A stretch of DNA of 40,380 nucleotides from Deltaproteobacteria bacterium (GTDB lineage Bacteria > Desulfobacterota > JACPFL01), in contig JACPFL010000262.1 of NCBI GenBank assembly GCA_016183025.1, forward strand, positions 1-40,380, read 5' to 3'. Shown piece after piece: positions 1 to 40,380 of this stretch. Position numbers and translations under genes: made by a program. Every line of letters begins with the position of its first letter. Positions within the stretch are counted from its first letter, which is position 1. The notes beneath the pieces are model-generated. The model had not been told where the DNA came from. It searched no databases and saw nothing but the letters and a program-made list of their open reading frames with translations.

Positions 1-340
1 GCGCACGCAGCCGACGCGCGAACCGCGCCATGCTCAAGTTGGTCGCCGGCGAGCACGCGGCTGATTCGCATGGCGTTGGGTAGCGTTCGTTGTGGTTCCC
101 GATGTGTTTGGCCGTCCTAATCGAATAACCCCCGTGGTAGGATAGTGTCTGACCCTCGCTCCACCGACCGGCCGGTGGACGGCTGAGTCTGCCTCGCAAG
201 CTCCCCCCTGCCCACGGCCCGGGATTCGCCCGCCTGATCGGCCTCTGAGCGCTTGAGAAAGCTGCCCACCCGACGTATACAGGAGGGGCCGGCGGCCTGC
301 GGACCGGGGGCGCCTGCAGGACAGAGAGAGGAGGGGAGGG
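1..340. other. Upstream region without a supported gene
   Basis: No convincing coding region is seen here. On the minus strand a short open frame runs from an ATG at position 71 off the left edge; it has only about 23 codons in view and I recognise nothing in it, so it could be the 5' end of a divergent gene. The last 20 bases before position 341 are a purine-rich ribosome binding region for the next gene. Confidence 0.4.
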
Positions 341-1168
341 ATGGCCGAGCCGATGCCGAGCGCCGAGCGGAGCTTCGCGGAGCAGATCGCGAGAGAGCTG
401 CGAGACCTGGTGGCCCGCTATGGGGCAGGCGAGGCGGAGATCGCCCGGGCCTATTTCAGCCGCCCGCGGACCACGCAGCAGGAGGTCACCTGGCTCACGA
501 TCCAGGCTGGCCGGGAGCTCTCCCGGGTCTTCCAGCTCTGGGACGCGATCGCCGGGCGGATCGGCCGGCTCGGCGAGGAACTCGACCGCCACGAGCTGGA
601 GGCCCTGCTGAAGAAGCTCTTGGAGGAGACGCGGCACTTCAACCTCTTCACCGACATCCTGGAGTGGCTGCGGGGGGAGCCGGTGCGCATGGCGGAGCTG
701 AGGCGGTACGATTTCTTCCGCCCCGAGCCCGCGGCCCCGAACAACAGCGAGAACGTCCGGCTGGCCGAGATCAACCAGGAGATCGACAAGCTGGACGAAC
801 CCTGGGCAGAGCTGGTCAAGGACCAGGGGCTGCTGGAAGGGGGCGGGTGTGGGCTGTTCTATGCCGCGAGCCAGATCAGCGGCGGGGAGCTGGAGGAGCG
901 GGTCGCCCGGGCCATGCGGGTCGTGCTCGAGGACGAACTCCGCCACGGCCCCCTGCAGGTGGACGAGGTGGCGGGGCGGGTCCGGACGCCGGAGGAGCTG
1001 GAGAAGGTGAAGGCCTACACCCGGCTGCGGGGCGACCAGCGGCTCCGGTGGCGCAACCAGCAGTTCAGCTATCCCCTCTCTGACGCACGGATCCGCGAGA
1101 TCCAGGCCGGGAAGATCGACCCCCTCGATCTCACCACGGCGGCTCCGGCGCGCGGGCCCCGGCCGTGA
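341..1168 (+). CDS. Ferritin-like di-iron protein, function unknown
   Basis: This is a 275-residue, mainly helical soluble protein. Two helices carry ExxH metal-binding patterns: EETRH at residues 95-99 and EDELRH at residues 197-202. That spacing suits a ferritin-like four-helix bundle binding a di-iron centre. I see no signal peptide or membrane segment. The start is supported by a strong GGAGGGGAGGG just upstream. It ends about 50 bases before the selenoprotein candidate and reads the same way, but a promoter-like sequence lies between them, so co-transcription is not certain. The substrate is unknown. The ferritin-like assignment rests on motif spacing only; the family could also be a rubrerythrin-like or an uncharacterised oxygenase-type bundle. 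Confidence 0.5.
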   Translation: MAEPMPSAERSFAEQIARELRDLVARYGAGEAEIARAYFSRPRTTQQEVTWLTIQAGRELSRVFQLWDAIAGRIGRLGEELDRHELEALLKKLLEETRHFNLFTDILEWLRGEPVRMAELRRYDFFRPEPAAPNNSENVRLAEINQEIDKLDEPWAELVKDQGLLEGGGCGLFYAASQISGGELEERVARAMRVVLEDELRHGPLQVDEVAGRVRTPEELEKVKAYTRLRGDQRLRWRNQQFSYPLSDARIREIQAGKIDPLDLTTAAPARGPRP

Positions 1169-1194
1169 CGCCCTTCGGCCCTCTGTGGTATAGT
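1165..1194 (+). promoter_or_regulatory. Candidate promoter for the rhodanese-MoeB selenoprotein gene
   Basis: A TATAGT box at 1189-1194 is preceded by GTGACG at 1165-1170 with an 18-base spacer. It sits 22 bases before the ATG at 1217 and overlaps the end of the preceding gene. This is a sigma-70-like match read by eye. Confidence 0.4.
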
Positions 1195-1216
1195 TGAACT
1201 CCTGGAGGGCGAAGGG

Positions 1217-2422
1217 ATGCCGAAGACCTATCAGGACTTCATCGCCGAGGCGAAGCAGGCCGTGAAGGAGGTCACCGCGGAGGAGGTCCGCGCGATGACC
1301 GCCAACGGTGGCCAGGTCGTCCTCCTCGACGTGCGGGAGAAGGACGAGTACCGGGAAGGGCACCTGGAGGGGGCTGTCCACCTGAGCCGCGGGTTCCTGG
1401 AGTTTCGCGCGCCAGACCTCCTGCCTGATCGCCAGGCCAAGATCGTCGTCTACTGAGCATCCGGACTGCGGTCCGTGCTGGCCGCCCGGGCGCTTCAGGA
1501 GATGGGGTACACCGAGGTCGCCTCGATGACCGGCGGCTTCAACCGCTGGCGCGACGCCGGCTTCCCGGTGGCGAAGGAGCGCCAGCTTACCCCGGACCAG
1601 CTCTCCCGCTACAGCCGCCACTTCATGCTGACCCAGGTGGGGGAGGCCGGGCAGCGGAAGCTGCTGGATGCCAATATGCTCCTGATCGGGGCGGGGGGGC
1701 TGGGGTCCCCCGCGGGCTACTACCTCGCCGCCGCGGGAGTGGGGACGTTGGGGGTCATCGACGGCGACGTGGTGGATCTCTCGAACCTCCAGCGCCAGAT
1801 CCTGCACTCCACGGAGGCGGTGGGGAGGTCCAAGGTGGAGTCGGCCCGGGAGACCCTCACCCGGCTGAACCCGGACGTCCAGGTGATCGGCTACCAGGAG
1901 CGGATCACCCGCGCCAACATCATGGCCCTGGTGAAGGACTTTGACGTCGTCGTGGACGGCTCCGACAACTTCCCCACGCGCTACCTGGTGAACGACGCCT
2001 GCTTCCTGGCCGGCAAGCCCATCGTGCACGGGAGCATCTTCCAGTTCGAGGGGCAGGCCACCGTCTTCGTCCCGGGCCAGGGGCCCTGCTACCGCTGCAT
2101 CTTCCCCTCGCCGCCGGGGCCCGGCCTCGTGCCCAACTGAAACGAGGCGGGGGTCCTGGGCGTGCTCCCAGGCGTGATCGGCATCATCCAGGCGACCGAG
2201 GCGATCAAGCTGGTGCTGGGCAAGGGCGACCTGCTGGTGGGCCGGCTCCTGATCTACGATGCGTTCCGGATGAAGTTCCGCGAGCTGAAGATCCGGCGGG
2301 ACCGGGAGTGCCCGCTCTGCGGGGACCGGCCGACCATCACGGACCTGATCGACTATGAGGCGTTCTGCGGGATGGGCGAGGGGGCGGGGCAGGTGGACGT
2401 GCCGCAGCGGGCCGGCGGCTGA
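1217..2422 (+). CDS. Rhodanese-MoeB/ThiF fusion with two predicted selenocysteines (U80, U308)
   Basis: One frame runs from ATG 1217 to TGA 2420-2422 (401 residues) if TGA at 1454-1456 and 2138-2140 are read through. Residues 1-110 are a rhodanese domain; the first TGA replaces the persulfide-forming cysteine in IVVY-U-ASGLRS. Residues 120-385 are an E1-like adenylyltransferase of the MoeB/ThiF/HesA family, with nucleotide loop GAGGLGSP near residue 158. The second TGA replaces the catalytic cysteine in VPN-U-NEAGVLG (ThiF Cys184, MOCS3 Cys239 position). The zinc cysteines C291/C294 and C365/C368 stay TGC. Such enzymes adenylate a ubiquitin-like carrier (MoaD, ThiS) and charge it with sulfur. 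Rhodanese is N-terminal here, the reverse of MoeZ and MOCS3. TGA is the stop elsewhere, and SECIS-like hairpins follow both codons. Without Sec insertion it would be three useless fragments. Confidence 0.85.
1468..1485 (+). promoter_or_regulatory. SECIS-like hairpin after the first TGA (Sec80)
   Basis: Six base pairs (1468-1473 with 1480-1485, one U-G) close a six-base loop CGUGCU at 1474-1479. The loop starts 18 bases after the TGA and has G as its second base, as expected for a bacterial SECIS bound by SelB. A competing hairpin (CGGAC/GTCCG, 1462-1475) is possible, with its loop only 11 bases from the TGA. Confidence 0.6.
2155..2172 (+). promoter_or_regulatory. SECIS-like hairpin after the second TGA (Sec308)
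   Basis: A perfect six-pair stem, CCTGGG (2155-2160) with CCCAGG (2167-2172), closes the loop CGUGCU at 2161-2166. The loop starts 21 bases after the TGA and its second base is G. The loop sequence is identical to that after the first TGA. Distance and loop fit the bacterial SECIS consensus well. Confidence 0.75.
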
Positions 2423-2451
2423 GGTGCCTGGCGCAGAAAGGAGCGGGGGGG

Positions 2452-3261
2452 ATGGTGGACGTCGGGAAGGTGCAGTACCGGAAGCTGGAGCGGGGGATCG
2501 AGGCGCGCTGTCCGCGGCTCCCGGCGGAGAGGGTCCTCGCCATCCGGATGGCGGTGGCCTGCACGGGCGTGTCGGAGCTGGAGCAGTGCACCGCCATCCG
2601 GTTCCCCGAGGAGCAGAAGGACAAGTTCGAGGCGGCGCTGAAGCACCCCCTGCCTGACCCGCCGCTCCCGGTCCAGATCCCCCTCTACTACGATTTCAAC
2701 TCCCCCTACGGCTATGCGGCCACGGTGATCGCCCCGCGCCTGGAGCAGGCCTACCAGGTCCGCTTCGACTGGCGAGGGTTCGAGCTGTTCCCGGAGTGGC
2801 GGAGTTTCCCCTCCAGGAGCCCCGAGGAGGTGCGCAAGGGGTTCGAGGCGGCCAAGGCCGTGGGAGAGCCCCTGGGGCTCCCGTTCGCCACAGAGCGCCC
2901 GCCGTTCATGCGGACCCGGCTCCTCCACCTGGCCTGCGAGTACGCGAGGCTCGCGGGGCGGTTCCACCTCTTCAATCAGGCCCTCTTTCGTGCCCTCTGG
3001 GGACAGCGCCGGGATCTCACCGACTTCAACAACGTCAAGCAGGTGGCCTATGAGGTGGGGCTGGACGCGTTGGCGCTCGAGGACGCGGTCCTGAGCGGGC
3101 GACTGGACGGGCTCCTGAGCGAGCACCGGCGCACTGCCGAGAAGAGCGGCGTCTTCGGCGTGCCCACGTTCATCGTCGGCGGCCAGCGGGTCTGGGGGCG
3201 TGAGCCCTACGACGATCTCGTGGAGGCCTTCAGCCAGGCGGGGATCCCCAAACGCGCCTGA
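2452..3261 (+). CDS. DsbA-superfamily protein, HCCA-isomerase/FrnE-like
   Basis: This 269-residue protein has an unassigned N-terminal part of about 75 residues, then a thioredoxin-fold DsbA-like domain. The domain opens with YYDFNSPYGY at residues 79-88 and ends with a cis-proline region, VFGVPTFIVGG. The position of a DsbA CxxC is taken by SPYG, so it is unlikely to be a disulfide oxidase. This matches the 2-hydroxychromene-2-carboxylate isomerase / GST-kappa branch, which uses glutathione or a related thiol. The start follows AAAGGAG at good spacing. It begins 29 bases after the selenoprotein and is probably co-transcribed. The N-terminal part has cysteines C20, C37 and C46. The substrate is unknown; a role in thiol or selenium chemistry is inference from the neighbour only. 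Confidence 0.65.
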   Translation: MVDVGKVQYRKLERGIEARCPRLPAERVLAIRMAVACTGVSELEQCTAIRFPEEQKDKFEAALKHPLPDPPLPVQIPLYYDFNSPYGYAATVIAPRLEQAYQVRFDWRGFELFPEWRSFPSRSPEEVRKGFEAAKAVGEPLGLPFATERPPFMRTRLLHLACEYARLAGRFHLFNQALFRALWGQRRDLTDFNNVKQVAYEVGLDALALEDAVLSGRLDGLLSEHRRTAEKSGVFGVPTFIVGGQRVWGREPYDDLVEAFSQAGIPKRA

Positions 3262-3265
3262 TAAG

Positions 3266-4414
<1,149 letters not shown>

Positions 4415-4489
4415 TGGTGGGGGGATCGCTGTGCTATGATGCCCCGCCAGGGCAGGGGGGCGCGACGGAACCCCGGCAGGAGGGGTGAG

Positions 4490-6043
4490 ATGGGCACGGA
4501 CATCCAGCTTCCCGAGCGGTACAACATGGCCACCACCTTCATCGACGAGCCGGCCCGCCGGAGGCCGGACCGGGTGGCGATCTACTACGGGGACCAGGCG
4601 CTCACCTACCGCGAGCTGCAGGAACTGGTGAACCGGACGGGGAACGCCCTGCGCGGCCTGGGCGTCGAGGTCGAGGACCGCGTGCTCCTGATCGTGCTCG
4701 ACTGCCCGGAGTTCGTCGCCGCCTTCTTCGGAGCGATCAAGATCGGGGCCATCCCGGTGCCCATCAACACCCTGATGCGGGCCTCGGACTTCGAGTACTT
4801 CCTCCGGGACAGCCGGGCGAAGGTCCTGGTGGTCTCGGAGCCGCTCCTGCCTGAGCTCGAGAAGGTGGACCGGCGCGCCCTGCGGGACCTCAAGCACGTC
4901 GTGGTGATCGGGACCCCCAGGCCGGGGGACCGGTGCTTCGCCGACCTCGTGAAGGAGGCCTCCGCGGAGCTCGAGGCGGCTGACACGAGCCGGGACGAGA
5001 TGGCCTTCTGGCTCTACAGCTCGGGGAGCACGGGGCTGCCCAAGGGGGTGGTCCACCTGCAGCACGACGCCATCTGGTGCGCCGAGCTGTACTTCAAGAA
5101 CATCCTGGGGATCAACGAGCGGGACATCGTCTTCTCGGTCGCCAAGCTCTTCTTCGCCTACGGCCTGGGCAACTGCCTGTACGCCACGCTGCAGGAGGGC
5201 GCCGCCTGCGTGCTCCTCCCCGACCGCCCCACCCCGGAGAAGGTCTTCGAGGTCATCGACCGCTACCAGCCGACGGTCTTCTACGCCGTGCCGACGATGT
5301 ACGCCGCGCTCCTGCAGGTGAAGGACGCCGAGCGCGGGTACCGTACCGGGTCCCTCCGCCTGTGCGTCTCCGCCGGGGAGGCCCTGCCGCCCCGCCTGTA
5401 CCAGGAGTGGCGCGATCGGTTCGGCACGGAGATCCTGGACGGGATCGGCTCCACGGAGATCTGCCACATCTTCATCTCGAACCGCCCGGGGCGGGTGCGC
5501 CCAGGGGCCTCGGGGCTCCTGGTGGAGGGTTACGAAGCGCGGATCGTGGAGGAGGACGGGCAGCCGGTGCCGCGCGGGGAGGTGGGGAACCTCTGGATCA
5601 AGGGGGAGTCCATCGCCCCCTTCTACTGGAACAAGCACCAGAAGACGAAGCAGACGATGCTGGGGGAGTGGATCGTCACCGGGGACAAGTACTACCAGGA
5701 CGAGGATGGCTCCTACTGGTACGCGGGGCGGGCCGACGACATGCTGAAGGTGGGAGGGATCTGGGTCTCTCCCGTCGAGGTGGAGAACACGCTGGTGGGG
5801 CACCCGGCGGTCCTGGAGTGCGCGGTGGTGGGCGCGGAGGATGAGGAGCAGCTCGTCAAGCCCAAGGCCTTCGTCGTGCTGAGGCAGGGGCAGACCGCGT
5901 CCCCGGCGCTCGCCGAGGAGCTGCAGGCGTTCGTGAAGGACAAGATCGCCCCGTACAAGTACCCCCGCTGGATCGAGTTCGTGCCGGAGCTCCCCAAGAC
6001 CGCCACGGGGAAGATCCAGCGCTTCCGCCTGCGCCAGGGCTGA
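4490..6043 (+). CDS. Benzoate-CoA ligase family acyl-CoA synthetase
   Basis: A 517-residue ANL-superfamily adenylating enzyme that would activate an aromatic or short carboxylic acid to its CoA thioester with ATP. The P-loop-like motif YSSGSTGLPKGV, the substrate stretch VFSVAKLFFAYGLGN (characteristic of benzoate/4-hydroxybenzoate-CoA ligases), the hinge region GRADDMLKVGG and the C-terminal catalytic lysine in PKTATGKIQRF are all visible. The start at 4490 follows AGGAGGGGTGAG. An ORF extension upstream lacks a ribosome site. A TATGAT box at 4435-4440 may be the -10 of its own promoter. It leads a run with a hydrolase, a rhodanese, a thioesterase and an SDR, which suits aromatic acid catabolism. 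Exact substrate is not readable from sequence. Confidence 0.85.
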   Translation: MGTDIQLPERYNMATTFIDEPARRRPDRVAIYYGDQALTYRELQELVNRTGNALRGLGVEVEDRVLLIVLDCPEFVAAFFGAIKIGAIPVPINTLMRASDFEYFLRDSRAKVLVVSEPLLPELEKVDRRALRDLKHVVVIGTPRPGDRCFADLVKEASAELEAADTSRDEMAFWLYSSGSTGLPKGVVHLQHDAIWCAELYFKNILGINERDIVFSVAKLFFAYGLGNCLYATLQEGAACVLLPDRPTPEKVFEVIDRYQPTVFYAVPTMYAALLQVKDAERGYRTGSLRLCVSAGEALPPRLYQEWRDRFGTEILDGIGSTEICHIFISNRPGRVRPGASGLLVEGYEARIVEEDGQPVPRGEVGNLWIKGESIAPFYWNKHQKTKQTMLGEWIVTGDKYYQDEDGSYWYAGRADDMLKVGGIWVSPVEVENTLVGHPAVLECAVVGAEDEEQLVKPKAFVVLRQGQTASPALAEELQAFVKDKIAPYKYPRWIEFVPELPKTATGKIQRFRLRQG

Positions 6044-6049
6044 GCGCGC

Positions 6050-6775
6050 ATGATCTTCAGGCCGCTGCTCAGCGATGACCGGGGGTGTGCGTCCTACCTG
6101 CTGGGCTCCCGGTCAGCCGGGCTCTGCGCGGTGGTGGACCCCCACCTGGCGGTCCGGGAGTACGTCCTGGAGGCTGCGGACCGGGGGCTGAAGATCACCC
6201 ATGTGATCGAGACGCACCTGCACGCGGACCATCGTTCCACCGCCGACGGGCTGGCGGAGCGCTGCGGGGCCCGGCTGGGGCGTCACGAGGGGAGTGAGGT
6301 CCGGCGGCCGTTCACCCCGCTCCGGGACGGGGAGCTGCTGGAGCTGGGCGAGGTCTGCGTCCGGGTCTGGCATACCCCCGGGCACACGCCGGACAGCCTC
6401 TGCCTGCTCATCGAGGACCGCGACCGCGCTGAGGCCCCCTGGTTCCTGCTCTCCGGGGACACCCTGCTGGTGGGAGACGTGGGGCGGCCCGACCTCGGCG
6501 GGGAAGGGGCGGCCTCGTTGCTCTACGACTCCCTGCAGCGGCTGCTGGGGCTGGACGATGTGGTGGAGGTCTATCCCGCGCACTACGGCGGGTCGGCCTG
6601 TGGCGGTGGGGCCCTGAGCGGCAAGTTCAGCTCCACCATCGGGTTCGAGCGGCGGTACAACCCGGCGCTCCGGTGTCCCTCCCGGGAGGCGTTCGTCCGG
6701 TACGTCACGGCGGGGCTGCGGCCCATGCCGGAGGCCTTCGAGGCCCTGCGGCGCGAGAACCTGGGGGAGACATAG
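6050..6775 (+). CDS. ETHE1-like metallo-beta-lactamase hydrolase (possible persulfide dioxygenase)
   Basis: This 241-residue protein has the metallo-beta-lactamase signature THLHADH, then the ligands WHTPGHT and SGDTLLVGDVGRPD, and a late histidine in YPAHYGGSACGGG. The last segment is typical of the ETHE1/glyoxalase II-like group, where mononuclear iron oxidises thiol persulfides to sulfite. It starts 6 bases after the CoA ligase and is followed after 1 base by a tandem rhodanese, the classic partner of persulfide dioxygenases. I infer a role in sulfide or persulfide oxidation; hydrolysis of a thioester is the alternative. Confidence 0.75.
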   Translation: MIFRPLLSDDRGCASYLLGSRSAGLCAVVDPHLAVREYVLEAADRGLKITHVIETHLHADHRSTADGLAERCGARLGRHEGSEVRRPFTPLRDGELLELGEVCVRVWHTPGHTPDSLCLLIEDRDRAEAPWFLLSGDTLLVGDVGRPDLGGEGAASLLYDSLQRLLGLDDVVEVYPAHYGGSACGGGALSGKFSSTIGFERRYNPALRCPSREAFVRYVTAGLRPMPEAFEALRRENLGET

Positions 6776-6776
6776 C

Positions 6777-7421
6777 ATGGGGGCCGGCCTGCCTCCGCTG
6801 ACGGTGGCCCGGCGCCTGGAGGGGTGGAGCCTGCTCCTGGACCTGCGCTCCGTCCCGGAGTTCGAGGCCGGGCATCCCGCCGGGGCCGTCCATGTCCAGT
6901 TCAGCCGCAAGAGCCTCCCCGAGCGGGTCGCCACGGCACTCCCGGAGCCCGCGCCCCCCCTCATCCTGTGCGCGGCGGACGGCATCGTGGCCGAGGCGGC
7001 GGCCGGCCTGCTCCAGGAGGCCGCCTGCTTTCAGGTCGATGGCTGGCTGGACGGCGGCCTGCCCGCCTGGGCTGGCGCGGGCCTTCCCACCGCCACCCTG
7101 CCGCGGCTGACCCTGGAGGGGCTGCAGCGCCGCCTCGCACCAGGGGGCCTGGTGCTCGTGGATGTGCGGGAGCCCTTTGAATGGCGCTGGGGGTACATCC
7201 CGGGCGCGCGGCTCATCCCCCTCGACCGCCTGGCCCTGAAGCCGGAGGCAGTGGCTGGTGCCCCGGAGCTGGCCTTCATCTGCGAGGACGGGGTCCGCAG
7301 CAGCACGGCGGCCAGCCTGTTGATGCGGAGGGGCCACCGGGGGGTGGCCAACGTGACCGAGGGGATGAACGCCTGGTATCGGATGAAGCTCCCGACGATG
7401 AAGTGGGAGGGGCGCGAGTAG
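6777..7421 (+). CDS. Tandem rhodanese-domain sulfurtransferase
   Basis: A 214-residue protein with two rhodanese domains. The C-terminal domain (about residues 103-205) has a complete active-site loop, CEDGVRSS, so its cysteine can carry a persulfide. The N-terminal domain has LCAADGIVA at the loop position: the cysteine is kept but the usual loop arginine is absent, so activity there is doubtful. No secretion signal is seen. The stop of the preceding hydrolase and this start are one base apart, giving a persulfide dioxygenase-sulfurtransferase pair. Unlike the selenoprotein at 1217-2422, both loop cysteines are ordinary TGC codons. Confidence 0.85.
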   Translation: MGAGLPPLTVARRLEGWSLLLDLRSVPEFEAGHPAGAVHVQFSRKSLPERVATALPEPAPPLILCAADGIVAEAAAGLLQEAACFQVDGWLDGGLPAWAGAGLPTATLPRLTLEGLQRRLAPGGLVLVDVREPFEWRWGYIPGARLIPLDRLALKPEAVAGAPELAFICEDGVRSSTAASLLMRRGHRGVANVTEGMNAWYRMKLPTMKWEGRE

Positions 7422-7424
7422 ACG

Positions 7425-7850
7425 GTGCTGCGACACATGACCGAGATCCGCGTGGACTGGGGGGACACCGACCGGGCGGATGTCGTCTACTACCCGAACT
7501 ACTTCCACTACTTCAACATCGCGGAGAACGAGCTGTTCCGCTCCACGGGGCGCACCCGCAAGGCCCTGATGGAGCAGTACCGGATCCGCTTCCCCCGCCG
7601 CGAGGTCTTCTGCCAGTTCCATCGCCCCGCGCTGTGGGACGACCTGCTGGAGATCCACACGGTCGTGCAGGAGGTGCGGGAGAAGGCCTACCGGCTCGGG
7701 TTCGAGGTCTTCCGCAAGGGGGAGCCGAAGCCGCTCGCCACGGGCCGCATCGTCACAGTCTGCCTGGACCTGGACTCCCAACAGCCGCGGGCCCGGAAGA
7801 TCCCGGAGGAGATCGTCCGGCTCCTCAGGGGGGACGTGAGGGGCCACTGA
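7425..7850 (+). CDS. Hotdog-fold acyl-CoA thioesterase (4HBT family)
   Basis: A 141-residue protein with the hotdog-fold signature VDWGDTDRADVVYYPNYFHYF near the N-terminus, where the aspartate and the tyrosine/asparagine residues match 4-hydroxybenzoyl-CoA thioesterases. It would hydrolyse aromatic or short acyl-CoA. The start is GTG 7425, or possibly ATG 7437. It lies 3 bases after the rhodanese and 10 bases before the SDR, in the cluster headed by the benzoate-CoA ligase-like enzyme, which suggests recycling of CoA in the same pathway. Confidence 0.8.
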   Translation: MLRHMTEIRVDWGDTDRADVVYYPNYFHYFNIAENELFRSTGRTRKALMEQYRIRFPRREVFCQFHRPALWDDLLEIHTVVQEVREKAYRLGFEVFRKGEPKPLATGRIVTVCLDLDSQQPRARKIPEEIVRLLRGDVRGH

Positions 7851-7860
7851 GGGCGGGGGG

Positions 7861-8637
7861 GTGGCGGCGGGGCGGCTGAAGGACAGGGTGGTCATCGTCA
7901 CCGGGGGCGCCCGGGGGATCGGCCGCTCGTACGCGCTCGCCGTGGCGGAGGAGGGGGCCCGGGTGCTCATCGCCGATCTCGCTGAGGGCGCCGAGGCCGT
8001 CGGGGCGATCCAGGCCCGGGGCGGCGTGGCCTGCTACTGCCGGACGGACGTGTCCGACGAGACCAGCGCCGCGGCCATGGCCCGGGCCGCGCTGGAACAG
8101 CTCGGGGGGATCGACGTCCTGATCAACAACGCGGCCCTCTACCGCGGCCTCGTGCTCCGCCCCTTCATCGAGATCTCGGGCGAGGAGTGGGACCGGATGA
8201 TGGCCGTGAACCTCCGGGGCCTCTTCTACTGCGCGAAGGCGGTCTTCCCCACGATGAAGGCCCGGACCGCCGGCAAGATCATCAACATCGCCTCCAGCGC
8301 GATCCACCAGGGGATGCCGGGGATGCTGCATTACGTGACCTCCAAGGCCGGGGTGGTCGGCTTCACCCGGGCGATGGCGCGTGAGGTCGGCCGCTGGGGG
8401 ATCACGGTGAACGCGGTGGCGCCGGGGTATGTGCTGGACGAGGCCAGCCGGGGCCTCGACGCGGACAAGCGACTCCCGTTCCGGCCCCTGGACGAGATCG
8501 CCCGGCAGGCCCGCTGCCTGAAGCGGGACCAGGTGGAGGCGGACCTCGTGGGCACGATCCTGTACCTCTGCTCCGCCGACAGCGACTTCCTGACGGGGCA
8601 GCTCATCACGGTGGATGGCGGGGATAGCCTGTACTAG
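7861..8637 (+). CDS. Short-chain dehydrogenase/reductase
   Basis: A 258-residue classical SDR. It shows the cofactor motif TGGARGIG, the NNA motif in LINNAALY, the catalytic serine in IASSAIHQG and the catalytic pair in YVTSKAG, followed by VNAVAPGYV. The C-terminal LTGQLITVDGGDS is typical. It starts at GTG 7861, 10 bases after the thioesterase. It would oxidise or reduce a hydroxyl/keto intermediate with NAD(P)(H), plausibly a beta-oxidation-type step on the CoA thioester made upstream. Substrate unknown. Confidence 0.88.
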   Translation: MAAGRLKDRVVIVTGGARGIGRSYALAVAEEGARVLIADLAEGAEAVGAIQARGGVACYCRTDVSDETSAAAMARAALEQLGGIDVLINNAALYRGLVLRPFIEISGEEWDRMMAVNLRGLFYCAKAVFPTMKARTAGKIINIASSAIHQGMPGMLHYVTSKAGVVGFTRAMAREVGRWGITVNAVAPGYVLDEASRGLDADKRLPFRPLDEIARQARCLKRDQVEADLVGTILYLCSADSDFLTGQLITVDGGDSLY

Positions 8638-8691
8638 CGGGACATCTTGACGTGGGCCCCCGTCCGGGCTTTTAATGAGAGATGGGATGGG

Positions 8692-9348
8692 ATGGATGCC
8701 GGAGCTGTGAAGGACCAGGAGGGCACACGCGGGGTGCTGAAGTACGCGTTGCTGGAACTCCTGAGCGACCGGCCCCTGACGGGCTATGAGCTGACCAAGC
8801 GCTTTTCCGCCTCCATCGTCACCTTCTGGCACGCCAAGCATACCCAGATCTACCGCGAGCTGAAGCGGATGCAGGCCGAGGGGCTGGTGACCTCCCGCCG
8901 GGAGATCCAGGAGGGGAGGCCGAACAAGCACGTCTACTCCATGACGCCTGTGGGCAAGGAGGCGCTGGTCCGGTGGCTCCGGACTCGCCCCGGGCTCCAG
9001 GCCGTGAAGGACGACATGCTCCTCCGGGTGTTCGCCTTCGGCCACCTGCCTCCGGACGACGCCATCGCCCAGATCCGCCAGCACGGCGAGCAACACGCCG
9101 AGCGCCTCCGGTCGCTCCGGGAGATCGAGCAGCGCCGGCTCGAACGCTACGGGCCGCCGGAGGACCGGGCGCGCGTGAACTACGACCTGTACTGTCGATA
9201 CCTCACGCTGTATCACGCCATCCGGTACGAGGAGATGTACGTGGAGTGGTGCCGGTGGGCGGCCGAGGCCCTGGCGGCCCGGGGCGGCGAGGGGCCGATG
9301 CAGGACGGGGCGGGACCCTACACGGGGAGGGATTATGCCCATCTATGA
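8692..9348 (+). CDS. PadR-family transcriptional regulator
   Basis: About 218 residues. The N-terminal winged helix has the PadR hallmarks LLELLSDRPLTGYEL, YRELKRMQAEGLV and the wing region EGRPNKHVYSMTPVG. The C-terminal part is helical, as in the Vir_act_alpha_C dimerisation domain. PadR proteins respond to phenolic acids or drugs and repress detoxification or transport genes. The ATG at 8692 is preferred to an earlier in-frame start at 8647, which would add 15 residues of low-complexity sequence. It overlaps the next gene by 14 bases. The likely target is the surrounding aromatic-acid cluster (inference). Confidence 0.85.
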   Translation: MDAGAVKDQEGTRGVLKYALLELLSDRPLTGYELTKRFSASIVTFWHAKHTQIYRELKRMQAEGLVTSRREIQEGRPNKHVYSMTPVGKEALVRWLRTRPGLQAVKDDMLLRVFAFGHLPPDDAIAQIRQHGEQHAERLRSLREIEQRRLERYGPPEDRARVNYDLYCRYLTLYHAIRYEEMYVEWCRWAAEALAARGGEGPMQDGAGPYTGRDYAHL

Positions 9349-9565
9349 GTTCTACTGCGGGGGGTGCGAGGGCCTGTTCGAGACCCTGGTCCTCAGGGCC
9401 AGCGCGGCCGAGGCGGTGGTCTGCCCCACGTGCGGCAGCGGGGAGGTGCACCGGCGCCCCTCCACCTTCGGCTTCGGTGGAGCCGGCATCGACTTCAAGC
9501 CCTCGGGCGGAGGCGGGTGCGGGAGCTGCGCCGGCGGGAGCTGCGCCTGCTGCGCCCGGAATTGA
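9335..9565 (+). CDS. FmdB-family zinc ribbon protein with cysteine-rich tail
   Basis: A 76-residue protein beginning MPIYEFYCGGCEGLFE and continuing with CPTCGS, the two CxxC pairs of the FmdB/putative regulatory zinc-ribbon family. The C-terminal 20 residues are glycine and cysteine rich, with C-x-x-C and C-x-C-C spacing, which could bind metal. The start lies inside the end of the PadR gene, so translation is probably coupled. The function of this family is not established. Confidence 0.85.
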   Translation: MPIYEFYCGGCEGLFETLVLRASAAEAVVCPTCGSGEVHRRPSTFGFGGAGIDFKPSGGGGCGSCAGGSCACCARN

Positions 9566-9581
9566 GGCGGGAGGGTCCAGG

Positions 9582-10136
9582 GTGGAGGCGGTCAGGAGCG
9601 TCAGGGCCCTGAAGCCGTTCTTCGAGCGCTACACCCGCCGGACGTTCGCGGAACTGGCCATCGGGGGAGAGGAGATCGTCGACTACGTGGCCGAGCTGCT
9701 GGCCCGCTTCTCCCGGAGCGAGGCCCTGCCGGGTCCGGCCGGTCGCCGGGAGAGGGAGCCGCTCCACAGCGTGGTGGAGATGCTCGTGGCCGCTCAGGAG
9801 GGGCTGGGCGAGGGGGAGGCCGCCGCGGTGGACCGGCAGCGGGATCTCCACCAGCACGTCGCCGACTACTGCCTGTTCATGAGCGGGGTCTTCCGCGAGT
9901 ACGCCACGGCCCGCTCCTTCCTGGGCCTGTACCTCACCGAAGGGCAGCGGGCCTACCACGAGGTCTTCGAGTTCGACCAGAGCCGCTACCGTCCCGGGGC
10001 GCAGATCTTCCGCGAGCTGGCCGAGCAGTTCGAGAGCTACTCGGGCGCCCTGGACTACATGAAGAAGGTCTACTTCCACCCCGACCTCTATCAGCGCCTC
10101 TACTATCGCGTCCTGCGCGAGATCTACGGCCTGTAA
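9582..10136 (+). CDS. Conserved-looking helical protein of unknown function
   Basis: A protein of 184 residues from GTG 9582, with GGGAGGG upstream. It is predicted mostly alpha-helical and soluble, with many aromatic residues in the C-terminal half (for example QSRYRPGAQIFRELAEQFE and KKVYFHPDLYQRLYYR). No recognisable domain, signal peptide or membrane segment. It lies between the FmdB zinc ribbon and a metallo-beta-lactamase nuclease, 16 and 14 bases from them, so it is part of the same run. Codon use fits its neighbours, which supports it as a real gene. Confidence 0.6.
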   Translation: MEAVRSVRALKPFFERYTRRTFAELAIGGEEIVDYVAELLARFSRSEALPGPAGRREREPLHSVVEMLVAAQEGLGEGEAAAVDRQRDLHQHVADYCLFMSGVFREYATARSFLGLYLTEGQRAYHEVFEFDQSRYRPGAQIFRELAEQFESYSGALDYMKKVYFHPDLYQRLYYRVLREIYGL

Positions 10137-10150
10137 GGCTGCCTGCCAGG

Positions 10151-11122
10151 ATGGTCGTCGAGTACACAAACGGGATCACCGTCCGGGGCATCGATCTCTG
10201 GCTGGACCCCCGCACCCGGAAGGACCTCGCCGTCGTTTCCCACGCCCACATGGACCACGTGGCCCGACACGGGGCGATCATCGCGTCGCCCGGCACCGCC
10301 CGCCTCTGCGCTCACCGCCTGGGCGAGGTCCGGACGCAGGTGCTGCGCTTCGGCGAGCCGGCGGCTGCGGGAAGAGGGCGGATCACCCTGCTCCCCGCCG
10401 GCCACATGCTCGGCTCCGCGCAGATCCTCCTCGAGCTCGACGGGCGGAGCCTCCTCTACTCGGGAGACTTCAAGGTGCGCCCGGGCGAGACGGCGGAGCC
10501 GCTCGAGGTGCGCCACGCGGACATCCTGGTCATGGAATGCACCTACGGCCGTCCCCAGTACCTCTTTCCCCCCCGGGACGAGGTCCTGGAGGGGATCGGG
10601 CGCTTCATCCGCCGCAGCTTCGCAGCGGGCGCCGTCCCCATCCTGCTCGTCTACGCCCTGGGCAAGGGGCAGGAGGTGGCCAAGCTGCTCGGGGACCGGG
10701 GCTACCGGGTGGCGCTCCACCGCAGCATCTACGAGGGCGTGCGGGTCTACGAGGAGTTCGGGGTGAAGTTCACCGGCTACGAGCGCTACGACGGCCAGCG
10801 GCTCGACGACACGGTGCTCCTCGCCCCGCCCGGCGCCGAGCGCTCGCTCCTGCTCCGGGCCATCCCGCGGAAGCGTCGGGCCCTGCTCACGGGCTGGGCC
10901 CTGGACGGTCGTCCCAAGGGAGGCATCGAGGCGGCCTTTCCGCTCAGCGACCATGCGGACTTTCGCGATCTCCTCTGGTACGTGGAACAGGTGCGCCCGA
11001 AGCTCGTCTACACCCTGCACGGCTTCGACGAGGAGTTTGCCCGCCAGCTCTTGAGACGGGGGGTTCGGGCGCGGCCGCTCCGCGCGCGCACCCAGCTCCT
11101 CCTGTTTCACGATCTCACCTGA
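10151..11122 (+). CDS. Metallo-beta-lactamase/beta-CASP-like nuclease
   Basis: A 323-residue protein of the CPSF73/YSH1-like branch of metallo-beta-lactamases. Visible motifs are SHAHMDHV (HxHxDH), PAGHMLGSAQ, YSGDFK with the bridging aspartate, ECTYG, and the C-terminal PLSDHADF, which is a beta-CASP hallmark. Family members are endo- and exonucleases of RNA or DNA ends; in bacteria many are annotated as mRNA 3'-end processing or DNA repair exonucleases. It has ordinary spacing from its neighbours. Whether it acts on RNA or DNA cannot be told. Confidence 0.8.
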   Translation: MVVEYTNGITVRGIDLWLDPRTRKDLAVVSHAHMDHVARHGAIIASPGTARLCAHRLGEVRTQVLRFGEPAAAGRGRITLLPAGHMLGSAQILLELDGRSLLYSGDFKVRPGETAEPLEVRHADILVMECTYGRPQYLFPPRDEVLEGIGRFIRRSFAAGAVPILLVYALGKGQEVAKLLGDRGYRVALHRSIYEGVRVYEEFGVKFTGYERYDGQRLDDTVLLAPPGAERSLLLRAIPRKRRALLTGWALDGRPKGGIEAAFPLSDHADFRDLLWYVEQVRPKLVYTLHGFDEEFARQLLRRGVRARPLRARTQLLLFHDLT

Positions 11123-11244
11123 GCGGCCCCGTGTGGGGCCCATGCCGCGCGCTTGCCGGTCGGTGCGCCTTGACACCAGCGACCCAGGCCAAGTAGCGTT
11201 TGCCGGTGCATGCCGGCCGGGAGCGCCGAGGCGGGGAGGGGGGC

Positions 11245-12036
11245 ATGAGGATCGTGCTCCTGGGGACCGGGATCCCCCAGTTCAGCCTGAAGCGCCTCGA
11301 GACCAGCCTCGCCTTCGTGCTGGGCGACGAGGTCGTGCTCATGGACTGCGGCTATGGGGCCATGCTGCAGATGGTGCGGGCGGGGCTCCAGCCGACGGCG
11401 GTCACCCACATCTTCTTCACCCACCACCACTATGACCACAACGCCGACTACGCGCACTTCGTCCTGGCCACCTGGCGGATGCGGCGGCAGCACCGCCTCC
11501 AGGTCTACGGGCCCTCCGGCACCGAGGCCCTGTCCCGGGCCCTGTTCGAGGGGGCCTACGCCATGGACATCCGGGCCCGGCAGGCGCTGGACAACCCCCT
11601 CACGCTCCCGGACATCGCCCTGGACCCGCACGACCTCGCCGAGGGGGCGGTGGTAGAGGGCCAGGGGTGGCGGGTGCGGGCCGCGGACGTCGAGCACCAG
11701 CCGGTCCCCCACGCGCTGGCCTATCGGCTTGAGGCTGACGGACGGGCGGTGGTATTCTCCGGCGACACGCGGCCGTGCGAGGCGGTGATCCGGCTGGCCC
11801 GCGGGGCGGACCTCTTGATCCACGAGGCCTTCTACCCCGTCGAGCGCTCCAAGGCCAACGACTACCACTGCCCGCCCGAGGACGTCGGACGGGTGGCGGC
11901 GGCCGCGGGGGTGCCGCGGGTGGTGCTGACGCACCTGCAACGGGAATCCCGCGAGGAGCAGCTCATCGCGGACGTGCGCCGGCACTTCGCGGGCGAGGTG
12001 ATCGTGGGGCAGGACCTCATGGTCCTCGAGCCCTGA
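11245..12036 (+). CDS. Metallo-beta-lactamase hydrolase, RNase Z-like
   Basis: A 263-residue protein starting MRIVLLGTG with the RNase Z/phosphodiesterase-type strand, then FFTHHHYDHNADY (HxHxDH), the bridging aspartate in FSGDTRPCE and a final histidine in LTHLQRES. It would bind two zinc ions. Length is below full RNase Z, and the exosite arm is not evident, so a role as a general phosphodiesterase or lactonase-type hydrolase is as likely as tRNA 3' processing. The start at 11245 follows GGCGGGGAGGGGGGC. Roughly 120 bases separate it from the preceding gene. Confidence 0.75.
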   Translation: MRIVLLGTGIPQFSLKRLETSLAFVLGDEVVLMDCGYGAMLQMVRAGLQPTAVTHIFFTHHHYDHNADYAHFVLATWRMRRQHRLQVYGPSGTEALSRALFEGAYAMDIRARQALDNPLTLPDIALDPHDLAEGAVVEGQGWRVRAADVEHQPVPHALAYRLEADGRAVVFSGDTRPCEAVIRLARGADLLIHEAFYPVERSKANDYHCPPEDVGRVAAAAGVPRVVLTHLQRESREEQLIADVRRHFAGEVIVGQDLMVLEP

Positions 12037-12130
12037 GCGATCGACGCAATGACAGCCGGGCCTCGGGATGGTACAAGAGGGAAATGCTCGGGGTGCGGCC
12101 CTACCGTGTGGGCCAGAGGGAGATGATCGA

Positions 12131-13028
12131 ATGAGGCGAGGGGGACTCCTCCTGCTGCTCTTGTCCAGCCTCCTCCTGCAGGACGGGGCCGTGGCCCGGG
12201 GGACCGAACTCGAACGGCTCACCGTCGGCTACACGGCGATCGCCAGTCCGCAGGCTCCGGCCTGGGTGGCCCACGACCTGGGGAGCTTCCGCCAGCACGG
12301 CCTGGACGTCCAGCTCCGCTACATCGAGAGCGGGCGGCTCGGGGTCGCGGCCCTGGTGGCCCGGGAGCTCCCGGTCCTCGTGCTCGCGGCGACGGCCGCG
12401 ATCCAGGCGGCGCTGGGCGGGGCCGACGTCGTGCTCATCGCGGGCCTGACGAACATCCTGGCCTACCGTGTCGTCACGGTCCCCGAGATCACCCGCCCGG
12501 AGGAGCTGCGGGGGAAGAAGCTCGGGATCCTGCGCCCCGGCGACATCACCGAGTCGGCGTTCCGCCGGGTCCTGCGCCACTACGGCATCCCGCCCACCGA
12601 GGTGTCATTCCTCCAGAGGGCTCAGGGACCTGCTCGACACCTCGACGCTCAACATCGACTACCAGATGACCAGCGTGGCCACGACCCGGACCTTCATCCG
12701 GGAGCGCCCGGAGACCCTCCTGAAGTTCATCAGAGGGCTCGTCCACGGGATCGCGCTCTACAAGCGCCAGAAGGCCGAGAGCCTCGCGGTGATCAGCCGG
12801 TACATGCGGATCACGGACCGGGAGGCGCTGGAGGAGGCCTATCAAGCCTTCGCTGTGCGCACCCTCCCGCGCAAGCCCTACCCCACGCTCAAGGGGATCC
12901 AGGCGATCCTCGACGACCTGGGGGGCTCCAACCCCAGGGCTCGGGAGGTCCGGCCCGAGGCCTTCGTCGATGAGCGCTTCATGCGGGAGCTGGACCAGAG
13001 CGGCTTCTTCGACCAGCTCCCGCGCTAA
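12131..13028 (+). pseudogene. NitT/TauT-type ABC substrate-binding protein, broken by an internal deletion
   Basis: The first frame (from ATG 12131) gives a signal peptide and the first lobe, LTVGYTAIASPQAPAW to PPTEVSFLQ near 12617. A second frame carries the rest, from GLRDLLDTSTLNIDYQ to the stop at 13028. Alignment to the intact paralogue at 19914-20930 shows that about 32 residues between the two parts are missing, and the loss is not a multiple of three. It is therefore a deletion of roughly 100 bases with frameshift, not a simple indel. The protein would have been exported and bound a small organic anion for the permease and ATPase at 14521-16144. An assembly collapse is the alternative to real decay. 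Confidence 0.8.
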
Positions 13029-13043
13029 CCCAGGGAGGCGCCC

Positions 13044-14465
13044 ATGCTCGACCTCAGACAGTGGATGCGGGACGCGGACAAGATGGGCGAGCTGCGGGAG
13101 GTGCAGGGTGCCGACCTCGTGGCCGAGGTGGGGGCCATCACCGAGCTGGCGCAGCGCCGCCCGGGCGGGCCCGCGCTCCTGTTCGACCGCTTCCCGGGCT
13201 TCTCCCCCGGGCAGCGGATCCTGGTGAACAGCCTGGGGACATTGCGCCGGGTCGCCCTCACGATGTGCATGGAGGGGGAGTGGACCCCCATGACCTACGT
13301 CCGGGCGTGGAAGGACCGGTCCAGAGGCCTGGCGCCGATCCCGCCCCGCGTGGTGGACGATGGGCCCGTGCTGGAGCAGGTCTGGGTGGGGAGCGATCTG
13401 GACATCACCCGCTTCCCGGCCCCGCTCTGGCACGAGGAGGATGGGGGGCGCTACCTGGGGACCGGCTGTGCCGTCATCACCCGTGACCCGGAGGAGGGCT
13501 GGGTCAACGTCGGCACCTACCGGGTCATGGTCTACGACGCGACGACGATCGGCCTGTACATCTCCCCGGGCAAGCATGCCCGCATCCACCGGGAGAAGTA
13601 CCTGAAGGCCGGCAAACCGTGCCCGGTCGCCATCTCCTTCGGCCACCATCCGCTCTTTTTCCTCGCGGCCAGTCTGGAGATGCCGCCCCGCCTCTGTGAG
13701 TACGACTGGATCGGCGGGGTCGCGGGGGCCCCGGTGGATGTGGTCATCGGACCGGCCACAGGACTGCCGATTCCCGCCTGGAGCGAGCTGGCCATCGAAG
13801 GGGAGATCCTCCCGGGCGAGACGCGGATCGAGGGGCCGTTCGGCGAGTTCACGGGCTACTACGCCAGCGCCTCCCGGGCGGAGCCCTTCGTGAAGCTCCG
13901 GAGCATCATGGCCCGGCGCGACCCGATCAACCTCGGGAGCCCTCCCATCCGCCCGCCCTCGGAGGACGCCTTCTGTCGGGCCATTACCCGCTCGGCCCTC
14001 ATCTGGGAAGAGATGGAGAAGGCCGGGGTGCCGGAGATCCAGGGGGTGTGGCGACACCCGGCCGGCGGCTCCCGCATGATCACGGTCGTGGCCATCAAGC
14101 AGCGCTACCCCGGCCATGCGCGCCAGGCGGCGGTCCTGGCAGCCCAGTGCCGGGCCGGCGCCTACCTGGGGCGCTACATCATCGTCGTGGACGACGACAT
14201 CGACCCCTCGGACACCGACGCGGTGCTCTGGGCCCTGTCGACCCGCTCGGACCCGAAGGGGGACATCGACATCCTGGACCGGTGCTGGAGCGGACCCCTG
14301 GACCCGATCATCCCGCCCGGGCAGAAAGGGTTCAGCTCCCGGGCCATCATCGACGCCACCCGGCCATACGAGTGGAAGGACGCGTTCCCCCCCGTGGTGG
14401 GGATCTCCCCGGAGCGGGCCGAGCAGGTCCGGCGGAAATGGGGGAAGGCGCTCGGCTGGGAGTAG
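13044..14465 (+). CDS. UbiD-family (prenylated-FMN) decarboxylase
   Basis: A 473-residue protein of normal UbiD length. It starts MLDLRQWMRDADKMGEL and contains the family core with IEGPFGEFTGYY, which carries the catalytic glutamates, and the earlier YRVMVYDATTIGLY and RIHREKY stretches. UbiD enzymes use prenylated FMN to decarboxylate or carboxylate aromatic or alpha,beta-unsaturated acids. No UbiX partner is in this window, so the cofactor must come from elsewhere. It lies 15 bases after the broken binding protein and 55 bases before the permease, suggesting that the transported compound is its substrate. Confidence 0.9.
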   Translation: MLDLRQWMRDADKMGELREVQGADLVAEVGAITELAQRRPGGPALLFDRFPGFSPGQRILVNSLGTLRRVALTMCMEGEWTPMTYVRAWKDRSRGLAPIPPRVVDDGPVLEQVWVGSDLDITRFPAPLWHEEDGGRYLGTGCAVITRDPEEGWVNVGTYRVMVYDATTIGLYISPGKHARIHREKYLKAGKPCPVAISFGHHPLFFLAASLEMPPRLCEYDWIGGVAGAPVDVVIGPATGLPIPAWSELAIEGEILPGETRIEGPFGEFTGYYASASRAEPFVKLRSIMARRDPINLGSPPIRPPSEDAFCRAITRSALIWEEMEKAGVPEIQGVWRHPAGGSRMITVVAIKQRYPGHARQAAVLAAQCRAGAYLGRYIIVVDDDIDPSDTDAVLWALSTRSDPKGDIDILDRCWSGPLDPIIPPGQKGFSSRAIIDATRPYEWKDAFPPVVGISPERAEQVRRKWGKALGWE

Positions 14466-14520
14466 GGTCCCGGCGGTCCAGACGGGCCGCCTCGTGCGGC
14501 CCGGAGAAGGAGCGTCGCTG

Positions 14521-15300
14521 GTGAAGGGGAATCCGGCGTCCCTGCAGCGCCTCTACTCGGCGATCCTGCTCCTGCTGGTCTGGATCGCCCTCGCGAGCGT
14601 GTTCCCGCCGCACATCGTCCCGGGCCCGGTGGTGGTCCTGGAGAACGTCTGGGAGAACGTGACGGCCCAGGGCGCGTTCTCCTCCCAGGGCGCGTTCTTT
14701 CACATCTACAAGACAGTCCTCCGCGTCGTCCTCGGCCTGGTCTTCGCCATGATCTGGGGGACCGCCATCGGAGTGGTGATGGGGGTCTCCGCCCGTGGCG
14801 AGAAGTTCTTCGATGGCTGGGTCATGGTGGGGCTGACGATCCCGGCCATCGTCTACGGGATGGTCACCCTGATGTGGTTCGGGCTCAACGACTTCGCCGC
14901 CGTCATGGCGATCGGGGTGACCGCCTTTCCCTCGGTCTGCATCAACATCTGGCACGGGGTGAAGGACATCGACATGCAGCTCGTGGACATGGCCAAGGTC
15001 TTCCAGCTCCAGCGTGGGGAGATCGTCCGGAAGGTCATCCTCCCCCAGATCGTCCCCTTCATCCTCGCGGCGACCCGCTACGCCCTGGGGATCTCCTGGA
15101 AGATCTGCACCACCGTGGAGCTCATCGGGATGTCCAGCGGCGTGGGGTTCATGCTCAACTACTGGTTCGGCCTGTTCTCCATGCCTCAGGTCTTCGCCTG
15201 GACCTTCACCTTCATGGTGGTCCTCTTCCTGATCGAGTTCGGCATCATCAAACCGGTTGAGCGCCACCTGCTCGCCTGGCGCCCGGCGGTCCACGTCTGA
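14521..15300 (+). CDS. NitT/TauT-type ABC transporter permease
   Basis: A 259-residue inner-membrane protein with about six hydrophobic segments (first at residues 10-30). The EAA-type cytoplasmic loop that contacts the ATPase is visible as VDMAKVFQLQRGEIVRKVILPQ. It starts at GTG 14521 after GGAGAAGGAG. It belongs to the SsuC/TauC/nitrate permease family, which imports sulfonates, nitrate, aromatic acids or similar anions. The ATPase starts 7 bases later. Its own binding protein gene at 12131-13028 appears broken. Confidence 0.9.
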   Translation: MKGNPASLQRLYSAILLLLVWIALASVFPPHIVPGPVVVLENVWENVTAQGAFSSQGAFFHIYKTVLRVVLGLVFAMIWGTAIGVVMGVSARGEKFFDGWVMVGLTIPAIVYGMVTLMWFGLNDFAAVMAIGVTAFPSVCINIWHGVKDIDMQLVDMAKVFQLQRGEIVRKVILPQIVPFILAATRYALGISWKICTTVELIGMSSGVGFMLNYWFGLFSMPQVFAWTFTFMVVLFLIEFGIIKPVERHLLAWRPAVHV

Positions 15301-15307
15301 GGGGGTC

Positions 15308-16144
15308 GTGTCGGCCGGCAAGATCGCCATCCGGGAGCTGGTCAAGGTCTTCCGGTCCCCCGCGGGGGGGGAGGTCCGCGCGATCGACGGCCTCTCCTTC
15401 GGCGTCCCGGAGGGCGCCTTCGTCTCCGTGCTCGGCCCCTCGGGGTGCGGCAAGTCCACCCTGCTCAACATCATGGCCGGACTGGACCGGCCCACGTCGG
15501 GGGAGATCCAGATCGACGGGCGGGCCATCACGGACCAGGACCGCCCGCGGATCGGCTTCGTCTTCCAGCAGCCGCGCCTCCTGCCCTGGCGGACGATCGA
15601 GGGGAACCTCTGGCTCCCCCTGGAGCGGACCGGGAACCGCGCGGCGGGCCGCGCGGTGATCGAGCGCTACGTGGAGCTCGTGGGGCTGCGCGGGTTCGAG
15701 CGCTATTACCCTGGCCAGATCTCCGGGGGGATGCAGCAGCGGGTCGCCATCGCCCGGGCCCTGATCATGGAGCCCGAGATCCTGCTCATGGACGAGCCGT
15801 TCAGCAACCTGGACGAGATGACGGCGCGCAAGATGCGGGCCGAGCTCATCCGCATCTGGCAGAAGACCGGCAAGACGATCATCTTCGTCACCCATGACAT
15901 CTCCGAGGCGATCTTCCTCTCCACCCGGGTCATCCTGACCACCCGCCGGCCGGCGCGGATCTACCGGGACCTGTCGATCGATCTCCCGGTGCCGCGCCGG
16001 TACGACGACGACCGCCTGTTCGAGATCGAGAAGGAGGTCATGCGGGACTTCCTGCAGTACATGGAGGACACGGAGGGCGCGCCGCCGCCGGAGATGGGGC
16101 GGCCGGGCGGGGCCGGCGGCGAGGTCCTGCTGGGCGGCTACTGA
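15308..16144 (+). CDS. NitT/TauT-type ABC transporter ATP-binding protein
   Basis: A 278-residue ABC ATPase with Walker A GPSGCGKST, Q-loop FVFQQPRLLPW, signature SGGMQQR, Walker B LLMDEPF and H-loop THD in order. The Q-loop PRLLPW is typical of the SsuB/TauB group. The start is GTG 15308, 7 bases after the permease stop. The C-terminal tail is proline and glycine rich. It pairs with the upstream permease in an importer. Confidence 0.93.
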   Translation: MSAGKIAIRELVKVFRSPAGGEVRAIDGLSFGVPEGAFVSVLGPSGCGKSTLLNIMAGLDRPTSGEIQIDGRAITDQDRPRIGFVFQQPRLLPWRTIEGNLWLPLERTGNRAAGRAVIERYVELVGLRGFERYYPGQISGGMQQRVAIARALIMEPEILLMDEPFSNLDEMTARKMRAELIRIWQKTGKTIIFVTHDISEAIFLSTRVILTTRRPARIYRDLSIDLPVPRRYDDDRLFEIEKEVMRDFLQYMEDTEGAPPPEMGRPGGAGGEVLLGGY

Positions 16145-16217
16145 CCTCTCCGTTCACGTTCGAGCCGCAGGGCTGCGCCACGCGGAGCTTTCCCAACCGG
16201 TGAGGAGCTTGAGAGCG

Positions 16218-17519
16218 ATGTTTCTGGATGAACGCCTGGAGACCATGGAGCGCGAGGGGTTCCGCGTCTATCAGCTCCGGCGGCTGCGCCGGATGCTCAA
16301 GGTGGTGCTCGCGCAGAACCCGTTCTACCGGCGGAAGCTGGAGGCCCACGGGCTCACCCCGGGCAAGGTCACCCGGCTCCGGGATGTCGAGGCGCTCCCG
16401 TTCACCACCAAGGCCGAGATCGCCGAAGACCAACTGGCCCATCCGCCCTACGGGACCAACCTGACCTACCCGCTGGAGCGCTACGTGCGCTTCCACCAGA
16501 CCTCGGGCTCCACGGGCAAGCCGATCCGCTGGCTGGACACGGCGGAGTGCTGGGAGTGGTGGAACCGCTGCTGGGGCTTCGTCTACAAAGGGGTCGGGGT
16601 CGGGCCGGGGGACCGGCTCTACTTTGCCTTCTCCTTCGGCCCCTTCATCGGCTTCTGGAGCTCGTTCGACACGGCGCCGCTGGTCGGCGCCCTGGCCATC
16701 CCGGGCGGCGGGCAGGACTCCCTGCAGCGGCTGCACGCCCTGATCGAGAACGAGTGCACCGTGCTGCTCTGCACCCCGACGTATGCCCTGCGCCTGGCCC
16801 AGGTCGCCCGCGAGCACGGGATCGACATCGCCGGGAGCGCCATCCGCACGCTGATCCTCGCGGGGGAGCCCGGCGCGAGCATCCCGGCCGTGAAGCGCCG
16901 GATCGAGACGGCCTGGGGCGCCAGGTGCTACGACCACTCGGGGATGACGGAGGTGGGGGCCCTCAGCTTCGAGTGCGAGGCCCAGTCCGGGGGGATCCAC
17001 CTGATCGAGAGCGAGTTCATCGGCGAGGTGCTCAACCCTGAAACTGGTGAGCCGGTCAAGGAGGGGGCGCGCGGGGAGCTGGTCGTGACGAACCTCGGCC
17101 GTCTGGGCATGCCGCTGATCCGGTACCGCACCGGCGACCTCGTGGAGCTCACCCGCGAGCGCTGCCCCTGCGGCCGGAGCTTCGCCCGGCTCATGGGCGG
17201 GATCCTCGGGCGGACGGACGACATGATCGTCGTGCGGGGGATCAACGTCTTCCCCAGCGCCATCGAAAGCATCCTGCGGGAGTTCCCCGAGATCGAGGAG
17301 TACCGGGTAGAGGTCCGTCGGGAGCGGGAGATGGACGAGATCGCGATCCAGATCGAGCTGCGGCAGGGGGCGGCGGCCGGGCTCAGTGAGCAGGTGACGA
17401 ACGCGATCAAGCGCGGCCTGAACATCACGCCCAGGATCCACCTGGCCGCGCCGGGCAGCCTCCCCCGCTTCGAGCTGAAGGCCCGCCGCTTCGTCTATCA
17501 GGGAGAGCGGCGGGGGTGA
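16218..17519 (+). CDS. Phenylacetate-CoA ligase family enzyme (copy 1)
   Basis: A 433-residue PaaK-type adenylating enzyme. The nucleotide motif FHQTSGSTGKP, the CPCGRS motif, and the C-terminal GRTDDMIVVRGINVFPSAIE are all visible, so it should activate an aryl or alkyl carboxylate to CoA. ATG 16218 follows AGGAG at 10 bases. It is a paralogue of 36184-37539 on the other strand. It follows the ABC importer and UbiD, so it may activate the imported acid or its decarboxylated product. It overlaps the downstream lipoprotein gene by 4 bases. Confidence 0.88.
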   Translation: MFLDERLETMEREGFRVYQLRRLRRMLKVVLAQNPFYRRKLEAHGLTPGKVTRLRDVEALPFTTKAEIAEDQLAHPPYGTNLTYPLERYVRFHQTSGSTGKPIRWLDTAECWEWWNRCWGFVYKGVGVGPGDRLYFAFSFGPFIGFWSSFDTAPLVGALAIPGGGQDSLQRLHALIENECTVLLCTPTYALRLAQVAREHGIDIAGSAIRTLILAGEPGASIPAVKRRIETAWGARCYDHSGMTEVGALSFECEAQSGGIHLIESEFIGEVLNPETGEPVKEGARGELVVTNLGRLGMPLIRYRTGDLVELTRERCPCGRSFARLMGGILGRTDDMIVVRGINVFPSAIESILREFPEIEEYRVEVRREREMDEIAIQIELRQGAAAGLSEQVTNAIKRGLNITPRIHLAAPGSLPRFELKARRFVYQGERRG

Positions 17520-17923
17520 GGCCACCGCTCACCCTTCGCAGCACCGTCCTGGCCCTCGTCCCCGTGCTCGTGGCCGGCTGTGCGGTCCTCCCCTCCAGGT
17601 CCGGCTGGATCGGTCGGGATGACGAGGCGATCGCGCTGGTCCGCGGTGGGGCGCCTTCTGGACAGGGGGCCACGATCGCGGAGCGGTTGGCCGGCCTGTT
17701 TCAGGCCGCCGAGGCGGCCGGCACCGAGGTCGAGGAGGTGGGCTGGTACGCGGCGCAGGAACAGGCGAGCCGCTACCGGGTCCGCTTCATCGCCCGATGG
17801 GCAAAGGCCCGACGGGAGTGGGCGTGGGAGGCAGACCTCCGGACGCAGGCCGTGCGCCCTCTGAACCGCCTGGCGCGGGAGCTCGAGTCCGGGCCGGCGA
17901 GCGGGCGGACGGGCGCCGAGTGA
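17516..17923 (+). CDS. Small predicted lipoprotein
   Basis: 135 residues from GTG 17516, overlapping the previous gene by GTGA. A short basic N-terminus and hydrophobic segment end in the lipobox VAGC with Cys22, so it is expected to be lipid-anchored and exposed to the periplasm. The mature part has no recognised domain and is mixed alpha/beta with high arginine. Overlap with the CoA ligase suggests translational coupling; its role is unknown. Confidence 0.65.
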   Translation: MRPPLTLRSTVLALVPVLVAGCAVLPSRSGWIGRDDEAIALVRGGAPSGQGATIAERLAGLFQAAEAAGTEVEEVGWYAAQEQASRYRVRFIARWAKARREWAWEADLRTQAVRPLNRLARELESGPASGRTGAE

Positions 17924-17990
17924 TCGGCTGTCGCTGACCGGACACGGGCCTGGGGCGACGACCCTCCGCGCCCCGAGAAGGAGGAGCCTC

Positions 17991-18749
17991 ATGGAATACC
18001 TGCAGCTCGAGCGTGAGAAGGGAACGGTCATCCTCACGCTCAACCGGCCCCAGGCCCTGAACGCCATGAACAAGCGGCTCGTCGAGGAGCTGCGCGGGGC
18101 GCTGGACGAGTTGGAGGCGGACAGGAGCCTGCAGACCCTGGTCCTTACGGGGGCGGGCGAGAGGGCCTTCTGCGCGGGGATCGACATCAAGGAGCGGGCC
18201 CGCCTCTCCCCCGAGGAGTCCGTGGACCTGCGGCACCGACTGCTCTTCCCGCTGTTCAGCCGTCTCGAGGCGCTTCCCGTCCCGGTGATCGCGGCCGTGA
18301 ACGGGGCCGCGCTGGGAGGCGGCTGCGAGCTGACCCTGGCGTCGGACCTGCGCATCGCCTCCGAGCGGGCGAGCTTCGGCCTGACGGAGGTGCGGTGGGG
18401 GATCATCCCGGCGGGCGGCGGGCTGCAGCGGCTGCCCCGGATCGTGGGGCTCGGCAAGGCGAAGGAGCTGATCCTGACCGGCCGGATCATCGACGCCGCC
18501 GAGGCGGAGCGGATCGGCCTCGTCATGAGGGTCGTCCCTCCGGACCGGCTGATGGCCGAGGCCCGGGCGGTCGCGGAGGTCCTGGCGCAGAACTCGGCCT
18601 TCGCCCTCCGCCTGGCCAAGCAGTCGCTGAACCGGGTCTGGGAGATCGATCAGGGGCTGGCCTTCGACACCGTGGCCTCGGACCTGTGCTACGCGGCCGG
18701 AGATCAGCTCCAGCGGATGCAGGCCTTCGGGGAGAAGGGAAAGGCGTAG
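17991..18749 (+). CDS. Enoyl-CoA hydratase/isomerase
   Basis: A 252-residue crotonase-fold protein. It shows AFCAGIDIKE (oxyanion hole and substrate loop), NGAALGGGCEL with the second oxyanion-hole glycine, and a glutamate region SFGLTEVRWGIIPAGGGLQRL matching the catalytic acid of hydratases. It probably acts on an unsaturated CoA ester in beta-oxidation-like catabolism, in line with the CoA ligase upstream. Start at ATG 17991 follows AAGGAGGAG. Confidence 0.9.
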   Translation: MEYLQLEREKGTVILTLNRPQALNAMNKRLVEELRGALDELEADRSLQTLVLTGAGERAFCAGIDIKERARLSPEESVDLRHRLLFPLFSRLEALPVPVIAAVNGAALGGGCELTLASDLRIASERASFGLTEVRWGIIPAGGGLQRLPRIVGLGKAKELILTGRIIDAAEAERIGLVMRVVPPDRLMAEARAVAEVLAQNSAFALRLAKQSLNRVWEIDQGLAFDTVASDLCYAAGDQLQRMQAFGEKGKA

Positions 18750-18770
18750 GCCGGCGGGAGACCAGCGCCC

Positions 18771-19917
18771 ATGCAGCCGCGCCGGGCGGACGTCGTCATC
18801 ATCGGGGGCGGAGTGGTGGGCCTCAGCTCGGCCTATCACCTGGCGCGCCGCGGGGTGCGGGTGATGCTCCTGGAGCGGGACCGGGTCGGGCAGGGGACGA
18901 CGAGCCGCTGCGCGGGCGGGATCCGCCAGCAGTTCTCCACCGAGGTCAACATCCGCTTCTCCCAGGAGGGGCTCCGGCAATACCAGCGCTTCCGGGACGA
19001 GGTCGGGGAGGACCCGGGCCTGATCCAGTGTGGCTACGCGGTCCTGGCGAGGACGCCGGAGGAGGTCGCGCTCTTCGAGCAGAACCTGGTGCTCCAGCGG
19101 CGCCTGGGTGTGCCGGCCTCGCTCCTCGGCTCGGCTGAGCTCAGCCGGCTCCTCCCGTTCGTCCGCCTGGACGGCGTCGTGGCCGGCAGCTACTGCGCGA
19201 CCGATGGGATGGCCGATCCCCGCGCTCGCCCGGGCCGCTGGCCGCTGCGGGGTGGAGATCGTCGAGCAGGCGGAGGTCGTGGAGATCGGGGTCGAGCGGG
19301 GAGCCGTCCACGGCGTCCGGACGAGGAGTCTGGACGTGGCCGCGCCCCACGTCGTGAACGCGGCCGGGACGTGGGCCGGGCGGGTCGCCCGGCTCGCGGG
19401 GATCGAGGTCCCGATCACGCAGGCCCGGCGACAGCTCTACGTGACCGGGCCGGTGGCCGCGCTTCCGCCGAGCTTTCCGCTGATCGTGGACTACCACCAC
19501 GGCTGGTACGGTCGGCGAGAGGGGGCGGGCGTGCTCGTCTCCGGGGTGCTTCGGCCGGCCGAGGGGTTCAGCCTGGCGCCGGATCCGGGCGAGACCTCCA
19601 GGGCCCTGCAGGAGGCCGAGGCCCGGATCCCGGCCCTGAAGGGCGCCAAGGCGGTCCGATCCTGGGTGGGACTCTACGACAATACCCCGGACAACCACGC
19701 CATCCTGGGCGAGGCCCCGGAGGTCCGCGGGCTGTACATCGCCGCGGGCTTCAGCGGCCACGGCTTCATGCACGGCCCCGCAGCCGGCAGGGTGGTGGCC
19801 GAGCTGATCGTGGAGGGAAAGGCCACGGCCCTGGACATCACCCTGTTGAGGCCGGAGCGCTTCCGGGAGGGGCGCCTGACCCAGGAGCCCCTCACCATGC
19901 ACGGGGACCGCGGCTAG
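18771..19917 (+). pseudogene. FAD-dependent oxidoreductase (DAO/sarcosine oxidase-like) with a +1 frameshift
   Basis: The first frame from ATG 18771 gives the Rossmann FAD motif VVIIGGGVVGLSSAYHLARRG and continues to about residue 150 (DGMADP). The reading then continues one frame over as ALARAAGRCGVEI to the stop at 19917, ending with the FAD-contact motif AAGFSGHGFMHGPAAGR. A one-base insertion in the CCCC run near 19217-19221 restores the frame and gives about 381 residues, the normal length. The enzyme would oxidise an amine or amino acid such as sarcosine or glycine derivatives. It is either a recent pseudogene or a homopolymer error, since the rest is undamaged. Confidence 0.8.
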
Positions 19918-20930
19918 GGGGCGTACAGGCGGTCGATGAACCCCGACTCGTCCAGCTCCCGCAGGAAGCGGACGTCCATGAACTGCTCCGGCCGCATCCC
20001 CCGCGCGCGGGGGTCCTCCTGGGCCAGGTCCTTCAGGAAGTGCTCGAAGCCCGTCGGGGACGGGTAGGGCTTCCGCGCCACGATCCCCTGGCTGTACACG
20101 CGGTAAGCGTCCTCGAGGGCGTCCTGGTCCGTGAGCTTCATGTACTTCCCGATGGTCCGCATGCTCTCCGCCTTCCGGGTCTTGTAGAAGTGGATCCCCA
20201 GGACGATCCCCCTGACGAAGCGTCGCACCGCCTCCGGGTTCCGCTGGATGAAGCTCCGGGTGGTCGCCTGCCCCACCATGAAGTAGTCGAGCTTCATCTC
20301 CATGAGGTCGATCAGCAGGCTCAGGCCTGCCTTGCGGGCTTGTACGGTGATGGGCGAGGAGAGCAGGGTGGCCTGGACCACCCCGCTCCGGACCGCGGCG
20401 ACGCGGGCGGACTGCACGCCGATCTGGCGATAGCTCACGTCCCGGTCCGGGTCCAGGCCGAGGTGCCGGATCGCGAAGCGGGCCAGCGTGTAGCTGTTAT
20501 CCGCGCCCAACCGCTGCACCGCGACAATCTTCCCCTTGAGGTCGGCCGCGCTCCTGATCCCCGGCGCGCCCATGAGCTGGAAGTACGGGGTGTTGCCGCC
20601 GGACGTCACGAAGGCGACGTCCGCCCCGCCCAGGGCGGCATTCACGCCGGCCGAGGCCGAGAACTGGACGAAGGGGATCGATCCCGAGAGCAACCCTGCG
20701 GCGGCCTGCGGGCCGCCCTGGACGTAGACGAGGGTCAGGGGGAGCCCGGCCCGCTCGAAGCTCCCGGAGTCGTGGGCCACCCAGATCACCGCCTGCGACC
20801 CCACCAGGGTGCTGTAGGCGGCCGCCAGCCGCTCCTGGGCCGCCTCGGCCGGCAGGGGGAGGAGGAGCACCAGGGCGAGCCCGATCGTCCGGGCGGTGCG
20901 GCGCCGACCTGCCGAGGGCAGCTGTTGCAT
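19914..20930 (-). CDS. NitT/TauT-type ABC substrate-binding protein
   Basis: A 338-residue exported protein with a signal peptide at residues 1-30 (ending AEA). Mature sequence shows the periplasmic-binding-protein type 2 fold (LAAAYSTLVGSQAVIWVAHDSGSFE, SAADLKGKIVAVQRLG). It is the intact paralogue of the broken copy at 12131-13028, with closely similar C-termini (RELDESGFIDRL versus RELDQSGFFDQL). It is the last gene of the minus-strand operon, and no permease is nearby, so it may serve the permease at 14521-16144 in trans. Its 3' end overlaps the oppositely oriented oxidoreductase by 4 bases. Confidence 0.88.
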   Translation of the reverse strand: MQQLPSAGRRRTARTIGLALVLLLPLPAEAAQERLAAAYSTLVGSQAVIWVAHDSGSFERAGLPLTLVYVQGGPQAAAGLLSGSIPFVQFSASAGVNAALGGADVAFVTSGGNTPYFQLMGAPGIRSAADLKGKIVAVQRLGADNSYTLARFAIRHLGLDPDRDVSYRQIGVQSARVAAVRSGVVQATLLSSPITVQARKAGLSLLIDLMEMKLDYFMVGQATTRSFIQRNPEAVRRFVRGIVLGIHFYKTRKAESMRTIGKYMKLTDQDALEDAYRVYSQGIVARKPYPSPTGFEHFLKDLAQEDPRARGMRPEQFMDVRFLRELDESGFIDRLYAP

Positions 20931-20933
20931 CAG

Positions 20934-21314
20934 TCAGGCTCCTCCCTTCTCCCGCCGGCTGACGAGCGGGCGGCTCCAGTCGACGGCGAGGTCCCTGATG
21001 ACCGCATAGTGGGGCACGGGCTCGAGCACAAGGTCCCCATCCACGATGGTCGAGCAGGCGAGGCGGACCTTGCCGTTCACCCGGACATGGCACGACGTGC
21101 ACTTCCCGAGCCGGCACGAGTACATGAAGGCGAGGGACGGGCTGGACTGCTCGTAGATCTGGGCCATGACCTGCAGGACGCTGAGCCCGTGGGAGGACGG
21201 GACCTCGAACCGCTCGTACCGCGGCTGCGTATCGTGCCCCGGGTCGAACCGGCGCACGGTGACCGTGATCGGCCTGGCCGTTCTGCTCACGCGAGCCTCC
21301 TTGGCCCGGGTCAC
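20934..21314 (-). CDS. [2Fe-2S] ferredoxin-like protein, fumarate reductase/SdhB N-terminal type
   Basis: A 126-residue protein with the plant-type [2Fe-2S] motif CRLGKCTSCHVRVNG and a fourth cysteine in RLACS, as in the N-terminal half of succinate dehydrogenase or fumarate reductase iron-sulfur subunits. The second half, with the [4Fe-4S] and [3Fe-4S] clusters, is absent. GTG 21314 overlaps the stop of the flavoprotein gene by 4 bases (GTGA), so the two are translationally coupled and very likely form one complex. It would pass electrons from the flavin to an unknown acceptor. Confidence 0.85.
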   Translation of the reverse strand: MTRAKEARVSRTARPITVTVRRFDPGHDTQPRYERFEVPSSHGLSVLQVMAQIYEQSSPSLAFMYSCRLGKCTSCHVRVNGKVRLACSTIVDGDLVLEPVPHYAVIRDLAVDWSRPLVSRREKGGA

Positions 21315-23074
21315 ACCCGGAAGCCGTAGTTGAAGATACCCTTTGGCGGGGTCAGGGAGGTGACCACCACGGGCGTGGGCGCCAGTCGGATCTCTCCTCT
21401 CTCCCGCCAGAGGTCGATGTTGACGAGCCAGCGTTCGTTGTCCATCTGTGGGAAATCACGCCGGTAGGCGGAGCCCCGGCTCTCCTGCCGGAGCACCCCG
21501 GCCCGGATGACCATCTCCAGGTTCTCCAGCATGTTCTCCGCCTGGATGGCCTCCGTCCACTCCCGGTTGTAGACCCGGTTCGGGCTGCGGACCCACAGGT
21601 GCGGGAGCTGGGTCCGCATCTCGACGCACGCCTGGAGCCCCCGGGCGAGCCCCTCGCCCGAGCGCACCGGTCCCGCCTCGGCCCAGGCGACCTGCTGCAC
21701 GCGGCGCCGCAGCTCGACCGGGCTCATCCCGTCGCGCCGCTCCAGGGGGCCGAAGACCCGATCGCGGAGCGCGGCCACCTGCTCCTCGTGGATGGGCCCC
21801 AGGGGACGTCCCCGCGCGTGCTCCGCCGCAAACCGTCCGGCCCGGCGCCCCCAGACCTGGGTCTGGGTCAGGGCGTTCCCCGAGACCCGGTTGGCGCCGT
21901 GCAGGAGCCCCGTGCCCTCGCCCGCCGCGTACAGGTTCGGCAACGTGGTCTCGCACCGCTCGTTGATCCGGATCCCGCCGTTCCAGAAGTGGCAGGCGGG
22001 CGCGGTCTCGATCGCCTCCCGGGTGGGGTCGCCGATGAACGCCTTCATGTCGAACCCCCCGTACTTCCAGTGCGCGAAGCTCTCGGGGAACCACTCGGCC
22101 GTGAACTGGATGAGGTTGTCCGGCAGGTGCTTGAGGGACAGGTAGGTCCCGCCGCGCGGGCTCCCGCGCCCCTCCAGGATCTCCACCATGGCGGCCACCG
22201 AGTTCACATCCCGCGTGCTCCGTTCCATCCGCTCCGGATCCCACCGCTTCATGTACCGCTCCCCCTGGCGGTTCAGGGCGTGGCACTCCACGTAGGCGCT
22301 GAGCAGGTAGGGGAAGTCCACGCCGTCCAGCGAGGGCGGGTCGATCATGATGTAAGGCAGGAACATCGGGAACTCCATGTCCACGAGCGTGGCCCCGGCA
22401 CGCAGGGCCATGGCCATCCCGTCCCCGGTCAGCTCCTGCGGCGCCGTGGTGTGCGGGTAGATCCGCATGGCCCCGCCGGTGCAGAGGATCACGGCGCGGG
22501 CCCGGAACACGCAGAAGCGCCCGTCGGTGAGCCGGAGCCCCACTGCGCCGATCACCTCCCGGCCGTGCGTGAGCAGGTCCGTGACCAGCACGTGCTCGAT
22601 CACCTGGATGGGTCGCCGCTCCACCTCCTTCTTCAGGACCCGCATCATCTCCGTCCCGGGGATCCACACCCCCCGGGGGTAGGTGTGCCCCGGGGCATGG
22701 GTGAGCATGTCGATCTTCGCGCCCCAGTCGGTCAGCTCCTTGACCCGGGCCGGGGCCTCTGTGACGTGGAGCCAGACGAGGTGCTGCTCGTTGAGGTAGT
22801 CGCCCTCCCGCACCATGTCCTCGAAGAAGGCCTCGACGCTGTCGCGGGGGTCCCCGGGACGTCCCCACAGCTCGATGCAGCTCCGGCTGTCCACGTCGAT
22901 GTCGGCATCGCCGGTCACCGTCGCCCCGGTCTTCCCGAGATTCCCCTTGGACAGCAGGGTGACGCGGCCCCCTTGTTCAGCCGCTTCGATGGCTGCCCGG
23001 GCGCCAGCGCCTTCGCTCCCGACGATGAGGACGTCCGTCTCAAGGACCTCGTCCGCCAGTGTCTCCCAGGCCAT
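21311..23074 (-). CDS. Fumarate reductase/succinate dehydrogenase-like flavoprotein
   Basis: A 587-residue FAD protein. The N-terminal dinucleotide motif DVLIVGSEGAGARAAIEAA has glutamate inside the glycine loop, and the FAD-binding C-terminal segment reads LYAAGEGTGLLHGANRVSGNALTQ. The usual HTMGG segment is replaced by ACHFWNGG, so the substrate is not simple fumarate or succinate. ATG 23074 is chosen because GGGAGGG precedes it; an upstream extension of 13 residues is less likely. It is coupled to a [2Fe-2S] subunit and lies after two hydrolase genes, suggesting oxidation or reduction of an amide-derived acid. Confidence 0.82.
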   Translation of the reverse strand: MAWETLADEVLETDVLIVGSEGAGARAAIEAAEQGGRVTLLSKGNLGKTGATVTGDADIDVDSRSCIELWGRPGDPRDSVEAFFEDMVREGDYLNEQHLVWLHVTEAPARVKELTDWGAKIDMLTHAPGHTYPRGVWIPGTEMMRVLKKEVERRPIQVIEHVLVTDLLTHGREVIGAVGLRLTDGRFCVFRARAVILCTGGAMRIYPHTTAPQELTGDGMAMALRAGATLVDMEFPMFLPYIMIDPPSLDGVDFPYLLSAYVECHALNRQGERYMKRWDPERMERSTRDVNSVAAMVEILEGRGSPRGGTYLSLKHLPDNLIQFTAEWFPESFAHWKYGGFDMKAFIGDPTREAIETAPACHFWNGGIRINERCETTLPNLYAAGEGTGLLHGANRVSGNALTQTQVWGRRAGRFAAEHARGRPLGPIHEEQVAALRDRVFGPLERRDGMSPVELRRRVQQVAWAEAGPVRSGEGLARGLQACVEMRTQLPHLWVRSPNRVYNREWTEAIQAENMLENLEMVIRAGVLRQESRGSAYRRDFPQMDNERWLVNIDLWRERGEIRLAPTPVVVTSLTPPKGIFNYGFRV

Positions 23075-23109
23075 CGCATCCCTCCCGGCCCCGCGTCCGG
23101 GACCTGTCC

Positions 23110-24330
23110 TCACCGGGGCCGCGCCCGGGGCGCGGGCCCCCCGTCCCCCAGGAAATCCAGCGCCACCTGGGCCAGCACGGCGGCGCCGATCGGAATCACC
23201 CGGTCGTCCACGTCATAGGCCGGGTGGTGCCACGGTCGTACCGGGCGCCCGGAGGCCCGCTCCCCCAGCCAGACGTAGCACCCCGGGACGTGCGCGAGAT
23301 AGTGCGAGAAGTCATCGCCGCCCATCGATGGCGCCGCCGTGACCACCGCCCGAGGGCCAAGCACGGCGGCCGCAGCCTGCCGGAGCCTCGCGGCCCAGCG
23401 CGGGTCGTTCACGAGGGGCGGGAGCATCGCGCGATAGTCGAGCCGCGCCCGCGTCCCGAGCGCCGCGCAGGTTCGCTCGACCACCTGTCGCAGTCGCGCC
23501 TCCACGCAGCGCCGGACCGCCGGGCGCAGCGCCCGTACCGTCCCCGCCAGCTCGGCGCGCGGCGGGATCACGTTGCTCGTCTCGCCCGCGCGCAGGCATC
23601 CAACCGTCACCACCGCAGCCTCGCGAGGGTCCACCCCTCGGCTGACCACCGTCTGAAGGCCCACGACCGCGGCAGCCGCAGCGACGATGGGGTCCGCGGT
23701 CTGGTGGGGGAGGGCGCCGTGGCCGCCCCGGCCCTCGATGGTCAGCCGGAAGGTATCGATCGCGGCCATCACGGGCCCGGGGCTCACCCCCACTCGTCCG
23801 AGGGGCAGCTCCGGCTGACCGTGGAAGCCGACCATGGCGTCCAGCCTCGGGTTCTGCAGGAGGCCATCCGCCAGCATGGCCCGCGCCCCCGCGTCGAGCT
23901 CCTCCGCCGGCTGGAAGATCAGGGCCACCCGGCCACGCAGCATGCTGGCCCGCGGCGCGAGCAGGGCGACCGCACCGAGCAGGATGGCCACCTGGGCGTC
24001 ATGGCCGCACGCATGGGCGCGCCCGGGGGAGCGCGAGGCGTAGGGGGCGTGCCTGGGCTCGGTCACGGGAAGGGCGTCCATGCACGCCCGGAAGGCCAGG
24101 GTCGGCCCCCGGCTGGCGCCCTGCAGCACGGCGACCACCCCGGTCCTGCCGACGTGCGAGCGCACCCGCAGCCCCAGCCGGCGGAGGCGGGCCGCGACCA
24201 GGGCCGCGGTTGCGTACTCCTCGAACCCGAGCTCCGGATGGGCATGGAGGTGGCGCCGGAGCTTGGTCAGGGCCGGCAGGAGTCGGCCGGCCTCTTGGAG
24301 CAGCGTCATCGCGGTGTCGCGAGCGCCCAT
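23110..24330 (-). CDS. M20 family amidohydrolase/metallopeptidase
   Basis: A 406-residue protein with metal-binding motifs ACGHDAQ, FQPAEELDAG, FHGQPELPLG and a late HHP, and the dimerisation-domain insert between. The CGHD cysteine and the overall shape match aminoacylase/IAA-amino acid hydrolase (amidohydrolase) members. It would cleave an N-acyl amino acid or amide. It lies 35 bases upstream of the flavoprotein and 3 bases after the M24 gene in the same operon. Confidence 0.88.
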   Translation of the reverse strand: MGARDTAMTLLQEAGRLLPALTKLRRHLHAHPELGFEEYATAALVAARLRRLGLRVRSHVGRTGVVAVLQGASRGPTLAFRACMDALPVTEPRHAPYASRSPGRAHACGHDAQVAILLGAVALLAPRASMLRGRVALIFQPAEELDAGARAMLADGLLQNPRLDAMVGFHGQPELPLGRVGVSPGPVMAAIDTFRLTIEGRGGHGALPHQTADPIVAAAAAVVGLQTVVSRGVDPREAAVVTVGCLRAGETSNVIPPRAELAGTVRALRPAVRRCVEARLRQVVERTCAALGTRARLDYRAMLPPLVNDPRWAARLRQAAAAVLGPRAVVTAAPSMGGDDFSHYLAHVPGCYVWLGERASGRPVRPWHHPAYDVDDRVIPIGAAVLAQVALDFLGDGGPAPRARPR

Positions 24331-24333
24331 TTG

Positions 24334-25494
24334 TCACTCGATGATGATGGGGACCCGGCTCGCGTTGCTGAGGAGCTCCGGCCCATGCTCGGTGACCAGG
24401 ATGTTCTCCTCGACGTGGAAGCACCCCTCGGCCGTGACGATTGCCGGCTCCATGGTCACGACCATCCCCGGCTGAAGCACCGTCTGGTCGTACGGGGCGA
24501 TGTGCGGCGGCTCGGTCAGCATGAGCCCCATCCCGTGCCCGATCCGACCACCCGCGAAGTCGATCTCGGCGTAGTCGTACCCGCGCTTCTGCCACTCGCG
24601 CCAATTGAGGTCCCACAGCTCCGAGGCCCGGACGCCGGGGCGGATGGCGGCGACGCAGGTCTTGGTGATCTCGAGGACCATCTCGTGCAGGGCGCGCTGC
24701 CGCTCGGTGGGGGGGCCGAGGAAGGCCAGCCGGGAGAAGTCCGAGTAGTACTCGTTGGCCGTGCACCCGCCGTCGATCCAGAGGACGTTCCCCGGCTCCA
24801 GCCTCCGGGTCGTGGGCCCGCCGTAGAGGACCGCGTAGTTGTCCGGACAGGAGTTGATGACCAGCCAGGGGCGGGCCCCCGCCTCCGTGTGCAGGTCGGT
24901 GAAGATCCGGGCGGCGGCGACCTCGTCCATGCCGAGGCGGAGCCGGGGGAAGAGCCGGTCGTAGGCGGCGCTCGTGATGGCGCAGGCCCGACGCACGCAG
25001 CCGATCTCCGCCTCCGACTTGACCATCCGGAGCGCCCACAGGACCGGGGCCGCGTCCACGAACTCCACCTGCGGCAGCGCCTCCTGGAGCCGACGAAAGT
25101 CGTGCGGCGAGATGCCCAGGCGTTGTTCGAACCCCAGCTCCGCCCCCACGCGGCTCCGCTCCAGCCGCCGCTCGCAGAAGGCGTCGCGGATCTCGTCGAC
25201 CGGGACCCCGGTGAGGCTCCGATAGACCCGCAGTTCCTCCACCCAGCACTGCCGGCGCTGGATCTCCCGGGGAAACATCTGGACGAAGGCCACCGGGGCG
25301 CCGTCGCGGGGAAAGAGCAGCACGGTGGGCCGCGTGTAGGAGAAGTCGCGCGTGCCGCCCGCCAGGTAGGTGAAGTTGCCCCCCTCGGTGATGAAGAGGG
25401 CCTCCAGGCCGGTCCGATCCATCAGGGCGCGCGCCCGCTCCCATCGCTGGACGTATTCCGCCTGGGGGAAACGCAGATAGGTCGGATCTCTCAA
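24334..25494 (-). CDS. M24 family Xaa-Pro peptidase-like protein
   Basis: A 386-residue pita-bread protein. Metal ligands are visible: IDGGCTANEYYSDFSR (two aspartates), GHGMGLMLTEPPH (histidine), TMEPAIVTAEG and EENILVTEHG (glutamates). The N-terminal creatinase-like domain spans about residues 1-140. Some of these are prolidases, others creatinase- or DmdA-associated C-N or C-S hydrolases. It overlaps the regulator gene by 4 bases and is 3 bases from the M20 gene, so the two hydrolases may act in sequence on the same compound. Confidence 0.88.
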   Translation of the reverse strand: MRDPTYLRFPQAEYVQRWERARALMDRTGLEALFITEGGNFTYLAGGTRDFSYTRPTVLLFPRDGAPVAFVQMFPREIQRRQCWVEELRVYRSLTGVPVDEIRDAFCERRLERSRVGAELGFEQRLGISPHDFRRLQEALPQVEFVDAAPVLWALRMVKSEAEIGCVRRACAITSAAYDRLFPRLRLGMDEVAAARIFTDLHTEAGARPWLVINSCPDNYAVLYGGPTTRRLEPGNVLWIDGGCTANEYYSDFSRLAFLGPPTERQRALHEMVLEITKTCVAAIRPGVRASELWDLNWREWQKRGYDYAEIDFAGGRIGHGMGLMLTEPPHIAPYDQTVLQPGMVVTMEPAIVTAEGCFHVEENILVTEHGPELLSNASRVPIIIE

Positions 25495-26228
25495 CCAGCC
25501 CTCCCCGTGGAGTGCCGCGGCCCAGCGGCCGGCACCGGCGGGTCCAGCAGGCTCGGGTCCCCCTGCAGGACCTCCAGGGCGTCCAGGAACGCGTGCCGCA
25601 CGTGTGCTCGAGTGACATCCTCTGCCCGGTCCGCGTCTCGGGCCGCCAGGGCCTGATACATCCGCCGATGGTCCTCGGGTCTGGCCTGAGCCCGGGCCGT
25701 GAGGCGCAAGGTATGCCGGCGCACCAGCCAGAGCCGCCGGTAGAGGTTCGCCAGGATCTCTGCCAGGGTCTGGTTCCTCGATCCCTCGACCACGAGGTTG
25801 TGGAAGTGGAGGTCGGTCCTGAAGTAGGTGTCGAGGTCACCTGCGGCCAGGCTCTGCTCCTGGCGCTCCAGGCACCGGGCGAGCTGGCCGAGGGTGTCCT
25901 GGTCCACCGCCTCCGCCGCGAGGCGGGCGGCGAACCCTTCCAGCAGCTCCCGGACGACATAGAGCTGCTGCACCTCGGCGACGGTGAATGAGACGATGTA
26001 GCACCCCTGGCGCGGGATGATCCGGACCAGGCCTTCGGCGGCCAAGCGCTTGAACGCCTCCCAGACCGGAGTCCGGCTGACCCCGAGCCGTCGGCCGACC
26101 TCTTCGGCCACGACCTTGCCGCCGAGGGGGAAGGTTCCTCCCTCGATCAGCTCCCGGATCGCCTCGTACACCCGGAGGGCAAGCGTGGGGTGCTGGAGCG
26201 CGGTAACCGCCGAACCTTCATGTTTCAT
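25491..26228 (-). CDS. GntR-family (FadR-type, FCD domain) regulator
   Basis: A 245-residue protein with an N-terminal winged helix (AIRELIEGGTFPLGG, RLGVSRTPVWEAFKRLAAEG) and a helical FCD ligand-binding domain whose metal ligands appear as the D and H in YFRTDLHFH and later histidines. ATG 26228 is used; a longer frame begins at 26291 but lacks support. It is the first gene of the operon ending at 19914, followed with a 4-base overlap by M24, so it very probably controls this catabolic operon. Confidence 0.88.
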   Translation of the reverse strand: MKHEGSAVTALQHPTLALRVYEAIRELIEGGTFPLGGKVVAEEVGRRLGVSRTPVWEAFKRLAAEGLVRIIPRQGCYIVSFTVAEVQQLYVVRELLEGFAARLAAEAVDQDTLGQLARCLERQEQSLAAGDLDTYFRTDLHFHNLVVEGSRNQTLAEILANLYRRLWLVRRHTLRLTARAQARPEDHRRMYQALAARDADRAEDVTRAHVRHAFLDALEVLQGDPSLLDPPVPAAGPRHSTGRAG

Positions 26229-26423
26229 GTCAGCAGTAGTATAGGGCGCCGGAAGAGCGGGGAGGATTAAGTGCTCATGAAGACGTCGCAAAATCTTGAT
26301 GAAGACCCAGAAGGGCCGTGGCAGACCTCCTGCCCGACTGTGGGCAGGCGGGTAGACAAAGGGGAGTGGGGGCTGGATCGGTGGGGCTCAGGGGTGGGAG
26401 CTGAGGGCTGGATTCGTGCGCGG
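26229..26423 (-). promoter_or_regulatory. Promoter region of the GntR operon, with a hairpin
   Basis: Reading minus, a TATACT -10 box lies at 26243-26238, ten bases before the GntR start, so the transcript would be near-leaderless. No clear -35 is seen, as expected for an operator-controlled site. A hairpin, CCTGCCC/GGGCAGG at 26329-26335 and 26342-26348, lies downstream of the alpha/beta hydrolase stop and may end its transcript, though no T tract follows. I see no gene in this stretch. Confidence 0.35.
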
Positions 26424-27221
26424 TCAGGGGTGGGAGGAGAGGTCGCCCAGGAAGCTGAGCACAGCCTTTCGGAACGCGGCGGGCTTCTCCAGGTACGGGA
26501 AGTGACCGCACTCCGGGATCTCGACGTAGCGCGACCGGGCGATTCGCTGATGGATGGACCGGGAGTGGAAGGGCGGGACGAGCCGGTCCTCGCCCCCGAC
26601 CATGACGAGCGTGGGCACGCGGATCTCCCCGAGGCGGTCCTGCAGATCGAACTCCATCAGCGCCCGGCACAGTCCCTTCATCACCAGGACGTCCAGCCCT
26701 TCGAGCCGCTTCCGGTAGTCCGCCAGGGCGTCGGGGTGGGCCCGGGTATACGCGCTGCCGTAAAACGTCGGGACCACGTGGGCGACGTACGCATCGAGGT
26801 CGCCCCGGTCAAGCAGGTCGATCCGCCGCTGGAAGTGAGCGACGAAGTCCATATGGGGGGAGGCCCAGGTGTCGAGCAGGATCAGGGCGCGGATGGCTTC
26901 GAGATAGTCCACGGCGAACTGGATCGCGATCGCTCCACCCATCGACGTGCCGAGGACAACGGCCGGGGTCGCCCGGAGGGCCTGGGCCAGGCCATGCAGG
27001 TCCCGGGCGAACTGCTTGATCGTCAGCGGACGTGCCCCGGCCGGGGTCTGCCCCCGCCCGCGGCTGTCCCAGGCGATGGCCCGGTGGCTGGCGCCCAGCG
27101 TCTCCAGGTGATCCAGCCAGTTCGCGTGGCTGCCGCCGACCCCGTGGAGGAGAAGGAGCGGCGTGCCCTGGCCCCGCTCCTCGTAGAAGATCGCGATGTC
27201 ATCGACCTGCGCTACCGGCAT
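26424..27221 (-). CDS. Alpha/beta hydrolase
   Basis: A 265-residue alpha/beta hydrolase. It shows LLLLHGVGGSHANW (oxyanion region), the nucleophile elbow GTSMGGAIA with its serine, and a late histidine in ECGHFPYLEKP. The acid is likely the aspartate in VGGEDRLVPP. Similar to esterases, 3-oxoadipate enol-lactonases or haloperoxidase-like hydrolases. It lies on the minus strand before the GntR operon, separated by its promoter, so it is not clearly part of it. Substrate unknown. Confidence 0.87.
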   Translation of the reverse strand: MPVAQVDDIAIFYEERGQGTPLLLLHGVGGSHANWLDHLETLGASHRAIAWDSRGRGQTPAGARPLTIKQFARDLHGLAQALRATPAVVLGTSMGGAIAIQFAVDYLEAIRALILLDTWASPHMDFVAHFQRRIDLLDRGDLDAYVAHVVPTFYGSAYTRAHPDALADYRKRLEGLDVLVMKGLCRALMEFDLQDRLGEIRVPTLVMVGGEDRLVPPFHSRSIHQRIARSRYVEIPECGHFPYLEKPAAFRKAVLSFLGDLSSHP

Positions 27222-27258
27222 GATCGCCTCCTCCCGTTGCCGTCCCTCGGCTCACCAG

Positions 27259-28287
27259 TCAATACAGCCGGGTGATCTCGTCACGGACGAACTGGGGCAG
27301 GGGCTCAACCCGGCCGCCCCGGTGGACCTGCAGTCCCTCGGTCGCGGCCAGCACCTGGCCGATCCGGGCTGCCCGGATCCCCGCGGCGCGCAGCGCTGCC
27401 AGGGCAGGCTCGGCCTCGTCCGCGGAGACGGTGGCCAGCAGGGCGCCCGAGGAGATCGCCCCCCAGGGGTCCAGCCCATACACCTCGCACAGCCGGGCGC
27501 TCTCGGGGAGCACGGGGACCTGGTCGGCCTCCACCTCCAGTCCCACGCCGGCGGCCTGGGCGATCTCCCACAGCCCCGCCGCCAGCCCCCCCTCGGTGGG
27601 GTCGTGCATGCAGTGGGTCCCGGGAAAGGCCGCCAGGATCCGTGCCTCGCGGAGCACGCTGATCCCGGGGTCGAACAGGTAGCCGCGGCACCGATCCAGG
27701 AACGCCTCGTCGAAGCGGCCGCGGAGCTCCGCCCCCCGCTCCCTGGCGATGATCGAGGTGGCCTCGATGGCGATCCCCTTGGTGAGGAGAATGGCATCGC
27801 CGGGCCGCGCCCCCGAGGTGAGGACCAGGCGGTCCCGGGGCACGGTGCCCAGCATCTGGCCCACGACTATTGGGCGGTCCAGGCCGGCGGTCACCTCCGT
27901 ATGGCCTCCGCAGTAAGCGATCCCGGCTTCCCGGCAGGCGGCCGAGGTCCGGGCGAAGAGCTGCTCGACCAGGGCCTCCGTCGTCTGTCCCTCGGGCAGG
28001 AGCACAGTCGCCAGGAACCAGCGGGGCGTCCCGCCCATCGTCGCGATGTCGTTCGCATTGACATGGACGACGTAGTAGCCGGCCTCGTCGGTCGCAAAGG
28101 TGATGGGGTCGGTCTTGGCGACCAGCCACTGCTCCCCCAGGTCGATGACGGCAGCGTCCTCGCCGATCCGGGGCCCGACCAGCACCGAGGGGTCGGAGAC
28201 GGCATACTGGGCCAGGAGCCGGCCGAGCAGGGCTGGCGGGAGCTTCCCGACGGGGAAGGGGGCAGGGGAGGATGACGGGAGATTCAT
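27259..28287 (-). CDS. AIR synthase-related (HypE/PurM-fold) ATP-binding protein
   Basis: A 342-residue PurM-fold protein. It has GPRIGEDAAVIDLG, the HANDIATMGG-like segment (VNANDIATMGGTPRW), the strand CGGHTEVT, and a C-terminal DPTEGGLAAGLWE typical of HypE-like proteins. The HypE C-terminal cysteine (PRIC), which is carbamoylated in hydrogenase maturation, is absent: this protein ends in EITRLY. It also lacks the N-terminal SGCGCK or selenocysteine motif of SelD. ATG 28287 is chosen; the upstream extension contains promoter-like sequence. It is likely an ATP-dependent kinase or ligase of unknown substrate. Confidence 0.75.
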   Translation of the reverse strand: MNLPSSSPAPFPVGKLPPALLGRLLAQYAVSDPSVLVGPRIGEDAAVIDLGEQWLVAKTDPITFATDEAGYYVVHVNANDIATMGGTPRWFLATVLLPEGQTTEALVEQLFARTSAACREAGIAYCGGHTEVTAGLDRPIVVGQMLGTVPRDRLVLTSGARPGDAILLTKGIAIEATSIIARERGAELRGRFDEAFLDRCRGYLFDPGISVLREARILAAFPGTHCMHDPTEGGLAAGLWEIAQAAGVGLEVEADQVPVLPESARLCEVYGLDPWGAISSGALLATVSADEAEPALAALRAAGIRAARIGQVLAATEGLQVHRGGRVEPLPQFVRDEITRLY

Positions 28288-28420
28288 GTCACACGGGCGC
28301 CGGTGGTCCTCGACGTGCTTGTAGCAGAGGCCAGGGCGGGGCTTCAACCGGAAACTGTCGCTGGGGCGGGTGTCCGGGCTCCCGGTTTGTGCTATAGTGG
28401 GCCGGGCCTCGGGCGAGCCG

Positions 28421-28727
28421 TGCCCGGCGCCGATCAAGACAGGATGGGGATGAGCTACGGGGGCGAGCGCGACGAACTGGTGACGCGGAGCAGGTGGCCC
28501 GGAGCTGCGACCTCATGCTGAGCGTGGGCTCCTCGCTGGTGGTCTATCCGGCGGCCGGCATCCCGGCGGTCGCCAAGGACATGGGCGCGCGCCTGCTGAT
28601 CGTGAACCAGACAACCACCCCGCTGGATGGCGCCGCGGACCTGGTCCTCCGGGGGCGGGCCGGGGAGCTGCTCCCCCGCATGGTCGCCCGGGCCCGAGTC
28701 CTGTGCGGGGCCCCGGCGCGGGCGTGA
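28421..28727 (+). pseudogene. Decayed 3' remnant of a Sir2 NAD-dependent deacetylase
   Basis: The last 75 codons read AEQVARSCDLMLSVGSSLVVYPA and end LLPRMVARA, which is the C-terminal NAD-binding part of a sirtuin. Going upstream, the homology continues in two other frames: SYGGERDELVTR (frame of 28450) and CPAPIKTG (frame of 28421). The frames shift by one at each step, so at least two single-base deletions occurred. The N-terminal two thirds of the gene are absent. It sits between a divergent PurM-fold gene and a lipoprotein gene. A TATAGT box at 28393-28398 upstream may now serve the next gene. Confidence 0.7.
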
Positions 28728-28728
28728 C

Positions 28729-29133
28729 ATGGGCCGGAACGCTCGGCTGGCCGGGGTCATCGGCGCGGTGCTCCTGGCCAGCGCCGGCTGTGCGGCCAGC
28801 GGCCCAGAGGCGGCGGCCCGGCGGTTCCTGGATGCCTATTACATCCACGCGGACCTGGGGGAGGCCGTGATGCTGGCAGACGGCCTGGCCCTGGAGAAGA
28901 TCAAGGAGCAGCAGGCGTTGACCAGGGGGGTCCCGGCAGACGCCCTGACCCGGAAGCGCCAGGTCTTCTACGAGCTGCGGCAGCGACGGGACCGGGGGGC
29001 AGAGCGGGTGCTCTTCATGTACGATCTGACGATTCAGGGGGGCGGGGCCAGTTTTCGGAAGCGCACCCTGATCACCGTGGCCCGGATGGGCGAGCGATGG
29101 CGGGTGACCAACTTCAGTGATACCGACGCCTGA
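28729..29133 (+). CDS. Small predicted lipoprotein
   Basis: 134 residues. The start is ATG 28729, one base after the sirtuin remnant's stop. A signal sequence (GVIGAVLLASAGC) ends in Cys21, a lipobox. The mature part resembles short periplasmic lipoproteins with an NTF2-like or DUF4878-like fold (AARRFLDAYY, then a strand-rich end VTNFSDTDA). Function unknown. It overlaps the possible early start of the next gene. Confidence 0.65.
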   Translation: MGRNARLAGVIGAVLLASAGCAASGPEAAARRFLDAYYIHADLGEAVMLADGLALEKIKEQQALTRGVPADALTRKRQVFYELRQRRDRGAERVLFMYDLTIQGGGASFRKRTLITVARMGERWRVTNFSDTDA

Positions 29134-29143
29134 GGGACTGACG

Positions 29144-29845
29144 GTGCGGGTGACGGTCCACCTGTTTGCATCGCTCCGGGAGCTGGCCGGCGCCCGGGAG
29201 CTGGGGCTGGAGCTTCCGGAGGGGGCGACCGTGGCTACAGCCTGGGAGCGGCTGGCGGCCGAGCACCCCAGGCTGCGGGAGCTGAGGGGCACCATCCTTC
29301 CCTCGGTGAACCTGGAGTTCGCCGAGCCGGGGCGGCCGCTCCGGGAGGGGGACGAGGTGGCCTTCCTCCCGCCCGTGAGTGGAGGGGCGGGGATGTTCGA
29401 GATCACCGAGAAGGAGCTGTACGCCGATCCGTTGATCGAGCGCATGCGGCGTGACACCCATGGGGCGGTGTGCGCCTTCGTGGGGGTCGTGCGCGAGACC
29501 TCGCCCCTGGGGATGAAGGTCACCTACCTCGAGTACGACGCCTACAAGGAGATGGCCGAACGGAAGATGCGGCAGATCGGCGACGAGATCCGGTCGCGCT
29601 GGAAGCTGGAGGAGGTGGCCATCGTCCACCGCGTGGGGCGACTGGCCATCGGGGAGACGAGCGTGGTCATCGTGGTGGCCTCCCCCCACCGCCGCGATGC
29701 CTTCGAGGCCTGCCACTACGCCATCGAGCGCCTGAAGCAGATCGTCCCCATCTGGAAGAAGGAGGTGGGGGAGCATGGCGAGGTGTGGCTCGAGGGGGAG
29801 GGGCAGGGTCGCGAGGAGCTGAGATGGCCGAGACGGAGGAGATGA
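29144..29845 (+). CDS. MoaD-MoaE fusion, molybdopterin synthase
   Basis: A 233-residue fusion. Residues 1-81 are the ubiquitin-like MoaD part and end in the double glycine VSGG that is adenylated and thiocarboxylated; residues 84-233 are MoaE, with KEMAERKMRQI and the catalytic lysine region PIWKKEVGEHG. It converts cyclic pyranopterin monophosphate to molybdopterin. In a fused protein the MoaD glycine tail is internal, so cleavage after the double glycine is expected, as known for MoaX in mycobacteria. GTG 29144 is preferred to an upstream GTG at 29117 because GAGGG sits 8 bases before it. It overlaps the next gene by 22 bases. Its E1 activator may be the selenoprotein at 1217-2422. Confidence 0.9.
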   Translation: MRVTVHLFASLRELAGARELGLELPEGATVATAWERLAAEHPRLRELRGTILPSVNLEFAEPGRPLREGDEVAFLPPVSGGAGMFEITEKELYADPLIERMRRDTHGAVCAFVGVVRETSPLGMKVTYLEYDAYKEMAERKMRQIGDEIRSRWKLEEVAIVHRVGRLAIGETSVVIVVASPHRRDAFEACHYAIERLKQIVPIWKKEVGEHGEVWLEGEGQGREELRWPRRRR

Positions 29846-30537
29846 CCCTGCGTGAACGCACCCTGATCGAGCAGGCCCTCGGGGAGCTGGGCGGGGCGGT
29901 CGCCCAGGAGTTGAACCAGCCCCTGACGGTGCTGCTCGGGTACCTGGAGCTGCTCCAGGCCCGGCCCGAGCTCCGTGAGGACAGCCAGATCTACCGCACG
30001 CTCTACAGCCAGGGGCGCCGCATGGCCGACACGGTCCGCCGGCTCTCCCACCTGCTCCGCTACGAGACCGCGCCGTTCGACGGTCCACAGCGCGTGCTCG
30101 ATCTGGTCCAGGCCTCGGCGGGAGCAGAGGAGGATCAGGGCGAGCCCTGGTGCCCAGTGGTCGCCCACCGGCGGGACGGGAGCCTCGTCAAGGGGAGCCT
30201 GCTCCGGCTGACGACCGGCGAGGGACGGGCGGCGATCCGGAGCGAGCAGGGGGAGGTCGAGGAGGTCGAGCTGAGCCAGCTCAAGGCCCTCTTCTTCGTG
30301 CGGAGCCTGCAGGGCAACCCCGGCCGGGAGGAGCAGAGGGCCTTCGGGGAGCGCCCGGTCGTGGGGATCAAGACGATCGTCGAGTTCGAGGACGGCGAGG
30401 AGATGTGGGGGTACACGCAGCGGTACCGTCTGGGGGAGGAGGTCGTCAGCCTGATCCCGGCCGATGTTGGCAGCAATAACCTCCAGGTCTTCTCCAGCGT
30501 CGCCTCGATCACGGGGATCCGGTTCCTCTACCAGTAA
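29824..30537 (+). CDS. Pseudo-histidine-kinase dimerisation domain fused to a C-terminal domain
   Basis: A 237-residue protein. The N-terminal 80 residues look like a histidine kinase dimerisation domain: LGGAVAQELNQPLTVLLGYL. The phospho-accepting histidine in the usual H-E-L-N-Q-P is replaced by Gln28, and no ATPase domain follows. The C-terminal part (about residues 110-237), with LKALFFVRSLQGNPGREE and later beta strands, resembles a small DUF6982-type beta domain. I infer a signalling or scaffold protein that dimerises but is not phosphorylated. It overlaps the MoaD-MoaE gene, so it may be co-translated. Function unknown. Confidence 0.6.
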   Translation: MAETEEMTLRERTLIEQALGELGGAVAQELNQPLTVLLGYLELLQARPELREDSQIYRTLYSQGRRMADTVRRLSHLLRYETAPFDGPQRVLDLVQASAGAEEDQGEPWCPVVAHRRDGSLVKGSLLRLTTGEGRAAIRSEQGEVEEVELSQLKALFFVRSLQGNPGREEQRAFGERPVVGIKTIVEFEDGEEMWGYTQRYRLGEEVVSLIPADVGSNNLQVFSSVASITGIRFLYQ

Positions 30538-30562
30538 GGATCGTCGCCAGCAGGAGAGCGTC

Positions 30563-30886
30563 ATGGTGGCCTGGACCCGGTGGGTAAGCCCCATGCTCCC
30601 CGTGCTCCTGGAGCTGGGGCGGGTGGTCGTCGGGCTGAAGGGGTCGGGGGCCTCGCCCGAGGTCGCCAGGGCCGCGGAGGAAGTCTATCGGTTGGTGGAC
30701 GGACTGCGCAGCGCCCTCGAGCAGGCGGGGAAGGGCATGGAAGCCCTGCAGCAGGAGATGCAGCAGCTCCTGGCTGCCCAGCAGGCCCTGGAGCGTCGGA
30801 TCCGGCGACTGGAGCGCTGGGGGGTGGGTCTGGCTGGACTGCTGGCGCTGCTGTTGCTGAGCCTCGTCCTGTCTCGATTTCCCTAG
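30563..30886 (+). CDS. Small coiled-coil protein with C-terminal membrane anchor
   Basis: 107 residues from ATG 30563, after AGGAGAG. A central helical stretch with glutamine and leucine heptads (EALQQEMQQLLAAQQALERRI) suggests a coiled coil. The last 20 residues (LAGLLALLLLSLVLSRF) are a membrane segment, giving a tail-anchored topology. It is 25 bases after the pseudo-kinase gene. No known family recognised; the pairing hints at a membrane-tethered partner. Confidence 0.6.
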   Translation: MVAWTRWVSPMLPVLLELGRVVVGLKGSGASPEVARAAEEVYRLVDGLRSALEQAGKGMEALQQEMQQLLAAQQALERRIRRLERWGVGLAGLLALLLLSLVLSRFP

Positions 30887-30955
30887 GAGTTTCAAGAGGC
30901 TAGTCTCCGTGTTTTAGCTTGCCGAAAACGGGCGGGTCGTTTACAAGAGAGGAGG

Positions 30956-31657
30956 ATGGATCTGACGGTGAATGTGAGCGAGTTGCGCGAGCAGGTGGCC
31001 AGTTGCTGCCGATTCCTCTCCATCGCCGGGGTGATGGACGACTTCGGGCACCTGAGCGCCCGGCTCCCCGACGGCAAGCTGCTCGTGAGCCCCTTGGGCG
31101 TGACAGCCTCGGCGGTCAGACCTGCGGATATCCTGATCGTGGACCTGGACGGGCGGCGGCTCGAGGGGGAGGGGGTCGTTCCCGGTGAGGTCGTCATCCA
31201 CACCCGGATCTACCGGGCCCGCACCGACCTGCAGAGCATCCTGCACTACCATCCGCACTACGTGAACCTGTGCGGGATCGCCGGGCTGAAGTACGAGCCC
31301 GTGTACCTCTACGGCGTGGTGTTCCGTGACGGGGTGGGGCTGTACGACGACCCCGAGCTGATCCGCCGTCCCGAGCAGGGGGACGCCGTGGCCGGGGCCA
31401 TGGGCCGCTTCGCGGCGGTGATCCTGCGGGGGCACGGCGCGGTGGTCGCCGGGGAGAACGTCCAGGAGACGCTCTGCTACGCGCTCTTTCTGGAGGAGAA
31501 CGCCAAGATGCTCTACCAGGCCTCGCTGGCGGGCAAGGCGCGGGCCTTCACGCAGGACGAGATCGACCGCTGCTACCAGAGCTTCTGGGCGACGAGGCTG
31601 GCGGTCAGGCGGGTCTGGTTGGGCCTGGAGTCCAGGGCGAAGAGGGCGGAGGGCTGA
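30956..31657 (+). CDS. Class II aldolase/adducin family protein
   Basis: A 233-residue protein of the AraD/FucA-type fold. The zinc-binding histidines are visible in LHYHPHYVN, and a further one in LRGHGAVVAG. It would cleave or epimerise a phosphorylated or free sugar acid, or act as a decarboxylase. ATG 30956 has AGGAGG directly touching it, so the true start may be GTG 30968, which has a better spacing. Its stop overlaps the MoxR start (TGATG). This suggests that aldolase, MoxR and VWA are one operon. Confidence 0.85.
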   Translation: MDLTVNVSELREQVASCCRFLSIAGVMDDFGHLSARLPDGKLLVSPLGVTASAVRPADILIVDLDGRRLEGEGVVPGEVVIHTRIYRARTDLQSILHYHPHYVNLCGIAGLKYEPVYLYGVVFRDGVGLYDDPELIRRPEQGDAVAGAMGRFAAVILRGHGAVVAGENVQETLCYALFLEENAKMLYQASLAGKARAFTQDEIDRCYQSFWATRLAVRRVWLGLESRAKRAEG

Positions 31658-32568
31658 TGCTTCGGTCAATCGAGTCGGTCCAGCAGGCATTCCGGGAGCG
31701 TCAGTACATCGCCGACCGCTCCCTGGCCACCATCATCTACCTGTCCGGCGCGCTGGGGAAGCCGCTGCTCCTGGAGGGCGAGGCCGGCGTCGGGAAGACC
31801 GAGGTGGCCAAGGTCATGGCCGCGGTCCTGGACACGGACCTCATCCGGCTGCAGTGCTACGAGGGGCTGGACGCCAACACGGCCCTCTATGAGTGGAACT
31901 ACCCCAAGCAGATGCTGCACATCAAGATCGCGGAGGCGACCCAGGAGTCCAAGGCCGAGGTGGAGAAGAACATCTTCAGCGAGGAGTTTTTGATCCGCCG
32001 GCCGCTCCTGGAGGCGATCTACGGTGACTTCCCGCAGGCCCCGGTGCTCCTCATCGACGAGATCGACCGGTGCGACGAGGAGTTCGAGGCCTTCCTCCTG
32101 GAGGTGCTCTCGGACTTCCAGATCAGCATCCCGGAGATCGGGACGATCCAGGCCAAGCACCGCCCCTATGTCGTGCTGACCTCGAACCGGACCCGGGAGG
32201 TGCACGACGCCCTGAAGCGGCGCTGCCTCTACCACTGGATCGACTACCCCTCGTTCCAGAAGGAGCTGGAGATCGTCCAGGCCAAGGTCCCGCAGATCCG
32301 GGAGGAGCTGGCGCGGCAGCTCTGCGGGTTCATGGGGAAGATCCGGCAGATGGATTTCTTCAAGCGGCCGGGCGTGGCCGAGACCCTGGACTGGGCGCAG
32401 GCCATGCTGGCGCTGCACCGGGAGGCCCTGGACGAGACGACCCTGCGGGAGACGCTGGGGTGCATCTTCAAGTACAATGAGGACATCCGGAAGTTCACGT
32501 CGGAGGTCCTGGGCGGCAAGGCGGCGGTCCAGGAGCTGATCAAGGAGTGGGCCAACCCCAAGGCCTGA
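31657..32568 (+). CDS. MoxR-family AAA+ ATPase (CoxD-like)
   Basis: A 303-residue AAA+ protein with Walker A GEAGVGKTEVAK, Walker B LLIDEIDRCDEE, sensor 1 in VVLTSNRTREVHDAL and the arginine region RRCLYHWIDYPS. MoxR ATPases, with a VWA partner, act as chaperones that insert metal or cofactor into enzymes; the CoxD-CoxE pair matures the CO dehydrogenase Mo-Cu site. It overlaps the aldolase stop and precedes the VWA gene by 10 bases. No molybdenum hydroxylase subunits are in the window, so the client is not known, although a MoaD-MoaE fusion lies 2 kb upstream. Confidence 0.92.
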   Translation: MLRSIESVQQAFRERQYIADRSLATIIYLSGALGKPLLLEGEAGVGKTEVAKVMAAVLDTDLIRLQCYEGLDANTALYEWNYPKQMLHIKIAEATQESKAEVEKNIFSEEFLIRRPLLEAIYGDFPQAPVLLIDEIDRCDEEFEAFLLEVLSDFQISIPEIGTIQAKHRPYVVLTSNRTREVHDALKRRCLYHWIDYPSFQKELEIVQAKVPQIREELARQLCGFMGKIRQMDFFKRPGVAETLDWAQAMLALHREALDETTLRETLGCIFKYNEDIRKFTSEVLGGKAAVQELIKEWANPKA

Positions 32569-32578
32569 AAGGCTGACT

Positions 32579-33790
32579 GTGGCGCTCCAGGTTGACGACC
32601 AGCGGATCCTGCGGGAGATCCAGAGCTTCGAGCCCTACCGCGCGCAGGGGCTGCTGCCCAATATCGTGATCTTCTGCCGCATCCTCAAGCGGCTGAAGCT
32701 GGACGTCACGACCAGCCATGCCCTCGACGTGTTCAGGGGGCTCCGCCACATCGACATCGCCAACCGGGCGGACTTCTACGAGCTGCTGCGGGCCAACCTG
32801 GTGGGCCGGCACGAGGACTTCGAGCTGTTCGACCGGACCTTCCGCTACTTCTGGCGCCGCCCCGAAGAGCCGCTGGAGGACGAGGGGTGCGCCCCCTCCG
32901 GCGACCATCAGTGCGACGACCTCTCCCCCGAGGGGGTCCCGCAGGAGCCCCAGATGGAGGAGATCCTCGACCAGGAGGAGGCGGAGGGCGAGGGGGAGGC
33001 CGAGGAGGAAGAGTGGGTCAAGGCCTTCAGCCCGGACGAGGTGCTGGCCGGCAAGGACTTCAGCCATCTGGACGCGAGCGAGGTCCAGGCCCTGCGCCGG
33101 ATCATCGCGGAGATCGCCAAGAAGATCGCCACGAAGATCTCCCGGCGCTGGGAGGGCGCGGTCCACGGCAAGCAGGTCGACATGCGGCGGACCATGCGCC
33201 GGAACATCAAGTACGGGGGGGACATCCTCGAGCTGGCCCGGCGGCGGCGGAAGATCCGGAAGAACAAGATCGTCATGCTCTGTGACGTCTCCGGCTCGAT
33301 GGACTGCTACACGACGTTCCTCATCCAGTTCATCTACGGGCTCCAGAACGAGCTGAAGGACGTGGAGACCTTCGTCTTCTCCACCCGGCTCACACGGATC
33401 ACGCCGCTCCTCAAGCGGCGGCAGCTCGACGAGGCCCTGAAGCAGATCTCCGAGATGGTGGTCCATTGGTCCGGGGGGACGCGGATTGGCGAGTCGCTCC
33501 GGAACTTCAACGAGAGCCATGCCCCGGCCCTGGTCTCGTCCCGCTCCATCATCCTGCTCATCAGCGACGGCTGGGACCGGGGCGACATCGGGATGCTCGA
33601 GCGCGAGATGACGAACCTGAAGCGCCGGGCGTACAAGGTGATCTGGCTGAACCCGCTCCTCGGCAGCCCCAACTACGAGCCGCTCTGCAAGGGGATGCAG
33701 GCGGCCCTCCCCCACATCGACTTCTTCATGCCCGTGCACAACCTCCGGAGCCTGGCCGCCCTGGGCAAGACCATCACCGCCCTCACCTAG
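32579..33790 (+). CDS. VWA domain protein (CoxE-like)
   Basis: A 403-residue protein from GTG 32579. The acidic middle (residues 120-150) is followed by the VWA domain with a complete MIDAS: CDVSGSMD (Asp236, Ser238, Ser240), the threonine in SGGTRIGESL and the aspartate in LISDGWDRGD. CoxE-like proteins partner MoxR ATPases in enzyme maturation. The last part (VHNLRSLAALGKTITALT) lies inside direct repeat copy A, and a corresponding tail without a stop is found in copy B, so the gene's 3' end was duplicated. Confidence 0.9.
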   Translation: MALQVDDQRILREIQSFEPYRAQGLLPNIVIFCRILKRLKLDVTTSHALDVFRGLRHIDIANRADFYELLRANLVGRHEDFELFDRTFRYFWRRPEEPLEDEGCAPSGDHQCDDLSPEGVPQEPQMEEILDQEEAEGEGEAEEEEWVKAFSPDEVLAGKDFSHLDASEVQALRRIIAEIAKKIATKISRRWEGAVHGKQVDMRRTMRRNIKYGGDILELARRRRKIRKNKIVMLCDVSGSMDCYTTFLIQFIYGLQNELKDVETFVFSTRLTRITPLLKRRQLDEALKQISEMVVHWSGGTRIGESLRNFNESHAPALVSSRSIILLISDGWDRGDIGMLEREMTNLKRRAYKVIWLNPLLGSPNYEPLCKGMQAALPHIDFFMPVHNLRSLAALGKTITALT

Positions 33791-33837
33791 CTACAGCCCC
33801 AGGTCCTGGGGCTGCTCCACCCAGCACGCCGAGGTCG
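33731..33837. repeat. Direct repeat copy A (VWA tail plus small-gene tail)
   Basis: 107 bases matching copy B at 35867-35972 with only a few substitutions and one base inserted. It contains the working end of the VWA gene, including its stop codon (33788-33790). On the minus strand the tail of the small convergent gene is present but out of frame because of the extra base, so it is a remnant here. Confidence 0.9.
33794..33814. terminator. Hairpin between convergent ends, copy A
   Basis: Ten-base arms CAGCCCCAGG and CCTGGGGCTG around a single T form a strong palindrome just after the VWA stop. It has no T tract, so it would be a bidirectional hairpin-type end rather than a classic intrinsic terminator. 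An identical copy lies at 35930-35950. Confidence 0.45.
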
Positions 33838-33862
33838 AGACGAGTTGCCTGAGGGCCGGCCT

Positions 33863-33891
33863 TGTGGTATCGTCATTGTAGATACCATGAT
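33863..33891 (+). promoter_or_regulatory. mazEF promoter with palindromic operator
   Basis: The inverted repeat TGGTATC (33865-33871) and GATACCA (33881-33887), with 9 bases between, overlaps a promoter-like TTGTGG (33863-33868) and CATGAT (33886-33891) spaced by 17. MazE-type antitoxins, alone or with MazF, repress their own promoter by binding such palindromes. Confidence 0.5.
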
Positions 33892-33902
33892 GGAGGTGTC
33901 GC

Positions 33903-34145
33903 ATGCGTGTGGCCGTCCGCAAGTGGGGTAACAGCCTTGCCCTCCGCATCCCGAAGTCGCTGGCGTCAGATTCGGAGATCGAGCAAGGTTCCCTTGTGGA
34001 GGTGTCGGTCGTGAGGGGCAAGCTGGTCGTGACACCTGTCAGGGTGCCGAAGTACTCCTTGAAGCAACTGTTGTCTGGTGTCAGGAAGCGCCACTTGCAC
34101 GGGGAGGTCGACACGGGGGCTCCCGTCGGGCGCGAGTCATGGTGA
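33903..34145 (+). CDS. mazE: MazE/AbrB-type antitoxin
   Basis: An 80-residue protein starting MRVAVRKWGNSLALRIPKSL, the swapped-hairpin AbrB DNA-binding domain of MazE antitoxins; the C-terminal half is expected to wrap the toxin. It overlaps the mazF start by 7 bases (ATGGTGA), typical of a toxin-antitoxin pair. It is preceded by a palindromic operator. Codon and base use differ from the GC-rich surroundings, as expected for an acquired module. Confidence 0.9.
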   Translation: MRVAVRKWGNSLALRIPKSLASDSEIEQGSLVEVSVVRGKLVVTPVRVPKYSLKQLLSGVRKRHLHGEVDTGAPVGRESW

Positions 34146-34495
34146 GGCGTGGCGGCTTTGGACCTGGGCGGGGGGATGCGATTTGGATCAGCTTGAACCC
34201 TCAGGCGGGCCATGAGCAAGCCGGCCGGCGGCCTGCCCTGGTGATCTCTCCCGTGGCGTACAATCGGAAGGTGGGGCTGGCACTGCTCTGTCCCATCACG
34301 AATCAAGTGAAGGGGTATCCCTTCGAGGTTGTGATCCCGTCGGGTCTGAAGGTAACGGGCGCCATTCTTTCGGACCAGGTGAAATGCCTGGACTGGCGCG
34401 CTCGGGACGCGAGCCTGATCTGCAGGCTTCCTGCCGTGCTCGTCGGCGAGGTGCTGGGCAAGTTGAACACACTCTTGCAGGCGGCATCGCCATGA
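34139..34495 (+). CDS. mazF: MazF/PemK-type endoribonuclease toxin
   Basis: A 118-residue protein with the MazF core: GDAIWISLNPQAGHEQAGRRPALVISP, then LCPITNQVKGYPFEV and LSDQVKCLDWRAR, which hold the strands and catalytic arginine/threonine region. MazF cleaves mRNA at short sequence motifs and halts growth unless bound by MazE. ATG 34139 overlaps mazE. Its stop overlaps the next start (ATGA), giving a three-gene unit. Length is normal. Confidence 0.92.
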   Translation: MVRRGGFGPGRGDAIWISLNPQAGHEQAGRRPALVISPVAYNRKVGLALLCPITNQVKGYPFEVVIPSGLKVTGAILSDQVKCLDWRARDASLICRLPAVLVGEVLGKLNTLLQAASP

Positions 34496-34743
34496 CCTTT
34501 CTGCCATCGGTGATACGCGCTGAGTACCGTGGCGGCTACCGTATCCACCTGACTTTTAACGACAACTCCGAAAAGACGATTGATTTCCGTCAGTGGCTGG
34601 ATGGTCCCGTCTTCGAGCCCCTGAAGGACCCGGACTACTTTCGAAGATTCTTCCTCGACGGTGGCACCGTCGTGTGGCCGAACGGTGCCGACATCGCTCC
34701 GGAGACTCTCTACGAACAGGACGGGTCGGGGGAGGCGCCCTAA
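34492..34743 (+). CDS. DUF2442 domain protein
   Basis: An 83-residue protein, start ATG 34492 within ATGACC, overlapping the mazF stop by 4 bases. It has the DUF2442 pattern: LTFNDNSEKTIDFRQWL, then FEPLKDPDYFRRFFLDGGTVVWPNGADIAPETLYE. This family is small, often near toxin-antitoxin genes, and of unknown function. Its stop codon falls inside the attC-like sequence CCCTAAC, as for integron cassette genes. Confidence 0.85.
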   Translation: MTFLPSVIRAEYRGGYRIHLTFNDNSEKTIDFRQWLDGPVFEPLKDPDYFRRFFLDGGTVVWPNGADIAPETLYEQDGSGEAP

Positions 34744-34873
34744 CATCGCGTATATGGACTCCTCCCGGCTGCACAGCGCGTGAGTCACGAGCACGGTCCC
34801 AGTCGAACGGCATCGCCTTGGCTGCCTCTTGCGCGTGTCCGTGCGCCGGCCGCTCAGCGCCAGGGCGTGAGGC
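34738..34873 (+). other. attC-like cassette boundary 1
   Basis: The gene stop lies in CCCTAACATCGCG (34738-34750), close to the integron attC core R'' (RYYYAAC), and the stretch ends in CAGCGCCAGGGCGTGAGGC (34855-34873), close to R' ending GTTAGGC but with one mismatch (GTGAGGC). No gene is seen between. Degenerate; inference only. Confidence 0.35.
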
Positions 34874-34879
34874 GGTGCG

Positions 34880-35101
34880 ATGAGGCTGAGGTTCTGGAAG
34901 GAGAAGGTGCTCCGGTGTTCTTTCTGCAACAAGTCGCACCGTGACGTCCGCAAGCTAATCGCCGGGCCGAAAGTCTATATTTGCGATGGGCGCGTGGAGC
35001 TGTGCAATACCATCATTGCCAAAGACAAGGCATCAGAGAACGTTGTGGCATCTTCGCCTCCGGTGCAGGAGGCCATTCGGCCGCCGGAGCGATCCCCGTG
35101 A
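34880..35101 (+). CDS. Orphan ClpX-type zinc finger protein, one ligand lost
   Basis: A 73-residue protein that is nearly all ClpX N-terminal C4 zinc-binding domain: [19 protein letters not shown], then [11 protein letters not shown]. Three ligands (Cys13, Cys16, Cys35) are kept, but the fourth (Cys in CDEC) is Arg38; Cys42 might substitute. No AAA+ part follows. Stand-alone ClpX-zinc-finger proteins exist in some phage and cassette contexts, and could tether to ClpX adaptors or substrates. The last third ([10 protein letters not shown]) is unstructured. It lies in the acquired region. Confidence 0.7.
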
Positions 35102-35296
35102 AAGCCACGGTACCGTTTAACATGGCTCTGCAGCGGGTTTGGCGCCTGGGATCGCCGACCGGAGCTGATGCGGGGCGTCTAGAAGGCTGCGACATCGCGC
35201 AGCGTTTGGCGTACGATACATTTTTGTCCGCTTGTAGTTAGGGATACCACGACGGCTGGTCGTAGAATCCCGATTCGGCTTAGAGGAGGACGGCAG
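35102..35296 (+). other. Non-coding stretch with attC-like boundary 2
   Basis: Contains GTTTAACATGGC at 35115-35126 (RYYYAAC fits exactly) and, further on, GCGTCTAGA (35176-35184) and GCGTTTGGC (35202-35210), which are only partial R' matches. I see no gene. The remainder leads to the DUF433 promoter. The attC reading is weak. Confidence 0.3.
35241..35271 (+). promoter_or_regulatory. Imperfect palindrome before the DUF433/PIN-like pair
   Basis: Arms GGGAT-acca-CGAC and GTCG-taga-ATCCC of equal length around GGCTG form a 31-base imperfect palindrome, 25 bases before the start of the DUF433 gene. It contains GATACCA, the same half site as the mazE operator. Likely an autoregulatory operator. 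Confidence 0.4.
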
Positions 35297-35524
35297 ATGA
35301 AGCCCAGCGCGCCGCTGATTCAAAGCGACCCCGAGATCCTTGGGGGCACGCCGGTATTCACAGGGACGCGCGTGCCGGTGCAGACACTCTTCGACTACCT
35401 CGAAGCAGGCGACAGCCTCGACAAGTTCCTCGATGAATTCCCATCGGTAAGCCGAGAACAGGCCATCGCCGTGCTCGAGCTTGCGCGTGAGGGTGTGGTG
35501 GGCGGTGCGCGTTCTACTCGATGA
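35297..35524 (+). CDS. DUF433 antitoxin
   Basis: A 75-residue protein with the DUF433 pattern: IQSDPEILGGTPVFTGTRVP, then a helix-turn-helix LDKFLDEFPSVSREQAIAVLE. DUF433 proteins are the antitoxin of DUF5615 PIN-like toxins (VapB45/VapC45 type). It overlaps the toxin start by 20 bases and follows AGAGGAGG. Its context in the flanked island suggests a second toxin-antitoxin cassette. Confidence 0.88.
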   Translation: MKPSAPLIQSDPEILGGTPVFTGTRVPVQTLFDYLEAGDSLDKFLDEFPSVSREQAIAVLELAREGVVGGARSTR

Positions 35525-35822
35525 GTGCCTTCCCCGCGGCCCGGCGCCCGAGCTGACAGGTCACGAGGTTCACAGTGTCACGCAGGTCGGTTGGTCCGGG
35601 GTCAAGAACAGTGAACTCCTCCGGCTTGCCGCGATGACGTACGAGGCCCTCATCACCATCGATCAGCGGTTCGCGGAGGGACACCAAGTCCCTCCTTCGA
35701 TCAGGCTCATTACGCTGGTGGCACGCACCAATCGGATTGAATCGCTGCGGCCATTGGTGCCGGCCATCTTGCAGGCTTTGGCGTCGGCTCGAGGCGGCGA
35801 GTGTGTACGCGTGGGTGCCTAA
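35505..35822 (+). CDS. DUF5615 PIN-like toxin
   Basis: A 105-residue protein from GTG 35505. The start VRVLLDECLPRG carries the first acidic residues of a PIN-like (Mut7-C/DUF5615) nuclease, followed by GHEVHSVTQVGWSGVKNSELLRLA and LITIDQRF, which hold the later acidic positions. It would be an RNA-cleaving toxin controlled by the DUF433 protein. GTG 35505 is inside the antitoxin gene. Its stop TAA lies in GCCTAAC, an attC-like core. Confidence 0.82.
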   Translation: MRVLLDECLPRGPAPELTGHEVHSVTQVGWSGVKNSELLRLAAMTYEALITIDQRFAEGHQVPPSIRLITLVARTNRIESLRPLVPAILQALASARGGECVRVGA

Positions 35823-35866
35823 CACGCCCATGAAGCCGGCGGCGGGCGCCAGGGCCGTGGTCGATA
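35817..35866 (+). other. attC-like cassette boundary 3
   Basis: GCCTAACACGCCCATGAAGCCGG (35817 onward) has the canonical integron R'' GCCTAAC and an L''-like TGAAGC. Next comes GGCGCCAGGGCCGTGGTC, a partial R'-side match that shares GCGCCAGGGC with boundary 1. The toxin stop TAA is inside the core. Copy B of the repeat starts directly after. Confidence 0.4.
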
Positions 35867-35972
35867 CCCGTGCCCAACCTGCGGAGCCTGGCCGCCCTGG
35901 GCAAGACCATCACCGCCCTCGTGTCGCTACAGCCCCAGGTCCTGGGGCTGCTCCACCAGCACGCCGAGGTCG
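35867..35972. repeat. Direct repeat copy B (VWA tail plus small-gene tail)
   Basis: 106 bases matching copy A at 33731-33837. Here the VWA tail has lost its stop codon (TCACCTAG in A is TCGTGTCG in B) and has no gene upstream, so it is a remnant. The small convergent gene on the minus strand keeps its frame and its stop (35927-35929). So each copy preserves one of the two convergent genes. Confidence 0.9.
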
Positions 35973-36145
35973 TTCAGGATCTGCCAGACGGCCGAGAGGG
36001 CCTGTCGGGTGTTGGCGGCCACGCAAGGGACCTCCGCCCCCAGCGCCAGCAGCGCGGTGAGCCCGTCGTAGACCTCCTGGGCCTGCGCCTCGATCCGGGC
36101 GTAGGTCGCGGCATCCGGGGACCTCCAGCTTGACGGCGCGCTCAT
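35927..36145 (-). CDS. Small helical protein of unknown function
   Basis: A 72-residue protein, start ATG 36145, ending VEQPQDLGL. A helical run AQEVYDGLTALLALGAEVPCVAANTR dominates. It has no recognised domain or membrane segment. Its last 15 codons lie in repeat copy B, and a degraded copy of its tail lies in copy A, so originally it was probably convergent with the VWA gene. The TTCTTC-free coding use fits the GC-rich neighbours rather than the island. Confidence 0.5.
   Translation of the reverse strand: MSAPSSWRSPDAATYARIEAQAQEVYDGLTALLALGAEVPCVAANTRQALSAVWQILNDLGVLVEQPQDLGL
35930..35950. terminator. Hairpin between convergent ends, copy B
   Basis: The same palindrome as at 33794-33814: CAGCCCCAGG, T, CCTGGGGCTG. 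In this copy it overlaps the last codons of the minus-strand small gene. No T tract on either side. Confidence 0.4.
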
Positions 36146-36183
36146 CTCATCCTCCTGTTCGTGGCAGGCCTGCCCAGGGGGGC

Positions 36184-37539
36184 CTACGGCTCGGCCCCTG
36201 GCTGGTGGCGCAGGTCCAGCAGGCGCCGGGACTTCAGCTCGAACCGAGGCACCGTCCCCTTGGGCACCGCCCGGACGTTCATCCGGAGCCCCTCGTGGGC
36301 CTCGGCCAGCTCCCGGGCGATGGCCTCCTGGATGGGCACGGCGAGTCCCTCGGCCCCCTGCCGCAGCTCCAGCTTCACGGTCACCTCATCCTGCACCCCC
36401 ACCCGGTGCAGCACGATCTGGAACTCGTCCACCTCGTCGTGCTGGCGCACAATCCCTTCAACGGCAGAGGGATAGACATTCACCCCTCGAATGATCTTCA
36501 TGTCGTCCGTCCGGCCCAGCACCCCGCCCCGGTACAGGTCCAGGGTCCGGCCGCAGGAGCAGGTCTTGGCCTCGAGGCGCTCCACGAGGTCGCCGGTGCG
36601 AAAGCGGATGATCGGCAGCAGCCCCCGGCCGAAGGAGGTCGTGACCCGCTCCCCCCGCTCCCCATACCCCAGGGGCTCCGCAGTCTCGGGGTGGAGCACC
36701 TCGTCGAGGAAGTGGTCCTCGAGGATGTGCAGCCCCCCCGGTCTCCGGTCGCATTCGAACCCGAAGATCCCGCTGTGCTCGGTCATCCCGGCGACGTCGC
36801 CGACGCGGGCCCTCCAGGCCTCCTCCAGGGCCCGTTTCGTGGCGGGGATATTCCCCCCCGGCTCCCCTGAGACGATCACCTTGCGCACCTGTGACTGCTG
36901 GCGGAGATCCACCCCCTCGGCCGCCGCCGTCTGGGCGAGCCGAAGGGCGTAGGTCGGGGTGCAGATCAGCGTCGTGGCCCCCAGGTCGAGCATCTGGCGG
37001 ATCCGGCCCTCGCTGGTCTGTCCCCCGCCGGCGATGCTCAGGGCGCCGATCCGCTCGACCGCGTACTGGACCAGCCACAGGCCGATGAAGGAGCCGTAGG
37101 CGAAAGCCACGTAGACCACGTCATCCGCCCGGACCCCGAAGCCGTAGATCCCCTGGGCCATGGTCTCCGTGCCCCACCCCCAGTCCTTGACGGTCTCCAC
37201 GACCCGGAGTGGAGTCCGGCCGCTCGTGCCGGACGTCTGATGGTACTTGATGCCGAGGGCGGGAGCCCCGGTGAAGAGTGACCCGAACGGCGGGGCCTCT
37301 GCCTGACTCTGGAGCAGATCGGCCTTGGTCGTGAACGGGAGGCGGCGCACGTCCTCGAGGCGCCGGATCTGCTCCGGGTGCACGCCCGCCGCGTCGAACT
37401 TCCGCCGGTAAAACGGGCTCCGCTCGTAGGCAAAGCGCACCATGGCCTGGAGCTTCCGGAGCTGCAGGGCCTCCCGCTCCGGGCGGGACATCAGCTCGGT
37501 CTTGGGGTTCCAGTACGGGCAAGGGGGTTGTGGGCTCAT
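36184..37539 (-). CDS. Phenylacetate-CoA ligase family enzyme (copy 2)
   Basis: A 451-residue PaaK-like enzyme: TSGTSGRTPLR (nucleotide motif), CSCGRTLDL, and GRTDDMKIIRGVNVYPSAVEG near the C-terminus. It would activate phenylacetate or another aryl acid to the CoA thioester. ATG 37539 is preferred, with GGAGGAG upstream; a TTG 37563 start would lie ahead of this site. It is a clear paralogue of 16218-17519. Its promoter is described at 37573-37602. No other Paa pathway genes (oxygenase, hydrolase) are adjacent. Confidence 0.88.
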   Translation of the reverse strand: MSPQPPCPYWNPKTELMSRPEREALQLRKLQAMVRFAYERSPFYRRKFDAAGVHPEQIRRLEDVRRLPFTTKADLLQSQAEAPPFGSLFTGAPALGIKYHQTSGTSGRTPLRVVETVKDWGWGTETMAQGIYGFGVRADDVVYVAFAYGSFIGLWLVQYAVERIGALSIAGGGQTSEGRIRQMLDLGATTLICTPTYALRLAQTAAAEGVDLRQQSQVRKVIVSGEPGGNIPATKRALEEAWRARVGDVAGMTEHSGIFGFECDRRPGGLHILEDHFLDEVLHPETAEPLGYGERGERVTTSFGRGLLPIIRFRTGDLVERLEAKTCSCGRTLDLYRGGVLGRTDDMKIIRGVNVYPSAVEGIVRQHDEVDEFQIVLHRVGVQDEVTVKLELRQGAEGLAVPIQEAIARELAEAHEGLRMNVRAVPKGTVPRFELKSRRLLDLRHQPGAEP

Positions 37540-37572
37540 CGTTCCGCGGCTCTCCTCCAGCAAAGTTGCTAC

Positions 37573-37602
37573 GTTTTACCAGAGCCCCTTGCGGGCTGTA
37601 AA
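37573..37602 (-). promoter_or_regulatory. Promoter of the minus-strand CoA ligase
   Basis: Reading minus, TTTACA (-35, 37602-37597) and TAAAAC (-10, 37578-37573) are separated by 18 bases. A small hairpin AGCCC/GGGCT lies in the spacer. It sits 34 bases upstream of the ATG at 37539. Confidence 0.5.
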
Positions 37603-37662
37603 GGTCGCGCCCCGGCAGTGTTGGCGCTCGCGCCCGGGCGCCACAAGGGCCGAGGGCCTGGG

Positions 37663-38559
37663 TCATGGGGCGGGAGGGCTTTTCCCAAGCGGCCCGGGGA
37701 CGAGGTGGCGCCGGAAGAACGCGCGGACTCGCTGGGTGAAGTCGGGGGGGAGGTCGCCGTGGAAGAGCCGTTCAGGGAAGTAGAAGGCCGCGTGGGGGTT
37801 CTGCCCCAGGGCCTGCTGGTAGATCCTCGCATGGCGGATGGGGATCTGGTCGTCCTGCTGCCCGTGGACGATGAGCACCGGGATGCGGAGGCGCCCGGCG
37901 GCCCGATGCGGGGCGAGGGTGTCGGCGTCCAGGCCGAGCAGCCACCGCGTCCAGAGCTTCATCAGGGCCACGAGCGGCGTGGCCAGGACCCAGAGATGCC
38001 GGTAGGACTCCTGGCCGAGCAGGGTGAGGTCGGCGTAGGGGGCGTAGGCCACGATGGCCCTGATGCGGGGGTCCTGGGCCGCGGCGAGGATCCCGACGAC
38101 CCCGCCGAGCGAGAACCCGAAGACCCCGATCGGGCCGTAGCCACGGGCGGCCAGGAGGTCGAGCGCGGCCCGGACATCCAGCCGCTCCTTGGCCCCGAGG
38201 GTCGTGTACCGGCCCGCGCTCTGCCCGAAGTACCGGAGGTCCAACAGGAGGAGGTCGAACTCATCGGCCAGGGTCCGCGCGATGGGGAGCAGGTCCCCCT
38301 TGTCAGCCGGGTATCCGTGAAGGAGCAGGATGGCCGGGGCCAGGCGCTCTGTGGGCCCACCTCGTGAGATCAGCCAGGCGGCCAGGGAGGTCCCGTCCGC
38401 TGCGGTCAGGGTGAGGGGTTCATAGGGGAGCGCGAACTGGGCCGGGGTCGCCGTGCTCCGGATCCGGGGGGGTCTGACCACGAGGAACAGGCTCAGCAGG
38501 CTCACCAGGATGAACCCGGCCGCGAAGATCCCGAGGTAGAGGGCGACCTTCACCAGCAT
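37663..38559 (-). CDS. Membrane-anchored alpha/beta hydrolase
   Basis: A 298-residue protein starting MLVKVALYLGIFAAGFILVSLLSLFL-type hydrophobic sequence (residues 1-30), an uncleaved anchor or signal. The hydrolase part has ILLLHGYPADKGDL, the elbow GFSLGGVVG with nucleophile serine, an acid in GQQDDQIPIR and histidine in LFHGDLPPD. It resembles the BAAT/dienelactone or YqkD/Ydh-type esterases. ATG 38559 is chosen over a longer frame that lacks support. It faces a divergent MetE-like gene, with promoters for each in between. Confidence 0.85.
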   Translation of the reverse strand: MLVKVALYLGIFAAGFILVSLLSLFLVVRPPRIRSTATPAQFALPYEPLTLTAADGTSLAAWLISRGGPTERLAPAILLLHGYPADKGDLLPIARTLADEFDLLLLDLRYFGQSAGRYTTLGAKERLDVRAALDLLAARGYGPIGVFGFSLGGVVGILAAAQDPRIRAIVAYAPYADLTLLGQESYRHLWVLATPLVALMKLWTRWLLGLDADTLAPHRAAGRLRIPVLIVHGQQDDQIPIRHARIYQQALGQNPHAAFYFPERLFHGDLPPDFTQRVRAFFRRHLVPGPLGKSPPAP

Positions 38560-38567
38560 TGCGCCGT

Positions 38568-38595
38568 GTATAACGCGAACCGTCTCTGCGCGCAA
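38568..38595 (-). promoter_or_regulatory. Promoter of the minus-strand hydrolase
   Basis: Reading minus, TTGCGC (38595-38590), 16 bases, and TTATAC (38573-38568). The -10 box ends 8 bases before the ATG at 38559, so the transcript would be near-leaderless. Confidence 0.45.
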
Positions 38596-38612
38596 CCCTC
38601 GTGCAACCCTGC

Positions 38613-38642
38613 TTGACACTGGATTTCGCGCAGCGACATAAT
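38613..38642 (+). promoter_or_regulatory. Strong promoter of the MetE-like gene
   Basis: TTGACA (38613-38618) and CATAAT (38637-38642) with an 18-base spacer give the best sigma-70-type match in the window. It lies 65 bases before the ATG at 38708. Confidence 0.7.
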
Positions 38643-38707
38643 GCGCCACCACCGGACCGGCAGGGCTGGCCCGGGCCGGGCTCCGCGGGTCTGCGCAGGA
38701 GGGGGAG

Positions 38708-39736
38708 ATGAGCACGTTGCCGCTGCTGCCCACCACCGTGGTGGGCAGCCACTGCAAGCCGGGCTGGTGGCACCTGGTGCAGGAGGAGGCCTGCAAGGGG
38801 AACCTCGGCCCGACCGACCTGCAGGAGGCTCTGGACACCGCCGTGGACATCGCCATCCTGGACCAGGAGCGAGCCGGGATCGACATCATCTCCGACGGGG
38901 AGATGCGCCGCGGGCTGCACTTCTACCGGACCTACTATGCCCGGCTCCAGGGCGTGCAGACCGCGCCCCCCCAGCGGCGGCTGGGCGAGCCGGGGTACGA
39001 CACCCGGGAGAGCTACGAGGTGGTGGGGCGGATCGCAGCGCCCGAGGGGATGGGGATCGTCCGGGAGTTCGAGTACCTGAAGGCCCACACCCGCAGGCCC
39101 ACCAAGGTGACCTGCGCGGGGCCGCAGACCTTCACCTGGGGGGTGACGCTCCGCGACGGCTATCGGGATGACCGGGAGCTCCTCTATGACTTCGCCCGGA
39201 TCATCAACGCGGAGCTCCGGGCCCTGGCCGCGGCTGGCGCCACCTTCATCCAGGTGGACGAGCCCGCCTTCACGCGATGGGCCGCGGACGGGAAGACCTT
39301 CGCGGAGATTTACAACGCCACGGTGGAGGGGGTGCAGGCCAAGCTGGCCCTGCACATCTGCTTCGGGAACCATCACGGGCGGCCGACGGCCAAGCGGACG
39401 TACCGGCCACTCTTCCCGGGCGTCCTGGCGGCCCGGGCAGACCAGTTCGTGCTGGAGTTCGCCAACCGGGAGCTGGCGGAGATCGCGCTCTGGAAGGAGT
39501 TCGGCGACGGGCGGGAGCTGGGGGCCGGCCTCCTGGACCAGAAGTCGTACTACATCGAGACGCCGGAGGACATCGCGGAGCGGATCCGGGTCGCGCTCTG
39601 GTATGTCCCCCGGGACAAGCTCTACATCAACCCGGACTGCGGGCTGCACCCCACGCCGCGCTGGGTGGGGCTGCAGAAGCTCCGCAATATGGTGGAGGGC
39701 GCCCGGATCGTCCGGCGCGAGCTGGGAGCGGAGTGA
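38708..39736 (+). CDS. Cobalamin-independent methionine synthase (MetE) C-terminal-like methyltransferase
   Basis: A 342-residue protein with the MetE C-terminal-barrel fold only. It opens LLPTTVVGSHCKP and carries the zinc site residues in LHICFGN (His and Cys), QFVLEFAN (Glu) and NPDCGLHPT (Cys). The N-terminal MetE half is absent, as in archaeal-type and many catabolic homologues. It may transfer a methyl group from a methylated thiol or amine, or act as epoxyalkane:CoM-type transferase; methionine synthesis is only one option. RBS GGAGGGGGAG precedes the start. It has its own strong promoter. Confidence 0.85.
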   Translation: MSTLPLLPTTVVGSHCKPGWWHLVQEEACKGNLGPTDLQEALDTAVDIAILDQERAGIDIISDGEMRRGLHFYRTYYARLQGVQTAPPQRRLGEPGYDTRESYEVVGRIAAPEGMGIVREFEYLKAHTRRPTKVTCAGPQTFTWGVTLRDGYRDDRELLYDFARIINAELRALAAAGATFIQVDEPAFTRWAADGKTFAEIYNATVEGVQAKLALHICFGNHHGRPTAKRTYRPLFPGVLAARADQFVLEFANRELAEIALWKEFGDGRELGAGLLDQKSYYIETPEDIAERIRVALWYVPRDKLYINPDCGLHPTPRWVGLQKLRNMVEGARIVRRELGAE

Positions 39737-39758
39737 GGGGCCGGAGGAGGAGCAGGGG

Positions 39759-40380
39759 ATGAGCACGCCGATGGGGATCGGCCACGTGGTCCTGAACGTC
39801 ACGGATCTGGACCGGGCCGTGACGTTCTACACCGAGGTCCTGGGGATGAAGGTCTCCGGACGATACGAAGGCTCGCTGGTCTTCCTGCACTTCGGCCAGT
39901 ACCGGGAGGGGACCGAATACTTCTTCCACGACCTCGCCCTGTACAAGGTCCCGAACCCGGCCGCCGGCGACCGGCGGAAGACCGCCGGGTTGAACCACAT
40001 CGCCCTCCGGCTTCCCACGCCGGCGGACGTGGACACGGCCACGGAGCATCTGAAGGCCCGCGGCGTGAAGATCCTGAAGGGCCCGGGGACGCACAAGGAG
40101 GACCAGTACCACTACGTCTACTTCGAAGACCCCGAGGGGAACGTCCTGGAGTTCATGAGCCCGGAGGTGGACGATCGGCCGTACCGCGTGGACGGCGGGG
40201 GTCAGGCGGCCATGCCGCAGGCGGCGGCCGCCCCCGCGAAGGAGCGGCCCTCCTCCTTTGTCCCGCCCGAGGGGCTCAGGCCAGGACTGAGCTACGAGCA
40301 GTCGATCGTGACGACGCAGGAGCATGCCATCACCCACCTCGGCGGGGGGACGGTGGCGCTCTTGTCCACGCCCGCCATGA
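39759..40380 (+). CDS. VOC/glyoxalase domain fused to a fluoroacetyl-CoA-thioesterase-like domain (partial)
   Basis: Open from ATG 39759 to the window end, 207 codons seen. Residues 1-140 are a VOC fold (GIGHVVLNVTDLDRAVTFY with metal ligand His9, then GLNHIALRL and a glutamate in GNVLEFMSP), as in extradiol dioxygenases and glyoxalases. A proline and alanine linker follows (about residues 150-168). The last part starts LRPGLSYEQSIVTT and HLGGGTVALLSTPAM, which is the start of a hotdog thioesterase of the FlK type. The rest lies outside. Position 22 bases after the MetE-like gene suggests one transcript. Confidence 0.8.
   Translation, partial: MSTPMGIGHVVLNVTDLDRAVTFYTEVLGMKVSGRYEGSLVFLHFGQYREGTEYFFHDLALYKVPNPAAGDRRKTAGLNHIALRLPTPADVDTATEHLKARGVKILKGPGTHKEDQYHYVYFEDPEGNVLEFMSPEVDDRPYRVDGGGQAAMPQAAAAPAKERPSSFVPPEGLRPGLSYEQSIVTTQEHAITHLGGGTVALLSTPAM

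Follow-up and report, generated by a model that had tools for sequence, protein, structure and literature searches.

One gene of the window (the whole stretch of DNA analysed here, 40,380 nucleotides) probably encodes a rhodanese-MoeB E1-like enzyme in which SelB would decode two UGA codons as selenocysteine (Sec), each by means of its own in-frame bacterial SECIS element. The original prediction had taken this gene for a double selenoprotein, and that reading gains support from the Sec machinery of the source genome, from the exchange of Cys and Sec at position 308 among homologues, and from a hairpin with the same loop after both TGA codons. It held in almost all the checks applied to it, and no outcome named beforehand as fatal was encountered. 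Judged from sequence, Sec at position 308 is close to certain and Sec at position 80, which rests on one MAG assembly, is likely. The gene and its parts are the following:

1217-2422, + strand: rhodanese-MoeB (E1-like) gene, 401 residues, with two internal TGA codons and a terminal TGA
1274-1555, + strand: Rhodanese domain, residues 20-113 (Pfam PF00581, E 1.4e-21)
1454-1456, + strand: TGA codon 80, at the rhodanese catalytic Cys position, likely read as Sec, motif YUASGLRS (from translation and homologue alignment)
1468-1485, + strand: first hairpin, SECIS-like, GCGGUC-CGUGCU-GGCCGC, loop at 1474-1479, 17 nt after the TGA
1610-2314, + strand: ThiF/MoeB adenylation domain, residues 132-366 (Pfam PF00899, E 1.1e-83)
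2087-2098, + strand: first zinc pair, Cys291 and Cys294, both TGC in the sequence
2138-2140, + strand: TGA codon 308, at the E1 crossover-loop Cys position, almost certainly read as Sec, motif VPNUNEAGVLG (from translation and homologue alignment)
2155-2172, + strand: second hairpin, almost certainly a SECIS and conserved across phyla, CCUGGG-CGUGCU-CCCAGG, loop at 2161-2166, 20 nt after the TGA
2309-2320, + strand: second zinc pair, Cys365 and Cys368, both TGC in the sequence

The frame had been described as open but for two TGA codons that fall on the catalytic positions of the rhodanese and E1 domains, and both the translation and an alignment with Uba4 agree with this description. Apart from the terminal codon, translation meets TGA just twice, at codons 80 and 308, and in a phmmer alignment with 6yub the two residues pair with the rhodanese Cys and the crossover-loop Cys of Uba4, residue 80 at position 395 of the 6yub chain and residue 308 at position 200; a constant offset of two would equate these positions with the published Cys397 and Cys202 of Uba4 (PMC12954526). 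The ThiF domain carries the nucleotide-binding motif GAGGLGS and two zinc CxxC pairs, and the four zinc cysteines (residues 291, 294, 365 and 368) were correctly foreseen to remain TGC. The placement of both TGAs had been called very unlikely to arise by chance; for two random codons among about 400 to fall on exactly both catalytic positions, we estimate a chance of about 1e-5.

The coding signal does not break at either TGA. In the three segments that the TGAs delimit, GC3 is 0.90, 0.96 and 0.97 and dN is lower than dS in each, and both the codon-position GC profile and the similarity to homologues, measured as identity, run on across the two codons; the GC3 values and the dN and dS estimates indicate that the frame has been kept open through both. 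Decay of the gene into a pseudogene through two nonsense mutations, as two in-frame TGAs might at first sight suggest, is highly improbable, since both fall on catalytic Cys codons with no frameshift or further stop, dN stays below dS in every segment and TGA308 is kept across many phyla. One or both TGAs might instead act as partial stops that yield shorter products, for example from the GTG at 1475, with Sec insertion regulated by selenium supply. In bacterial selenoproteins release and Sec insertion do compete at UGA, and a GTG start lies shortly 3' of TGA80 (ORF 1475-2140). We nevertheless regard this alternative as quite improbable: that ORF would itself stop at TGA308, conservation extends over the full length of the protein, and each of the three segments is under purifying selection.

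The source genome is a MAG of 3.68 Mb in 308 contigs, 90% complete and 3% contaminated. The original prediction had proposed a search of this genome for selA, selB, selD and tRNA-Sec and would have been weakened by their absence; all four were found, the tRNA-Sec with anticodon TCA. In the profile searches with TIGR00475 and TIGR00476, the top matches alone were taken as SelB and SelD, weaker ones lying below the cut-offs. This machinery, together with adjoining genes that also end in TGA, makes it next to inconceivable that the two in-frame TGAs reflect reassignment of the codon to an ordinary amino acid in the source organism; TGA is the ordinary stop of the adjoining genes and hence is not reassigned, as had been argued from the sequence. 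The selD gene has an in-frame TGA of its own, in the motif GAGUACK (locus L009, about 2256-2258, minus strand, contig C284). The hairpin after it has a GUC loop and not CGUGCU, so that SECIS loops may differ within the source genome. Downstream of the tRNA-Sec gene (locus L014) we noted a leader that resembles a cobalamin riboswitch, by eye only. The genome also encodes two Cys-only MoeB paralogues on another contig (L023 and L024, contig C237), the first of which is 68% identical over the ThiF part and is followed by YeeE/YedE-like and TusA-like genes.

The case for Sec is strongest at position 308. A genome scan with a DNA pattern that has TGA at the E1 codon, and that fixed some hairpin bases while leaving the third codon positions and the 3' arm free, returned at least 115 loci; one of them, L150, is evidently a chance match. 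The E1 TGA is present in more than 100 rhodanese-MoeB homologues, which represent at least seven phyla; the loci listed belong to Poribacteria, Rokubacteria/Methylomirabilota, Tectomicrobia, Nitrospinota, Verrucomicrobia, SAR324 and Deltaproteobacteria. Of 95 genomes searched in the phylum to which one Methylomirabilota homologue belongs, 58 have a match, and in all 58 the best one contains an in-frame TGA; the same holds for 67 of 67 Poribacteria with a match (85 searched). In a survey of 395 genomes of the source organism's own phylum, full-length fusions were either Cys/Cys or, in two family groups, had TGA at the E1 site. Thus, Cys and Sec are exchanged among homologues at site 308, and of the exchange that had been expected at both positions, this half was borne out; at site 80 all homologues have Cys.

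The hairpin that follows the E1 codon is itself conserved. Its loop starts at +20 in 121 of 126 TGA sequences, and at 20 to 21 nt in nearly all; most are CCUGGG-CGUGCU-CCCAGG or one base off, those of the AT-richer Poribacteria included, and a second type has the loop AGUUGUG or similar on a stem kept with CCCGGG. Mean hairpin energy after the codon is -9.3 kcal/mol at the 126 TGA loci versus -6.1 in 19 Cys homologues, which encode nearly identical residues and yet have hairpins that are weaker and scattered in position. A hairpin that is near-invariant where the codon is TGA, and weak and scattered where it is Cys, is strong evidence that the element 3' of site 308 is a real SECIS. The same CGUGCU hairpin accompanies the E1 TGA of Verrucomicrobia and SAR324 proteins (L057, L068, L105 and similar), in which the rhodanese domain is apparently C-terminal. 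When the 40 nt 3' of site 308 are folded in isolation, the structure of minimum energy differs from the SECIS hairpin. Single-sequence folding and synonymous energy shuffles do not separate signal from the GC-rich background, and against synonymous-codon shuffles the energies of the two window hairpins are not significant (P = 0.21 and 0.35).

Position 80 is a different matter, as the window gene is the sole one with TGA there and Cys stands in each homologue whose residue could be read (99 of 99 scored, with 35 of 35 and 2 of 2 in further sets that overlap with it). This uniformity, and the origin of the sequence in a single contig of an incomplete and slightly contaminated MAG, would fit a gene in which Sec308 alone is real, the true codon 80 being TGC, as it is in many relatives, and TGA80 having arisen by an error of sequencing or assembly or by a very recent mutation. 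An error would also have had to strike the one catalytic codon, and would not make a SECIS-like hairpin. Within 48 nt 3' of codon 80 lies GCGGUC-CGUGCU-GGCCGC, of 6 bp with its loop at +17, which ranks second in strength among 106 homologue sequences; six pairs in this register occur in the window gene alone and are absent in the 105 Cys homologues, four of which have the CGTGCT loop letters at this site but pair poorly. On both strands of the 40-kb window, only two CGTGCT loops have a stem of at least 5 bp, and they are the hairpins of sites 80 and 308. Across all DNA gathered, and with the CGUGCU loop having been picked out after inspection of the sequence, a stem of at least 6 bp was found in 93 of 102 CGTGCT contexts at E1 sites versus 1 of 879 elsewhere, that one being site 80, which argues against a sequencing error at TGA80. 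The joint synonymous-codon probability of loop and stem at site 80 is modest (P = 0.021). In the bacterial SECIS model of a 2026 review, G stands in the first two loop positions and the apical loop lies 16-37 nt from the UGA (PMC13188914); both window hairpins, with loops at 17 nt (site 80) and 20 nt (site 308), fit this model. Taken together, we consider an error or recent mutation at TGA80 unlikely and Sec at both positions the better reading, in which the second copy of the CGUGCU loop seems to have arisen within the window gene.

No second copy with both Sec codons was found among the 95 genomes of the Methylomirabilota homologue's phylum or among 5 genomes of the phylum of a homologue labelled Nitrospinota, nor, going by TGA count alone (one each), among 85 Poribacteria. 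Five relatives with two apparent TGAs have in reality the E1 TGA and a second one that lies at the C-terminus or past it, and homologues in plasmid records are all below 60% identity. A tree of these proteins comprises 80 with E1 Sec and rhodanese Cys, 16 with two Cys and, as the sole double, the window protein, which groups with Methylomirabilota and Rokubacteria inside the E1-Sec set with moderate support (88/74) and on a long branch (0.34). Since it is nested among E1-Sec proteins, the simplest history is that E1 Sec is ancestral to this branch and that the rhodanese Sec came later, on the window protein's own branch.

The claim of novelty stands for both Sec residues in one chain and falls for the rhodanese-first fusion, which is known as NF006444/PRK08762. 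The window protein scores 558.4 bits against that family (cut-off 449) over residues 5-385 and has the same rhodanese-first domain order over its full length, whereas the aligned homologues combine a rhodanese Cys with an E1 Cys or Sec and the window protein has Sec at both sites. MoeB is listed as a selenoprotein in the Sargasso Sea survey, with 11 sequences (PMC1088965), and in GOS (PMC2398784), and as one with apparently a single Sec in the 2026 review (PMC13188914); these are ThiF/MoeB family members whose Sec is probably at the same kind of site as residue 308, but the parts consulted describe one Sec and no rhodanese fusion. The review also lists rhodanese selenoproteins with a UxxG motif (forms 2 and 4), whose Sec followed by xxG resembles the UASG of the window protein but which are rhodanese-domain proteins and not E1 fusions. 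It further names a small number of selenoproteins with two Sec, among them TsoB and MbdU, so that two Sec residues per chain are already known, though in other domain combinations and, among the entries listed, not as a rhodanese and E1 pair (PMC13188914). Uba4/MOCS3 likewise unites E1 and rhodanese in one chain, and its two catalytic Cys match both window Sec residues, but it is eukaryotic, has its rhodanese domain at the C-terminus rather than the N-terminus, and has Cys twice. In the open-licence literature, we found no paper on a rhodanese Sec and an E1 Sec in one chain. What appears new is thus the occurrence of both in one chain, at residues that cooperate in sulfur transfer by Uba4, along with a wide set of E1-Sec rhodanese-MoeB fusions; MoeB Sec and rhodanese Sec were known separately.

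By homology, the enzyme likely serves to thiocarboxylate a ubiquitin-like sulfur carrier at the expense of ATP. Uba4 adenylates its carrier, which is then bound as a thioester by the crossover Cys and obtains its sulfur from the persulfide of the rhodanese domain (PMC12954526). The ThiF domain of the window protein would correspondingly adenylate a ubiquitin-like carrier of the ThiS/MoaD type at its C-terminal glycine, the crossover-loop residue Sec308 would take the carrier as a selenoester, and Sec80 would hold sulfur as a selenopersulfide and hand it to the carrier to give the thiocarboxylate; the remaining Se-Se or Se-S link between the two sites would subsequently be reduced. Sec would speed these steps or ease reversal after oxidation. 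The thioester Cys of Uba4 is helpful and not essential (PMC12954526), so Sec308 need not be catalytic. A version in which the Sec pair passes sulfur or selenium from Sec80 to a carrier held by Sec308, with an inter-site diselenide closing the cycle, is a tentative proposal that we place on the doubtful side.

The relay to a ubiquitin-like carrier, which the original prediction had also proposed, is suggested by homology and by an operon in a relative. In that Syntrophaceae relative (L055, about 1250-6915 in gene orientation), the E1-Sec gene is flanked by genes for a ThiS-NIL protein and for a ThiS-like one with GGG at its C-terminal end, and the cluster continues with a JAB peptidase, a cysteine synthase-type PLP enzyme and Thi4, gene content that suggests carriers for the synthesis of Cys, Met or thiamin and not of molybdopterin alone. 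In the window no sulfur-carrier gene adjoins the gene, and its neighbours, which include a DsbA-like protein and an alanine racemase, do not indicate the carrier; seven ThiS-family matches were found in the source genome, one of them in the window. Other genes of the window mentioned here are:

341-1168, + strand: 275-residue protein 5' of the rhodanese-MoeB gene, with no Pfam or NCBIfam match
2452-3261, + strand: DsbA-family protein, directly 3' of the rhodanese-MoeB gene
6050-6775: metallo-beta-lactamase-fold protein, adjoining the 6777-7421 gene
6777-7421, + strand: protein made of two rhodanese-like halves, with a Cys retained in CEDGVRSS of the C-terminal half
29117-29845, + strand: MoaD-MoaE fusion (ThiS and MoaE domains), a candidate carrier and one of the seven ThiS-family matches

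As for the family, rhodanese-MoeB fusions of uncultivated phyla widely have Sec at the E1 crossover position, and its insertion signal is near-invariant even where codons could vary. With Sec at both cooperating residues of the E1-rhodanese relay, a single chain would allow tests of what each residue does and of a Se-Se or Se-S link joining the two. If the tentative version of the cycle holds, the Sec pair would be a selenium-based form of the Uba4 relay, possibly one that loads selenium itself onto a ubiquitin-like carrier.
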